Shown here: positions 1 through 64,000 of the stretch, in pieces
How the letters are laid out: each line of letters opens with the position of its first letter
Numbering within the stretch: the first letter of the stretch is position 1
Assembly: GCF_025641885.1 (NCBI RefSeq)
Contig: NZ_JAOTQN010000002.1
Span: 62,001-126,000, forward strand
DNA: 64,000 nt
Origin: Pyrobaculum sp. 3827-6
GTDB taxonomy: Archaea; Thermoproteota; Thermoprotei; Thermoproteales; Thermoproteaceae
Direction of reading: 5' to 3'
Notes under the pieces: model-generated
What the model was told of the DNA's origin: nothing
The model's input: only the letters and a program-made list of their open reading frames with translations
Database searches by the model: none
Translations under genes and position numbers: made by a program

Positions 1-951
1 AGATCTACGCCGTATGTAATCTACGGCCCCGAGGGGTGCGGCAAAACGGCGCTGGCCCTGGAGGCGGTGAGGCGTTTTTTACACTGGTATCCACGCGGGG
101 TGGCCTTATATCTAGACGGCAAAGCGAGGAGGGGGGAGGACGTCTTCAAGAGCAATATACAGCTGGGGGATGTCCTAGCAGATGTGGCAGGCGAGCTCCT
201 AGGCCGGATAGGCGGGGCGGCGGCGCGGGCGGCGGTGTGGCTACTGGGGCGGGTTGTGGAGCGCCTTGTGGAGAAGCAGTCGCCGTCGAATATCCTCGTG
301 ATAGTGGACGAGCTCTTCTCAGCCGTGGGCGTCAGGGAGGGGGCGGTGGTGGTGAAGCACGCCCAGGAGCTGGGCGATAGGCATCTGAGGTCTCTAAAAG
401 CCGAGGCGGGCCTCATACCCAGGCCGCTGGCGGGCGTCCGTATCGCATACCTAGTATTTACATCTGAGGGCGCGTCCAGGCGGGAGCTTTCTAGACACAG
501 CTGGGCCCACACGGCGTTGATGTGGAATATGGACAAAGACGACTTTAAACGCCTCAACGAGGCCGTGGGCGGGCCGGACTTCGCCGCGGCGTGGAGGCTC
601 TGCGGAGGAAACCCCCGCTGCCTCTTCCAGCTGGCAGAGGCTGGGTGGGACGCGGAGAGGTATCTGGCGTCGATATCCTCATCGAGGGGGGTGAGGTGGG
701 TGGTGGCCAAAGCCGCCGAGCTGGGCCTCACCGATGCGTTAAAAGAGGCGGTGGAGGACCCGGACATTTTGGCGGAGCCCAGCGGCTTGAGGCTCGCCAA
801 GTTGCTGGAGAGCCGCAACTTCGTCGTCGAGCTCTCGCCGGCGGCCATAGGCGGCGTCCCGAGCCGCGACCCCGAGCTGGGGGTGGGGAGGCTCTACGCC
901 TGGCAGACCCCCGCGCTTAGAGACGCCGTGGCGAGGGCTCTACGAGGCTGA
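1..951 (+). CDS. P-loop ATPase, archaeal AAA-type (5' truncated)
   Basis: The reading frame is open to the first base, so the true start lies outside the window. A Walker A motif (GPEGCGKTA) is encoded at about 25-51, upstream of the first GTG at 67. A Walker B segment (ILVIVDELF) follows near 292-318. This layout fits the archaeal ATPases (Pfam ATPase_2 type) that are numerous in Thermoproteales and have no settled function. The C-terminal third has no motif I recognise. The gene converges on elp3 and their ends overlap by 12 nt. The ATPase assignment is firm; the cellular role is unknown. Confidence 0.8.
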   Translation, partial: RSTPYVIYGPEGCGKTALALEAVRRFLHWYPRGVALYLDGKARRGEDVFKSNIQLGDVLADVAGELLGRIGGAAARAAVWLLGRVVERLVEKQSPSNILVIVDELFSAVGVREGAVVVKHAQELGDRHLRSLKAEAGLIPRPLAGVRIAYLVFTSEGASRRELSRHSWAHTALMWNMDKDDFKRLNEAVGGPDFAAAWRLCGGNPRCLFQLAEAGWDAERYLASISSSRGVRWVVAKAAELGLTDALKEAVEDPDILAEPSGLRLAKLLESRNFVVELSPAAIGGVPSRDPELGVGRLYAWQTPALRDAVARALRG

Positions 952-2355
952 GAGCTCTTTACACATATACGGGCCGCACCTCTCGTACCCCAGCTTGCGG
1001 AAGTAGGGCCTCGCGCCGACGCCGCTGATCACAGCCACCCTCTTCGCGAACTCCGCGGCGATCTCCTCCGCCCTCTCCATCAAAGACCTGCCTATACCTC
1101 TGTGCTGCCACCAGCCCCCCTCAGCGCCGACGGGCACCTCGGGGCCGTAGACGTGGAGCTCTCTAACCAAGGCGGCTCCCCGGAGCTCGGGCCTGTGGGG
1201 GCCGTGGGGGATCCTCAGCCGCAGAATCCCGTAGAGAGTGTCGTCGGGCCCCACCGCCTCTAGAAAAACCTCCACGCCCCCCGACGCCACGTACTCAACG
1301 CGCTTAACCTCCACCGGGCCGGGCTGAACCGGCAGGCCGTTGGCCAGCTTCACGCCGGCCTCCCTACAGCGGATCTCCACACACCTCAGCCCAAGCCTCT
1401 CCATATGCCGGAGCACCACCTGCCTCATGTTCCCCCACCTGGGGCCGTCCACGACGTGGTGCAGAGGGATGTCGCGGCCGAGGCGCATGACCCTAGCCCA
1501 CCTGGGCACCGCTGCGTACATCCTCGCCAGGAGGTCAAGCCAAGTCTCCTCGTCGTAGCTTCGGTACGCCCCGCGGCGCCACTCCTCGTACAACGCAGTC
1601 CCCGGCACCACGTACGTGGGGTATATCTTGACGCAGTCCGGCATGAAGTCCGGGTTTGAAAACACCTCCCTCACCATCTCCAAGTCGCGGTCGGGGTCGC
1701 TACCCGGCAGACCCGGCATCAGGTGGTAGCAGACCTTGTAAGCCGAATCCTTCAAAAGAGCCGTCGCCCTAACCACCTCTGCGGCGCCGTGGCCCCTCCC
1801 AACCCTCGCAAGCACGTCGTCGTATATAGACTGGACGCCCAGCTCAACCCTAGTCACCCCCAGCCTCAGGAGGAAGTCCACCTCTCCCCTATCTACGAAG
1901 TCGGGCCGCGTCTCCACCGTAAGCGCGACGAGGCGCATAGCCGCCGACTCGTTCCTAAGTTGCTCGGCCTCCAAATCCGGCGCCAGATCCGCCGAGCCCG
2001 CCCAGTTGGGGTAGTCGTTCAGCGCCTTGAAGACGTTAGCCACAAACCACTCCCGGTACCACCGCGGCAAGGCGCCGAAGGTGCCCCCCATCACCACAGC
2101 CTCGATCTTCGACGGGAGGTGGCCGCTCATAAGATACACTTTGATACGGCCAGCCGTCTGCAGATAGGGATCATACCGGCTCCTCTTGGCACGGAGAACC
2201 ACCGGGCTGTCGGGCATGTAAGACTTGGGAACCCCCTCAGCCGACGGGCAGAAGGTACACCGGCCCGGACACGGAAATGGCTCTGTCATCAGAGCCACTA
2301 CATGCACGCCGCTCGCCATCCTAATAAAGCGCAGAGGCCTCTCCAGCTCCTCCAC
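940..2355 (-). CDS. elp3: Elp3-like tRNA uridine(34) acetyltransferase (radical SAM + GNAT)
   Basis: Archaeal Elp3 carboxymethylates the wobble uridine of tRNA using S-adenosylmethionine and acetyl-CoA. The radical-SAM cluster motif is visible as C29-x3-C33-x2-C36 (CPGRCTFC). The C-terminal ~100 residues form a GNAT domain with an acetyl-CoA loop (QHRGIGRS) and an ending typical of Elp3 (RPYFRKLGYE). Length, 471 aa, fits the single-subunit archaeal enzyme. The open frame extends to 2391, but a TATA-like TTTATAAA lies at about 2373-2381, so the GTG at 2355 is the likely leaderless start. Confidence 0.93.
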   Translation of the reverse strand: MEELERPLRFIRMASGVHVVALMTEPFPCPGRCTFCPSAEGVPKSYMPDSPVVLRAKRSRYDPYLQTAGRIKVYLMSGHLPSKIEAVVMGGTFGALPRWYREWFVANVFKALNDYPNWAGSADLAPDLEAEQLRNESAAMRLVALTVETRPDFVDRGEVDFLLRLGVTRVELGVQSIYDDVLARVGRGHGAAEVVRATALLKDSAYKVCYHLMPGLPGSDPDRDLEMVREVFSNPDFMPDCVKIYPTYVVPGTALYEEWRRGAYRSYDEETWLDLLARMYAAVPRWARVMRLGRDIPLHHVVDGPRWGNMRQVVLRHMERLGLRCVEIRCREAGVKLANGLPVQPGPVEVKRVEYVASGGVEVFLEAVGPDDTLYGILRLRIPHGPHRPELRGAALVRELHVYGPEVPVGAEGGWWQHRGIGRSLMERAEEIAAEFAKRVAVISGVGARPYFRKLGYERCGPYMCKELSAS

Positions 2356-2448
2356 AGCCGTAACACAACAAAATACTTTATAAATAGGCACAACTACTTC
2401 AGAATTTGCAACCTCTATATATCACCGGTGCTTGTAAAAGCTCGTCAC

Positions 2449-2460
2449 TAGATTTATAAA
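2449..2460 (+). promoter_or_regulatory. TATA element for the 2480 gene
   Basis: The sequence agatttataaac lies about 25 nt before the ATG at 2480, the usual archaeal TATA spacing for a transcript with almost no leader. Confidence 0.55.
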
Positions 2461-2479
2461 CAGATAGAAGGAAGATACT

Positions 2480-2803
2480 ATGTCGGGCGAACTCAGCGCC
2501 TTTGTCTACGATGCGCTTAAGACCGCCGTTGAACACGTCGTTGGTAAGCTTAAGGAGGGCAAAAAGCTCACCACCGAGGACATCTTCCTCCTCTACCTAG
2601 GATCCATACTGAGAGAAATGGGCGAGTTGCGGACCGAAATAGCCAGACTAGAGCAGAGACTCGACGAAACAAATAGAAGAATAGATGAAATAAACAAAAG
2701 AATAGACGCCGTCGCAGACTCGCTGAGCAAGAGAATAGACTCTCTACAAACAACTCTTCTTGACATACAGAAGCTCCTCATAGAGCTGGTAAAGACAAAA
2801 TAG
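2480..2803 (+). CDS. Small coiled-coil protein, unknown function
   Basis: A 107-aa protein with an ATG start behind a well-placed TATA element. The first ~55 residues look globular and helical. From about residue 50 onwards there are heptads rich in R, I, D, E and N (repeats such as RIDEINKRIDAV and LSKRIDSLQ), predicting a long coiled coil that may oligomerise. There are no cysteines, membrane segments or catalytic motifs. It stands alone between elp3 and the pilus locus. It resembles the other short coiled-coil genes in this window (27335 and 16246) in style but not clearly in sequence. I do not recognise a family. Confidence 0.7.
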   Translation: MSGELSAFVYDALKTAVEHVVGKLKEGKKLTTEDIFLLYLGSILREMGELRTEIARLEQRLDETNRRIDEINKRIDAVADSLSKRIDSLQTTLLDIQKLLIELVKTK

Positions 2804-2919
2804 CCCAGTACGTAAATATTAGCAGTAAATAAAACGTCCAAGCTATAGAAACCCCGCAATGACAGCACCATCTTAAAAAGGGACGCCGTGGCTACATACA
2901 TAGCCCAACTTAGCTGAAG

Positions 2920-3429
2920 CTATTTTGTAAAAACTAGATACTTCACGTAAGTGGGAGCTGGCATCTGCCACACGACGTAACAACCCCGCTGAGATAGATC
3001 CACCAAATCGCCTTGACTACATGTGGCCAACGGCGTAGTACCTTGAGCATAGATCTTAATGTTTGTAATGTTATAAACCGCCTTATATACAGATGTACTA
3101 GACACTCCAGAGCCTCTATACGCGGTCATATTTACGTATACAACGAGGATGTCATTTTCATTCACCAACTTTATTGAGTAGAAGAAGGAGTCGAAAGGAG
3201 GCGAGAAGCTAGGCAACGCTATAGACATATTAAAACGATAAACATTTGGCAAGGTGATAGAGGAGATGCCAGCCCTTATCTGGTTAGCCACGGAATCAGC
3301 CAAGGCCTGAGCCATAGACGCGGTCTCTTGATCAAACGCCATCTGCGCCTGCACGTTTACGATATAGGCAATCAGTACAGAGAGCAAGCCGGCGAAGGCC
3401 ATAGAGACCGCCGTCTGTAAAGCATTCAT
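2920..3429 (-). CDS. Pseudopilin-like protein, last gene of the minor-pilin operon
   Basis: A 169-aa protein with a hydrophobic helix at the extreme N-terminus (about residues 6-27, AVSMAFAGLLSVLIAY), then a polar, N-glycosylation-rich domain (several N-x-S/T) with two cysteines near the C-terminus. One N-terminal helix followed by a beta-rich outer domain is the pilin/pseudopilin plan. Its ATG overlaps the TGA of the gene before it (ATGA at 3426-3429), so translation is coupled. It has no close family I can name. It is probably a minor subunit displayed outside the cell. Confidence 0.7.
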   Translation of the reverse strand: MNALQTAVSMAFAGLLSVLIAYIVNVQAQMAFDQETASMAQALADSVANQIRAGISSITLPNVYRFNMSIALPSFSPPFDSFFYSIKLVNENDILVVYVNMTAYRGSGVSSTSVYKAVYNITNIKIYAQGTTPLATCSQGDLVDLSQRGCYVVWQMPAPTYVKYLVFTK

Positions 3430-4031
3430 CGCAACTCCAACCTAACCGGAACTACCAACACCTTCGACACGCCGCTTAGATCTACACCGGCAAGAACGCA
3501 GTCCCCAGCGTTGTAAGCCACCGGAGCCGTGATGTTGTAATATAAGGCGACGCCTGAAGCCCTCTGAGCCGCTGTGTACGTAATATTTAGCACCACCGCG
3601 ATGTCGCCATATTTAACAACCCGGGGCGCCATAGATAAAGACGTCCCCCACCCCCGCACTGCAATAGGAGTGTCAGGCGCGTACACCACCTTGCCCCAGT
3701 TCACACCCCGCAACATACCAGCCACAGACAAGTACTGCGACTCGTATACAAACGTAGTGTTGAAAACCGCCGCGCCGCCGCACATGCCCATCTGCGCCAC
3801 GCTGTACTTCAACGAGCCAAAGCGCAGAGTAGGCAGATTAATAACCCTCTGCGCGAATGCGGCCCCCATGTCGCTCTCCAGAGAGTCTGCCACCAAGTTA
3901 AAAAACGCAGAGACACTACGCATCTCCACAAGAGCTTGGTAGTAGTATATCTGCTGGAGTATAAACGGCACAACGGCGAATATGGCAACCAGCGCAAACG
4001 AGGTAATTATAAGCAACTCTAAGGACTGCAT
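3426..4031 (-). CDS. Pseudopilin-like protein
   Basis: A 201-aa protein whose N-terminus (MQSLELLIITSFALVAIF) matches the class III/pilin pattern of a very short polar stretch, S-L-E, then a long hydrophobic helix. The rest is a predicted extracellular beta domain with two cysteines that could pair. A GTG at 4037 is in frame, but the ATG at 4031 places the S-L-E motif at residues 3-5, as in the pilin at 12591. It overlaps the preceding gene by 13 nt and the following one by ATGA. Confidence 0.7.
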   Translation of the reverse strand: MQSLELLIITSFALVAIFAVVPFILQQIYYYQALVEMRSVSAFFNLVADSLESDMGAAFAQRVINLPTLRFGSLKYSVAQMGMCGGAAVFNTTFVYESQYLSVAGMLRGVNWGKVVYAPDTPIAVRGWGTSLSMAPRVVKYGDIAVVLNITYTAAQRASGVALYYNITAPVAYNAGDCVLAGVDLSGVSKVLVVPVRLELR

Positions 4032-5239
4032 GGCCACAGCGGCTTAAGATTCTGCAAATCCCCACTACCTATCGACAAGACGCCGCCCTGGTGAACAACC
4101 CAGTAAGTAACTCTGTAATCCCTAAAGGAGAAGTCAATCCTAGTTACATTCTTGCCGACGTCTGGCGCCACAGGCGCCGCGGTGGTGTTGAAGTAGACAA
4201 GGGGATAACCGCGTTCGCGTTTGTTCTCCAGCTTCTGGTTCTGAGGCGGCGGGGGGCAGAGTATGTTTTTCGGCACTAAGTAGAGCGGTATATTTCCCAC
4301 AACTATTTTAACGAGGGGCTCGACGTAGTTCGCCGAAAGGTCTATCCAGTACACCGCAGAGTACATGGTGTAGTTGTACAGTCCGTAAAGTCTGGAGTCC
4401 CTCACCTCGGAGTAGCCTATTATATACGCCCCGTCGTCTGTTTTTATGAAGGTCCTGTTCATAATGCTTATATAGGCAGTCCAGCCGTACGGCGCGGTTG
4501 TAGTAATGTTTATACAAGTCCGGTAGCCGCAGACATCATCCGACGAGCCCTCGCGCGGTAGCAACCTAACGGACACTCCGTACTGCGCAGTGACGTTTAG
4601 CCCAGCCAGGGCCAGGAGAGAGACGTTCATCACCACAGAGCTCCTGTACAAAGCAGACGTCAAATTACTAGACAACACAATAGCGAAGCTGTGCACATTA
4701 TGCTCATTGCCGTCGCTGTCGTAAAACGACAGACGCGAAACCCACGAGGGGAGGGGTTGCGTCAGATGCGTGCCGTTTGGGACAGGTTGCAACATAACAG
4801 TAAGGTTGAAGTAGCCCGGGGTATACAGCTTAATTGACCTCCCCCCTCTATAAACCATCGTCGGTTGCTTCACGGAGAGGCCCAGGACCCCCCTATTCAG
4901 CTCGAAAAACACCACCGTGCTGTTCATCATAGCCAAAGATCTGTTCACATGAAGCCAGTACAGGTAGGCGTCGGCGCCGCCGATGTATGGAAGCGCCGAG
5001 GCCAGGAAGGCGTAGCTGGCGCTGGAGGCGCTGAAGTTGACAAGAGACGCCAGCCCCATGTAATCCACATAGGAAGACAAAACACCAACAGCCTTCGACA
5101 CGTCTCTAGAGAAGACGCCGTAAGCCGCCCTCACCCCGCCGTAGCCAGGGGAAGACGCCGCAATAGACTGCAGAACCAGCACCGCAACTACAGCCACCGC
5201 GATCAACACAGCAATTAGGAGTATAACCTGGCCCCTCAT
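4019..5239 (-). CDS. Large pseudopilin-like surface protein
   Basis: A 406-aa protein with an N-terminal membrane helix (residues ~4-24, after MRGQ) and a large, probably glycosylated ectodomain with about ten N-x-S/T sites. The ATG at 5239 overlaps the TGA of the upstream gene as ATGA, which makes it preferable to the in-frame ATG at 5257. No enzymatic motif is visible. Position and topology suggest a structural or adhesive minor pilin. No named family recognised. Confidence 0.7.
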   Translation of the reverse strand: MRGQVILLIAVLIAVAVVAVLVLQSIAASSPGYGGVRAAYGVFSRDVSKAVGVLSSYVDYMGLASLVNFSASSASYAFLASALPYIGGADAYLYWLHVNRSLAMMNSTVVFFELNRGVLGLSVKQPTMVYRGGRSIKLYTPGYFNLTVMLQPVPNGTHLTQPLPSWVSRLSFYDSDGNEHNVHSFAIVLSSNLTSALYRSSVVMNVSLLALAGLNVTAQYGVSVRLLPREGSSDDVCGYRTCINITTTAPYGWTAYISIMNRTFIKTDDGAYIIGYSEVRDSRLYGLYNYTMYSAVYWIDLSANYVEPLVKIVVGNIPLYLVPKNILCPPPPQNQKLENKRERGYPLVYFNTTAAPVAPDVGKNVTRIDFSFRDYRVTYWVVHQGGVLSIGSGDLQNLKPLWPCSP

Positions 5240-5601
5240 GCGTACACCGCGATACATACAGCAGTGCCGTTAGGCATAACAGAAGCCACAGAAATAGAAA
5301 ACCTAGGCGACGGCACAGTCGGACACACGCCGCCCACAGGCCTCACCACGCTTACACGCGCAAGCGGGTCAATCAACCCAGCCTCCGCATTCGCAGTCAG
5401 CAGAGCCGAGTCCCAGTCGGTCTGAAGCCTAAAAAGGAAGTCTGGGCTGGAGGCGAGCCTCATGGCGAACAGAGCCAGCTCCGAGAACCTGCCCCTCTCC
5501 CCCACCTGCACAGACATAGAGAGGGGAGATGTGTAGTTAAACAACGCAAACACAAGCCCAAGCAACGCCGAGGCAAACACAAGCTCAACAACCCACCTCA
5601 T
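5236..5601 (-). CDS. Small pseudopilin-like protein
   Basis: A 121-aa protein with an N-terminal hydrophobic helix (VVELVFASALLGLVFALF, residues ~4-21) and a short beta-rich outer domain with two cysteines. Start and stop both overlap neighbours as ATGA (5598-5601 and 5236-5239), so it is embedded in a translationally coupled chain. Its size and topology match minor pilins. No specific family is recognised. Confidence 0.68.
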   Translation of the reverse strand: MRWVVELVFASALLGLVFALFNYTSPLSMSVQVGERGRFSELALFAMRLASSPDFLFRLQTDWDSALLTANAEAGLIDPLARVSVVRPVGGVCPTVPSPRFSISVASVMPNGTAVCIAVYA

Positions 5602-7199
5602 CTATACCTAAACACCCACAGCCCAACCTTGTACGTAATCTCGCCGGCGTCCGCCAAAGCCTCGGCGTACGAAGTAACCAACGCCTCAGGCCTCTGCCCA
5701 ACCCACCTCCACCAAGTAGCAAAACGCACCTCATACAGCGGCGGGAGGCCCCCCGTGAGAGGCATCACAACAACATCCCTCTGCGGAATCCCACCGCACT
5801 TGGGCGGATCCCCGTTGGAGTTGCGCTCCACAAGCACAACCAAGAACTTAGCCCTCCCTATCTTACTCCATGGAATGAAACAGCCGGCCTTATCCATTAC
5901 GCCATTGCCACACACAGTGCCCAGATCAAGAGCGACAGATGGGTTTATCGTCACACCTTGCAACAAGTTAGACGTCTGTCCGCCAAGAAAGCCGTAGACA
6001 GCACGGAGGCCGAGAGCCGAGACTCCAGGGTCGTCGCAACCGCAAAGCGAGGTGCTACCAATGTTTTGTATAAGTTTCGAGTGTATGATGTATACCCCGG
6101 CGTCTTGCTTAGCAACAAGCCCTACCAGCGAGACCTGGCCAGAGCCTGGGTACGTGTAGTTAACGCCCCTCACCGCGGCCCCCCTCGCCCTCACAAAGGT
6201 AAACACGGTATTTCCAGGTACTGAAAGAACCGCCCTCCCATCGACACCAGTGTCGCCAGAGAAACACTGTTGCTGAGGCACGATAGATGGCGTGTTCTTG
6301 TTAGGCGGCGCGCAACCGCCAACAGGCTTCACTCCCTGGGCCTGGGCAGTCACATATACATTAGGACCGCTTACGGCTACGGTAGTATCTGCCGGCTCCC
6401 CAGAGAGTTGATATGTGTTGCACCATACGTCGCCTGGATTTATCGTAACTGGGGAGGTAAGTAACTCCTGTCCACCCAGCTTAATGCTGTTTATCTGGAC
6501 GCTCTGGGTGCCCGAGTTGTACAGCCTTATATTGAAGTACCACTTAGCATTCTTACCGCTACCCTGTGAGTAGTAGTAGGCCCCTATAATCTCCACATTA
6601 TACGCCGCTGAGGATGACGAGGCCCAGAATATGGCACAAGCATCCAGCGCGTAGACGCCAGGAGGCGTTATAGAGATAAATGTCTGGCCCCCTTGAATGT
6701 CGAGATTTATCCTGAGAGCAGGCCTTATTACTAACTCAATGTCATACTTATCCCAGTCGCTACCAAATAGACTCTTCAAGATCCTCTGATACACCGAAGG
6801 ATCCAGCTGAGTACTGGAGGGAGTGCCCCATAGATATATGCCGTAGCCAACCTTAGTGACTGGGTAGTCTTGGCTGAATGTTCTAATGCGGCAGATGGCC
6901 TCCGCGCTTCCAGAGAGCGAGGCAAGCGCCAACAACTTCTTGGGATCTAGCTGGCCAGGTATTCCGCTGTCGGCCAGCCCCAGGTCCTGAACCTGGCTTA
7001 TGTCCGTCCAGTCGGCGGGGGAGCCGGGTTGCTGTATAATTTTCTTTAACACCTCCTGCGCGTCGAGACCCACCGACGCCTTGACCTCAGCGGCGCCGGT
7101 GGCAAAGGGGAAGTACCCCATCATGAAGTATATGCCTACCACAAAGAGAGCTACTATGGTAAAAGCGATGAGCATGTCAAGAGACTCTAAACCACGCAT
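5598..7199 (-). CDS. Large pilin-like protein, first gene of the minor-pilin operon
   Basis: A 533-aa protein. The N-terminus (MRGLESLDMLIAFTIVAL) has the short basic lead, L-E-S and a ~20-residue hydrophobic helix of archaeal type IV pilin-like proteins. A middle section around residues 200-270 (LYNSGTQSVQINSIKLGG) resembles the beta-sandwich repeat of archaellin/pilin head domains. The C-terminal half has about ten cysteines, suggesting disulfides outside the cell. It heads a five-gene operon behind its own TATA element. Role inferred: anchor or tip subunit of a pilus. Confidence 0.72.
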   Translation of the reverse strand: MRGLESLDMLIAFTIVALFVVGIYFMMGYFPFATGAAEVKASVGLDAQEVLKKIIQQPGSPADWTDISQVQDLGLADSGIPGQLDPKKLLALASLSGSAEAICRIRTFSQDYPVTKVGYGIYLWGTPSSTQLDPSVYQRILKSLFGSDWDKYDIELVIRPALRINLDIQGGQTFISITPPGVYALDACAIFWASSSSAAYNVEIIGAYYYSQGSGKNAKWYFNIRLYNSGTQSVQINSIKLGGQELLTSPVTINPGDVWCNTYQLSGEPADTTVAVSGPNVYVTAQAQGVKPVGGCAPPNKNTPSIVPQQQCFSGDTGVDGRAVLSVPGNTVFTFVRARGAAVRGVNYTYPGSGQVSLVGLVAKQDAGVYIIHSKLIQNIGSTSLCGCDDPGVSALGLRAVYGFLGGQTSNLLQGVTINPSVALDLGTVCGNGVMDKAGCFIPWSKIGRAKFLVVLVERNSNGDPPKCGGIPQRDVVVMPLTGGLPPLYEVRFATWWRWVGQRPEALVTSYAEALADAGEITYKVGLWVFRYR

Positions 7200-7220
7200 A
7201 CAACTAGCAACAGACTTTCG

Positions 7221-7232
7221 AATTTATATTTT
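7221..7232 (-). promoter_or_regulatory. TATA element of the minor-pilin operon
   Basis: Read on the minus strand, aaaatataaatt lies 22-33 nt before the ATG at 7199. This gives the five-gene set a promoter of its own, separate from the upstream surface-protein gene. Confidence 0.6.
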
Positions 7233-7278
7233 ATGGTGTAACCTCTTTTCTACACTTCAAAAACACACACCATAAGGC

Positions 7279-7645
7279 TCAGGAACAGCGCCCGGCGTAG
7301 ATAGACACCACAAAGCCACCGGCAGTGTAAATCCTCACGTAAAGCGGCGTGGTAGAGGCCTCAATCCCAGACACGACAATCTCATCCACACCCAAGATCT
7401 CCTTCCCCACCGGGTATCTCACGCCGTAGATCTCTACTGAATCTACATACACGGGTTGAGCCGCCGCAACCTCCACCCTCAACAGTAGCTGTCCACCGCC
7501 GATACACGCCTGCAGGATCTTTAGACCCCTCTGCCCCACCGCGACGGAGGAAGAGGCTGAGAAAGTTGTATACAGGTACCACGCAACCGCCAGCGCGATA
7601 ACGAGAACAAACCCCGAGCAACACAGCGTGGTCAAGCGAGAGCAT
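7279..7645 (-). pseudogene. Type IV pilin-like gene interrupted by a one-base frameshift
   Basis: The natural start is the ATG at 7645, which overlaps the stop of the gene before it as TAATG. That frame gives MLSLDHAVLLGV and then leaves the pilin pattern. One base later, at a TTT run (7609-7611), the other frame continues VLVIALAVAWYLYTTF and runs to a stop at 7279. Joined, the two pieces reproduce the N-terminal helix of the pilin-like genes at 12164 and 12591. As it stands, only a TTG at 7635 opens the downstream frame (118 aa), without the class III signal. It may be a pseudogene, a sequencing error or a frameshifting site. Confidence 0.75.
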
Positions 7646-10425
7646 TACTCCTGCATCTCAGCCATCAGTCTCGCCAGCCTCCTGCGCCTCAGGAACCACA
7701 CCAAGAACACCGCGCCAGCCGCACCGCCAGCAATAACCAGCAGTGGAACTGGGTCGAGCGCCCACACGGCCTCGTAACGAGCGGGGCCGTACGCGACAGG
7801 CATCTGCGGGTAGTTGTAGACCACGCCCGTCGCCACATCCCTCCAGCCCTTGAAGACCCAGTGTATCGGAGGCGGAGACCACACGTCCATCGGGGTGGGG
7901 ACAACGGCCACGGTGGCTCCCTCGTCGGCCCAGGTCTGGGGCAGGACTGATCCGTAGGCAGTGCTAAACGTCACGAGAAACTGCCTCTTTACGTCAAATG
8001 TAATGTTAAGCGGTCTTTTCACTACAAAAGACTGCACAGGCGATGTGAGAGTGGCGTTAGGAACGCCGTTTATAACCCAGTTTTTAAACACAGTCCTCAC
8101 GCCGGCCTCCTCCCTGATGACTTGGGGGGCCACCACTCTTATAGACCTGCCTCTATCTACCCACGTGACGTTGCCCTCAACCCCCTCGATGCGTGCAGGA
8201 GGCGCCACGTAGACTAGGTACTGTCTTACATATACAGGCGTTCTATTCAGAGGTCCGGTGACCGTCGCCACTATAGTAGGCTCACGCTCCTCTGTCTCAG
8301 CCCAGTAGCTGAATACATCACGCGTCTTGTTGCGGTACTCCACCACCTGCGTCGCTGATGCGACCACAGTTAAGCCGTATGTGGCCCAGAGCCTACTAGT
8401 CCCGTTGACTGTGGCCCCGGGCCCCGCGGCGACTAGGAAAGACGGCTTGTAGCGCAACACAGCCACCACGGGATACGCGCTGAATCTAGGCGTTCTGCCA
8501 AACCCAACCACGTTGCCAGCGAGGTCATACACCACGACGTCGATGAGGTTGATGCCGTACACACCCTCTGAAACGGTCGCCGGAGCCTCCAACCTGTAGA
8601 CAGCTCTTATCGTAGTAGGCTTATCCACATTCACCGACAGCAACGGAAAGCCGACGCCTGCGGGCCTCCCGTCGACCTCCCAGCCGTCGAAAAGCGCCCT
8701 AGCCGTGCCAGCTGCCAGGGCTTGCAATCTCTGCAACCTATCCGCGAGGTTTGGGAGCGCCTCCACCTCAACCCTAGCCTGCACCGGGAGGGACATGTTG
8801 GCCGTGAAAGACGCGGGTCCAGACGCCCAGTCGGGCCCCTTCACCGCGCCCGGAGGCCACTTATACACTCTAAACTCTTTTACATACTTCAACACAAGCG
8901 GCTCTACCACGTCTCCGTATATCGTAAGCGTGAAGTTGCGCTCCGGCCTGCACCTGACGTCGCCCATGTATCTATATAGAGGGGTCAGCTCTACTCTGCC
9001 ATAGGGCACGTAGAGCACGCCGCTTTTCTCCAGCGTGTATATATAGGCTATATTCGTCCCAGGCACGTACACAGCCATTTCGAGGGGGAGGCAGTCGCCA
9101 GGCGCCTCGACTCTGTAGGGCAACCTAGCCGTATACAGGACGTAAGTGGTGTCCCAGTACTCAGCCGCCACCACCTGCCCGTCGAAAGAAACGGCGACGG
9201 AAGTCACCGGCTTGATGTTGAAGCTACCCAGCTGAGTCACGTTACCAGTGGCATTCCCACCGACGGCTCTCAGCAAAAGCTGGGTCGTAATAGGGTCGGT
9301 CCTCACCACAGGCAGGCCGTCTTTAAAGAGGTATAGGTGGCCGGCCTGCGTGCCGACCGCCACCACAGAGCCGTTCCACGAAGCCGCAACCGCGCTGGGC
9401 TTCGCAGGCATGGAGGTGCGCCACGAGATGCGGCCGTCCCTAATCCCCACAATCTCATTCCCAAGCGCCACGTAGAGCCAGCGCCCGTCTTGACTCATCG
9501 CCGAGGCAAACCTCGGCGTGTCTATGCCGTACGTGACTAGAACGGGATCTGCGAGGAGCAGGCCGTATGGGTACACCGCCACGTAGGGCCGCTCCCTCTT
9601 GACAAAACACAAAGCAACGGGATCCCCGGTGGAGTTGACGTATAGGCCGTACACAGCGCCGCCGCAGGCGCCGAGCCTAGTCAAGCCGGGGCTGTAGCGG
9701 CCGGTCCTCAGCTCGATCTCCGTGGGGAGCCTAAAACGGTAGATCTCGCCGGTGGAGGTCCCCACGTAAACAGTATAGTTGTAAATCGTCAGAGACGTAA
9801 CTGGAGGATCCAGGGGCGGCCTCGCCATGCTCTCTCGGCGCAACAACCCCCCGGGGTCTATGAGAAATCTATCTATGATTCTGCCGTCGCGCAGTACGTA
9901 AACCTCGCCGAATACAGTCGCCGCGACTACATACTCACAGTTAGTGGCCACCGCAGTGACGTTGGCGCGCGGCCCCAGATTCACCGCCCAGAGGGGGTAG
10001 CCGTAGGGCGTGTGCAGAGATACTATAGTAGTCTTGTGAACAGAGGCCAACACGACAGGAGGCAGAGGCAGGGTGAGGTTCAGCAACACCGGTATCCTCT
10101 GCGGGAGCCTCACGCCGTACTGAGCCAGCGCCTCTACTATCTCAGGTGCGAGCTCTATATCTACGTAAAAACTCCTCGTGACAGACCCCCTACTTACTGT
10201 AACTTCATATATGTAGAGGCGGTTAGCTACTGCGAGACATCTGCCAGCCCGGTCGGTGGCTATGAGGGGGTAAATAGCGCTTTGGCTCCACAGCTCCCTC
10301 CCATCAAGTCCCACTATCTTAACAGAATCAGGTCTAGCCCAGTAAAACGTGTCGAGAGACTCGGTAGGCAAGATGTTTGCCATCACCACAACGGCAAGCG
10401 CCAGCGACAACACCACCAACCTCAT
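7645..10425 (-). CDS. Secreted, membrane-anchored surface protein with beta-propeller-like N-terminal half
   Basis: A 926-aa protein with a Sec-type signal peptide (MRLVVLSLALAVVVMANILP) when started at the ATG at 10425. The frame is open to 10524, but a TATA box sits 22-30 nt before 10425. Residues ~30-470 carry repeated W/Y-x-V-x-x-G-x-x-G-blade patterns (for example VYVGTSTGEIYRF, VVAVGTQAGHLYLF), suggesting a PQQ/WD-like propeller. The second half has Ig-like repeats of the form FxxWxxxG. A single helix and RRRR tail near the C-terminus anchor it. It is translationally coupled to the frameshifted pilin gene. An adhesive or S-layer role is inferred. Confidence 0.78.
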   Translation of the reverse strand: MRLVVLSLALAVVVMANILPTESLDTFYWARPDSVKIVGLDGRELWSQSAIYPLIATDRAGRCLAVANRLYIYEVTVSRGSVTRSFYVDIELAPEIVEALAQYGVRLPQRIPVLLNLTLPLPPVVLASVHKTTIVSLHTPYGYPLWAVNLGPRANVTAVATNCEYVVAATVFGEVYVLRDGRIIDRFLIDPGGLLRRESMARPPLDPPVTSLTIYNYTVYVGTSTGEIYRFRLPTEIELRTGRYSPGLTRLGACGGAVYGLYVNSTGDPVALCFVKRERPYVAVYPYGLLLADPVLVTYGIDTPRFASAMSQDGRWLYVALGNEIVGIRDGRISWRTSMPAKPSAVAASWNGSVVAVGTQAGHLYLFKDGLPVVRTDPITTQLLLRAVGGNATGNVTQLGSFNIKPVTSVAVSFDGQVVAAEYWDTTYVLYTARLPYRVEAPGDCLPLEMAVYVPGTNIAYIYTLEKSGVLYVPYGRVELTPLYRYMGDVRCRPERNFTLTIYGDVVEPLVLKYVKEFRVYKWPPGAVKGPDWASGPASFTANMSLPVQARVEVEALPNLADRLQRLQALAAGTARALFDGWEVDGRPAGVGFPLLSVNVDKPTTIRAVYRLEAPATVSEGVYGINLIDVVVYDLAGNVVGFGRTPRFSAYPVVAVLRYKPSFLVAAGPGATVNGTSRLWATYGLTVVASATQVVEYRNKTRDVFSYWAETEEREPTIVATVTGPLNRTPVYVRQYLVYVAPPARIEGVEGNVTWVDRGRSIRVVAPQVIREEAGVRTVFKNWVINGVPNATLTSPVQSFVVKRPLNITFDVKRQFLVTFSTAYGSVLPQTWADEGATVAVVPTPMDVWSPPPIHWVFKGWRDVATGVVYNYPQMPVAYGPARYEAVWALDPVPLLVIAGGAAGAVFLVWFLRRRRLARLMAEMQE

Positions 10426-10446
10426 GCAATTTGCAAAAGAGCTTAA

Positions 10447-10455
10447 CTTATATAC
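10447..10455 (-). promoter_or_regulatory. TATA element for the 10425 surface-protein gene
   Basis: On the minus strand, gtatataag lies 22-30 nt before the ATG at 10425. This supports a leaderless mRNA and excludes the longer 959-codon reading. Confidence 0.65.
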
Positions 10456-10705
10456 TTTACGGTGATAACACTGACCTACAAAGATCCACACAGCCTCGGC
10501 AAACCGGTGCGAGAAACTAGCCACATACGAAGTAGCTCGTTCCAGGTTATGTTCTCAGAGGGTTCGGACACAAGTCTAGACAGGTTGCGAACTGCGTCCC
10601 GCACCTCTCACATCTTCCTTCCAACTAAATAAGCATCCGCAGAGACGCTACGTGTAAGCTCCACGCGGTGTTAGATATGCGTCCACCTGCGCGGTCTAGC
10701 TACTT

Positions 10706-11788
10706 TCACCAACCTGTCTTGAAGGGCCCCAACACCCAAGTTAATACAGGCGGCACGCCTAGATACAATAAAGCTATGAAGATGAGTTGCGCCAAGACGT
10801 AGATGCGGCGGGTGAAGAGGTGGAAGAAGGGCGCCACAGCGGCGAAGTACCAGTAGAACCAGCCCGACTGGGCCACAAATACGGACGACGCCGTCAACAG
10901 CGTCTCCAGCGCCAGCGAAGGCCTCATAGCCAGCTCTATCGGAAGTGCACGCCAAGCCACATGGCCGAGCCACGGCGCCGCCGATATGTGGATCTGGTAC
11001 TCCAACACGTCGTAAACCCCCGGCCTGGACACAGCCGTCACAACCTCCGTGCCGTTGTATAGAAACTTGGTGTAGTGCACATACCAAGGCGCCCCAGTGA
11101 AAAAGGTAAGCCACCCCAAGAACGGATTCTTGTGACTATGAAAAGACACGAGCCACCAATAAAACTGCAGATGGTACAGAAATAGGCCCTGAGCCAGGTC
11201 AACGGCGTGGGCAGCCAGAAAGGCCAACGCCGCGCCGACTGTAATCGGCACCAGAGACCTCCTATCCCTCAGCAAGACGTAGAAAACAAAGCCGGCCAGG
11301 GGGAAGGCCGCCGTGAATTTGGAGGCAAGCGCCGCCCCCCACAGCACCCCCGACAGCCACCTCCTCCCCAAGAGGTATGAAATAACCGCAGACACCGAAA
11401 ACAGAGCCACGAAAACGTCAAGCATAGCAAAGCGAGAGGTGGTTGTAAATACGATGTCAGTAGCCAGACTTAGAGACACGAGCCAGAAAGACCTCCCGAG
11501 TAGCCGCCCCAGCCAACCTGCCAGAAACACTGTAGCCACCCCAGCTACGAGCGGCGCAAGCCTAGGTGACAAGCCTATTAGATATTTTGCAAGAGGTGGA
11601 TGTTCAGGATTCGAGGAAAGCGCGGGCGGCACCCCAGCCACCTGCTCCAAACCAGCCTTGATGTAGATCTCCTCGTCTAGAAAGGCGAAGCCGGTGGAAA
11701 AAGAAGCAACTACGAAAAGCGTCACCACAATAAGAACCCCAAGCGCGTCGCGCCCACGCCCCCCTTTAGCAGTTAACCACCCCCACAT
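10706..11788 (-). CDS. GT-C membrane glycosyltransferase (PMT/ArnT-like)
   Basis: A 360-aa polytopic membrane protein with about nine hydrophobic segments. The first extracytoplasmic loop holds D-E-E (FLDEEIYIKAG) followed by EHPPL-KY, the signature of GT39/GT83-type enzymes that use a lipid-linked sugar donor. Such enzymes glycosylate proteins on the outer face of the membrane. Its ATG lies inside the end of the upstream pilin-like gene (23-nt overlap), so it is co-expressed with pilins. The likely substrates are the pilins or surface proteins encoded here, all rich in Ser/Thr/Asn. The donor and linkage cannot be read from sequence. Confidence 0.82.
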   Translation of the reverse strand: MWGWLTAKGGRGRDALGVLIVVTLFVVASFSTGFAFLDEEIYIKAGLEQVAGVPPALSSNPEHPPLAKYLIGLSPRLAPLVAGVATVFLAGWLGRLLGRSFWLVSLSLATDIVFTTTSRFAMLDVFVALFSVSAVISYLLGRRWLSGVLWGAALASKFTAAFPLAGFVFYVLLRDRRSLVPITVGAALAFLAAHAVDLAQGLFLYHLQFYWWLVSFHSHKNPFLGWLTFFTGAPWYVHYTKFLYNGTEVVTAVSRPGVYDVLEYQIHISAAPWLGHVAWRALPIELAMRPSLALETLLTASSVFVAQSGWFYWYFAAVAPFFHLFTRRIYVLAQLIFIALLYLGVPPVLTWVLGPFKTGW

Positions 11789-12164
11789 CTGGCACTACAA
11801 TGGGGTAGAGTATGTAGCTACTCCCGCCGCCCGTCGTGAGGATCAGCGCCGGGGTGGTGCCAGGCGTAAAGGACTCCCCCAGGGAGCCCCTAACCCCCGC
11901 CACCTTGCCCACCGGGACGTTTAGAGATATGTCGACAGACTTCCCAGACTTCACAGACACAACCCACCTCCCATAGAACTCATGGGGGCCAGCGTTGAGC
12001 ACACAAATCAAGAAGTCGCCTCTGGAGTCCACGTAGGCAGAGACGGGGTACACCTGCGCAAACTCCCTAACCCCCGCGGAAAAAGTCGAAAAAAGCCACC
12101 ACCCAACCAGCACCGCAAGGAGAAGAATCACCCCCAGTAGAAAAGCCACCTCAAGAGAAGACAT
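11766..12164 (-). CDS. Type IV pilin-like protein (second copy)
   Basis: A 132-aa protein beginning MSSLEVAFLLGVILLLAV, the S-L-E plus long hydrophobic helix of an archaeal pilin, then GWWLFSTF at the same place as GWYLYTTF in the major pilin upstream. The head domain is about 100 residues and beta-rich, with two cysteines. It begins 31 nt after the stop of the major pilin and overlaps the glycosyltransferase start. It is likely a minor pilin or an alternative filament subunit. Confidence 0.8.
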   Translation of the reverse strand: MSSLEVAFLLGVILLLAVLVGWWLFSTFSAGVREFAQVYPVSAYVDSRGDFLICVLNAGPHEFYGRWVVSVKSGKSVDISLNVPVGKVAGVRGSLGESFTPGTTPALILTTGGGSSYILYPIVVPDVGVVNC

Positions 12165-12195
12165 AGGAAAAAGGGGGTTGTTTTTAGTAGGTCGT

Positions 12196-12591
12196 TTACG
12201 GCTTTACCAGCGCGTTGAACGGGAAGCTCTGGCCGCCGCTCAGTATCACGCGGCCGGGCACCATCGTGCCAGGCGTCCAAGTGCCGCTGAGTGAAACTGT
12301 TAACGTAGTTTGTTGGCCTACTGTAATTGTTTGTGTAACCTGAGTCGACTGTCCCCCTGCTTCAACAGCGCTTATCTGGACGTCCACTGGGCCTGGGTTT
12401 ACTAAGACTAACTTGAGCTCGTTTTTGGAAGCGGTTATTTCTGCCGATACTACGTTTAGCCTTGGCTGGCCTGTGGTGGAGGCTACGAATGTGGTGTATA
12501 GGTACCAGCCGACTGCTACCGCTATTATCAGCACTATTGCTACTATTATCGCGATTTCGAGGCTTGTCATTCCTTTTAGTTTGGTTGCCAT
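12196..12591 (-). CDS. Major type IV pilin-like protein
   Basis: A 131-aa protein started at the ATG at 12591, with a TATA element about 25 nt before it. The N-terminus MATKLKG/MTSLEIAIIV is a class III signal peptide: a short basic leader ending in K-G, then the mature helix with E at position 5. The hydrophobic helix ends WYLYTTF and is followed by a compact Thr/Ser/Val-rich head with no cysteine. Size and composition match archaeal adhesive/type IV pilins. It is first in the cluster and therefore probably the main filament subunit. Cleavage by a PibD-type peptidase is expected; none is encoded here. Confidence 0.85.
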   Translation of the reverse strand: MATKLKGMTSLEIAIIVAIVLIIAVAVGWYLYTTFVASTTGQPRLNVVSAEITASKNELKLVLVNPGPVDVQISAVEAGGQSTQVTQTITVGQQTTLTVSLSGTWTPGTMVPGRVILSGGQSFPFNALVKP

Positions 12592-12610
12592 AAGCGGGTG
12601 GATGCCTCTC

Positions 12611-12622
12611 CTTAAATATTTT
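12611..12622 (-). promoter_or_regulatory. TATA element for the major pilin gene
   Basis: On the minus strand, aaaatatttaag lies 20-31 nt before the ATG at 12591. Confidence 0.6.
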
Positions 12623-12920
12623 GTGGTGTAGCGCACAAACAGCAAAGTGTGTAGATGCTCCGCCTTGAGGAGGCTCACCCAGACCGCTTCTTTATTATGC
12701 ACGGGGCGCCGTCTCCCGGGTCCCTCCAGTCCTCGGCTCGCGCCGTGTCTCGGGAAGTGCGGCTAGTATAAATCAACGGCGCGTGATCTCGCCGAATTTA
12801 TGTAAAACTCGCCGGATCTGGTGTACGTCTCCGGTGTGGATTCCTCACGAACCAATTCTGCCTGGCGGTCTCTGCCCGGGGCGGTCGCGTATCTGTGTGT
12901 ATCTCGTCGTTGCGGCTTGG
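12623..12920. other. Intergenic stretch upstream of the pilin promoter
   Basis: About 300 nt with no convincing gene. Reading frames here are GC-rich shadows without a start context. Two short A/T-rich patches (around 12768-12778 and 12795-12805) could be promoters, but no ORF follows them at leaderless distance. Confidence 0.4.
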
Positions 12921-13388
12921 TTAGTATTCCCTCCCCAGTATGAGGTGTATGTCTTCCTCCTCTGCCCTCTTTCTGAGGTACTGGGCGACGTCCCTCGGCG
13001 CGAATTCCACGGCTAGCACCGCTAGATATGTTTTGGCTTCCCTGGACTTCTCGGCGGCTTCGGCTAGTTTCCGTAGCTGTGTGAGGGCTTCTTCTACCTC
13101 TTCTGTGTCTATTAGGGAGACGGCCACTTTGCCGACTACGAGGGGCTGGGGGCAGTAGAGGTCTATCTTCACGAGGCCGTCGGCCGGTAGCCGTACGTCT
13201 AGCCATATGTCGCAGTGCACTCCCCGCTTTTCCAGAAGCTCTTCTACCTCCCTCGCGGCGCGGTACTTAAAGCCGCTGACCTCCTCTAGTATCTCGGTGA
13301 GGATTCTCCTTATCTCTCTGAATCTCTCGTCCATGCGGGAGGTGTAGGAGTCCTTCACACGCTTGCATCGCCACGCCAATTTTAGCAT
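12921..13388 (-). CDS. DUF3782-like nuclease-fold protein, short paralogue with altered active site
   Basis: A 155-aa protein. Its last ~110 residues align with the C-terminus of the 13997-14782 product; both end in IHLILGREY. The shared core looks like a PD-(D/E)XK fold, beta strand D-[IL]-[FY]-C-P-x-P-LVVG followed by the usual acidic position. Here that residue is Lys (VVGKV), whereas the paralogue has Glu (VVGEV). The long tandem coiled coil of the paralogue is missing. MDERFREIRR at residue 19 may be the true start. It is probably a degenerating copy without nuclease activity. Confidence 0.6.
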   Translation of the reverse strand: MLKLAWRCKRVKDSYTSRMDERFREIRRILTEILEEVSGFKYRAAREVEELLEKRGVHCDIWLDVRLPADGLVKIDLYCPQPLVVGKVAVSLIDTEEVEEALTQLRKLAEAAEKSREAKTYLAVLAVEFAPRDVAQYLRKRAEEEDIHLILGREY

Positions 13389-13996
13389 TTCTCCGCCCCG
13401 CGTCGTCGCGGTGCGGCTCGGGGATGAGGCGGTTGCGGGGCCGCGGGTGCCGGCCGAATATAAATCGCTTGTTTTCCTTCATCTCCACCTCACCGATGTA
13501 GTATATACAGCCGCGGCCGAGTGATCCCAACTTGCTCCGTATGCGTGGCGCTCGGCCGGTTGTCTGGTGCCGATCGCGTATTAGTTGCAGAGGCGGCGGG
13601 CTAAATATGCTGATGCGACGCCTCCTTTCGACATATATGTTTGAGCACTGCGCCGTTGCGCGTTGGCAGATCTGTTGCGTGTTTAGCATACCGTGCTTGC
13701 AGAGCCCCCGGCGCCGGTTATCCTGTGGAGGGCCGTTCCTGGGGGCTCTGCGCGTTTTCTATGTCTGCTGATGGGGGTCTGATTGAGATGGCCGACGCAG
13801 GTGTGTTTCAATTTTCCGTAGCCCGCTGGGTCGCGTGTTGACTACACCGCGAGGTACCCCGTCGCTGTGTTTGAAGGAGCCTCGGGGTAGATCCGCGGTA
13901 GTGGGTGAACCGTCGTGTGATCAGCGCTGGGGCCTCTGCCTATCACCCGGTCTAATGCAGGTCTCCGGCCGTGTATGTATATGTCTGTGGGGGCCT
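13389..13996. other. Intergenic stretch between the two nuclease-like paralogues
   Basis: About 600 nt without a supported gene. A minus-strand frame near 13440-13490 contains MKENKRF, reminiscent of the ENEKRW coiled-coil repeats next door but in a different frame from the 13388 gene. It could be debris of a once longer paralogue. The rest is GC-rich with no motif I recognise. Confidence 0.35.
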
Positions 13997-14782
13997 CTAG
14001 TATTCTCTTCCCAGTATGAGGTGTATGCCCTCCTCTTCTGCTTTTTTCCGTAGGTATTCCGCTACTTCCCTCGGCGCGGATCCCACGGCTAGTACTTTGA
14101 GCTGTGTCGCGGCGCCGGTGAACCTCTCCGCGGCTTCTACCGAGCGCCTCAGTTGCGCCAGCGCGTCCTCCGCCTCTTTGATGTTTTTCACCGCTGTGGT
14201 GACTTCGCCGACGACGAGGGGGCTTGGACAGAATATGTCCACCTCCTTGTAGCCGGCTGTTGGCAGGGTCACGTTTACCCGTATGCGGCAATCCACGCCT
14301 CTCTCCCTTAGGAGGTCCTCGACTGCCCTCGCCACGAGGTGCTCGAGGCCTCTCCCTAGGGCCTCCCTGATGTCCATCAGAGCCGACTGAACCCACTTAA
14401 ACCTCTGATCCTCCAACTTCTCGTGCTCAGCCCAGCGCCTCTCGTTCTCCTCTAGGAATTTTCTCCAAGTCTCGTACCACTCTTGCCACCTCTTTTCGTT
14501 CTCTTCTTGGAACTTGCGCCACGTCTCATACCACTCCTGCCACCGCCTCTCGTTCTCTTGCCACCTCTTCTCATTCTCCTGCCACCGTTTTTCGTTTTCC
14601 TCTTGGAATTTTTTCCACGTCTTGTACCAGCGCCTCCACCTCCTCTCGGAGTCTCGGCGGAGGTCTCTAAGCTCTCTCAACACCTCACCAAGCCCGACGG
14701 CCCCCGCCACAGCCAGCCTAAACTCCTCATCCTCCTCAAGAGCCCTCAAAAACCTACGCTTCTCCTCGGGAGTAAGGCCCAC
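13997..14782 (-). CDS. DUF3782-like protein: repetitive coiled coil plus PD-(D/E)XK-like domain
   Basis: A 261-aa protein with a leaderless GTG start; TATA TATTTATAAAG is about 22 nt before it. Residues ~55-130 are tandem units of two kinds, ENEKRWQ (7 residues) and EWYETWRKFQE (11 residues), forming a Trp-rich coiled coil. The C-terminal ~120 residues form a restriction-nuclease-like fold with D in VDIFCPSPLVVGEV, E nine residues on, and a following Lys/Glu-rich helix. Families of this plan are widespread in thermophilic archaea and of unknown role. The repeats make copy-number change at DNA level likely. Confidence 0.75.
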   Translation of the reverse strand: MGLTPEEKRRFLRALEEDEEFRLAVAGAVGLGEVLRELRDLRRDSERRWRRWYKTWKKFQEENEKRWQENEKRWQENERRWQEWYETWRKFQEENEKRWQEWYETWRKFLEENERRWAEHEKLEDQRFKWVQSALMDIREALGRGLEHLVARAVEDLLRERGVDCRIRVNVTLPTAGYKEVDIFCPSPLVVGEVTTAVKNIKEAEDALAQLRRSVEAAERFTGAATQLKVLAVGSAPREVAEYLRKKAEEEGIHLILGREY

Positions 14783-15453
14783 GTTATTAGTACCGCACTT
14801 TATAAATAGCTTTTACGCCTGTTTTACCTCTGTATGAGAGTTCTGATGGTGACGTGGCTGTGTGCGGTTCGTGAGCCGTGGTGGTTGTTGCGGGGCGAGA
14901 GCTGATAGCGGGGCCTCCGGGGATCGGGGCAGACCCCCGTCTTACAGTTCTTCGTGGCCTTTTGTGTGCCATCACAGTTTCTATAGGATTCTCGGCGAAT
15001 TCCTCGACGTTGGGTCTCATCGCGTCGAGGTACCGATAGTGGATGTAGAATAGGTTGTAGAGAAGTGCTACCCCCCTTCTCCTGTATCGCCAACCATCCT
15101 CGTTCTACTGCGATTAGAGCGACGGACGCATTTCTCGGTGTTTTGATCGAAGTTTTTGAACTGCCGAGGCGTCAAGGGGGGTTGAAAGAGGCGTACGCAG
15201 AGGCCGATCTAGATCTAGAGCTGGCAGAGTGAGGGATAGATAAATTCCGCCGTAGTTAATTCGTTGATATATTTCTACGCTTACGAGCTTGCAGTGGCCC
15301 GCCCCGCCTCCGAGGGGACAACTGAGGCGTATCCGCGCCTAAGCCGCAGAGCAGAGGAATCGGCGTTAACTCTCCCGCGGCCTCGCCACTGCGCGCCGCC
15401 GCGCCAGCACGGGCCTTAGCCCCCGAGACGCCGGGGGGCAGAAAGGGGCGTGG
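14783..15453. other. Long non-coding or degenerate stretch
   Basis: About 670 nt. The first 20 nt carry the promoter of the 14782 gene. Minus-strand frames between 14790 and 15090 have protein-like fragments (for example NPIETVMAHKRP) broken by stops and frameshifts, suggesting a decayed gene I cannot identify. A/T-rich patches near 15235-15275 could be promoters but face no ORF. Nothing else is supported. Confidence 0.35.
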
Positions 15454-15918
15454 CTAGGAGGCGTATCTTCGAAGCTTCTCTACCAGTTTTAGCGCCTCCT
15501 CCCGGTGCGCCTCGAAGATTTCCTTATCCATGAAGTTGTGGTGAAAGTTCGCGTGGAGTCTCTCTGCCATGCCGAAGGCTGTTAGGAGCTCCTTGTCTCC
15601 GCTTTCTTTGTAGAGCCTGCCGACTACCACGTTGTAGTCCCTGTGGCTGTAGTGCTCCCAGCCCCGCTTCTCTGCTATGGCGTTTAACAACGCGGCGACG
15701 GCGCCCTAGTACTTCTCCCCGGCCTGCGCCAAGTCGCCCTTTTGATACAGCTCCTCAGCCTCCCTGAGGTACTTCTCGTGTAGCGCCAGGTAAGCCTCTA
15801 CGCGTTGTGGAGGGTCAAGCCTCTCTGTAAGTAACCCCAGTATGAACTCCTCCACGTCTCTTCCAGCGGCCGCCTTCTTCAGCAACTCCAGTGTCTTGGG
15901 GGTGAGCTGGAGGGCCAC
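15454..15918 (-). pseudogene. PaREP1-family gene with in-frame TAG
   Basis: A GTG at 15918, about 20-32 nt after an ATATTAATAA element, opens a frame of 154 codons broken by one TAG at 15706-15708. The protein reads ...AQAGEKY, stop, GAVAALLNAIAEKRG..., in the same frame on both sides. The second part (HYSHRDYNVVVGRLY, FHHNFMD) and the overall length match the PaREP1 family of Pyrobaculum, helical HEPN-like proteins of about 150-170 aa. The amber codon stands where I recall the family having Trp (TGG), so a single G-to-A change would explain it. The gene is otherwise intact. Confidence 0.75.
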
Positions 15919-16245
15919 GGTGTGGCTTGGCGTCTTGGCTTATTAATATTGCTCTAGCGGCCGGGGCCGCTCGCCGGCTTGTCCTTATATGCTCGCCGTA
16001 GCGCATGTGGATTTAGGATTTTGGACAAGGCTTGTGGAGGCGTGTAGGTCGATGATGTGGGCGGTGGGGTTGCCCGCCGCGGAGGGGTTGCGCACTCTGC
16101 CTCTGGGCGGCCGCGCAACTTCTCTTGAACTCTCCCCTTTTCGTAATTGTGTTATATACTGGGGGAGGTCGGCGCCGCGGTTTCTAATAGGCTGGAGGGC
16201 TCCGTCTCTGGGTTGCTGTGGGAGGCGGCGTCGTGTGGGGTGGGT
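15919..16245. other. Intergenic stretch, no supported gene
   Basis: About 330 nt. It holds the promoter of the PaREP1 pseudogene (about 15938-15950). An 86-codon plus-strand frame at 15989 has no family resemblance and unusual composition, so it is not called. Confidence 0.4.
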
Positions 16246-17055
16246 TTAGGGTTTTGGCTGTGTCTGTTTGAGTTCTTTGTCTGTTAGGATGGCTTTTATC
16301 ATCGCTATGAAGATCCTCAGCTTGGGGTAGTATTTGCGGAGGTCTTCTCTTCCAGTGGAGATGTACTCATTGTATATGGCTTCTGCTATTTCTTCAAATT
16401 CGGCGACGTCGTCCCATGTGTAGTCTTCTAGGTTTTTGCTGAGGAGGGCCTCTAGCCTCTTCTTGACCTCCTCTGTGTAGTACTTGGACTTGGCGGTGGG
16501 GACTAGGGCCTTGAGGGCTCCGTAGAGCACCTGGGCCTCGCTGTTTGTGATGAGGTTCTTTGTGTGGAGGAGGCGGATTAATATTTCTTGGTAGCTGTAG
16601 AAGCCGTCTGCCAGCGATTTTAAATCCCGTCTAAGCTCGCCTAGTTCTGACTTGACGCTGTCTATCTTGCCGTGTAGCTCGGCCCTGGCCCTCTCTATAT
16701 TGCCACTGAGTTCGGCTTTGGTTGCGTCTATCTTGCCAGCCAGATGGGCTTTGGATGTCTCAATCTTGCTGTCAAGTTCGGCTCTGACTGCCTCTATCTT
16801 GTTGCCGAGTTCAGTCTTAGTGCCGTGTAGCTCCGCTTCTGACGCCTCTATTCTGCTGTGCAACTCGGCCTTGGCGGCTTCTATCCTGTTGCCTAGCTCA
16901 TTTCTTATGGCTTCGATTCTGGCTTCTAGTCTTTCAATCTTTCTGTCGACTTTTTCTATCTTCTTGTCGAGGTGGTAGTATATTGTGGCTATGATGATGG
17001 CCGCCAGTGGGGCTTGGGCTATGAGTGAGTTGACTATGGCGCCTATGTCTATCAC
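16246..17055 (-). CDS. Membrane-anchored coiled-coil protein with hendecad repeats
   Basis: A 269-aa protein with a leaderless GTG start (TATA attttaaat about 26 nt upstream). A hydrophobic helix at residues ~4-27 (LIAQAPLAAIIIATIYYHL) anchors it. Residues ~45-150 consist of about nine 11-residue units of the pattern E-L-x-x-x-I-E/D-x-x-x-A (ELHSRIEASEA, ELGNKIEAVRA, ELDSKIETSKA and so on), a right-handed hendecad coiled coil. The last ~120 residues form a helical globular domain. The plan suggests a rod projecting from the membrane with a terminal domain; the target is unknown. Confidence 0.75.
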   Translation of the reverse strand: MIDIGAIVNSLIAQAPLAAIIIATIYYHLDKKIEKVDRKIERLEARIEAIRNELGNRIEAAKAELHSRIEASEAELHGTKTELGNKIEAVRAELDSKIETSKAHLAGKIDATKAELSGNIERARAELHGKIDSVKSELGELRRDLKSLADGFYSYQEILIRLLHTKNLITNSEAQVLYGALKALVPTAKSKYYTEEVKKRLEALLSKNLEDYTWDDVAEFEEIAEAIYNEYISTGREDLRKYYPKLRIFIAMIKAILTDKELKQTQPKP

Positions 17056-17105
17056 AGAGTGTTGTGGCTGTGGATTTAAAATTGTTGTCTGGCAGGCGCC
17101 GTGGG

Positions 17106-17444
17106 TTAGCAGATTTCTACCTCGGCGTCTATGAACTTCTTGTACCAGTTGTGGTACTGCTGTGGTGTGACTATGTGTAGCTCGAGGGCTGTGGCGGCTT
17201 CCCCCGCGGCGTCTTTAAGGGCTAGGGATATCTCAGCGCGGCGCCAGGGATCCTCTGGGGCGTTTGGCGATATTACGAGGACGTCTATGTCGCTGTCTGG
17301 GGCCCAGTTGCCCCTCGCGACGCTTCCAAAGACGATGATCTTGGCGTCGCCTAGGAGGGCCTTGGCTGGCTGGCACAGCCTCTCCACGTAGGTCCTCCAG
17401 TTCTCTAGCACGTGTCTGCGGGCTACATAGTGCTTGAGGTGCAC
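17106..17444 (-). CDS. MNT-type nucleotidyltransferase (antitoxin-like)
   Basis: A 112-aa minimal nucleotidyltransferase. The motif G-S-V-A-R-G near residue 42 is followed by D-S-D-I-D-V, the metal-binding DxD pair of the Pol-beta fold. It is encoded directly after and overlapping (22 nt) a HEPN-domain gene. HEPN/MNT pairs are known toxin-antitoxin modules in which MNT proteins can AMPylate the HEPN partner. In Thermoproteales many such pairs exist, and activity of this one is not proved by sequence. All catalytic residues appear present. Confidence 0.85.
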   Translation of the reverse strand: MHLKHYVARRHVLENWRTYVERLCQPAKALLGDAKIIVFGSVARGNWAPDSDIDVLVISPNAPEDPWRRAEISLALKDAAGEAATALELHIVTPQQYHNWYKKFIDAEVEIC

Positions 17445-17806
17445 AGCTCTACGACTTTTTCGGCTATTTTTACCAGGTGCTCGGCGACCTCTTTGGCGTA
17501 CCTCCTGGGGAGGTACCTCCCGCCGAGGTATGCGTCCTCCATTACTTCAAACGCCATTCTATTATCCAGGTAGAGCTTCCACAAATCGCTTCTTAGTTCT
17601 TTTACTTGTTCAAAGAGGGTGGCTAGTGAGTGGGTGTGTGGGTAGTATCCTGTTGTGGAGGCTAGGAGGTACCTCAGCGCCAGCTGGGCCGCCTGTTCGC
17701 TGTGGAAGGCGGCTAGGTCGAATCTCCCGGCTCTTAAGTCGTCTTTTGCGGCGTCTAGGAAAAGGCGCGCCCTCTCTTTCAGCACCTCCGCCTCCTCTCT
17801 ACCCAC
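17423..17806 (-). CDS. HEPN-domain protein (toxin-like partner of MNT)
   Basis: A 127-aa all-helical protein of the HEPN superfamily: FLDAAKDDLRAG, then HSEQAAQLALRYLL, and late in the protein Y-L-G-G-R-Y-L-P near residue 100, a segment typical of HEPN proteins paired with MNT. The frame is open to 17821. The TATA element at 17826-17835 is too close to that ATG, so the GTG at 17806 is the probable leaderless start. It is transcribed first and overlaps the MNT gene. Proteins of this family can be RNases. The usual R-x4-6-H active site is not obvious here, so activity is uncertain. Confidence 0.82.
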   Translation of the reverse strand: MGREEAEVLKERARLFLDAAKDDLRAGRFDLAAFHSEQAAQLALRYLLASTTGYYPHTHSLATLFEQVKELRSDLWKLYLDNRMAFEVMEDAYLGGRYLPRRYAKEVAEHLVKIAEKVVELCTSSTM

Positions 17807-17825
17807 GGCGCAGATTCTCATCGGG

Positions 17826-17835
17826 CTTATATATG
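17826..17835 (-). promoter_or_regulatory. TATA element of the HEPN/MNT pair
   Basis: Minus-strand catatataag lies 20-29 nt before the GTG at 17806. Confidence 0.55.
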
Positions 17836-18089
17836 TTCGAAGCTAGCACGGCGACGTTTTTCACACGTAGCAAAACCTGCGAGAGGGCTCGCCCGGTGTC
17901 TGTGCTTTCTGGATCTGCGCTGGGTTGGCGGCGCGTTGAGATTGCGTGATGCATAAGGTGCTGGATCCAACGCCGAGCTCATATGCCGGTGGGGTTATGT
18001 AAGGATGTGATGCCGTGCTACCTTAGTTTGTAACTCTCTGTAGCTCGGCCTCTTGGCAAAAACAAATAAGTTGGCTTTACTAGTGGCGT

Positions 18090-18644
18090 GTGGCTTTGGT
18101 TGGTGGTAAACTTGAAAACCCGGTGGCGGCGAGGCTTGTTGTCGAGAGGATTTTGGAGGGGGCTGTTGGGAATTTTAGACACTATCTGGAGGAGTTGAAG
18201 AGGTGTGGAGTGCCGCGTTGTGTTGAGATTGTTAAGGATGCCGCTAATCACATTTCAGATATCGGGCTGGCACGTGTGATTATAGAGGCGGCAAGAGGCG
18301 CGGGATGCGCCGCGGGGGTTAGTGACGTAGTCTACGAGATTGCGCGGTGCATAAGGGTCAAGGCTTATGAGGTCGAGGATGTTAATATAGCGTGGGGGCT
18401 CCACAGCTTGTATAAGGCTTTCTACGCATCGCTGAGGGGCGATGTGAGGTCGGCGGCTTTCCTCACCTTTGCCTCGTATGCCTTTCTGACTGAAAGGCGT
18501 GAGCTGGCCTGGGCAGTTTTAAGGGAGGTGCTGGGGGAGAGGCGGGTTGAGCAGGAGAAGCTTCTCCTTGAGCTGGGTAGGCTACTCCACGGCTTTAAGA
18601 AGGCGGGGGTTGTTATAACGAGCAAAGATGTGGAGAGGGACTAG
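18090..18644 (+). CDS. Helical protein of unknown function
   Basis: A 184-aa predicted all-alpha protein with a leaderless GTG start, an A/T-rich aacaaataag element about 24 nt upstream. It contains helix pairs with regularly spaced Cys/Arg (for example RCIRVKAYEVEDV) but no catalytic signature. The organisation recalls HEAT- or TPR-like repeats. It is isolated between the HEPN/MNT pair and mcm. I recognise no family. Confidence 0.6.
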   Translation: MALVGGKLENPVAARLVVERILEGAVGNFRHYLEELKRCGVPRCVEIVKDAANHISDIGLARVIIEAARGAGCAAGVSDVVYEIARCIRVKAYEVEDVNIAWGLHSLYKAFYASLRGDVRSAAFLTFASYAFLTERRELAWAVLREVLGERRVEQEKLLLELGRLLHGFKKAGVVITSKDVERD

Positions 18645-18694
18645 CGTCATTAATGAGGGCTGTCTTGATACAAGTGTGTTGATAGTGGCGGTTG

Positions 18695-18730
18695 CAAACC
18701 TCGCCCTTCAGGTCGGGGAGTAGGTCAGAC
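18695..18730 (+). mobile_element. Possible relic end of an IS200/IS605-type element
   Basis: The stretch cctcgcccttcaggtcgggg followed by agtaggtcag resembles the imperfect hairpin and GGGGAG-GGTCAG tail often found at the ends of archaeal tnpB-carrying elements. No tnpB or tnpA reading frame is nearby, and one arm has a mismatch (GGTC for GGGC). Recognition is from memory of the motif, so this is tentative. Confidence 0.3.
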
Positions 18731-18910
18731 AAGGCTCGTGAAGCCTTTTAGATGGGTCTCCCGCTATCACGTAGCCTCTGTGGCTGTGGTGTTCCCAACC
18801 TTTTTCCCGCTGTACTTAACAGAGCTGTGGCTACCCCCCGGCGCCTCTACCCTTTTTGGGATCTCCGCTTGGGGAGTGCTGTGGCGCCGTGTGTGTTGCG
18901 CCGGGTGGGT

Positions 18911-20953
18911 CTACGTGACGCGTTTTATGTATCCTGGTCTGGGGGTGTAGGCCTCGCCGTTGCGGATTAGCAGGTCTACGATGCGCTGGACCTCGGCGGG
19001 GGGGATTCCCAGCTTCTCGGCCTCTGCCTTGAGCTTGTCGATTTTGACGGGGCCTTTCTCCGCCTCTTCCATCTTCTTCAGTAGCTCCACTACTTTTATG
19101 TAGGCTTCTCTGCGGGAGGCGGGGACGCCGGTTATTATTGCGTCGATATCTATGGCGCCCGACTCTATGTCTATGCCTACGGATTTGAGGAAGGCGAGGT
19201 AGAGCCTTATTGCTCTCTCGGCGTCTTCGGCGGTGGCTATGGGCGACAGCCTCATCTTGGCCTCGGCGGTGGTGAGGCGTATGAGGGCTTCCAGCTGCCT
19301 GGCGGTTATGGCTATGGCTGTGCCGGGGCCTTGGTAGCGCCTCCTCATCTCTAGGTAGAAGGCTTTTATCCTCTCCTTTGCCTCTTCGCTGAGGAGCGGC
19401 CTCACGTACCGCCTGGCGTACATGATGTACTTCCTCAGGAAGTCCGGCCTAAGCACGTCGCGGAAGGCCTCGGGGGTCTTGCCGGAGTGGAGGTCTAGTA
19501 TGTGGCCGGCGACGGCTGAGTCGAACTCCTCCCTGGGCTCGTCCCGTATTACGAAGATTAAGTCGAATCTGCTGAGGAGGGAGACGGGCAGGTCTATGTT
19601 CTCCGCCACCGTGCGGTTGGGGAGGTACCTCCCGAAGGCTGGGTTGGCGGCGGCGAGGACGGCGGCTCTCGCGTTGAGGGTGGCCACTATGCCTGCCTTG
19701 CTTATGGATACGGTGTTCTGCTCCATCGCCTCGTGTAGGGCCACCCGGTCCTTGGCGTCCATCTTATCTATCTCGTCTATGACGGCGACACCCTTGTCGG
19801 CCAGGACGAGGGCCCCCGCCTCTAGGTAGAACTCCCCCGTCAGCTTGTCTCTGACCACGGCGGCGGTGAGGCCCGCTGCTGAGGAGCCCTTGCCCGTGGT
19901 GTAGACGGCGCGGGGGGCGATCTTAGCCACAAACTTCAACAGCTGGGACTTGGCGGTGCCCGGGTCGCCTATTAGGAGGATGTTTACGTCGCCCCTGACC
20001 CTGACGCCGTCTGGGTACACGATTTCGTTTCCTCCGAAGAGTAGGCACGCAACTGCCTCCTTCACCTCTTCGTAGCCGTATATGGAGGGGGCGATGGACC
20101 TGACTATTAGCTCCCTCACGTCGGGCCGCCTCGAGATTTCGAGGATTTTCTGCTCGTCCTCCTTAGTGATCTCCTCCACGAGCTCCTTGTTCATCGTCTC
20201 TACGTGGACTCCCTGGACGTAGGAGGTGACGATTGGGGGCCTGCCCTTCTTGAGCTCGCTGAGGGTGAGGTCGACGATTCCCGACAGCGCCACTATGTCG
20301 CCGGGCTTGACAGTGTCTACCAAGTCGTCTAGCAACACCGCCTCGATGCTACGGGGTAGCTGGCCGGGTGGGAGGTCCTCCGGCCTCTCTTGTATTATTA
20401 CCTTCTGCCAGTCTATGTACTGGGAGAGCTCTGTGACTAGGGTGAAGCTCTTAGAGGCGCCGCATCTGGGGCACTTGGCGGGGGGCTCGACGTGGCGCTC
20501 CAGCTCCTGCATGAGCTCAATCTCGTAGCCGCACTGGGTGCACCGGTACAGCGCCTTGTATAGGAAGTGCTTCGGGGGGGTCTGCCTGGTGACTATACCC
20601 TCTATTTTTATGAGGCGGCCTATGTACTCCGACCTGAGCTTCCTCAGAGGGACCGCAAGCGGGGGGTTCCGCACTCTGAAGTAGAAGCGCTTAAGCTGCC
20701 TGGCGGTCTCGGGGTCCTTCTCCTCTACGATTTCCCGCACCACCTTGTCCGCCTCTGGCAGGACCTGCTTAGGCCTCTCTATTACTAGATCCGCCAGTGT
20801 CTTGTCAAACATCAGGATGTCGTGGAAATCCACCTCCAGCGACCTCTTCCGCTGGATAATCATGTTGATAAGCTCGTCGGAGATCTTCTCGTTACCCGTC
20901 ACCAACTCTCTAAACTTATCGCGCAAGATATCCAGCTCAACCTCAACAGTCAC
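18911..20953 (-). CDS. mcm: Replicative helicase MCM
   Basis: The single archaeal MCM unwinds DNA at the replication fork as a hexamer. A zinc-binding module (CTQCGYE ... CPRCGA) is encoded around 20465-20545, Walker A GDPGTAKSQ near 19940-19970, Walker B AVIDEIDKM near 19760-19785, and the arginine-finger motif SRFDL near 19565-19580. A C-terminal winged helix ends the 680-aa protein. The frame opens with a TTG at 20968, but TATA placement (about 20976-20988) favours the GTG at 20953. The length is normal for the family. No other replication gene or obvious origin is adjacent. Confidence 0.96.
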   Translation of the reverse strand: MTVEVELDILRDKFRELVTGNEKISDELINMIIQRKRSLEVDFHDILMFDKTLADLVIERPKQVLPEADKVVREIVEEKDPETARQLKRFYFRVRNPPLAVPLRKLRSEYIGRLIKIEGIVTRQTPPKHFLYKALYRCTQCGYEIELMQELERHVEPPAKCPRCGASKSFTLVTELSQYIDWQKVIIQERPEDLPPGQLPRSIEAVLLDDLVDTVKPGDIVALSGIVDLTLSELKKGRPPIVTSYVQGVHVETMNKELVEEITKEDEQKILEISRRPDVRELIVRSIAPSIYGYEEVKEAVACLLFGGNEIVYPDGVRVRGDVNILLIGDPGTAKSQLLKFVAKIAPRAVYTTGKGSSAAGLTAAVVRDKLTGEFYLEAGALVLADKGVAVIDEIDKMDAKDRVALHEAMEQNTVSISKAGIVATLNARAAVLAAANPAFGRYLPNRTVAENIDLPVSLLSRFDLIFVIRDEPREEFDSAVAGHILDLHSGKTPEAFRDVLRPDFLRKYIMYARRYVRPLLSEEAKERIKAFYLEMRRRYQGPGTAIAITARQLEALIRLTTAEAKMRLSPIATAEDAERAIRLYLAFLKSVGIDIESGAIDIDAIITGVPASRREAYIKVVELLKKMEEAEKGPVKIDKLKAEAEKLGIPPAEVQRIVDLLIRNGEAYTPRPGYIKRVT

Positions 20954-20973
20954 ACATACACACGCCAACCTGC

Positions 20974-21495
20974 TTAAAAAAGTGAAGCTGTATTACCACA
21001 GGCACCCACAGGTGCCCATCTAAAGCCCAGACTATCTGCCAGCCCTTTCAGGGCGTTCTTTACTGCTTTAAACGACTCACGCCAGCCGGGCGGTAGGTGT
21101 GCCAGCTGTACCCAGCGTGGTGTCTCAACCCGAGGTACTTCGGAGGTGAAGAAGTGCAGAACTCCTAGATAGATACCGCTTTTCTTCAGGTTTTGTCCGT
21201 ATTCCTCTATTACCGGGTCTAGTTGACTTTCGAGGCTTCTCACGTCTCTATGATGTAGCTTAATTTCTAGACCTATTACCACATCTGTCACCACTGCGAC
21301 ATCTACTAATATCGAGCGCTGTATGGAGGGAATAGATAACTCAGCTTCAGGTACAACATCGCGACATGCTCTGGCGGCGTAGCACGCCACGAGGGCGTTT
21401 CCCAAAAGGCCGTAGTGACCGCGTGGGTTGCCGAATCTCCTCCTTAGCCGCTCCACCCCGGCCGTGCTCCACCCGGCACACGCTGCCTGTATCAA
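20974..21495 (-). CDS. PD-(D/E)XK nuclease-like protein
   Basis: A protein of about 173 aa. The segment ILVDVAVVTDVVIGLEIKL has the D ... E-x-K spacing of a PD-(D/E)XK active site, followed by a long helix with conserved Q and Y. The frame extends upstream of the TTG at 21495 for about 22 more codons to a stop without a better start, so the N-terminus is uncertain. The gene lies 74 nt after a Panacea-like gene on the same strand. It could be the effector of a toxin-antitoxin or defence pair, or a repair nuclease. Confidence 0.6.
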   Translation of the reverse strand: MIQAACAGWSTAGVERLRRRFGNPRGHYGLLGNALVACYAARACRDVVPEAELSIPSIQRSILVDVAVVTDVVIGLEIKLHHRDVRSLESQLDPVIEEYGQNLKKSGIYLGVLHFFTSEVPRVETPRWVQLAHLPPGWRESFKAVKNALKGLADSLGFRWAPVGACGNTASLF

Positions 21496-21569
21496 CTCAT
21501 TGTATTCATCCCAAGTGAGGCTACTTCTTCTAAATCTGATGTGGACATTTCCGAAATTTCAACTGATTC

Positions 21570-22091
21570 TTAATTGCCATGCGCCAGATCTCGTATTTCT
21601 AACCTGAACCCCTCCAGCTGGAGGTATTTGTCTACTGCATATCCCATGTACTCCTCCTTTTTCTCTGGCTCGAGTCCCAACAACTGATTGACCTTTCTTT
21701 CCAGCTCCCACGCCTTATAGCCTCCGTACCTCTTCAACACATCGTCGGCTCTCTTCGCCACTGGCGGGGGTAGCTTCGGGGGATCGCCTAGGTATCTTAC
21801 TGTGTAGGCGGGCCCCTCCTCCGCAGGCTCTATACGGAACCGCGACTCATCCTCCAGGGCGTCGTACACCTCGTTAGCCATGGGCCCAAAGCTCCATATG
21901 AAAAACTCGGCTCGTGTAACCGGCGCGCCGTGGTAAAGGAACTTTACCGCCCTCGGCGTAAACAGGCGGCGAGTTTCGTACTGAATGAGGAAGAGGAGTT
22001 TCATTAACTTCTTTAAGCTACCTACACTCCCCAGCCTATACGTGACATACGCCACGACGTCGCCTACATCATATTTACCTATTGTTTCCAC
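21570..22091 (-). CDS. Panacea (DUF4065/SocA-like) domain protein
   Basis: A 173-aa protein with a leaderless GTG start (TATA-like ttttattta about 20 nt upstream). The N-terminal ~100 residues, with L-M-K-L-L-F-L-I-Q-Y-E ... F-F-I-W-S-F-G-P-M-A-N-E-V-Y-D-A-L, match the Panacea/SocA pattern: an early K-L-L-F/Y helix, then a G-P turn and V-Y-D helix. Panacea domains serve as antitoxins for many unrelated toxins in bacteria and phages. The adjacent downstream gene is nuclease-like. The family call is by motif pattern only. Confidence 0.55.
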   Translation of the reverse strand: METIGKYDVGDVVAYVTYRLGSVGSLKKLMKLLFLIQYETRRLFTPRAVKFLYHGAPVTRAEFFIWSFGPMANEVYDALEDESRFRIEPAEEGPAYTVRYLGDPPKLPPPVAKRADDVLKRYGGYKAWELERKVNQLLGLEPEKKEEYMGYAVDKYLQLEGFRLEIRDLAHGN

Positions 22092-22238
22092 ATTATTAAC
22101 AACACCACATAAATAAAACTTAAGCCCAGTTGTGCCCGATTGCTCTAGCTACAGAGGAGGGGCACTTGCGTATCAGAAACTTGTAAACACTATGATATTG
22201 AGGAGCCCGATATCAAATACATACGGAGAATTGTGGCT

Positions 22239-22493
22239 ATGCAGATTGTCGAGACTGGGTGTGTGGATGTCGCGGCCGTGATTCTTAGAATTAAGACTTT
22301 TCTCCAGCAGATGGTTGGCTACTTGCCTCCTAACTTCCGGGTGATTAAGGCGGAGAGGGAGGGCGATGTGTGGGTGGTCGAGGTGTACTATGTCTACGTC
22401 TCCGCGGTGCTGGGGGTGCCGCCGAGGGAGATCAAAGCGGTTTTGAAGGTAGATGAGAAATGCCGCATCCTCGACTACAGAGAGGAGCAGTAG
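22239..22493 (+). CDS. Small conserved-looking protein, unknown
   Basis: An 84-aa alpha/beta protein (start ATG 22239; a GTG at 22233 is also in frame). It has an amphipathic helix (ILRIKTFLQQMVGYLP), then two strands (DVWVVEVYYVYVSA), and ends DYREEQ. It overlaps the downstream PIN-like gene by 34 nt, suggesting a pair. It could be an antitoxin-like or RNA-binding partner, but no domain is recognised. Confidence 0.6.
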   Translation: MQIVETGCVDVAAVILRIKTFLQQMVGYLPPNFRVIKAEREGDVWVVEVYYVYVSAVLGVPPREIKAVLKVDEKCRILDYREEQ

Positions 22494-22927
22494 TCGATAC
22501 CGGGCTCCTCGCGGCGAGGATACTGCTCCAGATAGGCGCCCCGCAACTGGCGGCTGTTCTGGGGCGGGAGGCTGAGGTGAGCGAAGATGTGTGGAACTGT
22601 GCGCTCGTGGCTTTATCGGGCGTGAGGATCTACACGACGGCCTTCGCGCTGGCTGAGGCTTTCGGGGGGATTATAGAGCGCAGGTGGCCCTACGCCGTTG
22701 CCCCGGCTCAAGTCGCCGTGGCGCAACTCAACGCCTCGGGAGATTTGGAAGAGGTTGCCGTGGATAAGACATCGGTTCTTCCCAGCGGCGTGGGTCTTGT
22801 TGACGGGTCGCTCATCGCGGCGGCGGTGGCTACGGGTGTCCCCCTGGTGACTTACGACATGGGGCTTTGGCAGTTTGGGAGGGGACTGGCCGACGTGTTG
22901 ACTATCTACGAGCTGTGTGGGGTGTGA
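22460..22927 (+). CDS. PIN-like domain protein
   Basis: A 155-aa protein. AVVDTGLLAARIL near the start and VDGSLIAAAVATGVPLVTYD near the end match the first and last acidic segments of PIN-domain ribonucleases. The middle acidic residues are E rather than a clear E-x-D set, so the active site may be incomplete. It overlaps the small gene before it and is followed closely by hel308. It could be a VapC-like toxin or a processing nuclease. Confidence 0.6.
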   Translation: MPHPRLQRGAVVDTGLLAARILLQIGAPQLAAVLGREAEVSEDVWNCALVALSGVRIYTTAFALAEAFGGIIERRWPYAVAPAQVAVAQLNASGDLEEVAVDKTSVLPSGVGLVDGSLIAAAVATGVPLVTYDMGLWQFGRGLADVLTIYELCGV

Positions 22928-22957
22928 TTGTTTTTAATTCTGTGGGGGGCGGGGGGT

Positions 22958-25078
22958 GTGGACGTCTCCGAGTTGTCTCTTGACGCGCGGCTTATCGCTG
23001 TGTTGAGGGAGAGGGGGGTTAAGGAGCTTTTTCCCCCTCAGGTAGAGGCGGTTAGAGCCGGGGTATTCGACGGGGTGAACGTGTTGCTCTGTACGGCGAC
23101 GGCGTCTGGTAAGTCGTTGCTTGCAGAAGTGGCGTCGGTTAAGGCGGCGCTTGAGGGGAGGATGGCGCTCTACGCCGTGCCTCTCAAGGCGCTGGCCCAG
23201 GAGAAGCTTGTCCACTTCTCCCACTATAGAGGGCTGGCGAAGATCGGCATATCCACCGGCGACTTTGAGTCGGACGACAGGAGGCTCTATGAATACGACG
23301 TCGTGGTTGTGACATACGAAAAGCTGGACAGCCTCCTCCGCCACAGGCCTAGCTGGCTGAGCTCAGTCGGCGTTGTTGTGGTGGACGAGATCCACTACCT
23401 GGGCGACCCCAAGAGGGGGCCAGTCCTCGAATCGATTATAGCCAAGGTGAGGCACCTCGGCCTCAAGACGCAGTTTATCGGGCTCAGCGCCACGGTCGGC
23501 AACGCGGGTGACGTGGCTAGGTGGCTGGGGGCTAGGCTCGTGGCGTCTAGCTGGCGCCCCGTCCCGCTCCGGGAGGGGGTCTACCACGGGGGGAAGATCT
23601 ACTTCTCCGACGGCGGCCAGAGGGCTGTAGGCGGGGCCGGCGGAGAAGCAGAGGTTACCCTCGCGGTAGACGCCGTGGCTAGCGGCGGGCAGGCCCTGAT
23701 CTTTACAAGTAGCAGGTCGTCCACGGTGCGCATCGCTAAGGCCGTGGCGCGGGCCGTGGCGGCCTACCCGGCTAAGCTTATCGACGTGGGGGAGGCGCAG
23801 GCGCTGGCAGGGGCCGTCCTCGGCGCCTCCACCAGCAAAATCATTGGGAGGGAGCTCGCCGAGCTGGTGGCGAGGGGGGTAGCCTTCCACAACGCGGGGC
23901 TGGAGCTGGAGGTCAGGAGGCTGGTCGAGGAGGGGTTTAGGAGAGGCGTCATTAAGGTAATTGTCTCCACCACCACCCTAGCCGCCGGGGTGAACCTCCC
24001 GGCGAGGCGCGTCGTCGTGGCGGACTACGAGAGGTTTGACCCCGTGGTGGGGAGGGAGGAGATACCGGTGCTTGAGTACAGGCAGATGGCCGGCCGCGCC
24101 GGCAGGCCCGGCCTGGATCCGTACGGCGAGGCTGTTATTGTGGCTAGGAGCAGGGGCGAGGTGGATTACCTCATGGATAGGTACGTGAGGGGGAGGGTGG
24201 AGGATGTCAAGTCTCACATACTCTCCGGGCCTAACTTGAGGGCCCACGCCCTGGGGGCCGTGGGCGGGGGCTACGCCAGAACTATCGACGATTTGGTGGA
24301 TTTCTTTTCCAACACCCTGGGGTACCACCAGGTGAAGACTTCTCTAAAGTCGGCGCTTCTCAGATCTAAGGTGGCCGACGCCGTGGATGAGCTGGTGGAG
24401 TGGGGCTTCTTGGAGCGGGACGGCGATTTGGTATATGCCACGGAGCTGGGGAGGCAGGTGGCTAGGCTCTACCTCGACCCCGAGACCGCGGCGAGGTATA
24501 TAAACCTGCTTAAGGCGGTGAGGCGGGGGGCGGTCTCGGCGTATCTGTATATAGTTCTGACGGCTCCCGACTTCCCCAGGGTGAGGCGGGGGAGGGTGAG
24601 CCGGGAGGTGGCTGAGGAGGTTCTCTCGGCGCTGGATGTGGAGGAGGAGGACGAGGAGTTTGAAGACGTGGTGAGGACCGTCGCGATGCTGAAGGCGTGG
24701 ATCGAGGAGGTTGACGAGGACGAGATCTACGAGAGATTCGAGGTGGCTCCGGGAGACCTCAGGGTGTATGTAGACCTCTTTGAGTGGCTTGGGGGCGCCG
24801 CGGCGAGGCTAGCCGGCGTGGTGGGGCTTGAGGAGCATAGACGCGGCCTTGAGAGAGTCACGGCACGCGTCGTTTACGGCGTCAAGGAGGAATTGCTTGA
24901 GCTAGTCACGGCGTTGAGGGGGGTCGGGAGAGTTAGGGCGAGGGTGCTCTACAACTTCGGCTACAAGACGCTTAGAGACGTGGCGAGGGCCTCCGTGAGG
25001 GAAATAGCGTCTCTACCTGGCTTCGGCGAGAAGCTCGCCCGGTCCGTCATAGAGCAGGCTAGGCAGCTGGTGGAGTAG
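22958..25078 (+). CDS. hel308: Hel308-family DNA helicase (Hjm)
   Basis: A Ski2-like superfamily 2 helicase of about 706 aa that acts at stalled replication forks. Motif I is TATASGKS (about residue 50), motif II DEIHYLGD, motif III LSATVGN, and motif VI RQMAGRAGRPG. A C-terminal helix-hairpin-helix pair (LRGVGRVRARVLYNFG and LPGFGEKLA) is typical of Hel308. The frame is open to TTG 22928; the GTG at 22958 gives the usual N-terminus directly before the Q-motif (FPPQVEAV). The stop adjoins the convergent pheA. Confidence 0.93.
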   Translation: MDVSELSLDARLIAVLRERGVKELFPPQVEAVRAGVFDGVNVLLCTATASGKSLLAEVASVKAALEGRMALYAVPLKALAQEKLVHFSHYRGLAKIGISTGDFESDDRRLYEYDVVVVTYEKLDSLLRHRPSWLSSVGVVVVDEIHYLGDPKRGPVLESIIAKVRHLGLKTQFIGLSATVGNAGDVARWLGARLVASSWRPVPLREGVYHGGKIYFSDGGQRAVGGAGGEAEVTLAVDAVASGGQALIFTSSRSSTVRIAKAVARAVAAYPAKLIDVGEAQALAGAVLGASTSKIIGRELAELVARGVAFHNAGLELEVRRLVEEGFRRGVIKVIVSTTTLAAGVNLPARRVVVADYERFDPVVGREEIPVLEYRQMAGRAGRPGLDPYGEAVIVARSRGEVDYLMDRYVRGRVEDVKSHILSGPNLRAHALGAVGGGYARTIDDLVDFFSNTLGYHQVKTSLKSALLRSKVADAVDELVEWGFLERDGDLVYATELGRQVARLYLDPETAARYINLLKAVRRGAVSAYLYIVLTAPDFPRVRRGRVSREVAEEVLSALDVEEEDEEFEDVVRTVAMLKAWIEEVDEDEIYERFEVAPGDLRVYVDLFEWLGGAAARLAGVVGLEEHRRGLERVTARVVYGVKEELLELVTALRGVGRVRARVLYNFGYKTLRDVARASVREIASLPGFGEKLARSVIEQARQLVE

Positions 25079-26047
25079 CTACGGCGCTATCTTCACCACG
25101 TTGTACCGCCCCGCTACCTTCAGCATGGTGGTGAAGCGGCGCATCTCCTCAACAGCCTCCCCCAGCCTCTCATCTGCCTCCAGCTCCACGACGAAGTAGT
25201 AGTCCCATGGCGATAGGCGGGTCGGCCGCGAGTATATCAGCGTCATGTTTATCCCTCTATTGGCAATGGGGGCAAGGGCCTTGTACAACGCGCCGGCGAC
25301 GTTGGGCACGGCGAATATCAGCACCGCCCGCTCCCCCGCCGCACCCCCCGCTCTAGACACCACGGCGAATCTCGTGTAGCTCTCCCCGTCCTCCACGCCG
25401 CAGGTCTTGTCAAAGCCCTCCAGCGCCTTAGGCGAGGCCAAGACTGCGCAGTCCCCTACGCACTTCTCAAACTCCTTGACCGCCTCGGAGGTGGAGTTTG
25501 TATACACGACGTCGGCGCCCAGTAGAGAGATGGCCCTCCTGGCCTGTGCCGCGGCGTGGGGGTGTGTGTAGACCACGCGGGGGCTCCCCTTCTTAGAGAT
25601 ACACAACGTGATTCTCATCTCACCCATCGCCGCTATGCCCACCTCACGCGTAGCTAGGGAGTCTATAGTCTCGCCGACGGGCCCCTCAAGGCTGTTGCTA
25701 AAGGGCACCACCCCGTAGTCAACAACGCCGCTTTCAACCCTCTCGAAGACCTCTGTGATAGATCTACAAGGCGTCAAGTCGCCGTGGGGGAATAGGTAGG
25801 AGGCGGCCTCCCAGGTGAAGGACTTCTCAGGGCCTAGGTAGGCCACGCCGGGTTTGTGCGCCCTGGATACCTCTGAGGCTATTACTGCGGCGAGGACCCC
25901 GTTTATAAGAGGGGGCGCGTTGTACCTAGCCCGCTCTCTCAACAATTCGTACAGCTTCTTCTCTATTTCGTAAACCCCTGCATTGAGAAGTGAGAATAGG
26001 CGTGTATATATCTGTTTCCGGGGACCCACATGCGGGTCTTTCGTCAC
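25079..26047 (-). CDS. pheA: Prephenate dehydratase with ACT domain
   Basis: The enzyme converts prephenate to phenylpyruvate in phenylalanine synthesis. Diagnostic motifs are VAYLGPEKSFTWEAA, VVPFSNSLEGPVGET and the catalytic T-R-F in ESYTRFAVVS. The C-terminal ~80 residues are an ACT regulatory domain (NVAGALYKALAPIANRGINMTLI, with the usual ESRP replaced by YSRP). Upstream of the catalytic part, about 35 residues resemble the last helix of a chorismate mutase. The frame is open to 26164; the start is uncertain (TTG 26065, GTG 26047 or later). Confidence 0.9.
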   Translation of the reverse strand: MTKDPHVGPRKQIYTRLFSLLNAGVYEIEKKLYELLRERARYNAPPLINGVLAAVIASEVSRAHKPGVAYLGPEKSFTWEAASYLFPHGDLTPCRSITEVFERVESGVVDYGVVPFSNSLEGPVGETIDSLATREVGIAAMGEMRITLCISKKGSPRVVYTHPHAAAQARRAISLLGADVVYTNSTSEAVKEFEKCVGDCAVLASPKALEGFDKTCGVEDGESYTRFAVVSRAGGAAGERAVLIFAVPNVAGALYKALAPIANRGINMTLIYSRPTRLSPWDYYFVVELEADERLGEAVEEMRRFTTMLKVAGRYNVVKIAP

Positions 26048-26099
26048 CCGTAGGCCCGGGTTCAACTCTGCACCAATAAGCAGATCTACTAAACCTACG

Positions 26100-26111
26100 T
26101 GTTTATATACT
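26100..26111. promoter_or_regulatory. Shared TATA element between pheA and the HDAC-like gene
   Basis: The sequence tgtttatatact reads as a TATA box on both strands. It lies 22-33 nt before the GTG at 26133 on the plus strand and upstream of the pheA starts on the minus strand. Confidence 0.5.
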
Positions 26112-26132
26112 CTCTCAGCCTCTACACGACAC

Positions 26133-26954
26133 GTGCCTAGGCGGCTTCTGCTGACACACGCCAACCTCGGAGGCTGGATTTCCCAGAAGATGAGAGAGAT
26201 GGGAGCGGAGGTAGTGGAGGGTTTAGGATCTTGGGACGCCGTGGGGGAAATACACAGCGACGTGTTCCTCCGGGACGCCAGGCGGCGGGAGGCCGAGGTC
26301 TTGGCCGCCGCGGCGGTGGCCGAGGCGGCCCTCGGCCGGGAGGGGGTAATCTTCTACGCTGGTGGGACCGCGGGGGCCGGGCTACACGCATCTAGAGGCG
26401 CTCTGTTTAATGTCTCCGTGTTCCTCGCCAAGCGGCTGGGCGCGGCCGTCGTGGCGGTTGACCGCCACTTCCCCTGGGGCACTTGGGAGCTTCACCTAGA
26501 ACATAAATTCCCGCTGTATCTGGTATACGGAGGGGCCGAGGGGCCCTCTCGGAGGTACCTAGCTAAGAGGGGGCACGACGTAGTCGCCTTCCCCCTCCCT
26601 CCCGGGGCTGGGGATAGGAGCTTCGGCAAGGTGCTGAGCTACGTACTGCGCGAGGTGGAGGGGCCTCTTGTGTTGCAACTGGGGTTTGACATCCATCGGA
26701 AAGACCCCACTGGGTACTTCTTCGCATCCGAGGCGTTTTTCTACAGACTTGGCGAGGAGCTGAGGGGCAGGCAGAGGTTTTACATCTCGATAGAGTGCCC
26801 CTCCACGCCGGCTGTCTTCACGGCATCGCTGTCAGCGCTTCTGAGCGGGCTAGAGGGCGGCGGGCCTCCTCCGGCGGAGCGGTATGAAGAGAGCGGAGAT
26901 GTCTTGAGAGAGGTGGATCTCCTACTGAGGCGGGCTAGGGGGAGGTTATCTTGA
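26133..26954 (+). CDS. Histone deacetylase-fold amidohydrolase, divergent
   Basis: A 273-aa protein. Zinc-site motifs of the HDAC/AcuC superfamily are visible: V-D-R-H-F-P-W-G-T corresponds to D-x-H-H-G-N-G-T, and L-G-F-D-I-H-R-K-D-P to the third Asp motif. The catalytic His pair of P-G-H-H-A is only half kept (GLHAS), and the usual C-terminal G-G-Y is absent. The protein may deacylate small amides or polyamines or be inactive. The frame is open to 25983, but the TATA element favours the GTG at 26133. Its end overlaps the convergent acylphosphatase-like gene by 20 nt. Confidence 0.65.
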   Translation: MPRRLLLTHANLGGWISQKMREMGAEVVEGLGSWDAVGEIHSDVFLRDARRREAEVLAAAAVAEAALGREGVIFYAGGTAGAGLHASRGALFNVSVFLAKRLGAAVVAVDRHFPWGTWELHLEHKFPLYLVYGGAEGPSRRYLAKRGHDVVAFPLPPGAGDRSFGKVLSYVLREVEGPLVLQLGFDIHRKDPTGYFFASEAFFYRLGEELRGRQRFYISIECPSTPAVFTASLSALLSGLEGGGPPPAERYEESGDVLREVDLLLRRARGRLS

Positions 26955-27213
26955 AGCCGTTGTACTCGCCTCTATACCTCTCCTCCCTTATCTCAATCTC
27001 TCTTATCTTTATGGCGGGCGACGCCGCCGGCAGGAACTTCACCAGTCTGTCAACAGACTCGTCGGCGCCCTCCAACACTGCGTAGAGCGTATCTCCGACG
27101 AGGCGCGCCTCCCCCGTCACATTGTTTCTCAAGGCCTCGCCTTTTAGTATTTTTAAAATTGGCACCCCGGGAAGATCGAGCTCGCCTCTTGCAACCACCA
27201 CAACCCTCTTCAC
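26935..27213 (-). CDS. Acylphosphatase-like small protein lacking the catalytic loop
   Basis: A 92-aa alpha/beta protein. The second half (LYAVLEGADESVDRLVKFLP ... IEIREERYRGEYNGFKI) follows the ferredoxin-like acylphosphatase fold, whose members typically end in Y-x-x-F-x-I. The phosphate-binding V-x-G-V-x-F-R loop is replaced by ELDLPGVPILKI, so hydrolysis is unlikely. It could be a binding or regulatory relative. It converges on the HDAC-like gene. Confidence 0.6.
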   Translation of the reverse strand: MKRVVVVARGELDLPGVPILKILKGEALRNNVTGEARLVGDTLYAVLEGADESVDRLVKFLPAASPAIKIREIEIREERYRGEYNGFKITSP

Positions 27214-27334
27214 GGCCAGCCTCCAGATGCGGCTTATAAGTATTTCCTCAGATCGTCTCTTCCATCGTCACGCCTCCAACCATCGATCCCCTCATCACTG
27301 GTCAACACTTTTTAACCTCTGTAATTAATCTTTT

Positions 27335-27682
27335 GTGAGTGAGGTTAATAAGAAAATAGAGTCGGCTGTGAGGAACCTCGCAGTTGAGGTAATAAACAAG
27401 TTTGAGAAAAAGAAGAGGATAGACAACATCCAGGAGCTCGTAATACTGGCCACGTACCTCAACATGCAGAAGCTTGACGAGCTCAGAAACGACGTTGATG
27501 GCGTTATGAGGGCGTTTCAGCGGCTAGACGCACTTATAGACGTGGTTAGAGATTTAAAGAAGGCAGTGGAGAGCCTCCAGTCGGGGCAGACAGGCGAAGT
27601 CGCCAAGCTACTGGGCGAGGTAAACTCCAAACTCGACAAAATCCTGGAAAAGCTAGACGCATACACTGTGGAGAGTCTCTAG
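27335..27682 (+). CDS. Small coiled-coil protein, unknown
   Basis: A 115-aa helical protein with a leaderless GTG start (A/T-rich ctttttaac 20-28 nt upstream). A globular N-terminal helix pair is followed by coiled coil (VVRDLKKAVESL and LLGEVNSKLDKILEKLDA). Its size and arrangement are much like the 2480 gene. It precedes the M28 peptidase, which has its own TATA element. No family is recognised. Confidence 0.65.
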   Translation: MSEVNKKIESAVRNLAVEVINKFEKKKRIDNIQELVILATYLNMQKLDELRNDVDGVMRAFQRLDALIDVVRDLKKAVESLQSGQTGEVAKLLGEVNSKLDKILEKLDAYTVESL

Positions 27683-27714
27683 TCATTGATTTAAAACCTA
27701 ACCCTCTCCTATCC

Positions 27715-29037
27715 GTGGCCGAGGTGTATAGGAAATGCGCATCTTATAGAGATCTGGTGGCCGGGGGGAGTGGCGAAAGGGAGTTTCTGCAGTGGCTCAT
27801 CGCCTTCCTCGACACCCCCAGTGTCTGGTTCCACCTCTCGCCGGTCGAGGTGTTGGCATGGGAAGACGTGGAGACTAAGTTGGAGATCGGCGATGTGTCT
27901 CTGAGAGGTCTGGCGCTACCCTACTCGGGGCCCGCCTCTGTGGAGGGGAGGCTCGTCCCGCCGGACGGCGACATGGAGGGGAATATAGTGGTGGCCGAGT
28001 TCCCTAGTGATGTAGACGACGCCAAGTATATAGTAATCGAGGCGGCCAGGCGCGGCGCCCAGGCGGTGGTGTTCTCTGGAAGGCCGCCGCGGCGCATTGT
28101 AGTTACCGGCGAGTACGGCTATAAGATAGACGCGGCGCCGGCGCCCATCCCCGCCGCCAGTTTTGAAGACGCCGCCAGCCACATAGGCAAGCGGGCGCGG
28201 CTAGTTATAGAGACGAAGGCGCGGGTGACGTACAGCTACAGCCTTGTGGCGTTTAATAATTTTGAAAACACGCCGATGATCTCAGCCCACTGGGACCACT
28301 GGCTAGTCGGCGCCACCGACAACTGCGCAGGCGTGGAGGCGGCCGTGCTGGCGTTCAGCGAGTTGGTGGCAGACGACGTGCCGGTCGCCCTCGGGCTCTT
28401 CACGGCCGAGGAGGGGGTGGCCCCCCACGTGCCGTCTTTCTACTGGGCCTGGGGGTCGTATAACTACTTTAAGAAGTGGAGGCCGTCGTTACTTGTAAAT
28501 ATCGACGTGGTTGGGGTGGGCACCCCGAGGATGTACGCCGTGCCCTACCTCCACGAGTCGCTGAGGGGTCTGGGCCCCGTTGAGCGGCCTGAGGCTTACT
28601 TCGACAGTGTGCACTACGAGAGGTGGGGCCTACCATCGGTCACAATCTCGTCGCTTAGAGACACCTGGGCCTTCTACCACAGCCCACTAGACACAAACGC
28701 CGAGGTAGAAAACATCCTATACGCCGCCGACCTCGCAAAAAGACTCGTAAAGATCAAGCCTGCTCCGCCTGCCGTAAAACTAGAGGACTACGGACTACCG
28801 CCGGCGGACAGCCCCCACGAGGCTTGGTCCCTGGTGTACAACTACGTAGTGGTTTTCCGCGACTACAGCCACTCAGACATTGTATACACAGACATCTTCA
28901 AGTTCCTCAAAAAGGCGGCGGAGTACCGACGCGTAGATCTACTCGCGGGGCCCACCCTCTGTGTAGGCAACTGCGAAAACGCGTTGGAGACGTACCGCGA
29001 GCTCGCCCTACTTAGACTCGCCTCTCAACCCCTCTAG
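27715..29037 (+). CDS. M28-family zinc aminopeptidase
   Basis: A 440-aa co-catalytic zinc peptidase, leaderless from the GTG at 27715 (gatttaaaac 18-28 nt upstream). Ligands are seen in order: S-A-H-W-D-H (about residue 185), T-D-N (about 200), T-A-E-E with the catalytic Glu, N-I-D-V-V and a final His in F-Y-H-S-P. Residues ~60-165 form a PA-like inserted domain. No signal peptide is evident, so it probably acts on peptides in the cytoplasm. Its end overlaps the convergent coaD by 30 nt. Confidence 0.88.
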   Translation: MAEVYRKCASYRDLVAGGSGEREFLQWLIAFLDTPSVWFHLSPVEVLAWEDVETKLEIGDVSLRGLALPYSGPASVEGRLVPPDGDMEGNIVVAEFPSDVDDAKYIVIEAARRGAQAVVFSGRPPRRIVVTGEYGYKIDAAPAPIPAASFEDAASHIGKRARLVIETKARVTYSYSLVAFNNFENTPMISAHWDHWLVGATDNCAGVEAAVLAFSELVADDVPVALGLFTAEEGVAPHVPSFYWAWGSYNYFKKWRPSLLVNIDVVGVGTPRMYAVPYLHESLRGLGPVERPEAYFDSVHYERWGLPSVTISSLRDTWAFYHSPLDTNAEVENILYAADLAKRLVKIKPAPPAVKLEDYGLPPADSPHEAWSLVYNYVVVFRDYSHSDIVYTDIFKFLKKAAEYRRVDLLAGPTLCVGNCENALETYRELALLRLASQPL

Positions 29038-29475
29038 CACCCTCCTAATGTATGTAGACGAGAGCGTATGTCCAAAGCCGTCCCTCACAGTGGAGATGAC
29101 CACGACCTCCATAGGCCTGACCCCCCTCCTCGCCCTCTCGTCGTTTATCTGCAGGGCGCGGGGCGCCGTCTCTATACTGGCCACAATCGCCTCAAGCCTC
29201 GGGTCGGAGACGGCGGGGCCGTAGGGGTCGTGTATCTCCACGTACACAACCTCCCTCTCCGGCGCTATCAGCGACATGAGATTTCTCAAATTGGCAAGCC
29301 TCGTGGAGAACGGCCTCACCTTATACTGCTTGTATGTCGAGGCGAAGGAGTCGCTGGTGAGCCCAATTAAAATCCTCTCCCCGACCAGGGTGGCGGTGGC
29401 CAGCAACTTCACGTGTCCGGAGTGCAACGTGTCGAAGGTACCCCCCAGAACTACGTTGCGAAACCTCAACTTCAC
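29008..29475 (-). CDS. coaD: Archaeal phosphopantetheine adenylyltransferase
   Basis: A 155-aa nucleotidyltransferase of the archaeal PPAT group (COG1019), which forms dephospho-CoA from 4'-phosphopantetheine and ATP. The T/HxGH motif appears as GGTFDTLHSGHVKLL near the N-terminus, and the nucleotide-binding S-S-T-Y-I-R is near the C-terminus. Start GTG 29475, sharing a TATA element with the divergent Thg1-like gene. Confidence 0.9.
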   Translation of the reverse strand: MKLRFRNVVLGGTFDTLHSGHVKLLATATLVGERILIGLTSDSFASTYKQYKVRPFSTRLANLRNLMSLIAPEREVVYVEIHDPYGPAVSDPRLEAIVASIETAPRALQINDERARRGVRPMEVVVISTVRDGFGHTLSSTYIRRVLEGLRGESK

Positions 29476-29490
29476 GAGGCGAAACGATCC

Positions 29491-29502
29491 ATATTTTAAA
29501 AC
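29491..29502. promoter_or_regulatory. Shared TATA element between coaD and the Thg1-like gene
   Basis: The near-palindrome atattttaaaac lies in the 38-nt gap between two divergent GTG starts, about 16-27 nt before 29475 on the minus strand and 12-23 nt before 29514 on the plus strand. Confidence 0.5.
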
Positions 29503-29513
29503 AGTTAATAGTC

Positions 29514-30152
29514 GTGGACTCCCTCAAGAGGCTACTGGCGGAAAACCCACGCATCCTCGAGATGAGGTACAGAGAGAGGGAGGTCGTCTGCGAGCCCGCC
29601 TCAATACCATTCGCCGTTAGGCTAGACGGCGTGGGCTTCGGAAAGCGGCTGAGAGACTTCCCCCCTCCCCGGAGCCGCGCGGTGCACAACGCGCTGGTCG
29701 AAGTAGCCAAGGCCCTGGCCTCGATGCACGGAGCTGACCACGCCCACGTCGTAAGCGACGAGATAAACCTCCTCTTCCTCAGACACGTCCCCTACGGCGG
29801 CCGCACCTTTAAAATCATCAGCGTCCTCGCCGCGCAGGCCTCCGCCGAGCTGACCGCCAAGCTGGGGCGGCCCCTGTACTTCGACGGGAGGGTAGTCAAG
29901 CTACGCGACCACTGCGACGCGGCCGCCTACCTCCTCTTCAGGTCGAGGGTGGGGCTTAACAACTACGTAATCCAAGAGGCTAGGCGCGCCGGCCTGGTAG
30001 ATGAGCGCACGCCGCGTATAGAGGAGATGCTGAAAAAGGTGGAGGTTGCCGACTACGAGCTGGCTTGGGGCACGTTTTTAAATAAAGAGGAGAAGTACCG
30101 AGCCGAGTCCGACGTCTGCACCGCACTGGCGCCCCTCTGCAAGGTGTGCTAA
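29514..30152 (+). CDS. tRNA-His guanylyltransferase-like protein (Thg1/TLP)
   Basis: A 212-aa reverse (3'-5') polymerase family member. Metal-binding carboxylates lie in R-L-D-G-V-G-F and V-S-D-E-I-N-L-L; R-V-G-L-N-N-Y is the signature of archaeal Thg1-like proteins. These enzymes add G-1 to tRNA-His or repair tRNA 5' ends, which may matter in a genome with acceptor-stem tRNA introns. The GTG start is leaderless. It converges on the M32 peptidase with a 4-nt overlap. Confidence 0.88.
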   Translation: MDSLKRLLAENPRILEMRYREREVVCEPASIPFAVRLDGVGFGKRLRDFPPPRSRAVHNALVEVAKALASMHGADHAHVVSDEINLLFLRHVPYGGRTFKIISVLAAQASAELTAKLGRPLYFDGRVVKLRDHCDAAAYLLFRSRVGLNNYVIQEARRAGLVDERTPRIEEMLKKVEVADYELAWGTFLNKEEKYRAESDVCTALAPLCKVC

Positions 30153-31642
30153 CCTCTATACTTCTCCTCTAGGTATCGGATCAGGTACTCGGCGTTGTAG
30201 GCCTCGCCGAAGCTCTTAGCAAGGAGCTCCTTCGGCGGGTACACGCTCCCCCACCTGTGTATCTTTTCTCTGAGGTAGTCCTTAAGGGCGGCGAAGTTGC
30301 CCTCAGCGACGAGCTCTCTCACCCTCCCATGTTTGAAGTATATCATGGCGGCCACCACGTTGCCCAGGGTGTAGGTGGGGAAGTAGCCGATGGAGCCGTG
30401 GCTCCAATGCACATCTTGAAGAACGCCCTCCGCGTCGTTCCTCGGCCTCACCCCCAGCAGGCGGTCCATCTCCTCATTCCAAAGCTCAGGTAGCTGCCGG
30501 ACCTTAACCTCACCCGTTATGAGGAGCCGCTCCAGCCTGTAGCGGAGCAGGATGTGGAGGTTGTAGGTAACCTCGTCCGCCTCCGTCCTTATTAAGCTGG
30601 GCCTCACCACGTTGAAGTAGTAGAAGAGGTCGTCGTCTGAGTACTTGGAAAGGAAGTCAAGGTGCCTGCGGAGTATGGGCGCCGCCTTGCCCACGAACTC
30701 CCGGCTTCTGCCAACCACGTTTTCCATAAATCTCGACTGGCTCTCGTGGACGCCTAGAGACACGCCGGTGCCCACCGGCGTCATGGCAAGCGACTCGTCT
30801 ATGTTTAGCTCGTAGAGGGCGTGGCCGTATTCGTGAAGCGCCGAGAAGAGAGGCTCTTTAAAATCCACCCCTCTGTACCTCACCGTAATCCTCACGTCGA
30901 AAGGCGTCGTAATGCCTATGGTAAATGGATGCGGCGACACATCCACTCTAAACCTTCCCTTGGGGTACCCCACAAGCTCGAGCACCTCCATTATAGCCGC
31001 CTCAACCCTAGACCTCTCGTAGGGCACCTCCTCAAGCGGGTGCCTCTTCGGCCAGCCGGCGGACTCCAGCCTCGCCAGTAGCCTCTTCACCCCTGGCTCA
31101 AGCACCGAGAACACGGCCTCCACGTCCCTCGACGTGAGGCCCTCCTCGTATAAATCCAGAAGCGCGTCGTAGGGGTGCTCCTCGTAGCCCAGCTTATCCG
31201 CAATAACCCGCGACAGCTCCACAATCTTCTCTAGGTAGGGGGCGAAGAGCTCAAACTTCGCCTTCTCCTTCGCGCCCCTCCACGCCACGAAGGCCTCAGA
31301 CGTGACCTTGGCAAACTCCTTCACAACCTCGGGAGGCACCCTCTGGTAGAACTTCAAGTCACGTCTCAAAACCCTCACAACCCCCCTCTCCACCTCTGTG
31401 AGATCTCTCTCCTCCTCCGCCTTCTCCACCAACTTGACAAACTTCTCGTCAAGCATAAACCTCTGAATAAGCTGGGCAATCTCCGCCCTAGCCACAGCCC
31501 TCCCCTTGACCCCCTCCTCCGGCATGTAGGTCTCCGAGTCCCACCCCATGAGCCCCTGGGCGTGGCTCAGCGCCCAGACAATCCTGTAATGCTCCAAAAT
31601 CTGCTTCACCGTCTCCGACCTAATCATATGGGTAGGTTTCAT
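30149..31642 (-). CDS. M32 carboxypeptidase (Taq type)
   Basis: A 497-aa metallocarboxypeptidase. The zinc motif H-E-Y-G-H-A-L-Y-E lies near residue 265, with downstream G-x-H-E-S-Q-S and an R-T-E-A-D-E motif, all hallmarks of family M32. It removes C-terminal residues from peptides in the cytoplasm. An internal ATG five codons in (31627) is equally possible and better spaced from the A/T-rich element near 31655. Confidence 0.93.
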   Translation of the reverse strand: MKPTHMIRSETVKQILEHYRIVWALSHAQGLMGWDSETYMPEEGVKGRAVARAEIAQLIQRFMLDEKFVKLVEKAEEERDLTEVERGVVRVLRRDLKFYQRVPPEVVKEFAKVTSEAFVAWRGAKEKAKFELFAPYLEKIVELSRVIADKLGYEEHPYDALLDLYEEGLTSRDVEAVFSVLEPGVKRLLARLESAGWPKRHPLEEVPYERSRVEAAIMEVLELVGYPKGRFRVDVSPHPFTIGITTPFDVRITVRYRGVDFKEPLFSALHEYGHALYELNIDESLAMTPVGTGVSLGVHESQSRFMENVVGRSREFVGKAAPILRRHLDFLSKYSDDDLFYYFNVVRPSLIRTEADEVTYNLHILLRYRLERLLITGEVKVRQLPELWNEEMDRLLGVRPRNDAEGVLQDVHWSHGSIGYFPTYTLGNVVAAMIYFKHGRVRELVAEGNFAALKDYLREKIHRWGSVYPPKELLAKSFGEAYNAEYLIRYLEEKYRG

Positions 31643-31750
31643 ATCTACATTTAACAGTTAACAACAAACTAACGACCCAACCCTCTGGCTAATCGCCCTC
31701 GGGGGCGGCGGCTGGCTTAAGCCTCGATGTAGGTGTGGAAAGGGGCTCCT

Positions 31751-32539
31751 CTAATCCGCCGGTACAAGCTCTACGTATCTCCTCGAGGGCATGTTGTTGA
31801 GCTCCAGCAGCAGCTCGCGCACCGTTATGTCAGGCTTTTCTGCGAGAATTTTACGAGCCAGCTCTGCCTTCTCCGGGCAGTAGGCCGAGACGATGTCCTC
31901 CACCTCCTCCTCGGGAATTACGTCGGGCAACTGCACTGTGATGTGGATGAAGAAGTTGCCAAGCGGGGGTATGCGCTCCACAATCTTCTCATAAACCTCA
32001 GGCAACATGGTCACTAGAAACGAGGAGTTGGGCAAGTTCATGTTCCTTATCCTGTGCATTATGTAGGCCACCTCGAAGAATTTGGGATCCTCCGCCGAGG
32101 GTAGGAACTCGTCCAGCACCACCACCGTCCTCGTGCCGGCCAGCTCCAGCGCGGATCTCAGAGTCCACGCGGGGTCCCCCCTGGCGAGCGACGCAAGCCC
32201 CTCGTAGCCGAACTTCCTATAGACCTCCACTATTCTGTTCTTCACGCCTCCCCTATCCCCGTATCTAGACAAAAGCCTCCACGCGACGATCGCCGCAATG
32301 TTGGCCATACTCCTCTCGCCCACCTCCGTCAAGTCGACGTATATACAGCTAGTCTTTTTACACACCTCGTAAGCCACCTGGGACTTCCCCATGCCGGCCC
32401 TTCCCAGGAGGACGGCCATGGGAAACGCCGACGTCAGCTTTACAAGCGACTCAACAGCCCTCTGCCAAGACCTGCCGCCCAGCCTATGTGCCTCCCCCGC
32501 CACCGGCCACTTCGGGATAGAGCAACCGTTTAAACTCAC
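31751..32539 (-). CDS. Archaeal P-loop ATPase
   Basis: A 262-aa AAA-like ATPase. Walker A is GRAGMGKSQ (about residue 43) and Walker B VVVLDEFLP (about 125), with an arginine-rich segment IMHRIRN after it. It follows a probable winged-helix gene on the same strand at a 43-nt gap. Such ATPase plus DNA-binding pairs are frequent in Thermoproteales and not characterised. Confidence 0.78.
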   Translation of the reverse strand: MSLNGCSIPKWPVAGEAHRLGGRSWQRAVESLVKLTSAFPMAVLLGRAGMGKSQVAYEVCKKTSCIYVDLTEVGERSMANIAAIVAWRLLSRYGDRGGVKNRIVEVYRKFGYEGLASLARGDPAWTLRSALELAGTRTVVVLDEFLPSAEDPKFFEVAYIMHRIRNMNLPNSSFLVTMLPEVYEKIVERIPPLGNFFIHITVQLPDVIPEEEVEDIVSAYCPEKAELARKILAEKPDITVRELLLELNNMPSRRYVELVPAD

Positions 32540-32582
32540 GTCTTATCATAACTACCGTTAAATAAGAAGGGGAGGTATCTTA

Positions 32583-33080
32583 CTAATAGTACGTCACCTC
32601 TGCTACGGCCCTCCTCTCCACCCTTTTTATAAAGCCGTACTTCTTGGCGCCTATCTGCACCTTTAGGTCGCCTCCCTCCAGCAACACGTAGGCCCCCCTC
32701 CTCACTTGAAGCAACTCGGAGAGCCACTTGGCGAAGTCCTCTTCCCTAATCGCCAGCTCCTGGGCCACCGCGTTCCTCACTTCCACAAGCTTGGCGTATC
32801 CGCTAGCCCCCGCCAGCCTGTCCACAGCCTTATTGAGAGCTTCTTCAAACATCTCGAGCGTGACCTGGCGGGGAGGCTCCCCTCTCTTCTGCGCCGCCGT
32901 GACTATCCGCGACACGACAAAGTAGAAGAAGTTCTCCATGTCGATGACATACTTAAAGCCAGGCCCTACCTTAACCACCTCGGCCTTCAGCGCAGACAGC
33001 AACTCCTCCGCGTTGACGCCCAGCCTCTCGGCGAATTTGTCGAAATCTGACTTACGCAATGAAAACCTGACCTCGTCCAC
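32583..33080 (-). CDS. Probable DNA-binding protein upstream of an ATPase
   Basis: A 165-aa helical protein with a leaderless GTG start and a TATA element shared with the endonuclease III gene. Two helix-turn-helix-like stretches can be seen (DKFAERLGVNAEELLSAL and EDFAKWLSELLQ), with a beta wing-like C-terminus. The family is not recognised. Pairing with the ATPase at 31751 is inferred from strand and spacing. Confidence 0.55.
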   Translation of the reverse strand: MDEVRFSLRKSDFDKFAERLGVNAEELLSALKAEVVKVGPGFKYVIDMENFFYFVVSRIVTAAQKRGEPPRQVTLEMFEEALNKAVDRLAGASGYAKLVEVRNAVAQELAIREEDFAKWLSELLQVRRGAYVLLEGGDLKVQIGAKKYGFIKRVERRAVAEVTYY

Positions 33081-33097
33081 GTAGCCACGGCGTCAGA

Positions 33098-33108
33098 GTT
33101 ATATAAGG
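33098..33108. promoter_or_regulatory. Shared TATA element between the 33080 gene and endonuclease III
   Basis: The sequence gttatataagg lies 18-28 nt from both divergent starts (33080 minus, 33126 plus), the only A/T-rich stretch in a 45-nt gap. Confidence 0.55.
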
Positions 33109-33125
33109 CCTATGGACACAACTCC

Positions 33126-33800
33126 ATGTCCTCCGAGTTCATAGAGCTGGTGGACAGAGCCGTCGAGCTGAGGCTGGAGGAGTTCGTCGCCCCCGTCGTC
33201 TGGAGAGAGGGGGGCAACCTCTTCGAGCTCCTAGTGGCCGTGGTGTTGAGCCAAAACACGTCGGATAAGAACGCCTTCCGCGCCTTTGCAAATCTAAAGA
33301 AGAGGCTGGGGGGCGTGACGCCCGAGGCGTTGCTGGCGCTGTCCACGGAGGAGCTGGAGGCGTTGATCAGGCCCGCCGGCATGCACAGGCAGAGGGCGCG
33401 CAACCTGAAGGCGCTGGCTGATGCCTTCATAAAGCTCGGCATAACCCCCCAGAGGCTCGTCGAGATGGGGCCCGGGGAGGCCAGGAGGCTCCTCCTGACT
33501 CTGCCAGGCGTGGGGGAGAAGACGGCGGACGTGGTGTTGGTAAACCTAGGCCTGCCGGCTTTCCCAGTGGACACGCACATCACACGTATAGCAAAGCGCT
33601 GGGGGGTCGGCAACAGATATGGGCAGATCAGCAAGTGGTTTATGGAGAGGGTTCCCCCCGAGCGCTACCTAGAGATACACCTGAAGCTGATACAATTCGG
33701 CAGGTATATATGCAGGGCGAGGGACCCCAGATGCGGCGTGTGTCCTATAGGAGAGAGGTGCCCCTCTTATAAGTCAGCCGGCAGGTCATCGGTCACCTAA
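33126..33800 (+). CDS. nth: Endonuclease III-like DNA glycosylase/AP lyase
   Basis: A 224-aa HhH-GPD base-excision enzyme. The helix-hairpin-helix L-P-G-V-G-E-K-T-A-D has the catalytic Lys of bifunctional EndoIII (a mismatch glycosylase of the MIG type would have Tyr). The catalytic Asp is in F-P-V-D-T-H. A C-x6-C-x2-C-x5-C cluster at the C-terminus binds [4Fe-4S]. Start ATG 33126 behind the shared TATA element. Confidence 0.92.
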   Translation: MSSEFIELVDRAVELRLEEFVAPVVWREGGNLFELLVAVVLSQNTSDKNAFRAFANLKKRLGGVTPEALLALSTEELEALIRPAGMHRQRARNLKALADAFIKLGITPQRLVEMGPGEARRLLLTLPGVGEKTADVVLVNLGLPAFPVDTHITRIAKRWGVGNRYGQISKWFMERVPPERYLEIHLKLIQFGRYICRARDPRCGVCPIGERCPSYKSAGRSSVT

Positions 33801-33852
33801 TCGCGGCCTGCATTGGCACATCACCTATATATTCCAGAGGTGGGTGGTATTT

Positions 33853-34236
33853 ATGCCTAAGGCTGTGATAATTCTGGCCGACAACGACATCGCCCGCGCC
33901 TACCACGCCCTGGTTATCGCTCTCGGCCAGGGCGCTTGGGTACGAGGTCTATTCGCCACGGGGCTCGGGGCGCTGATCTTCAGCAGGAGGCCGAGGAGTA
34001 GGCTCATAGGCCTCCCCCTGCTCGCCTCTCTTTATATAAGATGGAAATTGAGGAAGATCGGCGCTAAGAGGCTTGAGGAGCTCGCCGCCGAGTGTCTGAG
34101 AAGCGGCGTCTATGTCTACGTGGACGAGCCGGTGACGAAAATGCTCGGCGTGACGCCCATGGACGGCGTCGCCGTGGCGGGGTCCCTGACCTTCCTCGCC
34201 TTGGCTAGGGACGCCGACCTTGTCCTCGCCTTCTAA
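33853..34236 (+). CDS. DsrE/F-like protein
   Basis: A 127-aa alpha/beta protein. The early KAVIILADNDIARAYHALVIALG segment and late YVYVDEPVTKMLGVTP segment follow the DsrE/DsrF-like fold of sulfur-relay proteins, but no conserved cysteine is in the usual place. The TATA-like acctatatatt at 33822-33832 favours the ATG at 33853 over the GTG at 33844. The end overlaps the convergent TusA-like frame, so two sulfur-relay-type genes meet here. Confidence 0.6.
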   Translation: MPKAVIILADNDIARAYHALVIALGQGAWVRGLFATGLGALIFSRRPRSRLIGLPLLASLYIRWKLRKIGAKRLEELAAECLRSGVYVYVDEPVTKMLGVTPMDGVAVAGSLTFLALARDADLVLAF

Positions 34237-34434
34237 CCAAGACCTCGACTAGGTCGCCGCGCTCCTCTACGGAGACCATCTCTATCCCCATGTCGCCCGC
34301 CACGCTCCTCAAGTCATTCAGAACGTAGCGCCACCTGCTTACAAGCTTGGCCCCCCCTCTCCCAGCTCTGCCACGAGTCTGGCCAGGGTTATGCCTAGCT
34401 CGGGACAGGGCCCCTTGACTTCGTAAATTTTCAT
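34205..34434 (-). pseudogene. TusA/SirA-like gene with frameshift in a G7 tract
   Basis: The ATG at 34434 overlaps the peroxiredoxin stop as ATGA. The frame begins MKIYEVKGPCPELGITL, with the C-P-x-x-x motif of TusA-type sulfur carriers, then hits a stop after about 31 codons. A run of seven G (34351-34357, minus strand) precedes it. With one extra base there, the frame continues KLVSRWRYVLNDLRSVAG ... DLVEVLVRR to a stop at 34205, giving about 76 residues. One missing G, whether mutation, sequencing error or slippage, explains the break. Confidence 0.65.
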
Positions 34435-34844
34435 TTGGCCAGCTCCAGGGCGCGGTCGGCGTGTTCGTCCGCCGACTTGAGCCCCTTCAGCACGTGCACC
34501 ACCTCTCCTCCGTTTAGTATGTAGGTGACGCGCTCCGCCGTCCCCGTGGGTCTTAGGATGCCGAGTTGAGAGGCGAGGCGGCCCCCCTTGTCGCTTAGTA
34601 GTTTAAACCTGACGCCGTATTTCTCGGCGAATTTTTTCAAAGTCTCGACGCTGTCGGTGGAGACGCCGAAGACCTCGTATCCCTTTTCGCGGAACTTGCC
34701 GTAGAGCTCGTTAAAGCGTATAGTCTCCCTGGTGCAACCCGTGGTGAACGCCTTGGGGAAGAAGTAGACCACGGCCTTGGGCGCCCTGGCCGGGGCGACG
34801 GCCTCGCCGGTGTGAGCCGTGAGTTCCAACTCGGGGAACTTCAA
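34431..34844 (-). CDS. Peroxiredoxin, Bcp/PrxQ type
   Basis: A 137-aa thiol peroxidase. The peroxidatic cysteine is in A-F-T-T-G-C-T-R-E-T after the strand VVYFFPK; no CxxxxC resolving cysteine follows, suggesting a 1-Cys form. The longest frame runs to 35300 through the divergent transporter gene. A TATA element at 34864-34874 and family alignment place the start at the TTG at 34844 (KFPELEL). It is followed by the broken TusA-like gene. Confidence 0.88.
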   Translation of the reverse strand: MKFPELELTAHTGEAVAPARAPKAVVYFFPKAFTTGCTRETIRFNELYGKFREKGYEVFGVSTDSVETLKKFAEKYGVRFKLLSDKGGRLASQLGILRPTGTAERVTYILNGGEVVHVLKGLKSADEHADRALELAK

Positions 34845-34863
34845 TATTTGTCGACTTGATGTG

Positions 34864-34874
34864 TATAAATAAGG
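34864..34874. promoter_or_regulatory. Shared TATA element between peroxiredoxin and EamA transporter genes
   Basis: The sequence tataaataagg lies 17-27 nt before the GTG at 34891 on the plus strand and 20-30 nt before the TTG at 34844 on the minus strand. Confidence 0.55.
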
Positions 34875-34890
34875 ATTTAGGCGTAGTGAC

Positions 34891-35769
34891 GTGCTCTGGC
34901 TACTGCCCGTCGGCATACTGGCTATCTCCAGCGCGGCGATTTTAATTAGGCTGACGCCCGCCGACCCGGTGGCGATTACCTTCTGGCGGCTGGCCTTCGC
35001 CACAGCCATAGTGCTCATGCTCGGGTCGTGGAGGGGGCTGGGCCTGCCGAGGGGCCGCGCCCTCATGTATTCAGCCCTCTCTGGCGTGTTGCTGGCGGTG
35101 CACTTCCTCAGCTGGATCCCCTCCCTCTTCTTAACCACAGTGGCGGCCAGCACCACCCTTGTCAACATCCACCCTGTCCTTATGTTGTTTCTATCGAGGC
35201 GAATCGGGGAGAGAGTTGGCGGCGCAACCGCCGCCGGCGTTCTGCTGGCCGTGGTGGGTAGCATATTTATCACGTTCTCGCCAGGAGGCCTCTTGGGCAA
35301 CGTCCTCGCCCTAGTCGGCGCGGCTTCCTTCGCGGGCTACCTAGCGCTGGGGAGGGTCGTCAGGGCGTCGGTGGGGACTTTGGGATACGCCGCCGTGGCC
35401 TACGGCGTCGCCGCGCTTATCTCCCTAGTGGTGGGCCTGTCTCTGGGGAGCAACATGGTTGGGTATAACGCCTATGTGTTTGTAATGTTTCTCCTCATAG
35501 CGTCTATACCAATGATGCTGGGCCACACTGTCTTTAACTTTCTGCTCGGCAGGTACAGAGCGGTGACGATAGCGGCGAGCACCCTGGGGGAGCCCGTGGG
35601 GGCCACGCTACTCGCTATACCGATCCTGGGCGAGGTGCCGAGGGGCGCCGTCCACGTCGCCGCCCCGCTTCTGGGGTCTCTGGAAATCCCCCTGCAGGCC
35701 CTCGGCGTCTTGATCACCCTGCTCGGGCTCGTGCTGGTTATTAGGGAAGAGCTTAAATCCACTACCTAA
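34891..35769 (+). CDS. EamA/DMT-superfamily transporter
   Basis: A 292-aa membrane protein with ten predicted helices arranged as two EamA repeats. The first starts ILAISSAAILIRLTPADP, with F-W-R at the usual position; the second starts at about residue 145 and ends A-S-T-L-G-E-P-V. Members export or import small metabolites; the substrate cannot be told. Leaderless GTG start. Confidence 0.87.
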   Translation: MLWLLPVGILAISSAAILIRLTPADPVAITFWRLAFATAIVLMLGSWRGLGLPRGRALMYSALSGVLLAVHFLSWIPSLFLTTVAASTTLVNIHPVLMLFLSRRIGERVGGATAAGVLLAVVGSIFITFSPGGLLGNVLALVGAASFAGYLALGRVVRASVGTLGYAAVAYGVAALISLVVGLSLGSNMVGYNAYVFVMFLLIASIPMMLGHTVFNFLLGRYRAVTIAASTLGEPVGATLLAIPILGEVPRGAVHVAAPLLGSLEIPLQALGVLITLLGLVLVIREELKSTT

Positions 35770-35778
35770 CTAGCTGTG

Positions 35779-36582
35779 ATGCATAAAGGCGTTGCCTGGA
35801 TTCTGTCGATCGGAAATGAGTTGCTCATCGGGAGGGTGGTCAACACCAACGCGGCGTGGCTCGCGGGCAAGTTGACTTTTCTCGGCTACGCAGTGAGGCG
35901 GATACTCGTCGTGCCGGACGAGGAGGACGACATAGTGGAGGCTTTTAGAGAGGCTGTGGAGAGGGCGGATGTGGTCGTATCAACCGGGGGGCTGGGACCC
36001 ACGCCTGACGACATTACAAACCTGGCCTTCTGCAAGGCGGTAGGCGCAGAGCCCGTGGTTAACGAGGAGGCGTTGAGGATGGTTAGGGAGAAGTACGAAG
36101 CCCGCGGCTACCCCCTCACACAGGAGAGGGTCAAGATGGCGATGATGCCGCCCGGCGCCAAGCCGTTGCCCAACCCGGTGGGGACAGCCCCCGGCATTCT
36201 CTACGAGGTTGGCGGTAAAGTCGTGGTTATCCTGCCGGGGGTCCCCAGGGAGATGGAGGCTATCTTCGAGAGCCACGTCGAGCCTCTGCTGAGGGGACGG
36301 GGGCCGCCTGTCTACTTCTCGGAGAGGGTGGTCGTGGTGAGGGGGGTGCCTGAGGCCGAGGCGGCGCCTCTAATCAGAGAGGTCATGAGAGTCGACCCCA
36401 GGGTCTACGTTAAGTCGCACCCCAAGGGGTTCGAAGTAGATGCGCCGCTTCTACATATACACATCTACGCCAGCGCGGAGAGTAGAGAGGAGGCCGAGGT
36501 GCTTGTGGAGAGGGCGGCGGGGAGGCTCGTGGAGCTTATCAAATCGCGGCACGGCGAGCGGGCCGCCGTCTCTACAGGCTGA
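35779..36582 (+). CDS. CinA/MoaB-like molybdopterin-binding domain protein
   Basis: A 267-aa protein of the COG1058 group. I-G-N-E-L-L-I-G-R-V-V-N-T-N near the start and V-S-T-G-G-L-G-P-T-P-D-D near residue 70 are the MoCF-BD signatures; ILPGVPREMEAIF follows. Archaeal members lack the deamidase domain of bacterial CinA, and some act as nucleotide pyrophosphatases. It follows the transporter closely. ATG 35779 is preceded by an adjacent GTG (35776). Confidence 0.88.
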   Translation: MHKGVAWILSIGNELLIGRVVNTNAAWLAGKLTFLGYAVRRILVVPDEEDDIVEAFREAVERADVVVSTGGLGPTPDDITNLAFCKAVGAEPVVNEEALRMVREKYEARGYPLTQERVKMAMMPPGAKPLPNPVGTAPGILYEVGGKVVVILPGVPREMEAIFESHVEPLLRGRGPPVYFSERVVVVRGVPEAEAAPLIREVMRVDPRVYVKSHPKGFEVDAPLLHIHIYASAESREEAEVLVERAAGRLVELIKSRHGERAAVSTG

Positions 36583-37057
36583 GCACGCCGATCAGCCAGA
36601 GGTATGTGTGGCCGAGAGACGGGGCCCCGCCTATATACACCGCGCCGTTTCTCACCTCCACGCCGGCCCTGCCGGTGTACACCTCGCCCCACGTGTCGAA
36701 CCTCTTCCCAAGCACGTTCTCGACGTGAGTTTTAATCTCCCAGTAGGCCCTGGCCTCTCTCACCGCCGATGCGGCCGCCTCAACCCTAGTCGGCAGTACA
36801 AATCTCAAGAGCCAGAGCCTCCCAGCCGTCTTTATAAAATTCCTATTTGCTCTACCGACCGCGTCCACAGCCTCTCTATATATCTCGGCAACCTCCTCCA
36901 TGTATGTCCGCAGATCTAACACGCCAACGGCGAGGCCGCCGGGCCAGCCGGCGTTTACTAGAAAGGGTCTGTGGTACCTCTCGACCCTACCCCAGTTCGT
37001 AAGGTCGATGTAGAACTTCTTCTTCCCCACGGCAGACGCGGCGACTTGGATCTCCAC
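36572..37057 (-). CDS. Conserved-looking hypothetical protein
   Basis: A protein of about 150-160 aa rich in aromatic residues (FYIDLTNWGRVERYH, WLLRFVLPTRVEAAASAV, then a long helix and a beta C-terminus). No membrane helix or catalytic motif. The A/T-rich ggttatttaag element at about 37060-37070 is too near the GTG at 37057; the in-frame GTG at 37030 fits better. Its end overlaps the cinA-like gene by 11 nt. No family recognised. Confidence 0.6.
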   Translation of the reverse strand: MEIQVAASAVGKKKFYIDLTNWGRVERYHRPFLVNAGWPGGLAVGVLDLRTYMEEVAEIYREAVDAVGRANRNFIKTAGRLWLLRFVLPTRVEAAASAVREARAYWEIKTHVENVLGKRFDTWGEVYTGRAGVEVRNGAVYIGGAPSLGHTYLWLIGVLSL

Positions 37058-37088
37058 AGCTTAAATAACCCACGGGTTGTTTATATAT

Positions 37089-37670
37089 GTGCGCCTCGTT
37101 GCGCTGGCCTTGTCGATACCAGTGATGTTCATAGCCATGGGCGTGGCGGCGCTCTTGGCGCCTAACTGCGTCTCGGCGTCTCTGGCAGTGGCGTATCTAG
37201 TGCTTACGCCGCTGATCTACTACGCAAGGCCCTTCGCATTTAGGCCCAAGTACTTCGCCATCTCTCTCTTGATATTCACAGGTCTGTGGGGGCTGGAGCT
37301 GATCCTGCAACCGCTTCTCCGCCAATACGACTCGCTACTCCAAGCGTTTATACAGACACTCTCTACGTGTCCCCACTGGAAGATCTACTTCTTCACCTCG
37401 GCGGTGATTCTGGCTCCCCTGGTGGAGGAGACTATTTTCCGCGCCATGCTTTACACCGAGCTTGAGAAGAGAGCTGGCCAGCTTGTGGGATACATGGGCA
37501 ACTCGCTTATCTTCGCCGCGGTTCACGGCGCGGCGGCGTTGCTACCTCTCTACTTCGCCTACGGGCTGGTTCTGACCTACGCCTTTAAAAAAGGGGGTAT
37601 AACCGCTTCGATGGCTCTACACGGCTTGAATAACCTAGTCGCACTCCTCCCAATTCTCCTCGGAGGTTAA
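37089..37670 (+). CDS. CPBP (CAAX/Abi) family membrane protease
   Basis: A 193-aa membrane protein with about six helices. The family motifs are present: L-V-E-E-T-I-F-R (EExxxR) near residue 118, F-A-A-V-H-G and S-M-A-L-H-G-L-N-N with conserved His. These glutamic proteases cleave prenylated or other membrane peptides, and in prokaryotes some give immunity or processing functions. Start GTG 37089 is about 25 nt after gcttaaataacc. TTG 37077 is in frame. It converges with the next gene (4-nt overlap). Confidence 0.85.
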   Translation: MRLVALALSIPVMFIAMGVAALLAPNCVSASLAVAYLVLTPLIYYARPFAFRPKYFAISLLIFTGLWGLELILQPLLRQYDSLLQAFIQTLSTCPHWKIYFFTSAVILAPLVEETIFRAMLYTELEKRAGQLVGYMGNSLIFAAVHGAAALLPLYFAYGLVLTYAFKKGGITASMALHGLNNLVALLPILLGG

Positions 37671-38206
37671 ATAACCACAATTTCGGAAGTTCTCCCAATA
37701 AAGCCAAGGCCAAGAGGAGCCTTGACGACAGGCCTCGCCGCTACCTGCCGCTGGAGGTAAATGGTAAACCCATCGCCGAAGAGTATGGTTAGCGTGTCCA
37801 TATCTATTTCTCTAAAGGCGGCTACCACCTGTCTCTGTCTGACGTCTCTCACAAGGTTTCTATACGCCGAGCTGTAGCTCCACAGCAACTCGCCATCGTC
37901 TAGCAACACGACGTCGCCGCTGGCCTCTGCGCCTATGAGGCCTATATTCCTCGCGCCGTAGTGCTTCAAGTAGTCTCCCAGCCCCCAGCCGTACTTTGCC
38001 CACTCCAGCTTTACGTAGGCGGCCCCCCTCCCCGATCTGGAGAGGTAGAGGCCCAGCTTACGCAACATGGCGGTTTTGCCGCTACCAGGCGGCCCCACTA
38101 TGTATACGTTCGCCCCGCTTAAGGCCCTGGAGAGAGCCAGCTTGAAGTCCTCGCCGAGATCCAGCTTCTCAACCTCGTGGATACTGAGCTCCTCACCGGC
38201 TTTCAT
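37667..38206 (-). CDS. Small P-loop ATPase-like protein
   Basis: A 179-aa protein with Walker A G-P-P-G-S-G-K-T-A (about residue 38) and a Walker B-like VVLLDDGELLW. It is shorter than typical AAA ATPases, with only a small domain after the P-loop core (VVAAFREIDMDT). The role is not known. It lies alone between the CPBP protease and the Gfo/Idh/MocA gene, which follow different promoters. Confidence 0.7.
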   Translation of the reverse strand: MKAGEELSIHEVEKLDLGEDFKLALSRALSGANVYIVGPPGSGKTAMLRKLGLYLSRSGRGAAYVKLEWAKYGWGLGDYLKHYGARNIGLIGAEASGDVVLLDDGELLWSYSSAYRNLVRDVRQRQVVAAFREIDMDTLTILFGDGFTIYLQRQVAARPVVKAPLGLGFIGRTSEIVVI

Positions 38207-38265
38207 GAAGAGGCTGGGTTGTTGTTAAAAAACGCCAATTCGTAAAGTAGGTGGCGTATACGCCT

Positions 38266-39198
38266 CTACAGCTCGTCGAGGTTTACCACCCTGCCGGTTT
38301 TTACCGACAGCGCGGCGGCTTCACAAAACTTCATTGTGTATACAATATCGTCTCTGCTGACCACCTCACCCCCGGCGCCAGAGGCGGCTTTTATAAACTC
38401 CCTATCTTGTAGGAGAAGGGGCTCCGCCGCTTCAAGCCTGGGGCGGTATACCCCCTCCTCGCCGTAGAAATAAGCCTCGTCCGAGGCGAAGTCCACGACG
38501 AATATGCCCTGCTCCCCGGTCAGCTCAAGTTTTCTAAATCTATATGGCGTGAGCCAGTTGGCTTCGTAAATCGCCGACGCGCCGTCGTAGTGGGCAAATA
38601 TCTGCACGTGGTCCTCGTAACCTCCCCTCGTGGAGCCGCCGGAGGCGTAGACAGACACAGCCCTCCTCCCCGTTATATACGTTACGAGGTCAATGTCGTG
38701 AATCGCCAGGTCTTTAATAACCCCGACGTCGCCTGGCCGCAGAGGCCACCTAGAGGTCCTCTTGCCGTAGGCCGTAAGAAAACGCCCCAGTTTGCCGAGG
38801 TTGTTTTTGACATACCTCACGCCTTGGTGGAAGCGGAGGAGGTACCCCGTGCTTACCAGCGTCCTCCCGGCCAAATCCAGCAACTGGTAGGCCTCTTGAA
38901 GACTCGCGGCGAAGGGCTTCTCCACCAGGGTGGCCACACCCCTGGTGAGAAACGCCGCCGCGTGCGTTGCGTGGAGGGTGGTCGGCGTGGCTATAATCGC
39001 GGCGTCGACGTCTAAATTAGCCGCGGCGTCGACTCCCTTCACCGGCACTGCCCCGTACACCCTCTCAGCCCACCTGAGTCTAGACTCGTCGACGTCGACG
39101 GCATACACCACCTCCACAAGACCCTCCCCCTTAAGTTGCGCCGCTACGCGGAGATGATTTTTCCCCCAGCCTCCTATACCCACAACGGCGACTTTCAT
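38266..39198 (-). CDS. Gfo/Idh/MocA-family oxidoreductase
   Basis: A 310-aa NAD(P)-dependent sugar dehydrogenase-like protein. The Rossmann G-I-G-G-W-G-K-N-H lies at the N-terminus, E-K-P-F-A is the family motif near residue 93, and D-L-A-I-H-D-I-D holds the catalytic-region Asp and His. UDP-sugar 3-dehydrogenase relatives share this form, so a role in surface glycan precursors is possible. It overlaps the upstream gene by four nt (39195-39198). Confidence 0.88.
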   Translation of the reverse strand: MKVAVVGIGGWGKNHLRVAAQLKGEGLVEVVYAVDVDESRLRWAERVYGAVPVKGVDAAANLDVDAAIIATPTTLHATHAAAFLTRGVATLVEKPFAASLQEAYQLLDLAGRTLVSTGYLLRFHQGVRYVKNNLGKLGRFLTAYGKRTSRWPLRPGDVGVIKDLAIHDIDLVTYITGRRAVSVYASGGSTRGGYEDHVQIFAHYDGASAIYEANWLTPYRFRKLELTGEQGIFVVDFASDEAYFYGEEGVYRPRLEAAEPLLLQDREFIKAASGAGGEVVSRDDIVYTMKFCEAAALSVKTGRVVNLDEL

Positions 39199-39653
39199 AG
39201 ATACGCGACGTATCTCACAAACGCTGGGTGGGGAGGCTTTCTATACACAACAACCTCTTTAAAGCCTTGCCTCGGCCTTACATATACCCTGACGTACTCC
39301 TTCAGCGGCCCGACGTGTATCTTCAAAACCTTGGCGTCCTCGAACTCCTCCACCTCTCCATCCACCGGGTTGCTTGCCAGGTCGGGCAACAACACCTTTT
39401 TGTTCTCGCGTATAATGTCGGCGTCCATTCTATAAGCCCAGAGCTTCTCCACGGCGACTCTGCCGTACTTCATGTCTGTTATTAAGTTCTCCATCTTGCG
39501 GAAATCCACGTCGAGAGCCGTGGCGAGGTAGGGAATCTCGTTGCGGGAGAAGTACTTATGAACCGGCACCTCGAAGGAGATTATCTCTACATCGCCGATC
39601 TTTTCCCTAAATAGGCGGGTGGTTCTCAGATACTCTACTGGTAGAGTAGCCAC
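39195..39653 (-). CDS. Hypothetical protein coupled to the sugar oxidoreductase
   Basis: A 152-aa alpha/beta protein (ISFEVPVHKYFSRNEIPYLA; C-terminal VGPLKEYVRVYVRPRQGF). No membrane segment and no cysteine. Its stop overlaps the start of the Gfo/Idh/MocA gene, so they are co-translated. Function unknown. Confidence 0.65.
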   Translation of the reverse strand: MATLPVEYLRTTRLFREKIGDVEIISFEVPVHKYFSRNEIPYLATALDVDFRKMENLITDMKYGRVAVEKLWAYRMDADIIRENKKVLLPDLASNPVDGEVEEFEDAKVLKIHVGPLKEYVRVYVRPRQGFKEVVVYRKPPHPAFVRYVAYL

Positions 39654-39676
39654 GTCCCCCTCAAGAGGTTAGTTAT

Positions 39677-40174
39677 TTAAGTTATGAGGGGGAAGGCCAG
39701 GCCCACGGCCACGCCCACCGACACCGCCAAGGCTATCATCGTGGCGAGCTCCAGAAACTCCCTCCATGAGCTCCCCGCCAGCGCTAGGCTCGTCACCACA
39801 ACCACAGCCGCCACGGCCGCCACCGCCGCGTGCGGCGTGAAGTGGGCAGGTATTAAGACAGCCAAGGCGCCTACAAAAGACGACGCGAAGTTGAGAAGCG
39901 CAGATCTCGCCGTGGCGTAGAGGGCACGGGTATGTAGCAGAGTCCAGCCCCTCTGCTCCTCTCTAAGCGTGAGCTTATAGGTAGTCTCCCTCACCTCACT
40001 CATCTGGTGGGAGTACTCGGCAACGAACACAGTCAAGGCGCTTATCGTGGAAACCACAACGGCAATAGACAGCGCCAGATCCAAGCCGATCTCGCCTCCC
40101 CTAATTAGCAACGAGGCGGACAGAGTTCCTGCCGTGATTAACCCGTCTATCACGCCGAGGACTAGGTACCTCAC
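39677..40174 (-). CDS. VIT1/CCC1-like membrane protein
   Basis: A 165-aa protein with four to five helices. V-L-G-V-I-D-G-L-I-T near the start and F-V-A-E-Y-S-H-Q-M-S-E-V-R-E after helix 2 follow the VIT/CCC1 iron-manganese transporter layout. The cytoplasmic metal-binding insert of plant VIT1 is short here. Its GTG start overlaps the DUF211 stop (40171-40174). Confidence 0.75.
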   Translation of the reverse strand: MRYLVLGVIDGLITAGTLSASLLIRGGEIGLDLALSIAVVVSTISALTVFVAEYSHQMSEVRETTYKLTLREEQRGWTLLHTRALYATARSALLNFASSFVGALAVLIPAHFTPHAAVAAVAAVVVVTSLALAGSSWREFLELATMIALAVSVGVAVGLAFPLIT

Positions 40175-40464
40175 GCTGTCGTCCCAGCCTCCGGGATGTA
40201 CTCCCCCACCACCACCTCGTCCACAGAGTGCACCACTCCCCCCACTTTTTCCAAGACCTCCTCCAGCTCTCCGTAGTCGATGTCTACTCCCTCCACGACA
40301 ATGGCTAGCCCCAAGACGTCTACATCCACGTCGTCTACCGTGACGCGGACAGCCTTGACGCCCTCCACTTTGTAAAGCTCCTTAGCCACGTCTACAATTG
40401 TAACCCCTTTTGTCGGTATTGCGGCATCTATCACAATGCGGCGAATTGGAGGACGTTGCCCCAC
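40171..40464 (-). CDS. DUF211 protein
   Basis: A 97-aa ferredoxin-like fold protein. R-R-I-V-I-D-A-A-I-P-T-K-G and V-V-E-G-x-D-I-D-Y are characteristic of DUF211, a family common in archaea that may bind metal or sense ligands. Leaderless GTG start; aacttaaaag lies about 20 nt upstream. It is translationally linked to the VIT-like gene, suggesting a role in the same metal-handling step. Confidence 0.85.
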   Translation of the reverse strand: MGQRPPIRRIVIDAAIPTKGVTIVDVAKELYKVEGVKAVRVTVDDVDVDVLGLAIVVEGVDIDYGELEEVLEKVGGVVHSVDEVVVGEYIPEAGTTA

Positions 40465-40487
40465 GTACTACACTAATAACTCTACTT

Positions 40488-41480
40488 TTAAGTTTTTGCC
40501 CTCGTCCCCCTCTTCCACATCGCCGGGTAGGTACCACGCCTCATCACAACTCTATCCGTGCGCACGACGAGGCCTCTATCCATTTTCTTAACCTCCTCCG
40601 AGCTTGCCAACGCTCTGCCGACTCCAATGAGCTCTCCCTTGAGCGTAAACATGGCCACGAGATCCCCCGCGGAGAAGGGAGTTTCGAACTTCGACACGCC
40701 GGGCGCGGCGAGGGGGGCGCCGTTGCACAACGCGTCGACCGCGCTGTCTCTCACCCATATCTTTGGGAGGTGCCTAGCCGCCTCCTCAATAGGCAACAAA
40801 ACCCTCCTCAGGTAGGTGTCGTCTCCGTAGCGCCTCCATATATAGTACGCATCCGCCAGGTCCTGCAGAGTCACCGCCTCGTCCTCGGAGTAGCACGAAA
40901 CGGCGACGCGCCTCAGCTCCCTCATGTTGGCCCCCACCCCCAGAACCTCCCCTATGTCGTGGATAATCTTCCGCGCATATGTCCCAGCTTCGACGTGCAT
41001 TTTAATAACGGCGTACCGGCCGTCCAGCTCTAAAAGCTCTAGCGAATACACATGGCGGGTGCGCAACTGCCTCTTGACGGCGGACCGCAGAGGAGGCTTC
41101 TGGTAGATCACGCCCTGGAACTCTTGCAAAACCGCCCTAAGCCTCTCCGCGTCGACGTCCCCGTGGAACTTCGCCACGGCTACGTAAACCTTGTCCGACC
41201 GGGAAAGCGCCATCAAAACCTTCGTCCCCTCAGCCACCGCTATCGGCAAAACCCCCGAGACCTTGGGATCCAGCGTCCCCGCGTGGCCAGCCCTTTCCAC
41301 GCCAAGAATCTTCTTAACCCAGGCGGCCACCTCGTGGCTACTCGGCCCCCTAGGCTTGTCCAGTACAACCATGGAGTATCTTATATGCTCCTCAGCAGAT
41401 CTCTGAGACGGCGGCTTACCCCACTGAGGATTCGTAGACTCCTCAATTTTTACAAAAACCTCCCTAGTCCCGCACCTCAC
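40488..41480 (-). CDS. cbf5: Cbf5/TruB tRNA-rRNA pseudouridine synthase
   Basis: A 330-aa catalytic subunit of H/ACA ribonucleoproteins. The active-site motif [12 protein letters not shown] carries the catalytic Asp at about residue 81. The C-terminal ~80 residues form a PUA domain ([12 protein letters not shown]-like segment starts [11 protein letters not shown]). It starts with a GTG overlapping the L14e stop as GTGA, the conserved archaeal rpl14e-cbf5 order. Confidence 0.95.
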
Positions 41481-41788
41481 CTAACCTCCGCCTTGGTTAT
41501 TCCAAGAACGCGGGGCTTCACCCTTTCACGCATATATTCAACAAGCCCGGCGGCCTCCAGCGCCTTCAAAACCTCCTCGTCGGAGGCCCCCCTCTTAATC
41601 TCAATCTTCTTATCCGTAGGCTCTATGTGGTTTACGTTAACCCGCCTCCTCTTAACGCCGGTAAGAGACTTCGGCCCAGTGATAACCACATAGCTCGCGT
41701 CTACGATGTCTACAATGACAGCCTTTCTACCAGCCTCCCTCCCCAAAACCTTAACGACAATCCTACCAACATCCAAGGCCTTAACCAT
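41477..41788 (-). CDS. rpl14e: Large-subunit ribosomal protein L14e (eL14)
   Basis: A 103-aa KOW-fold ribosomal protein: [20 protein letters not shown] at the start and [17 protein letters not shown] are specific to L14e. It heads the operon with cbf5. A lysine/glutamate-rich 15-codon ORF sits 48 nt upstream on the same strand. Confidence 0.94.
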
Positions 41789-42120
41789 GGGAAGGGAAAA
41801 AGAAGAAGGTTTTAAAAATCTTAGCGCCTTAACCTTTTACTTCTTTTTCTCCTCCTTCTTCTCCTCTTTCTTCTCCTTCTTCATGTGGGGAGAGTCTTTA
41901 AAACATTTTTAAATCTATCTTTAAAATTTTTTAAAAAGTACTTTAGTTGTTTCACCGGTGGCTCTGTGAACAACCACATATTTAAAGAAGGTTCTTTATA
42001 CAATTAAATTTACAAACATCCAAGGCACACCTTTATAAATTCATATTTACCAATTTCGAAAATATTATTTACACATATTAAAGCCACGAGGAGTTTAAAA
42101 AGGGATATGAGGAGGGGGCC
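41789..42120. other. A/T-rich intergenic region with hairpin and short Lys/Glu ORF
   Basis: About 330 nt, unusually A/T-rich for this chromosome. A minus-strand ATG near 41883 opens a 15-codon frame of only Met, Lys and Glu, 20-25 nt after ttttaaag. On the plus strand this reads as a polypyrimidine tract. An imperfect stem-loop spans 41946-41974 (gttgtttcac ... gtgaacaac) around the palindrome caccggtg. Several TATA-like stretches follow; agtttaaaaaggg at about 42092-42104 serves the 42121 gene. A small RNA or regulatory region is possible. Confidence 0.45.
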
Positions 42121-42522
42121 GTGTTCAGTTGCCCCATCGGATGTCCCTCTGACTGTTGCAAATTTGAAACTATAGAAGAGGCTCCCGTGGTTCTAGAAGA
42201 TGAAATCCCCATCCTCACTAAAGAGGCGGAGAAAATAGGCGTGAAGCTCACATTTAGAGAATACGGCTTCTACAACGGCGTGAAGCTGTACAAGTGGGTA
42301 ATAGAGGGGTGGTGCCCCTTCTACAAGGGCAGGTGCACCATCCACGAAAAAAAGCCGCTAGCCTGCCGAATGTACCCCCTGGTGCTGAATCTAAAAACCG
42401 GCGAGATATACCTCTCCGACAAGTGCCTATGGGTCAAGATCAACGGCCCCAAGCCCCTCGACCACTTCCCCGCAGAAAAAGAAGCCCTGAGGCGGCTGGT
42501 GGTCAAGCTTAAAATCAAGTAG
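42121..42522 (+). CDS. YkgJ-type cysteine-cluster protein
   Basis: A 133-aa protein with the YkgJ (CxxxCxxxCC-type) metal site: C-P-I-G-C-P-S-D-C-C at residues 4-13, then W-C-P-F-Y-K-G-R-C-x-I-H and K-P-L-A-C-R-M-Y-P. Members bind Zn or Fe-S. Start GTG 42121 lies about 20 nt after agtttaaaaaggg, with a purine-rich stretch before it. It precedes an Fe-S protein by 12 nt, suggesting a joint operon. Confidence 0.87.
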   Translation: MFSCPIGCPSDCCKFETIEEAPVVLEDEIPILTKEAEKIGVKLTFREYGFYNGVKLYKWVIEGWCPFYKGRCTIHEKKPLACRMYPLVLNLKTGEIYLSDKCLWVKINGPKPLDHFPAEKEALRRLVVKLKIK

Positions 42523-42534
42523 ACCCACAGCCAC

Positions 42535-43431
42535 GTGGTTGAATTCGTCATAGAAGACGAGGCCTACACAGACGACGAGAGGCTGGCAGTGGCCGTGGGG
42601 CTCTCGGCAACCTTTAGACAAGTCCTCGTGAAGGCCGCCCCCAGCAGAGAGGCTCTGGAAGCCGCGAGAGGCGCGGCTTGGGGCGCCCTGCTGATAACGC
42701 CGTGTCCCCCCGGGCTGGAGTGCTTCACAAATCTGGAGAAAGCCGTCGACCACTCGGAGATGTACTCCACACCAGTGGGCTACGAAGGCCCCGCCCCCGC
42801 CGCGGCGAAGAGGCGGGTCTCCACCTTTAACAAGCACTACATGAAGCCGTGGAGGTGGGCCAGCGGCGGCGAGAAGAACGGGGTAGGGCACGAACTGCTA
42901 CCCCTAATGGCCTGCCTATACCGCCTCCTGAAGATGATGGACGCCGTGCCTATAGTAGTCTCCGACGTGAGGCTGACGCCGGCGGCCAGCGCGCAGCCCG
43001 ACTACATGGTCGTCCCGACGTGGCACGAGCCCGCCGAGGTCGCCGAGGTGGTGGACATACACCTCCCCCCGCTGAAGGCGTCTGCGATAGCCCTCGGAAT
43101 ACTTATCGGGAGATACAACGCAGGTCCCGTCGTAGCAGTGGCCAAGAGAGAAGACCACCTCGTCGCCAAAGTGGCCGAGCTCGGCGGCTACGCAGTGGTC
43201 CTAGACCACCCCGGCGACGCTTGCGACTTATTTAAGAAACGTGTAGTTGGATACACTGTTGAGAGGAGGCCATACCGGGTCGAGCCCGCCCTCTGCGACA
43301 GATGCGGCGACTGCCTAAAAACGGCGTGCCCCGCCATAGCCCCCTCCCGAGCCGGCACACCACAAATACTAGACACGTGCACTGGATGCGGGGCATGCGC
43401 AATCCTATGCACAAGAGGCGCCATAAGATAA
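42535..43431 (+). CDS. Protein with C-terminal 2[4Fe-4S] ferredoxin domain
   Basis: A 298-aa protein. The last ~50 residues hold C-D-R-C-G-D-C-L-K-T-A-C-P and C-T-G-C-G-A-C-A-I-L-C-T, eight cysteines of a two-cluster ferredoxin much like the tail of indolepyruvate oxidoreductase alpha subunits. The first ~240 residues are alpha/beta and I cannot assign them; no thiamine-binding motif is seen. It lies between the YkgJ-like and OsmC-like genes, overlapping the latter by 25 nt. Electron transfer role inferred. Confidence 0.72.
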   Translation: MVEFVIEDEAYTDDERLAVAVGLSATFRQVLVKAAPSREALEAARGAAWGALLITPCPPGLECFTNLEKAVDHSEMYSTPVGYEGPAPAAAKRRVSTFNKHYMKPWRWASGGEKNGVGHELLPLMACLYRLLKMMDAVPIVVSDVRLTPAASAQPDYMVVPTWHEPAEVAEVVDIHLPPLKASAIALGILIGRYNAGPVVAVAKREDHLVAKVAELGGYAVVLDHPGDACDLFKKRVVGYTVERRPYRVEPALCDRCGDCLKTACPAIAPSRAGTPQILDTCTGCGACAILCTRGAIR

Positions 43432-43724
43432 CCGTCACGCCCACCTCGGTGAAGATAGATGACAAAGAAATACAAATCGGGGGGCTGAGGCCGGTGGATC
43501 TCCTACTAGCCGCCCTGGCCTACGGCGTCGGGATACGGTATATAGACAAGACGGGACAGCCCTACGAAATGGAATGCGAAGTAGAGGGCTACGAAATAAG
43601 ATGCCTAGCCCCATGCACCGGCGAAGAAGACAAGTGCCTAGTATACCAAACAACAACCAAAGGAGGGCTAAAGGTAATATGCAGAGACCACGGCAACAAC
43701 CCCACAGACCACAACAGACAGTAA
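43407..43724 (+). CDS. Small cysteine-containing protein, OsmC-like in part
   Basis: A 105-aa protein started at the ATG at 43407, overlapping the ferredoxin-domain gene. The segment IGGLRPVDLLLAALAYGVG recalls the substrate-binding helix of OsmC proteins (P-x-x-L-L-x-A-x-A), but the peroxidatic Cys is displaced. Three cysteines (RCLAPC ... KCLVY) and a fourth (VICRDHG) could bind metal. A longer N-terminal reading from 43302 lies inside the ferredoxin gene and is rejected. Third gene of the 42121 operon. Confidence 0.6.
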   Translation: MHKRRHKITVTPTSVKIDDKEIQIGGLRPVDLLLAALAYGVGIRYIDKTGQPYEMECEVEGYEIRCLAPCTGEEDKCLVYQTTTKGGLKVICRDHGNNPTDHNRQ

Positions 43725-43748
43725 AAAGAAGGCGAGAGCCCAGACAGG

Positions 43749-43773
43749 CGGGCCCGGTGGGATTTAAACCCAG
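43749..43773 (-). repeat. 3' tRNA fragment (T-arm and acceptor strand)
   Basis: The minus strand has a T-arm-like GGG-TTTAAAT-CCC followed by CGGGCCCGCC, nearly the same as the 3' end of tRNA-Arg at 44314-44337 (T-loop C to T, two stem changes). No matching 5' half lies within 150 nt. It is probably a leftover of a tRNA-targeted integration or a tRNA pseudogene. Confidence 0.5.
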
Positions 43774-44179
43774 TAGCGTCCCCCAACCTTTCACGGCATA
43801 GACAACTCGGAGTTCTGGACGCATCTAGCTGTAAACGACGCCAAAGTAGCTATCAAAGAGGTCGTATAATTTCCTTCAACCTTTCCACATCTTCCGCGTC
43901 GTTTATTAACAAGCCGCAGAACAACGCCTTATCACAAAGAAGTAGTTTAAGACGTCTTAAAAACGGCTATACACCCCAAGCCATACAGAACTACCGACAC
44001 GCGTCTACGGGCTGGTGGCGTGCTACATGGCTAAGACTGGCTCGGCTTGGTTGCGGACCTGTCGATATAGTAGGCTACTGCGAGGACGGCGGCGGCCCAC
44101 GCTGGGACTGCCCACATATCTCAGTTAAATAGGCGACTGAGCGGGTTTAATTCGGTTAGCTTTTTAAAGGCGGCATAAG

Positions 44180-44190
44180 GCTTAAATAAA
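44180..44190 (+). promoter_or_regulatory. TATA element of tRNA-Arg
   Basis: The sequence gcttaaataaa lies 20-30 nt before the first tRNA nucleotide at 44210. Confidence 0.65.
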
Positions 44191-44209
44191 TAGTCATGTA
44201 TCTGGGAAA

Positions 44210-44338
44210 GGGCCCGTAGCGCAGTCAGGACAGCGCGGCGGTGGATCCACCAGATCCGCCGACCCTGCGGAGCCGTAGGTCCCGTCAAGCCCCCGCGTGG
44301 GGGCTTGGGATAAGGTTCAAATCCCGGCGGGCCCGCCA
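44210..44338 (+). tRNA. tRNA-Arg (anticodon GCG) with two non-canonical introns
   Basis: The acceptor GGGCCCG (44210-44216) pairs with CGGGCCC (44328-44334); G73 and an encoded CCA follow. Removing 44242-44263 (22 nt) gives anticodon stem GCGGC/GCCGU with loop CUGCGGA, so the anticodon is GCG (reads CGU/CGC). Removing 44285-44313 (29 nt) gives a perfect T-stem CCGGG/CCCGG around UUCAAAU. Both introns form bulge-helix-bulge sites with 4-bp helices (CGGC/GCCG and GUCC/GGAU) and 3-nt bulges cut after the second base. They lie at 30/31 and 51/52. Promoter and structure support a working gene. Confidence 0.92.
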
Positions 44339-44345
44339 CGTAGGT

Positions 44346-45665
44346 TTAATTCAAAAAGGGGGTTATCTGGGCTAGTAGCTTTTTTGCAATAGGCTTGTTC
44401 TCGGCTACTTTGCCTAGGTAATCCACTACCGCTTTCCCTAGCGCTGGGTCTTTTTGTATTAATTCCTTCAGCCCGCTCCAGGGTATGTACACTACGTATC
44501 TGTTTCTGTCTTTGTAGATACTGGCGTGGGGCGCCAGTCGCTCCGCGGTGCGCCTAGCTTCTTCCTCGCTGGCGAGCCGCCTCTCTGTGTATAAAGTTCT
44601 CGCCGACAAGTGTAGGCGCATCTCCACGCCTCTTACCGTCACGTAAGTTGGGTTAAGAGGCGGCTTGTAACTTGCCAGTGTCTTTAGATATTCCCACTTG
44701 TGGCTACGCAACACCTCTAGCAACCGGCCGTAAATCCCAGCGTCTTCCAGCAATGCCTTTGCCACAGCTGTGGAAATCTCCCTAGTGGCGTAGCTACCCC
44801 TCTTCGCAACATCGCGTCTGAACCCACCTAAGATAGCGCCTGCTAAATAAAGGCGGAGATTCTCCCACCTAGCCACCCCGTCTCCCAAGAACCACGTCAA
44901 CAACGGCCTGTAATCGCCCCGCTGTATAGCTTCAATGGCGAGTCTCTGCGCCCCCTCCTTAGACCACCTCTGCTCCCAGTCACTAGCCACGGCGTATGTC
45001 TCCAGAGATAGATCGCTGGCATTTACATGGACATAATGGAGATAAATCCGCACCACTCCGGATCTAACCGCAAGCCATGCTAATAGTTGCCACGGCTTTG
45101 TCGTGCCCATCTCAGGCCGCCTACCTTCAGTCGCCTCGTCGCTCGCCCTCCAGCCTAGTTGGAAGACCTCTACCTCCTCTGGGCTTAGTCCAATGCTGGG
45201 GAAGTACAGCTTGGCAGATATGTCGTGCAGGGGCAGTTTAAACACCGGGGCGCTGGTCGAATGTGCATGGATACATACGCCGCCAGCGCATATGTGGCTT
45301 ACGGTTTTGCTCCTCTCTATCACCTCGACGCGGCCCTTCTCCACGGCTTTGCATATCTTAGCTAACTTTCCTCTCACTTGTTGCTCAGCCTCATCCAGCA
45401 ACTGGATGAGACCGTTTACAAATTGTCTAAACTGTGTGGCTTTGTCGGCTGGTAGCGACAGCGCCTCGGGCACCGCCTCGCCTACGTACCGCATGTACAG
45501 CCTCCACTTCTCGAATAAGGTAGCCGCGTTGCCATACAGCACTCCCCGCCTCGCAGACTCCTCCAACACCGCCTCTAACGTCGGCCTTGGCTCCTCACCT
45601 GACACCGCCCTACACCTCTCCCACAGCCTCGTCAGCATCTCGTCGATGTCCACATCCCCGCCCAT
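44346..45665 (-). CDS. PaREP2b-like protein
   Basis: A 439-aa protein adjoining the 3' end of tRNA-Arg. A segment around residue 260 (PLLTWFLGDGVARWENLRLYLAG) resembles the LAGLIDADG-type core seen in PaREP2b, a family amplified in Pyrobaculum and thought to be mostly defunct. The flanking parts are helical with basic patches. It follows a PaREP2a-like gene by 30 nt on the same strand, the arrangement known from P. aerophilum. The reading frame is intact. The assignment rests on recalled family features, so it is tentative. Confidence 0.5.
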   Translation of the reverse strand: MGGDVDIDEMLTRLWERCRAVSGEEPRPTLEAVLEESARRGVLYGNAATLFEKWRLYMRYVGEAVPEALSLPADKATQFRQFVNGLIQLLDEAEQQVRGKLAKICKAVEKGRVEVIERSKTVSHICAGGVCIHAHSTSAPVFKLPLHDISAKLYFPSIGLSPEEVEVFQLGWRASDEATEGRRPEMGTTKPWQLLAWLAVRSGVVRIYLHYVHVNASDLSLETYAVASDWEQRWSKEGAQRLAIEAIQRGDYRPLLTWFLGDGVARWENLRLYLAGAILGGFRRDVAKRGSYATREISTAVAKALLEDAGIYGRLLEVLRSHKWEYLKTLASYKPPLNPTYVTVRGVEMRLHLSARTLYTERRLASEEEARRTAERLAPHASIYKDRNRYVVYIPWSGLKELIQKDPALGKAVVDYLGKVAENKPIAKKLLAQITPFLN

Positions 45666-45695
45666 ACCCCACCCGGCTCACCTCTTTATGTGGAA

Positions 45696-46160
45696 TTAAG
45701 CCCACCCCTCTGCTACGCCGCAGGCTGTGGGAGGCGGCTTCTCAACATGTACCACAGCTACGCGTTTTTCTGCACAGCCGCCAATAATCTCAGTTAGACG
45801 CGTAGAGGCGCCGACCGATGAGGGACTGACCACCTCGGCGTGTCTCGCCATTGCCACTGGCTCCTCCACCGACGCATATCTCTCCGCGTAGAGGCCTCTC
45901 GGCATGGCCCGGGGCCCCCGCCTGGTGTACGGAGGTTTGAAAACCGTGTAGAACCACGCCTCCCATATCTCCGCCAGCAACTTATTGCGGGTGTAGGCCA
46001 GATCGACAAGCGCATCTGCCCTCAAGCCGCGTCTGGCGACTGAGGAGTAGCCACTCATGTACATGTATATGTGGTCGTAGCGGCCGCCGCGCCTCCCCAC
46101 CCCCACATACGCCACCCATCCCCCGGCCAGAGCCAGGTTGGCGGAGTGGACAACAGCCAC
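45696..46160 (-). CDS. PaREP2a-like protein
   Basis: A 154-aa protein starting at a GTG (MAVVHSANLALAGGWVAYVGVGRRG), rich in Arg, Tyr and Ala, with an amphipathic middle (KLLAEIWEAWFYTVFK). It precedes the PaREP2b-like gene as in Pyrobaculum PaREP2 pairs. The A/T-rich gctttaaagc lies about 11-20 nt before the start, closer than usual. No biochemical role is known for the family. Confidence 0.45.
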   Translation of the reverse strand: MAVVHSANLALAGGWVAYVGVGRRGGRYDHIYMYMSGYSSVARRGLRADALVDLAYTRNKLLAEIWEAWFYTVFKPPYTRRGPRAMPRGLYAERYASVEEPVAMARHAEVVSPSSVGASTRLTEIIGGCAEKRVAVVHVEKPPPTACGVAEGWA

Positions 46161-46543
46161 ATCAGTGAAGAGCTTTAAAGCCAGCTACGGCATTCAGCTC
46201 CCACCTCTACGCTCTTCACGACTCGAAGTCGGATATTCTTCTCGATTCAGGGAGGTTGTACGGCGTCGACTCGGGAAAAACATATTACGGGAGGGTTGAA
46301 AGACGCCGATACCTGGCGGCTGTGTGTGTCCTCAAACCGACACGACGCATGCACGGGGCGCTCCTATACACGGCTTCCTCCTGGAGCAACTCACTTTATA
46401 CCTACTAACTGACACACGGCATGGCGTGTAATTTAATGTCCGTGCATGGCGAACTGCCCTTTACAGATTTGTGTCTCTTTTCAAGATTTTATCTGAGTTT
46501 TTGAAGCGGTATGCCGGGCCTAGGGAGTTAGAGTTGGGGTGAG
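46161..46543. other. Intergenic stretch with a start-less coding-like segment
   Basis: About 380 nt. A plus-strand frame from about 46170 to a TAA near 46412 is open for some 80 codons and reads protein-like (SDILLDSGRLYGVDSG, LAAVCVLKPT), but has no ATG/GTG/TTG at its head. It may be a truncated or decayed gene belonging to the PaREP2 island. The remaining ~130 nt show nothing recognisable. Confidence 0.35.
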
Positions 46544-46660
46544 TGCCCCGGCCGGGATTTGAACCCGGGTCACGGGCTCGAAAGGCCCACATCCTTGACC
46601 GGGCTAGACTACCGGTTGGAGCGGCCGGCACGCCGCGGCTCCCCGATTCTTCGCCGGGGC
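46544..46660 (-). tRNA. tRNA-Glu (anticodon UUC) with intron in the acceptor stem
   Basis: The 3' part is canonical: T-arm CCGGG-UUCAAAU-CCCGG, anticodon arm GGGC-CUUUCGA-GCCC giving UUC, D-arm UAGUCUAG-CCCGGUCA. The acceptor 3' strand CCGGGGC needs GCCCCGG, which is found only at 46660-46654, 42 nt before the D-arm. The 42-nt insert (46653-46612, or up to four bases shifted because CCGG is repeated at both ends) must be an intron. A TATA element at 46681-46692 fits a 5' end at 46660. CCA is not encoded. I could not draw a strict bulge-helix-bulge. Confidence 0.85.
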
Positions 46661-47043
46661 TGGGTATTTCTTCTCGCCGCGGTTTTTATACTTTTTGGCT
46701 GTGTGGAGATCGGCTCATTGCGTGGCCGCGGGGGCTGTGCTTCCCATTCCTTTTGCAAATTGGGCTCTTGATCGCCGCCTGTCTGCAGTTTTCTTAGAAC
46801 GCATGTTAGAAGAATAGTGAGGGGCTACTCGTTTACAACGAGCCCAGCCGTGGCGTTGCCCGTTGCTGTCTGCCGCGCCCATCTTACGGCAGGGGGTTGC
46901 AAGGCGGTAAAGAGAGCGGCGGCATTGGCTTCGCTGGCGCGATGGGCCTATGCGGCTCCGCTCCTGGCTTCGTGTATTCTGGCCGTGTCTGCCGGCGGCG
47001 CTTCTGCATCGGCGTTTATTATGTATAGATGAGTTGTGTTGAT
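46661..47043. other. Intergenic stretch between tRNA-Glu and the TauE/SafE gene
   Basis: About 380 nt. The first 35 nt hold the tRNA-Glu promoter. A plus-strand frame 46817-47032 (71 codons, Ala-rich with one possible membrane segment) has no recognisable family and no well-placed TATA element, so it is not called as a gene. Nothing else is supported. Confidence 0.4.
46681..46692 (-). promoter_or_regulatory. TATA element of tRNA-Glu
   Basis: Minus-strand agtataaaaacc lies 21-32 nt before the tRNA 5' end at 46660. Confidence 0.65.
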
Positions 47044-47817
47044 TTAGGCGCCTAGCGACTTGTAGAGGATGTAGATGCCTACTGCTATTATCAGCGCGCT
47101 GTATATCTTCTTTAGGGTGTCTCTCGGCGTCTTGACCGCCAGCGCCGCCCCGAGGTAGCCCCCAGCTACGCCTCCTATTAGGTATAGGGCGGCTATGGCG
47201 ACTAGTGTTTTGCCGTATAGCGAGTAGATTAGGCCGGTGGCGAGGCCGAAGGTGCCTACGGAGATTAGGCTCGTGCCGACTGCCTTGGAAATTTCAAGCC
47301 CGGCCACGTACATCAGCGTGGGGACTATTAAGAAGCCTCCCCCTATCCCGAAATACCCACTTAGGAAGCCGACTAGAATACCGGCGGCCGCCGTCTTCGG
47401 CGTGGAGCGGCTTGGGGCGTTTCGATGCGTTTTGGTGGGTAGCGCCATGGAGGCCCCCACGGCTATCATAAATACGGCGAATAGAGCCAGCAACCTCGTC
47501 CCGGGGGTAATGTGTCCCAGGTAGGCGCCGGCGGCGGAGCCGGCGAGGCCTGCGGCGGCGAAGACCGCGCCTGTTTTTAGATCTACGTTTTTCTTTTTGA
47601 GGTGTATGAGGGAGTTTATATAGGCGTTGAGGCCTACGGCTAGGGCTGTGGTGCCTACTGCAATGTGGGCGGCGTCTGGCGCTTTTTCCAGCCCTACCAT
47701 GTAGAGGAGGAGGGGGACCGCCAGTATGCTACCTCCCCCGCCTACTAGGCCGAGGGAGAAGCCAACGACCAGCCCCGCGGCGGCGGAGAGGAGGTACTGG
47801 AGTGGGGTGAGCTCCAT
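47044..47817 (-). CDS. TauE/SafE-family permease
   Basis: A 257-aa membrane protein with eight helices in two repeats. Each repeat begins with the family's glycine motif (G-L-V-G-G-G-G-S-I-L-A-V-P near residue 25 and G-Y-F-G-I-G-G-G-F-L-I-V-P near residue 155). Family members export sulfite, sulfoacetate or related anions. Sulfur-compound export fits a sulfur-respiring lifestyle, but the substrate is not shown. A 9-nt gap separates it from clp1 upstream on the same strand. Confidence 0.9.
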   Translation of the reverse strand: MELTPLQYLLSAAAGLVVGFSLGLVGGGGSILAVPLLLYMVGLEKAPDAAHIAVGTTALAVGLNAYINSLIHLKKKNVDLKTGAVFAAAGLAGSAAGAYLGHITPGTRLLALFAVFMIAVGASMALPTKTHRNAPSRSTPKTAAAGILVGFLSGYFGIGGGFLIVPTLMYVAGLEISKAVGTSLISVGTFGLATGLIYSLYGKTLVAIAALYLIGGVAGGYLGAALAVKTPRDTLKKIYSALIIAVGIYILYKSLGA

Positions 47818-47826
47818 GGCGCGGAT

Positions 47827-48888
47827 CTAGGGTAGTGGTTCTAGTTCCTGGAGGGTCTGGGGGTCTATTCTTATCTTTCCCATGTGCACCTCGTCGAATT
47901 CCGTGGTTGTGGCGTATAAAACGGGCCTGGGGTCGAGCCTCTCCACTACGCCGTAGCCCGCCAGGCGGCCGCCTCTGTAGAGGGCTACCAGCAGGTTTCT
48001 GAGGTAGTGCGGGGGGACTGTGTATTCCCTGCCCTTCTTCTGGGGCTCCGGCGCGTCTCCCGGCGTGTACCTCCCCCACGGGCACTCCACTGCGTTGCCT
48101 ACTCTACAGTTTGTAATTTTTTGGGGCTCGATCTGTAGCTTAGCCGCCAGTTTGATGTGGCGTCTATACGCGAGGTTTCTCAATTCTCTCCTCTCCTGAG
48201 GCCCCCTTGGCAGGAGGTGTCTCGGCTTCGTCACTACGCGCCCCGGCAGTATCTGCTCGCCGATGTTCACCACTGTGGGCTCCACAGCGTCGGCTAGGGC
48301 TTTCAGCATCTGGAGGCCGCGTCCCGTCGCCCAGCCGGGGGTGTTTACTATTATTAGATGTGGGTACTGGGCCGCTGCTTTTCTCAACAGCCTCACCACG
48401 CCGGCCACGAATAGGTCTTCCATCCCCTGGAGGTTTGTGGCGCCGATGTAGTAGGCGTCGTGGGGCTCGAGCTCCGAGACGTGGGGCACGGGGGCGGAGG
48501 TGCAGCTATACGCGACGAAGCCGGGTGGCCCTATGTCGGCCTGGCCGACGTCTGCGTCTACTACACATACCCTCCTGCCTCTCCTCACGTGGGTATTGAG
48601 GAGGTATGTGGAGAGGCTACTTTTCCCAGAGTCTGTGGGGCCGAGCAGAGCCGCTGTGCCCTCCAGCTCCATGCGCCAGTCGGGAGGCACGGCGGCCCCC
48701 CGTACTAGGACGAGCTCGCCGCTTTCAATTCCCATTTTCGCAGGGCCCTCCACGGGGTACTGCTTGTGCGGGGGAACTGCGAAGCTTTGAAATGCCCCGC
48801 CGAAGACTTCGCACAGATCCTCGCACTGGACGTGGGCGGGGCCTCTAACAAGAGCTGTGTATCCCCCCGGCACCTCTACTTTAAACAT
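47827..48888 (-). CDS. Clp1/Grc3-type polynucleotide 5'-kinase
   Basis: A 353-aa RNA 5'-hydroxyl kinase. Walker A G-P-T-D-S-G-K-S-S (about residue 85) and V-V-D-A-D-V-G-Q-A-D-I-G with the Clp1-specific D-x-D-x-G-Q motif are clear. Archaeal Clp1 phosphorylates RNA ends, for example after tRNA splicing, a useful partner in an intron-rich tRNA set. The in-frame GTG at 48873 is better spaced from ttatat at about 48889-48894 than the ATG at 48888. Confidence 0.92.
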   Translation of the reverse strand: MFKVEVPGGYTALVRGPAHVQCEDLCEVFGGAFQSFAVPPHKQYPVEGPAKMGIESGELVLVRGAAVPPDWRMELEGTAALLGPTDSGKSSLSTYLLNTHVRRGRRVCVVDADVGQADIGPPGFVAYSCTSAPVPHVSELEPHDAYYIGATNLQGMEDLFVAGVVRLLRKAAAQYPHLIIVNTPGWATGRGLQMLKALADAVEPTVVNIGEQILPGRVVTKPRHLLPRGPQERRELRNLAYRRHIKLAAKLQIEPQKITNCRVGNAVECPWGRYTPGDAPEPQKKGREYTVPPHYLRNLLVALYRGGRLAGYGVVERLDPRPVLYATTTEFDEVHMGKIRIDPQTLQELEPLP

Positions 48889-48913
48889 ATAACACTGGAT
48901 GCGTGTAGGTTAT

Positions 48914-49279
48914 ATGTCTCGCCTCTTGACCCTCATCGCGGTGCTGGACGACGTGTTTTTATTTGTCCTGCCGGCCGTCGTGGCGCTGTTGCTGTACTTC
49001 TCTGGGCTTATCCCTCTGTGGGCCGCCGTGGCTGTGTCGGCTCCCTTTGTGGCGCTTGCGGTTTATGTAGGCTTTAAGGTGTTTAGAGAGGCGCCTAGGG
49101 GCTATACTTACGTCGGCGGCAGAGGCGTGGTCGTCGAGGATTTGAAGCCGGTTGGCGTGGTGAAGATCGGGGGTGAGTACTGGAGGGCAGTGTGTGACGG
49201 GTGTCGGGCGGCGCGGGGAGATTGCGTAGAGCTGGTGGAGGTGAGGAACGGCGTAGCCTACGTCAAGACTTGTCGCTAG
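48914..49279 (+). CDS. NfeD-like membrane protein
   Basis: A 121-aa protein with two membrane helices (VFLFVLPAVVALLLYF and AAVAVSAPFVALAVYVGF) followed by an OB-fold NfeD C-terminal domain (GRGVVVEDLKPVGVVKIGGEYW). The domain carries two cysteines (AVCDGCR) unusual for the family. Such proteins partner stomatins and membrane proteases. The ATG at 48914 fits the ttaaacatataac element about 20-33 nt upstream. The 3' end overlaps the convergent coiled-coil gene by 17 nt. Confidence 0.75.
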   Translation: MSRLLTLIAVLDDVFLFVLPAVVALLLYFSGLIPLWAAVAVSAPFVALAVYVGFKVFREAPRGYTYVGGRGVVVEDLKPVGVVKIGGEYWRAVCDGCRAARGDCVELVEVRNGVAYVKTCR

Positions 49280-49817
49280 GCGACAAGAGGTTTAGCAACT
49301 CCCAGGTGTGTTTCATCACGTCGATCTCGTGTTTCATCTTGGCGTAGGTCTCCTCGTCTATCCTCCCCGCGGCCCTGGCGTCCTCGATTTTCTTTTCGAG
49401 CTCTACCAAGTCGAATTTTGCCAGATATTCCCTGGTGAGGGCCCTCGCCCAGAGGTAGAGCACCCTCATCTCAATCTCCGCCGTCTTCCGAGACAGCGCG
49501 TCGAGCTTCTCCTGGTATTCATATATTCTCTTCTGCAACTCTGCGGAGAGGCTCTCGTAATCCTTGTCGGAGATTAGGCCAAGCTCCCGCTTGGCGAGGA
49601 GGACCTCCTGCTCCTTCTTCAAGCTCTCCACCACGTTTCTCAGCTGATCTACTCTTATCTTGATCCGGGGGAGGTCGGCGTCCCAGCTCGACTTCGTCTT
49701 GGTGGCCGAGTCTGTGAAGGCCCTCCAGGTGTCTTCAATACCCTTGAGTTTCTCGTCGTATTGAGACAGTATCTTCTCCAGCTCGCCCAAGGCCAAATAC
49801 GCGACGTCGAGACTCAT
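49263..49817 (-). CDS. Coiled-coil protein, second of a pair
   Basis: A 184-aa protein that is almost entirely helical with heptads (LDVAYLALGELEKILSQYDEKL, VDQLRNVVESLKKEQEVLL, ELQKRIYEYQEKLDAL). A short segment GLISDKDYESL recurs as GRIDEETYAKM and in the partner protein as GKISRETYEKL. These look like SHOCT-style helical hairpins (G-x-I-x-x-x-x-Y). Its ATG overlaps the partner's stop. A filament-associated or membrane-remodelling role is a guess. Confidence 0.65.
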   Translation of the reverse strand: MSLDVAYLALGELEKILSQYDEKLKGIEDTWRAFTDSATKTKSSWDADLPRIKIRVDQLRNVVESLKKEQEVLLAKRELGLISDKDYESLSAELQKRIYEYQEKLDALSRKTAEIEMRVLYLWARALTREYLAKFDLVELEKKIEDARAAGRIDEETYAKMKHEIDVMKHTWELLNLLSPSDKS

Positions 49818-50545
49818 CTCAACAACTCCTCAAGCTCTTTCTTAAGTTTTTCGTAAGTTTCGCGAGATATCTTCCCCTCTTTCAACAACTCCTCAAGCTT
49901 CGACAGGGAGAGCTTCAGCGATATAACCTCGGCGCTTGTAGATGTAGAGAGAACTCTCTTGAAGTGGGCGCCGAGGCCCTCCTCCAGCGCGGCGTATTTC
50001 GACTTCACCTCATCGAGGAGGTTGCGCAGGGCCTCAAGCTTCGTCTCTATATCTCTCTTAGCGCTGTCGTAAGACTCCGGCGGCATGAAGTCTCTCTTTA
50101 GCTCTAGCTCCGCGAGCATCTTCTCGTAGTCCCCGATGGTCCTGCCCAGCAATACCTGCGCCCTCAGCAACGACATCTTCTCCACCTCCCACTGCCTCCT
50201 CACCTTCACCACGTCGCCCTCGTACTCTCTCCACATATTGTCAAGCTTCTTTACCAAGTCGTCGTATTTCAAAACCACGTTGTCTATCACGGGCTTGACG
50301 GCCTTCTCGAACTCGGCCTCGCCCTTCTCCGGCGCCAGGGGGAGCACCTCGGCGAGGGGCTTAGGCGCCTCCTCCGGACTGGGGGGCGCCGCGGCTCTGG
50401 TCCTCTCCTCGCGGGTGTATCTTATGAATATGGGGCACTCGGTGTAGTTCCCGATGCAGTACCAACTGAAGGGGTCTATGGGTTTGTTGCTGTAGCCACA
50501 TATAAACCCGCCTTCTCCACGTCTCAAAGCAGGGCAGACGCTCAT
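49814..50545 (-). CDS. Coiled-coil protein with N-terminal cysteine motif
   Basis: A 243-aa protein. The first ~40 residues hold four cysteines (C-P-A-L ... I-C-G-Y ... Y-C-I-G-N-Y-T-E-C-P) that could bind Zn or Fe-S. A Pro/Ala/Glu-rich linker follows (about residues 50-75), then ~170 residues of coiled coil ending in the SHOCT-like hairpin LKEGKISRETYEKLKKELEE. It is translationally coupled (ATGA) to the second coiled-coil gene. I do not know the family; the plan appears in the region's other cysteine protein (51250). Confidence 0.65.
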   Translation of the reverse strand: MSVCPALRRGEGGFICGYSNKPIDPFSWYCIGNYTECPIFIRYTREERTRAAAPPSPEEAPKPLAEVLPLAPEKGEAEFEKAVKPVIDNVVLKYDDLVKKLDNMWREYEGDVVKVRRQWEVEKMSLLRAQVLLGRTIGDYEKMLAELELKRDFMPPESYDSAKRDIETKLEALRNLLDEVKSKYAALEEGLGAHFKRVLSTSTSAEVISLKLSLSKLEELLKEGKISRETYEKLKKELEELLR

Positions 50546-50575
50546 CGCCCCTATGTATTAGAAAATATATATTCG

Positions 50576-51253
50576 TTACGGCTTCAAATCTCCAATCACG
50601 ACGTTGGCGACTGATTGCAGATCCTCCAGCGTCCCCACGTCGTAGAAATACGCCTCTTTCGCGGTGTAAACAGCGACTCTAGGCATCAGCGACGTCGCCA
50701 GGAAGTTCATGTCGAGGTACTCCTCGCCTAATTTCTTCACGACATCGGCAGAGATTATGTATATACCGGTGGACGTTATGTAGTCAATAGTAGGCTTCTC
50801 CCTCCACGCCCTCAGCGCCGGCCCCTCCGTATCCAAGACGCCGAAGCGGAGAGAGGCCCTGTACCTCTGACCGACGATAGTCAGCAGAGCACCCGACGAT
50901 CTGTGCAACTCAAGTGGGTGTCTGAGATCTAGGTTTGTCAAAACGTCTGTATTAACCACCGCCATATCCCCGCCGGCCCATTCACGGACGTAGTAAAGCT
51001 GGCCGGCCGTGCCCAGCAACCTCCTCGACTTGAAAAACGCCACGTCTGGGTGGCACTCAGAGAGGTAGCTCTCCAACACCTCCTGCATGTAGTACCCCAC
51101 CACGGCGATCTCCCCCACGCCGTTCGCCCTCAGCCACTCAATAATGTGTGTAATTAGGGGTCGACCCCCCACGGCGACTAGGGGCTTTGGCAGAAAATAC
51201 GTAAGAGGCCTCAGCCTAGTGCCCAGACCCGCCGCGAGGACAACAGCCTTCAC
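50576..51253 (-). CDS. NDP-sugar pyrophosphorylase-like nucleotidyltransferase
   Basis: A 225-aa enzyme. The N-terminus M-K-A-V-V-L-A-A-G-L-G-T-R-L-R-P-L-T has the nucleotide-binding signature, P-K-P-L-V is the catalytic Lys motif, and V-V-N-T-D-V binds metal. It activates sugar-1-phosphates with NTP, providing precursors for surface glycans such as those of pilins. It lacks the C-terminal left-handed helix of some relatives. The ATG overlaps the stop of the 51250 gene. Confidence 0.88.
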   Translation of the reverse strand: MKAVVLAAGLGTRLRPLTYFLPKPLVAVGGRPLITHIIEWLRANGVGEIAVVGYYMQEVLESYLSECHPDVAFFKSRRLLGTAGQLYYVREWAGGDMAVVNTDVLTNLDLRHPLELHRSSGALLTIVGQRYRASLRFGVLDTEGPALRAWREKPTIDYITSTGIYIISADVVKKLGEEYLDMNFLATSLMPRVAVYTAKEAYFYDVGTLEDLQSVANVVIGDLKP

Positions 51254-51591
51254 AAATAGTCCCCAAGACCTTGCCTCTTTAAATGCGCCCTGATCTTCTC
51301 GACCTCCCTTTCCATTTTCTTAACCTCGGCCAATATATCTCTCTTAGCCTCCTCCTCGCCCCCGCCCGGCGCCTTGTAGGTGCAGTAGCCCTCTGGAGTC
51401 ATCGCCCTGGCCTCGCAGTAGGCGTACTGGCACTTAGCCCCTATACACTCGTCGTTTAGCCATGTACACCAGAACACTATCTTGTTCCCCCTTATAGTAG
51501 GCTTGAGAGCCTTCTTTCCACATCTAAACAACGATGAGCCGTTGGGGCCGAAGGCGCACCGGGGGCCTAGGCACAGCATTTTCTGGGCCAC
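51250..51591 (-). CDS. Small cysteine-rich protein
   Basis: A 113-aa protein with nine cysteines in the first ~75 residues (C-L-G-P-R-C near the start, F-R-C-G-K, W-C-T-W-L-N-D-E-C, K-C-Q-Y-A-Y-C, Y-C-T-Y), which suggests an Fe-S or zinc module, then a coiled-coil tail (VKKMEREVEKIRAHL). It precedes and overlaps the sugar nucleotidyltransferase gene. The C-terminal coil could dock on the neighbouring coiled-coil proteins. No family recognised. Confidence 0.65.
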   Translation of the reverse strand: MAQKMLCLGPRCAFGPNGSSLFRCGKKALKPTIRGNKIVFWCTWLNDECIGAKCQYAYCEARAMTPEGYCTYKAPGGGEEEAKRDILAEVKKMEREVEKIRAHLKRQGLGDYL

Positions 51592-51613
51592 TTACCAATA
51601 TACAACTATCTAT

Positions 51614-52531
51614 TTAAATCTTGTATCCAAAAGACTCGAGAAACGAAACCACTTCGTCGCGGCGGGGTGACGACCTGGCGCCCGGCCGCGTCACTTTTAT
51701 AGCGGCGGCGGCATTGGCAAAGAGAAGCTTCTCGTACAACTCCCTCCCCTCTAGATACATGGCGATGTAGGCGGCTGCGAAGCTGTCCCCCGCGCCCGTC
51801 GTGTCGACGGCGTTTACTTTAAAGGCGTCTACCTGGAGAAGCTTCCCCTCTTTGAAAGCCACGGCGCCTATGGGGCCCAGGGTTATCACCAGCTCTCCAA
51901 CCCTCAGCTCCCCCGCCAGCCTCTCTATTGCGGATTTGTGGTCCCCGGTGTTTGCCAGGAGCTTGGCCTCTACGTGGTTCATGAAGACCACGTCGACTCC
52001 CTCCACCGCCGCCTTCACAATTTCAAGCCCCTTCCTGGCGAGGGCCGTGCCGCCGTCTACCGACACCGTGGCGCCTATCTTCCTGGCGATCTCCTTAGCT
52101 CTTAAAATCAGCTCGGTCCTCCCCGTGGCTAGGTGTATGTGCCGGACTCCGGAAAACTTGTCCACGGTTAAGTCCGCGGGGGTGAGGCCCAGGTTGGCCC
52201 CTCTGTGTGACAGCATTCTCTTCACCCCGTCTGGGTGCACCAGCACCACCACGACGCCCGACCTCATCCCCCTGACCCTCTTTACGAACGTAACATCGAC
52301 CCCCTCAGACCTCAGCTCTCTCAGAGATATCTCGCCGAGGGGGTCGTCGCCGACGGCGCCTATAAACCTCGCCCCCAGCCCCATCCTGGCGACCGCCACG
52401 GCGAAATTGGCGGCCGACCCCCCGCCCCCGGTGTACAGGTCAAGAGCCTCGACGTTTTCGTCGGGGCCCGGTAGCTCCGATATCCTGAGGTAGAGGTCGA
52501 AGTTCAGGTTTCCAATAGACGCAACTACCAC
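51614..52531 (-). CDS. PfkB-family carbohydrate/nucleoside kinase
   Basis: A 305-aa ribokinase-like enzyme. G-G-G-G-S-A-A-N-F near residue 36 and D-T-T-G-A-G-D-S-F-A near residue 245 are the PfkB signatures; the latter has the catalytic Asp. Substrate may be a nucleoside, ribose or fructose phosphate. It is divergent from the 52572 gene across about 40 nt of A/T-rich sequence. Confidence 0.9.
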   Translation of the reverse strand: MVVASIGNLNFDLYLRISELPGPDENVEALDLYTGGGGSAANFAVAVARMGLGARFIGAVGDDPLGEISLRELRSEGVDVTFVKRVRGMRSGVVVVLVHPDGVKRMLSHRGANLGLTPADLTVDKFSGVRHIHLATGRTELILRAKEIARKIGATVSVDGGTALARKGLEIVKAAVEGVDVVFMNHVEAKLLANTGDHKSAIERLAGELRVGELVITLGPIGAVAFKEGKLLQVDAFKVNAVDTTGAGDSFAAAYIAMYLEGRELYEKLLFANAAAAIKVTRPGARSSPRRDEVVSFLESFGYKI

Positions 52532-52571
52532 GACATGTCAAAATTTTAAATATAAATACAGTGACGGGGGC

Positions 52572-53069
52572 GTGGAGGTTCAAAAACTCCTGGAGTTGAG
52601 AAAGCTACTAGAGGAGAGGATTGCGAAGCTCCAGCAGGAGCTATCCCTCTACACCTCGTTGCTGGAGTTTCTGGATAAGGCAATTGGAGAGCGGTCTTTC
52701 TCAACCGCCGCCCAGCAGATGGCGGCGAGGCCCGAATCCGTCGAGGAGGTCAAGGGGAGGGGCGGGGAGGTCTACGCCAAGGCCGAGGTGTACCCAAACT
52801 ATCTCTACATCAAGTTTAGAGAGCCTGTGAAGCTAGACAGCTTATTCAAAAGGTTTTTCCTCGACAAGTTCCTCCAGAAGTATAGAGAGGAGGACGCCCG
52901 TGAGGCTAGGCAGGGCTCGATAAGCCAAGACGAGGTGCTGAGGTACGAGCTTGAGGGCGGGGAGGGAGAGGCCGTTGCCCTTAAGATCTTCAACTACCGC
53001 ACAGAGGAGAGGAAGAGGGAAATCCTCCGGGTGCTCCGGTGGACTTTGGAAAAGGTCTACTCCGGCTGA
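52572..53069 (+). CDS. Conserved-looking hypothetical protein with N-terminal coiled coil
   Basis: A 165-aa protein: coiled coil at residues ~3-40 ([20 protein letters not shown]), a linker, then an alpha/beta domain ([35 protein letters not shown]). A GTG start is preceded by tttaaatataaa at about 52544-52555. The end overlaps the convergent ligase gene by 13 nt. I recognise no family with certainty. Confidence 0.65.
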
Positions 53070-54811
53070 GCCACCTTCTTCTGCCTCTTATATAGCTCAA
53101 GCATCTCCGCCACGGTGGTGGCCTGCTCTGGCGACTTGTCGCTTCTGTAGCGGCCGGTGAACCTCGGGAACCTCACCGCAAGCCCCACGCCGGGCCGCAC
53201 CGCGCCGAGGCAGCAGGTGTGTAGCGGCGAGAGGGTTATCTCGGCGCCTATGACCTCTATCACCACCTGGGGGACGAACCAGACGTCGGCCTCCATCTTT
53301 GACACCACCCTGGGGTGTCTGTGGGGGAGCTTGAGGGGTTGCAACGTTTCGTACATCTTCTTGAGGTCGGCGTCGGTGAAGCCGCTCCCCACTTTACACA
53401 CGGTGTAGAACATGTCTGTGGATGGGTCGTAGGCCGCAAGGAGAAAGGCGCCGTAGAGGCCCGCCCTCTTCCCGCGGCCGTGGAACGCGCCGACCACCAC
53501 GAGGTCGACGGTGTCTATCATCTCGCTGCGGTAGTCCCGCTTGTACTTAATCCAGTTCCACCCCCGGGCGCCCATTTCATACACAGAGGTTGGCGACTTG
53601 CAGATCAGCCCCTCCGTGCCCATGGACACGGACTCGTGGAAGAAGACGTCCACCGAGTCGGGGTCGTCGAAAATCCTCCACTTAGCAATGGATACCTTGT
53701 CGCTCTCCTTGACGATCTCCGAAAGCTTGACGCGGCGGTAGATGAGGGGCTCCTCGGTCAGGTCCTCCCCGTCTACATACAACACGTCAAAGAGGTAGAG
53801 GACGGTGGGGTACATCTCCACGGCCGCCGCTACTTCGTGCTTCCTCTTCCTATGCATCAACTCCTGGAAGGGCAACATGTCGCCGGTGTCGGGGTCGACG
53901 GCCACTATCTCCCCCTCGAGGATCGCCTCCCCCGCCGACACCGCCTCCCTTACAGCCTTCACCACGTCTGGATAGGCGTGGGTGATGTCCTCAAGCCTCC
54001 TGCTGAAAATCTTCACCCCGGCCTTTGAGAGGTGGATCTGGGCCCTCTCCCCGTCGTACTTGTACTCACACACCGCCGAGCCGCCGAGCTTGGCGAGGAT
54101 CTCGGAGGCCGAGGACAGCCTCTGGGCCAGCATGGGCAACACGGGCACGCCGGGCGTAATCTTTATCTCCCCCAGCGGCCTCCCCTCGGCGACGTGCCTA
54201 GCAAGGCGGCCCAGGTCGGGGTAGACGTGATAAGCCCTCTCCAAAGCCTCCTTCTCCACGCCGAAGGCCTCGGAGAGCCCCTCTATAATCGTCATGTCGG
54301 CAACCCCCAGCCTCAGCTTCCCCACGACGAAGCGGGCTATGTACTTCCCCTCCTCCGGCGACGCCCGCGCGAAGAGAGAGGAGAGGAGGTTTATCTTCAA
54401 GTCCTGCGCCCCCTCGCCCGAAGCCCTGGCCACCTTGAGCAACACGTCGTACACCTCGGAAACCTCAAGCGGCCTCTGGGGGCCGAAGGCGAGGAGCCCA
54501 GGCCGCTTAGAGGCAGAGAGGGCGCGCCTCGCCGCCTCCCCCACGTCGCCCGTCTTCTTGTACAGCGCCTCTAATTCAGAGGCCGGAGCCCCGCTTGCCT
54601 TCGACAAGGCTCTGATACACAACTTCTCAGCGACGCCGAGCTCCACCCCCTCCCACGGCGGCCGCAGATCGCCAAGGATGAAGTAGACAATCTTGTCGAT
54701 CTCCCCAGGGCTTGCTTTCTTAAACAGCGAAGTAAGGAGCTTTACCATAGTCGTCCTCTGAGTCGTCGACTCTATAGCCGCTAGGGCCTTGACCAGGTCC
54801 CCAAACTGCAC
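53057..54811 (-). CDS. lig: ATP-dependent DNA ligase
   Basis: A 584-aa replicative ligase of the archaeal/eukaryotic type. An N-terminal DNA-binding domain precedes motif I, K-Y-D-G-E-R (catalytic Lys at about 250), with motif IIIa Y-L-F-D-V-L-Y, motif IV E-G-L-I-C-K and motif V W-x-K-Y-K-R-D-Y. The C-terminal OB fold ends in [10 protein letters not shown]. The frame is open to 54883, but the GTG at 54811 lies about 20-28 nt after cttttaaat and gives the usual length. Confidence 0.95.
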
Positions 54812-54818
54812 GTATGTA

Positions 54819-55349
54819 CTACCCCCTAGATTTAAAAGTGTTAAGAAACAGCTCGAGATAAGTTTCCTTGACCTCCTCCACAAGACCCAAGGCGCTGGCT
54901 AGCCTCTTGATCTCCTCCACAGCCGCCGCCACCTGCGACGCGTCCTCCACCACCTTCTCAATCTCCACAAACTCGCCCAGCCCCTCCACGGCGTCGAGCG
55001 ATACCAAAAACCCGCCTCCCCGGTAGTACTCGCGCCTCTTCCTAATGGCGGCGACCCTCGCGAAGCCCAGCCTCTCCAAAATCTCGACGACACCGCCAGA
55101 CGCCTCTGCAGAAACCTCCAACCTGGTCTTAGCCCCCACGCCCATTCTAGGGCCCTTGTAAGTCACCGCGACCCCGCCCTTGGAAATCCTCACCCGGAGG
55201 GCCTCGTCTGTGGCCGAGAAGTCTCTGCACGGGTGCTGGAAGTATATATCTACCTCCTCCTCTAGAGAGAGGAGGGAAAAACCCAGGGAAGCCAGGCGGT
55301 GCCTGACGGCGGAGAGGTCGGCTCTGTACTTAACCTCCACCTCTAACAT
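54819..55349 (-). CDS. CYTH-domain (class IV adenylyl cyclase/thiamine-triphosphatase-like) protein
   Basis: A 176-aa protein beginning with the CYTH signature [10 protein letters not shown] (ExExK). Later positions match the tunnel fold: [26 protein letters not shown] and E-I-E-K-V. These bind triphosphates with a divalent metal; substrate may be tripolyphosphate or cAMP-related. The frame extends to 55394 but the ATG at 55349 starts exactly at the domain. It overlaps the stop of the polyproline gene by 20 nt. Confidence 0.88.
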
Positions 55350-56148
55350 ACTGCTTACAGGGCGGCGAGGCGGGGTTGGCCACGGCGAAGCCAAACAAGA
55401 AGCAGCGAGAGGTCAGCTGGCCAAAATAGGCACACTCCCCACAGTTGTCCGGCCTCCCCAGGACCAGCCTGACGACGGTGGTGAGTTGCCTAGGCATACG
55501 TTGCGGCGGAGGGGGCAGAGCCGGCGCCGGGGCGGGCTGCAAATGCGGAGGTGGAAGCGGAGGTGGCGGCGGTGGGGGCGGCGGAGAAGGCGGAGGCAAC
55601 TCTGGCGCAAGTGGCTTGGGTTCCGCGAGGGGCTTAGGCTCGGGTGGGGGCAACTCCACCGGCTTTACCTCGGGCGTGTATGTGGGAAGGGGCGGTGGCT
55701 GTGGCGGGGGCGGCGGAGGAGGCGGGGGCGGGGCGACTTCTCTTACCACGGGCTGGACGGGCGCCGGGGTGGGTTTCGGCGGGACAAGTTCGAAGGTGGC
55801 TAGTTCTGGAAACTCTGCGCGGGCTTTTTCCTGCACTGCGCGGAGGACGTCGTCTACGGCCACGTCGCCTTCTCCCACCCTGGCGCCGTCTACAACGACG
55901 GCGGGGAACCTCGTTATTCCATACTTCTTCAGCATGTTTACAAGTGATCGGTAGTGCGGCGGGACTTTGTCCGGCGGCTCGTTAGCCAGCCTCAGCACCT
56001 GGTCAACGGCATCTGGCCTAATCTTGACGGTGGCCAGCCTAATCTTGTCAGGCCTCTGCACGCGGCTCCTCAAATCCTCCACAGCCTTCTTAAGAGAGTT
56101 CTCCAAATCGGCGTTCTGCCCAGCCACGACGAACAACTCAATATACAT
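55330..56148 (-). CDS. Thioredoxin-like protein with polyproline spacer and cysteine module
   Basis: A 272-aa protein of three parts. Residues 1-~110 resemble a thioredoxin-fold domain (IELFVVAGQNADLE; cis-Pro loop RFPAVVVDG) without a CxxC. Residues ~125-225 are a spacer with runs of up to ten Pro, ending PPPPPLPPPHLQP. The last ~45 residues hold C-G-E-C ... R-C-F ... P-C-K-Q-Y, four cysteines fitting an Fe-S or zinc site. Long polyproline tracts are rare in archaea and probably stiffen the link. Function unknown. Confidence 0.75.
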   Translation of the reverse strand: MYIELFVVAGQNADLENSLKKAVEDLRSRVQRPDKIRLATVKIRPDAVDQVLRLANEPPDKVPPHYRSLVNMLKKYGITRFPAVVVDGARVGEGDVAVDDVLRAVQEKARAEFPELATFELVPPKPTPAPVQPVVREVAPPPPPPPPPPQPPPLPTYTPEVKPVELPPPEPKPLAEPKPLAPELPPPSPPPPPPPPPLPPPHLQPAPAPALPPPPQRMPRQLTTVVRLVLGRPDNCGECAYFGQLTSRCFLFGFAVANPASPPCKQYVRGGG

Positions 56149-56177
56149 TGCACCCTACAGCGGATGTGTATAAAAGC

Positions 56178-56774
56178 TTAACGTACAACTTCAGAAAATT
56201 GCCTAATAACACGGGACTTCCACAACTCCCTCTCAATCACCTCCCCCTCAGGCCTCAGCTCGTAGAAGATGCGCGTGTAGAACCTATACAGCTCCGCGGG
56301 CGCCCCCACCATAGACTCCACATAGCGCAGGAGGGCCCCTCCAATCAGCCTCCTCTCAATCATAGTCTGTGGAAGCACAACCATCTTCTTGTCGCCGGCA
56401 ACCGCGTAGACACCCTCCCGCCCCCACTCAAAGCCGGCCAAGCCCCCGTCCCAGGGCCTCAGCCCCTCTACAAGAGTCACCTCGACAACAGACCGCCGCA
56501 GGTCGAACTCGGTGAACCTCGGTATAGACATGGCGAGCTTAGCGGCAACCCTCGCCGAGTCGTGGGCCAAGTCTCTAAAAGGCTCGACCACGCCGAGAGA
56601 CCCCCTGACCTCCCTCCTCTCGTAGCCGCCAGACCTCACAATAGACTCCACTGTGACGAACACGCCGAGGCGGAGACGGGAAAGAGTCGGGTGGATCTCC
56701 GGCACAGGAAGGCCGCGGAGCTTGCTGACCATCGCAGCTCTCACGTGAGAGATAAGCTCAGCGCCGAGAGACAT
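56178..56774 (-). CDS. AMMECR1-domain protein
   Basis: A 198-aa protein of the AMMECR1 family, found in archaea and eukaryotes, with an undetermined enzymatic role. The hallmark R-G-x-x-G appears as V-R-G-S-L-G-V followed by [13 protein letters not shown] and the C-terminal R-F-Y-T-R-I-F-Y also fit. The usual RGCIG Cys is Ser here. Preceded by its own A/T-rich gap of about 60 nt after the giant gene. Confidence 0.87.
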
Positions 56775-56837
56775 GGAGAGAGAAGCGAGGGGGGTTAAAA
56801 AAGTAGAGGGGTAATATGGGAAAAAGAGGGGATTTTT

Positions 56838-59800
56838 TTACTTCGGCGGGGCGAGTATCTGCATTAGGCGTCTCCTCCTCCAGTTGTTGTACTCAATTAT
56901 CAATATCGCTAGTATCACTATCACCACCAGCAACAGCAGGGCGTAGAGCACAAGCGTCGGCAACGGTATCCTGGTTCCAAAGAAGTCCAGCCCAGCTGTG
57001 CCCGGCACAACCACCTGGATATTCTTCACATCACCCGCGTTCAGCGTCACCTGGGCCGTGGCGTCCTTACCCAGGGCCGACACCTTGACCTGGTAGCTAC
57101 CGGCCAGCACCTCGACGCTCTTCGGCGGGCTGGTAAACTCCAGAGTCAGCGGACCAGTTAGGCCGACGTAAGTCACATAGTTGTCGATCGGCTTCTTATC
57201 GTCATCGACAGCAGTGATGCTCAGCTTCGCAGTCGGCACCTGTATAGTGGCAGTGGCCGTCTGGCCGACGCCGACATTCACAGTCTGCGTAAACTCCTTG
57301 TTAAACACCGACGTCTTCACAGTGTACTGGCCAGCCAGCACCTCAACCGGCCCAACCGTGCCCTGGCCGGTGGTGACGCCGACGACGTTGACAGTCCAGT
57401 CACTCCTCACGTTGCCAAAGCCGTCAACGACCTGCGCCACAAGCTTGCCGGTGGGTATCTTGACGCTAATCACCACCTGCGGACCCTTGGCGGTGAACGT
57501 CGTCGTGTTGGTGAAGCCGAGGCCAGTCGCCCTAGCCACGTACCTCTCGCCCTCTACCAGCTCGGTGGTGATCTGGCCCATGCCAGTGGCGACATTCTCC
57601 ACAACCACCGGCCAGTCGTTCCTCACGTTGCCAAAGCCGTCCACCACCTGCACAACAGCCTTCACAGTGGACACCGGTATCTGCAACGCGTAGGCCTTCT
57701 GCTTCAGCTCCAGCGTCTGCGTCTTCACCAGAGCCTTGCCGTCTGGGGTAACCGCGTTGGTAATCACCTTAATAGTATACGGCTGGCCAAGGACGTCTAT
57801 CCTAGGCAACACGACCTGAATCTGGCCGCCAGCCTGCGCCGCCGTGATGTTGCCGTACAGTATCTGCACAGTCCAGTCAGATCTCGGAGCGCCAGTGGCG
57901 TCTACAGCCTGTATAGTTACTATACCAGTGAGTCCCAGCTCGGCGAAGTCCAACCCGGCGAGGAGGTCAGTGGTCTTGCCGCTGAATACCAACACCTGGC
58001 CACCCTTCACCGGCACCTCCTGGCCGCCCAGCGTGACGTGAGTGACGTATATGTCGATGGGGTACTCAACAGATATCGGCACCTTGCCCTGCAGAGCCAT
58101 CACACCACCGCTCACGGTGAATGGGATCCTCACATCCCTCTTCGTGCCGTTGAGGAACTCAACGCCCTTCACGAGGATGTAGCCCCTCGTGGCGCTGTTC
58201 TTCACAGGTATCTCAGTGGCGTACCTCACAGTAGCTACCACGTTCCAGCCGGTCGACGGCACCGAGGCACCCCTCTGTATCTCGAATCTACCAACCGCCA
58301 CCAAGGCGCCAGACGGGTCGTAGACGTAGTAGTAGTAGCTGGTACCGGGCACCTGCGACATCACGCCGCTGGAGTACTTGGAAATCCTGAGGTCAACTAC
58401 CTGGGCGCCGCCGTCGGCGCCGGTCTTGTTAGCCGCGTTAACCAACTGGCCAATTGTAGAAGTATCGACAACCTTTACATACATATTAGTCAGCGGCTTG
58501 CCACTCTCATCCTTGACCGTGACGGTCAACGGATACACATACGTCCTGATCTTCGAATTAGTGGTGGCATTGCCCAGCTCCGTGACGTCTCTCAATGTCT
58601 GCTGATCGTAAACCCATATGGTGAACTCCGGCTTACCTCTCAACAACTGCACCAAGTAGCCGTTGTACCACGCCACTCTAACCACATCGTCCTTACCCAT
58701 ACTTGATAGATCTGGTAGGCTGTGCGCCAAGACGCCAGCGTCAGTGCTGTAGGTCACCGCATATAGGTTACCATATCTGTCAAACAGAGCTACCGTCTGG
58801 TTAGCCAAAGGCCTGTCATTCCAGTCACGTATCTCCTTAAGCGGAAGTGAGGCCATGCTAAAGACATACTTATAGTCGACGTCTGCAACATCAAGCGACA
58901 GATCTTCCCAAATGCCTTGTGTATACTCGGTGATCTTACCGTTGAATATCGAATACGTAGCTATCCTATTCTTAACCTTGCTCTGATCAACATCCATGTG
59001 GCTGGCGTACAACACGTTGAGACTCACATACGGTGGCACGAGCGGCTTTACAATGTCCTGTATCCTCTTGCCACCCAAGTCCATACCGAAGTACCTCAGA
59101 GTATCTACCACGCCGCCGTGGTAGGCCAACACCGTGTACGTGTACGCTGGATCAAACAGCTTTGCGGACCACACGTCGAGTATCCTTAATCCATATGTGC
59201 GGCCGAAGCCGTAGCCAACCAACTTCACAGTGCCCGTCTGCCCAGCATCAATTCTGGACTTCATCACGTCCTCAACACTCGCGGTGTAGGTATAAACATC
59301 CTTCTCCGGCGTGACATACTTAATCCTCACACCAGCAACATATATCGGATAGTTAGCCAAGTTCTCAACAGTGATTCTGTCAAGCGCAACGGTCCTCAAG
59401 GTGTAGTTACCGCCACGCATCCACAGCGCTGTCGAGTTCCAGGCGGGCACCCCTAGATGCTGGCCTATGATCAAGCTACTGGTGCCAGAGGTGCCGAAGC
59501 CCAGCCCAGTAATGTAGCCCTCACCGTCAAACTCGTCTAGATAAGTCCTCGCTATCCACCCAGCAGGGCAGAGATTCGGCACGTAGTTAATCACCAGGTA
59601 GCTCTTGAGCTTATAGCCTCTCACAGTTACCTTCGGATCACTCCACTCAACCACCGCGAACTTAGTACCCAACGCGGGGCCTACAGACGGATCGGAGCTG
59701 GCATTGACAACCCAAATCCGCGCAATACGGGAACCGTGGACGGCAGTCTTGGTATACCAGGCAGGCAACAGCGCAACCTCCCCAGCCTTCACCACGTATG

Positions 59801-62800
59801 TAATCGGGGTACCGAAGCCGACAGAGCCCCACGTCCCCTCAAAGATAGCCTTATTTACTAGATCTCTATTGAGATCAATTACAGATACGTAAGTTTCGGG
59901 ATCTATACGTGGCCGACCAGGCAACTGACACTCGTACATTGAAACCTTCTCATACGTGTTGTAGAGCGGCACCAGCTTACAGACGCGCACATCAGGCTCT
60001 CTATCAATAGCTGGCGTGTATATACGGACGTATATATCAAACCTAATCCTCTGGTCCTCAGTAACAATCCTTAGAATGTTCCTTGACACCTTACCAAACA
60101 GGAGCAACAATCTAACACTGGCGCTGTTGTCCGTCACGTTCCAAAGCATAGTAGTAACGTTGTACACAATCTTGTCTATCAAAGGCGTAAGCCCTGGCGA
60201 AGACAAGTTATAAGCCCTGATCTCAACCTCCACACGCGAAGCGTTCCTCCACACTGGGAACATCACCTCCACAGTCCTATAGTTCAGAACCTCATCTCCA
60301 CGCAAAATGATCCTAAATCTGTATGTCGTATCTAGAGGTTGCACAACACGCTCGGCGGGGTTCAGCATTATGCAACCGCCGCTCTCAGTCAGCAATGGGT
60401 AGAAGCCGTACCAATTTGCCCACTCCGCAGTACGTTCAAACACGTCAAGAGTTCTATAGTACCACTGGTACTTTGATACAGTAACCCACCTATCGAAGGA
60501 TATAATATACTCGGCGGTGTATGGAGCTGGCTTTGTTACATTACGACATACTGTAGCGTTAACGTTTGTGTATGTCACGTTATACGCTACAATCAACGTG
60601 CTGACGTCAATTGCATTATCCTGGTCGGCAGGGATCACATTAAACTCGTAGTAGCCATTGCCAAGATAGTTTATGACGCCCCGCTTAACGTGAATATCTA
60701 GCCTAATAGAACCATTGAAAGCTTGCTGATAGAAGTAATTATACTTAATCGTCCCATTCGGGAACAGCACAGGATTAGCGGATATTATTAAAGTATACGT
60801 CCCATTGAAGATGCCGCTAAATGAAGTAGAGTTAGCAACAGATACAACAGGCGGCTTCGCATTATTCGCAGGCACCAGCACTATCTGATAGCTGGATGCG
60901 CCACCCACGCTGGAATGACGACCAGATGTAGAGAACCTTATAGTAGTATTGAAGATCGCCTTCTCACCGAGGACGGTCTCATTGGTACATTCCTTCATCG
61001 TGGGGCTCTCAGTACTACGCCCAACTGCCGCCATGTAGAGAGGATCAGTGGCATTTCTAAGCACCACTGCATTCGGCAGATAGACAAAATCACTTCCAGC
61101 CGACACTTCTCTATACCAGCCATAGAAATCAGGATAAGGCCCTCCAACACGAGAGTTATACTGCAACTTACCATTGCGATAGGCATTCCATCTATCTTGA
61201 ACTGTTTTCAGAGGTGGCGATGCGGAGAAATTAAGGGCTACTGTGTAATTATCTAGCCTCCATTTCAGTGGTAACTCAAGCCCTCTGGCATAGCTGTAGA
61301 AGTCGTAGAATGGACCCAAGATATATTTCAGCTGGCTCTCGTTAGATAGGTAATTTTCGAACTTTTTAGCAACGAAGTGACCGACAAAGGCATCTGTGAA
61401 GGTGTATCCAATTAACGATGCCACTTGCGTCTCTCCGCTCTTGGATACAGTATTCACTCTGACCGGAACTACGTCCGTCTTTATGTCAAGGACGGGACCT
61501 GTTATTGTGACATAGTCGTCAAACACTTTGTAGCCCATGTACCACACAATCACGCGGAATCTCTGACCTAGCATAAATAGGCGGGCAACCTCCCCGGCAC
61601 CCACGGTTTTAACTGTGAAGTCACAGAGATACGGCAACTCCTTCGGCTGGTTCGACGTCAGCAAGAACACGGCGGCCGGAGACGTCGTAGAGAAGTTGGC
61701 AAGCCACCCCGCCATTGCCGCGAAGGCCAAGGCATTTGAGGCATTAGCAAACGCAATTTTTCTGTACCACTCAGCCGCCGCTGTATCGCTACGAGGATCA
61801 AATCCTAGAATGTTGGCTACCCTCTTGCGGTAGTCAGGAGGCAGTGTTGGCTCGGGGTTGGGACATCCAGCAAACTGCTTTGCCTTAGCTAAGTAGTACT
61901 CGGCAAGTCTCTCATATATAGGCCTCATGCCAGTAATACCGACAATCCTGAAGTCGGTCAACACGACGTGATCACCAACCCTACGACCCTCTGGGAGGCC
62001 CCACATTGGCGGTCTCCACATTGTTGCTCCGTACCAAACACCTCCGTCGATGATTAGTGTGACATTCAGCGGAATGGGGTCAGTGGCACCTGGATATGGA
62101 CCTAGGTTGACATACTGGCTACTTAACAAATACTTACCAGTTTTATCAAATAGTCTCACAACGAGGTCAAAGACACCGACTTCCAAGTCATACGGCTTCT
62201 TGCCACACGCATATGACAAATCTAGATTAACCTTGCCTTTATAGACTACCTTGTTCTCGTCTAGATCATCGCGTGTACCAAGGGTATACACTTCGGGCCA
62301 GAATCTTGGATGAATATTCTTCCTCTTCAGGTCATTAACGTCGTACCCCATCACCTTTAAGTAACTTAAGTACGAGCTACCGAATTGATCCTGGTCGTAT
62401 GTATATATGTATACTTTATCTTTTGAGGGTGCAATTGTTCTGACGCGAACATTAACATTAACACCAAGCGGCACGTTTACTAACAAAGCCTGGCCGTCTT
62501 TTCTTGAGATTCCTCTGCTTATCTCATTACCGTCCGCACCCGTTACAGTCACTACGAAGCCCATCAACACGTCTTTTCTGGGATCGACGTTGAGGTACGT
62601 GGCGTTGCTCCACACCCGGAAGACCACGGGCGCAATTGGCAAATAGAACACCGGCTTCCGAGCGGCGGCCTGAATCTTGTACACAGGAATCCTGATAGGA
62701 GTAACTGTACCAGAAGCGAGTGCAGAGGCGTTTCCAGCGGCGCTCAGCTTGTATCCGAAGTAGTTGAGATAAGCGTAAGCTTCTAGATAGCCGCCTGCGA

Positions 62801-64000
62801 AGTTTATCTTAGGTATGCCCCAATCATCTATAGGTATAGCCAACCTGATGGGCACCTCGGCAAGCAGAGGCACTCTGGTGATAGTTATATTAACCATCTT
62901 CCCGTCGACATCAACAGGAATTACGATGTCTAGATATGCCGTGCCTGTCGACAAACCTGTAATGACGTTTCCACAAGCATCGCGGATCAGGGCATTCTGC
63001 AGAATCCTAAACACAGCTATATGCAACGTGTGCTCCATATCATAGATTCTGAACGAGCCCTCAGACACGCTTAGGACATATGCCTGTCTGCTTAACTCAG
63101 GGTCATCAGAACCGCTGTAGTCAGCTTCAACAAGCGCTGACCTCGACTGTGCAGGTATTACCGCGGTGCCGGGCACGGTGATTTCAAATGTTTGACTCAC
63201 TGGGTAGTATGCCTTTAGATTAGCTACACCTATCCTCACATCACCCTGATATATACTGAATCTATACCTCATTGCAACGCGTGTAGATAGCTCATAGCGC
63301 TTGTACAGATCGCTGGACGTGACCTCCCTATCTGAGAGGTATCTTAACTTGGGTACGTTATTATCATCGTAGAACAACACTACAACAGGTGGTAGAGGTA
63401 GATAGCCGCTGGCGTTTAACAACGCCAATGCGGTAGCTCTCGTGCCGACGAGAGCCGGCACAAACTCATAAGGCGGCAGTGTCCAGATCAGCTGGCCGCT
63501 CCACGGATCCACAGAAATAATTTTATCGCCCATGTAGTCTAGATACACCCCACCGTCGGAGTCAACGACAAATCTTAGTCCTGCGACCTCGTCAGCATCG
63601 GTATATCTATATCCTCTATCAGCTAGAGGTAGCGTGGCATTGCCCCACTTCCATAGCAATATCTTGATGGGGAGTACTGACACTGTAAGATTTGCCTTCA
63701 GCCTACTGGTACTCGTTAGTGGCATCTCGAGCACGACAGTGTTGGCACCTATGTTCTCCCGGTTGTAGCTGTACTCCACCACTAACTTAGACACGAAAGC
63801 CACGCCGCTAGTGTCAATCTTCTTGTCAAAATTGCTTAAAGTAAGCTTACCGACGACCCTCACCAACCTGGCTGGTTCGTAGAGCCGGAATATCGCGTCT
63901 CTGAAGGCGTTTCTATCCATCTTTCTATAACACTGTAGTAGGTCATTAAAGGAAGTAATAGGCGATATTCCTACCTGGCTACAGGCCACCTTCAGCGCTG
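56838..64000 (-). CDS. Giant surface protein with Ig-like repeats and C-terminal membrane anchor (5' truncated)
   Basis: The frame is open to the window edge, so the N-terminus (more than 2,386 residues in) is missing. The first ~1,750 visible residues are beta-rich with many N-x-S/T sites and few cysteines. About 600 residues from the C-terminus, domains of ~75-85 residues repeat, several with the core Q-V-V-D-G-F-G-N-V-R-[NS]-D-W. A membrane helix (LVLYALLLLVVIVILAILII) and a basic tail NNWRRRR close the protein. This is the plan of an S-layer or giant adhesin anchored in the membrane. Confidence 0.88.
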   Translation of the reverse strand, partial: ALKVACSQVGISPITSFNDLLQCYRKMDRNAFRDAIFRLYEPARLVRVVGKLTLSNFDKKIDTSGVAFVSKLVVEYSYNRENIGANTVVLEMPLTSTSRLKANLTVSVLPIKILLWKWGNATLPLADRGYRYTDADEVAGLRFVVDSDGGVYLDYMGDKIISVDPWSGQLIWTLPPYEFVPALVGTRATALALLNASGYLPLPPVVVLFYDDNNVPKLRYLSDREVTSSDLYKRYELSTRVAMRYRFSIYQGDVRIGVANLKAYYPVSQTFEITVPGTAVIPAQSRSALVEADYSGSDDPELSRQAYVLSVSEGSFRIYDMEHTLHIAVFRILQNALIRDACGNVITGLSTGTAYLDIVIPVDVDGKMVNITITRVPLLAEVPIRLAIPIDDWGIPKINFAGGYLEAYAYLNYFGYKLSAAGNASALASGTVTPIRIPVYKIQAAARKPVFYLPIAPVVFRVWSNATYLNVDPRKDVLMGFVVTVTGADGNEISRGISRKDGQALLVNVPLGVNVNVRVRTIAPSKDKVYIYTYDQDQFGSSYLSYLKVMGYDVNDLKRKNIHPRFWPEVYTLGTRDDLDENKVVYKGKVNLDLSYACGKKPYDLEVGVFDLVVRLFDKTGKYLLSSQYVNLGPYPGATDPIPLNVTLIIDGGVWYGATMWRPPMWGLPEGRRVGDHVVLTDFRIVGITGMRPIYERLAEYYLAKAKQFAGCPNPEPTLPPDYRKRVANILGFDPRSDTAAAEWYRKIAFANASNALAFAAMAGWLANFSTTSPAAVFLLTSNQPKELPYLCDFTVKTVGAGEVARLFMLGQRFRVIVWYMGYKVFDDYVTITGPVLDIKTDVVPVRVNTVSKSGETQVASLIGYTFTDAFVGHFVAKKFENYLSNESQLKYILGPFYDFYSYARGLELPLKWRLDNYTVALNFSASPPLKTVQDRWNAYRNGKLQYNSRVGGPYPDFYGWYREVSAGSDFVYLPNAVVLRNATDPLYMAAVGRSTESPTMKECTNETVLGEKAIFNTTIRFSTSGRHSSVGGASSYQIVLVPANNAKPPVVSVANSTSFSGIFNGTYTLIISANPVLFPNGTIKYNYFYQQAFNGSIRLDIHVKRGVINYLGNGYYEFNVIPADQDNAIDVSTLIVAYNVTYTNVNATVCRNVTKPAPYTAEYIISFDRWVTVSKYQWYYRTLDVFERTAEWANWYGFYPLLTESGGCIMLNPAERVVQPLDTTYRFRIILRGDEVLNYRTVEVMFPVWRNASRVEVEIRAYNLSSPGLTPLIDKIVYNVTTMLWNVTDNSASVRLLLLFGKVSRNILRIVTEDQRIRFDIYVRIYTPAIDREPDVRVCKLVPLYNTYEKVSMYECQLPGRPRIDPETYVSVIDLNRDLVNKAIFEGTWGSVGFGTPITYVVKAGEVALLPAWYTKTAVHGSRIARIWVVNASSDPSVGPALGTKFAVVEWSDPKVTVRGYKLKSYLVINYVPNLCPAGWIARTYLDEFDGEGYITGLGFGTSGTSSLIIGQHLGVPAWNSTALWMRGGNYTLRTVALDRITVENLANYPIYVAGVRIKYVTPEKDVYTYTASVEDVMKSRIDAGQTGTVKLVGYGFGRTYGLRILDVWSAKLFDPAYTYTVLAYHGGVVDTLRYFGMDLGGKRIQDIVKPLVPPYVSLNVLYASHMDVDQSKVKNRIATYSIFNGKITEYTQGIWEDLSLDVADVDYKYVFSMASLPLKEIRDWNDRPLANQTVALFDRYGNLYAVTYSTDAGVLAHSLPDLSSMGKDDVVRVAWYNGYLVQLLRGKPEFTIWVYDQQTLRDVTELGNATTNSKIRTYVYPLTVTVKDESGKPLTNMYVKVVDTSTIGQLVNAANKTGADGGAQVVDLRISKYSSGVMSQVPGTSYYYYVYDPSGALVAVGRFEIQRGASVPSTGWNVVATVRYATEIPVKNSATRGYILVKGVEFLNGTKRDVRIPFTVSGGVMALQGKVPISVEYPIDIYVTHVTLGGQEVPVKGGQVLVFSGKTTDLLAGLDFAELGLTGIVTIQAVDATGAPRSDWTVQILYGNITAAQAGGQIQVVLPRIDVLGQPYTIKVITNAVTPDGKALVKTQTLELKQKAYALQIPVSTVKAVVQVVDGFGNVRNDWPVVVENVATGMGQITTELVEGERYVARATGLGFTNTTTFTAKGPQVVISVKIPTGKLVAQVVDGFGNVRSDWTVNVVGVTTGQGTVGPVEVLAGQYTVKTSVFNKEFTQTVNVGVGQTATATIQVPTAKLSITAVDDDKKPIDNYVTYVGLTGPLTLEFTSPPKSVEVLAGSYQVKVSALGKDATAQVTLNAGDVKNIQVVVPGTAGLDFFGTRIPLPTLVLYALLLLVVIVILAILIIEYNNWRRRRLMQILAPPK
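57130..57925 (-). repeat. Tandem Ig-like domain repeats within the giant surface gene
   Basis: Three to four units about 230-260 nt apart each encode a version of V-V-D-G-F-G-N-V-R-x-D-W. The two closest, at about 57360-57440 and 57590-57660, share a 16-nt identical stretch (ctcacgttgccaaagc) and near-identical flanks. The units at about 57170-57240 and 57850-57920 are more diverged. Confidence 0.6.

Follow-up and report, generated by a model that had tools for sequence, protein, structure and literature searches.

Gene content of the locus

In the 64-kb stretch of DNA that was analysed (the window), from the thermophilic archaeon Pyrobaculum sp. 3827-6, all pilus-subunit genes of the locus lie on the minus strand at positions 2920-12591. 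A preliminary description had counted at least seven pilin-type N-termini on one strand; there are eight (PIL1, PIL2, S118, M533, M121, M412, M203 and M169) when the frameshifted S118 is included.

PIL1 (12196..12591) encodes a major PilA-type pilin of 131 aa with the leader MATKLKG and the mature N-terminus MTSLE. In a phmmer search with a 134-aa query, residues 11-132 matched 6w8u_A with an E value of 1.8e-17, starting from the mature N-terminus of 6W8U, so that PIL1 is homologous to a structurally proven archaeal major pilin. Leader length and N-terminal helix are the same as in this pilin of the Pyrobaculum arsenaticum type IV pilus, and the whole head aligns; the available passages of PMC7347861 identify only the major pilin and describe no motor, minor pilins or tip. 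The orthologue of PIL1 at the same position in the relative G003 is closer to 6w8u_A (E 1.1e-36), and PIL1 represents a divergent head allele relative to the P. arsenaticum pilin. A second PilA-like pilin, PIL2 (11766..12164; 132 aa, 31% identical to PIL1), starts with MSSLE and has no leader. The small PilA-like pilin S118 (7279..7645) is frameshifted in the assembly. Alignment with the intact 121-aa gene of G003 (L037:6895-7260; 88% identity) shows that a run of G is longer by one G in the window, at approximately position 7600. The pilin N-terminus, which begins at 7645, and the remainder are therefore in different frames, and the 118-aa ORF covers just part of the gene.

PROP (7645..10425, minus strand) encodes the 926-aa anchored ectoprotein that had been proposed from the sequence, with a signal peptide, a WD40-type propeller, a beta-rich stalk and a C-terminal TM anchor followed by RRRR. 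A profile search matched the propeller region to the WD40 propeller 6tjh (E 6.6e-8), and all 19 genomes of the family contain a strong homologue. The polytopic membrane protein encoded at 10706..11788 (minus strand) had been called a GT-C glycosyltransferase. What remains of this assignment is a resemblance of its DEExYxxxA and EHPPLAKYLI motifs to PMT/GT39; the protein had no match in Pfam (to E 1), NCBIfam (to 0.1) or PDB (to 5), and we list the product as a putative PMT-like accessory protein. Its gene was found in G003, G006 and the window genome (G000), and in fragmentary form in G007.

The five-gene minor-pilin cassette

The remaining five genes form the overlapping chain that had been described, with overlaps of 4 nt (M533/M121), 4 nt (M121/M412), 19 nt (M412/M203) and 4 nt (M203/M169). 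The first gene, M533 (5598..7199), encodes a large minor pilin with the leader MRG and the mature start LESLD. It is followed by the small minor pilin M121 (5236..5601), whose start MRWVVEL belongs to a conserved MRWxxEL type. M412 (4019..5239) is best read from the ATG at 5239, which yields a protein of 406 aa with an MRG leader and a mature QVILL start. This is a short form: the protein has approximately 400 aa in G000, G001, G003 and G004, and approximately 1,090-1,250 aa in other relatives with a complete gene. Nearly all homologues share the MRG/QVILL-type start (the slash separates leader and mature part) and have no acid at +5. A LamG or other lectin domain was suspected in the long forms, but Pfam did not support it. 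The fourth gene, M203 (3426..4037), encodes a minor pilin with Glu5 that starts with MA/MQSLE, and the fifth, M169 (2920..3429), a leaderless minor pilin that starts with MNALQ. At +5, either an acidic residue or Gln is found in M533, M203 and M169.

The cassette proteins show no detectable homology to GspHIJK, PilVWX or the pilin families of Pfam and NCBIfam, and a profile search of M203 against PDB chains gave no matches. AlphaFold models from two-sequence alignments reached a pLDDT of only ~34-35 and are uninformative on the head folds. The statement that the five proteins match no named minor pilin thus holds for Pfam and NCBIfam, but the system to which they belong is less isolated than this suggested (see below). 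When gene order was compared, the genes were not scattered in relatives: the order M533-M121-M412-M203-M169 is kept across the family, and because it recurs in this way, the locus is not a chance assembly. M203, which was used as the cassette marker, is present in 17 of the 19 family genomes; beyond these, the alignment search matched a second family of the order weakly.

Motor and peptidase

Profile searches for T2SSE, T2SSF and A24 gave no matches within the 64-kb window, in agreement with the preliminary description, which had listed no assembly ATPase, platform protein or prepilin peptidase; the matches in this genome all fall outside. Nor were pilus genes found in the 19 kb left of the window, where an ATPase was sought. 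The locus encodes the exported-subunit half of an archaeal type IV pilus of known type, as the proposal of exported subunits with machinery elsewhere had implied, and the likely machinery is a TadC and ATPase pair at G000:C2:163158-166169, ~89 kb from the locus.

This pair is an orphan in the window genome, but its orthologues in other genera are found with the genes of the locus. They adjoin the complete cassette in G013, G014 and G015, lie beside PIL1-PIL2 and near PROP in G017, beside PIL1-PROP in G008, and near PROP in G018. An ATPase and TadC are encoded in the genome, with orthologues adjoining pilins in five relatives (G008, G013, G014, G015 and G017), and the ATPase occurs in 19 of 19 family genomes. 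Judged from this linkage, the C2:163158-166169 pair is likely to be the motor of the pilus in this organism as well. Against it counts that the genome has two further pilus ATPase systems (C1:1183 kb and C1:346 kb), which could in principle serve the subunits of the locus. The single match to an A24-type prepilin peptidase lies at C3:131263-131547, with an E value of 7.3e-5 just under the Pfam cut-off.

Leaders and their absence

The class III signal peptide, with a short leader that ends ahead of the hydrophobic helix and an acid at +5, is seen in PIL1 and M533. M412 has the leader without the acid, the leader of M203 comprises only two residues, PIL2 and M169 have none, and the start of M121 is ambiguous in this respect. 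Several minor pilins appear, from their reading frames, to be encoded without the usual cleaved leader: Met is +1, an acidic residue is usually found at +5, and there is no start codon upstream. For PIL2, the next stop (TAA) is 13 codons upstream of the start, with no ATG, GTG, TTG, CTG, ATT, ATC or ATA between; for M169, a TAG is four codons away and start codons are again absent.

Non-canonical initiation or sequence errors could produce the same picture, with all minor pilins being processed normally. At least one pilin gene is indeed frameshifted in the assembly, and the orthologues of leaderless minor pilins retain an MRG leader in some relatives, as does M169 in genus g2 (MRG/ISAIE). However, 12 genes from four families in 10 genomes have none of these seven codons between the upstream stop and the +1 Met, and in one of the genes only two codons (GAC GAC) separate the two. 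We regard normal processing throughout as unlikely; this alternative bears only on the leaderless pilins within the model given below.

Exchange of the cassette between relatives

In the sister genomes G004 and G005, exactly the five cassette genes have been replaced as a block, with junctions at L038:7522 and 11918. The five proteins are 25-34% identical, and the flanks have 92-97% nucleotide identity. Such a block replacement would be expected of proteins that interact physically in a complex. In the window genome's own sister pair, PROP, the putative glycosyltransferase and the PilA head were replaced rather than the cassette. Positive selection alone was rejected as an explanation for the divergence of M412 in its head, where synonymous divergence is also elevated. 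For PROP, merely fast evolution was rejected, since synonymous divergence is ~10x that of the flank and the PROP tree conflicts with the motor tree.

PIL1 and PROP alleles change independently of the cassette, which would also suit a cassette that forms a separate short pseudopilus of the secretion or sensing type, with one ATPase serving both structures and the adjacency of PIL1 and PROP in Pyrobaculum being secondary. The arrangement in genus g2, in which the cassette sits with ATPase/TadC and PROP is far off, points in the same direction. In G017 and G008, however, PIL1 and PROP lie beside the same ATPase/TadC, which implies one motor for three modules, and five different minor pilins without a cognate major pilin would be odd. 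This makes a separate pseudopilus improbable. Still less credit is given to base or shaft decorations that link the pilus to the S-layer, a role that has been proposed for minor pilins of other archaeal systems. The passages of PMC4858521 assign such minor pilins to the base and not to the tip, by analogy with archaella, and the membrane-anchored PROP is a plausible base partner, but the joint replacement of five genes and a giant Glu5-less head of variable size better suit an exposed tip, and PROP type does not co-vary with cassette type.

A model of the pilus

We consider it fairly probable that the genes specify a pilus with a PIL1 filament, the cassette at its tip, PROP at its base, the C2:163158 motor and partly leaderless subunits. 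Gene content and order, ATPase linkage in other lineages, block exchange and the lack of upstream starts are read from the sequence; from these we infer the filament, tip and base roles and the use of the C2:163158 ATPase in this organism. PIL1, with PIL2, would form the filament. M533, M121, M412, M203 and M169 would be a co-inherited complex of minor pilins that initiates the filament and then remains at the tip; in this GspHIJK-like arrangement, the large Glu5-less M412 would be the contact head at the apex. PROP would stand next to the base of the pilus as a propeller ectoprotein anchored in the membrane, and the TadC/ATPase pair would pull subunits from the membrane and stack them. The A24-type peptidase may cut the leaders of PIL1, M533 and M412, and PIL2, M169 and probably M203 would be translated straight from the mature N-terminus with no need for such a cut.

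The cassette probably is the pilus tip. Like GspHIJK, FimU-PilVWX and PilABC of Streptococcus sanguinis (PMC9934059), it comprises several co-encoded minor pilins with oversized heads, one large member being Glu5-less (M412, up to ~1,250 aa in homologues) and others having Glu5. The apical GspK likewise has no Glu5; the reason for a Glu5-less subunit on top is given in PMC9934059. The cassette differs from these complexes in the absence of detectable homology, its five genes, a locus without a motor and the missing leaders of some members.

Place among known systems and significance

The system is probably clade 4E of the 2016 archaeal type IV pilus census (PMC4858521), by its description in the available passages and by elimination of 4B, 4D and 4G, since loci resembling these three can be made out at other places in the genome, which leaves the C2:163158 ATPase. 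As here, this Thermoproteales subclade is described there as having PilA-family major pilins, conserved accessory secreted proteins, and an ATPase with TadC, a membrane protein and a cytoplasmic component; the pilins that define it are those of arCOG05475 / arCOG03739. The weak similarity of M203 to sequences from a further Thermoproteales family fits this assignment. Among the pili of Sulfolobales, UpsF of the Ups system is matched by the partner TadC (E 4e-9), and BasE of the Bas system, as well as the archaellum ATPase, by the partner ATPase. The passages of PMC4858521 describe the Ups and attachment-pilus loci as simple and mention neither a five-gene minor-pilin cassette nor a propeller ectoprotein. 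Cassette exchange and missing leaders are likewise undescribed in the passages of literature examined, including PMC4858521.

Tentatively, and with somewhat less than even confidence in the whole, these observations may be read jointly as follows. Pili of Thermoproteaceae would have five-protein tip cassettes that can be exchanged for one another and, separately from these, exchangeable segments of PilA head and propeller. Both would be replaced block by block at a fixed position in the chromosome, and the motor would stay nearly constant. The exchange may follow viruses for which these pili are receptors. For some tip pilins, the unformylated archaeal initiator Met would itself be the mature N-terminus, made without prepilin peptidase.

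Pili can be the first contact of hyperthermophilic archaeal viruses; PFV2, for instance, attaches to the pilus of P. arsenaticum (PMC7347861). To our knowledge, the tip complexes of type IV pili in archaea are nevertheless essentially uncharacterised, and the locus provides a defined candidate together with its likely motor. The natural block replacements serve as swap experiments. As a rule, a pilin is cut by prepilin peptidase before assembly; the leaderless pilins, if true, challenge the view that this cut is obligatory.

Gene content of the pilus locus

The genome of Pyrobaculum sp. 3827-6 (2.30 Mb, 13 contigs; the window is C2:62001-126000) carries ten minus-strand genes at window positions 2920-12591: PIL1, PIL2, GT, PROP, S118, M533, M121, M412, M203 and M169. 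This gene set agrees with the preliminary description, whose view that the locus encodes exported pilus subunits was right. PIL1 aligns with the pilin of the solved P. arsenaticum pilus (6W8U; PMC7347861) from the mature N-terminus of the filament (E 1.8e-17); its orthologue at the same position in the sister genome G003 is a closer match (E 1.1e-36). GT is a putative GT-C glycosyltransferase, named solely for its motif resemblance, and PROP combines a WD40-type propeller region with a signal peptide and a C-terminal anchor. M533-M121-M412-M203-M169 form a cassette of minor-pilin genes with overlaps of 4, 4, 19 and 4 nt, for whose products Pfam and NCBIfam yielded nothing useful. M203 was found in 17 of the 19 family genomes, and another family of the same order yielded weak matches.

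The 118-aa ORF S118 (7279-7645) covers just a portion of a gene interrupted by a frameshift. Compared with its intact, 88%-identical counterpart in G003, a run of G is one base longer here, which puts the pilin-like N-terminus (start at 7645) in a different frame from what follows; this is either a sequencing error or a real mutation. Two genes adjoining the locus (12921-13388 and 13997-14782) have similar C-terminal domains ending in HLILGREY and look like a duplicated family; one contains a long charged coiled-coil repeat.

A likely motor outside the window

As previously noted, assembly ATPase, platform protein and prepilin peptidase are absent from the window; all T2SSE, T2SSF and A24 matches lie outside it, and the 19 kb to its left contain no pilus genes. 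An ATPase and platform pair without adjoining pilins is found at C2:163158-166169, whereas orthologues of this pair in other lineages do have pilins beside them. In a second genus (g2; G013, G014, G015) the gene order is M533-M121-M412-M203-M169-[MptE-like]-[small protein]-TadC-ATPase (M121 has no gene call in G014). G012 and G016 have the cassette and ATPase at most ~16 kb apart with other genes between, G017 has PIL1-PIL2-TadC-ATPase with PROP 2 kb further, G018 likewise has the ATPase with PROP, and G008 has PIL1-PROP...TadC-ATPase. These linkages tie each core part of the locus, the core being everything but GT and S118, to one motor somewhere in the family, and by guilt by association the C2 pair is likely the motor of the window pilins. 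In eight genomes of the window's genus with both on one mapped contig, ATPase and cassette are about 83-103 kb apart (counted across the origin in G002), so their separation is an old trait of the genus.

In G015 a stop or frameshift divides the orthologous ATPase gene into two ORFs (C1:778263-779751; L048:16794-18258), and in G012 the gene has an in-frame stop; motor decay or faulty sequence may be the cause. The MptE-like (pterin diphosphokinase-like) gene of the second genus (L046:14556-15170, L049:14079-14693, L053:9910-10449) follows the cassette and, where cassette and TadC/ATPase adjoin, lies between them.

The window system probably belongs to clade 4E, judging from the description in the 2016 census (PMC4858521) and elimination of 4B, 4D and 4G. 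Other systems of this genome are 4B-like (C1:1183 kb; TadC-ATPase-TadC), of 4D signature (C1:91 kb; TFIIB-like and putative RPB8-like genes) and 4G-like (C1:346 kb). At C1:90940-91440 (L019:6844-8776), a pilus-type ATPase without pilins adjoins the TFIIB-like and RPB8-like genes, matching the puzzling 4D system of that census.

Exchange of the cassette and of exposed segments

The cleanest evidence for the unity of the cassette comes from the genome pair G004/G005. Their flanking DNA is 92-97% identical and their PROP proteins 97%, but all five cassette proteins share just 25-34%. Identity breaks off between PROP and M533 (L038:7522) and returns at 11918, 20 bases beyond the M169 stop; exactly five genes have been replaced together. 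An M533+M203+M169 tree rejects G004+G005 (AU p 0.0009, a descriptive value, since this pair and G000/G003 were chosen after the identities had been viewed), and the ATPase+TadC tree unites them (support 100/99).

Between the window genome (G000) and its sister G003, identity is 96-99% for every cassette protein but M412 (82%), and it falls to 49% for PROP and 53% for PIL1. Synonymous divergence (Nei-Gojobori, rough where saturated) is 0.08-0.15 for M533, M121, M203, M169 and the flanking gene. It rises to about 0.7-1.1 over portions of the M412 head and to 0.96-1.4 for GT, PROP and PIL1. The motor tree joins G000 and G003 (100/100), a grouping that the PROP tree rejects (AU p 2.5e-5, likewise descriptive). 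High identity stops at 8023, within the C-terminal part of PROP, and an 86% match resumes at 12486, in the N-terminal region of PIL1; the exposed-head segment was thus exchanged and the anchored ends retained. The pattern fits recombination. That viruses might drive the exchange is conjecture, based on the binding of PFV2 to the related P. arsenaticum pilus (PMC7347861).

Position +5 of M412 is not acidic in almost any homologue, and by the argument that a subunit without Glu5 occupies the top of the filament (PMC9934059), M412 would sit at the tip. It measures 1,090-1,250 aa in most relatives and ~400 aa in the window genome and three others of its genus. Structure predictions from two-sequence alignments gave pLDDT values of 34.8 and 33.7, with the N-terminal helix of M203 alone reaching ~70.

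Pilins apparently encoded without leaders

Pilin leaders comprise 6-26 residues according to a review (PMC4471445). PIL1 has a leader of seven residues, and M533 and M412 have three (MRG). In PIL2 (MSSLE), M169 (MNALQ) and M203 of many relatives (MTSLE, MQSLE), methionine occupies mature position 1; in 12 such genes from four families and 10 genomes, ATG, GTG, TTG, CTG, ATT, ATC and ATA are all absent between this codon and the upstream stop. Orthologues in the second genus carry a leader (MRG|LEALE or MRG|ISAIE), which indicates gain or loss inside one family. A literature search of partial coverage found no earlier report of leaderless pilins. The initiator methionine of archaea is unformylated and could therefore stand in for the processed N-terminus; it could also be removed by an aminopeptidase.

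Beside the 4G-like ATPase, a pilin-like gene (C1:342914-343396; L017:2914-3396) starts with MNVVEAV and has ATT and ATA codons upstream; given this gene, missing leaders may not be confined to the window's system. The locus itself is a real, conserved archaeal pilus locus, ordinary in kind; what is new here is its likely motor, the exchange of five genes as a block and the missing leaders.
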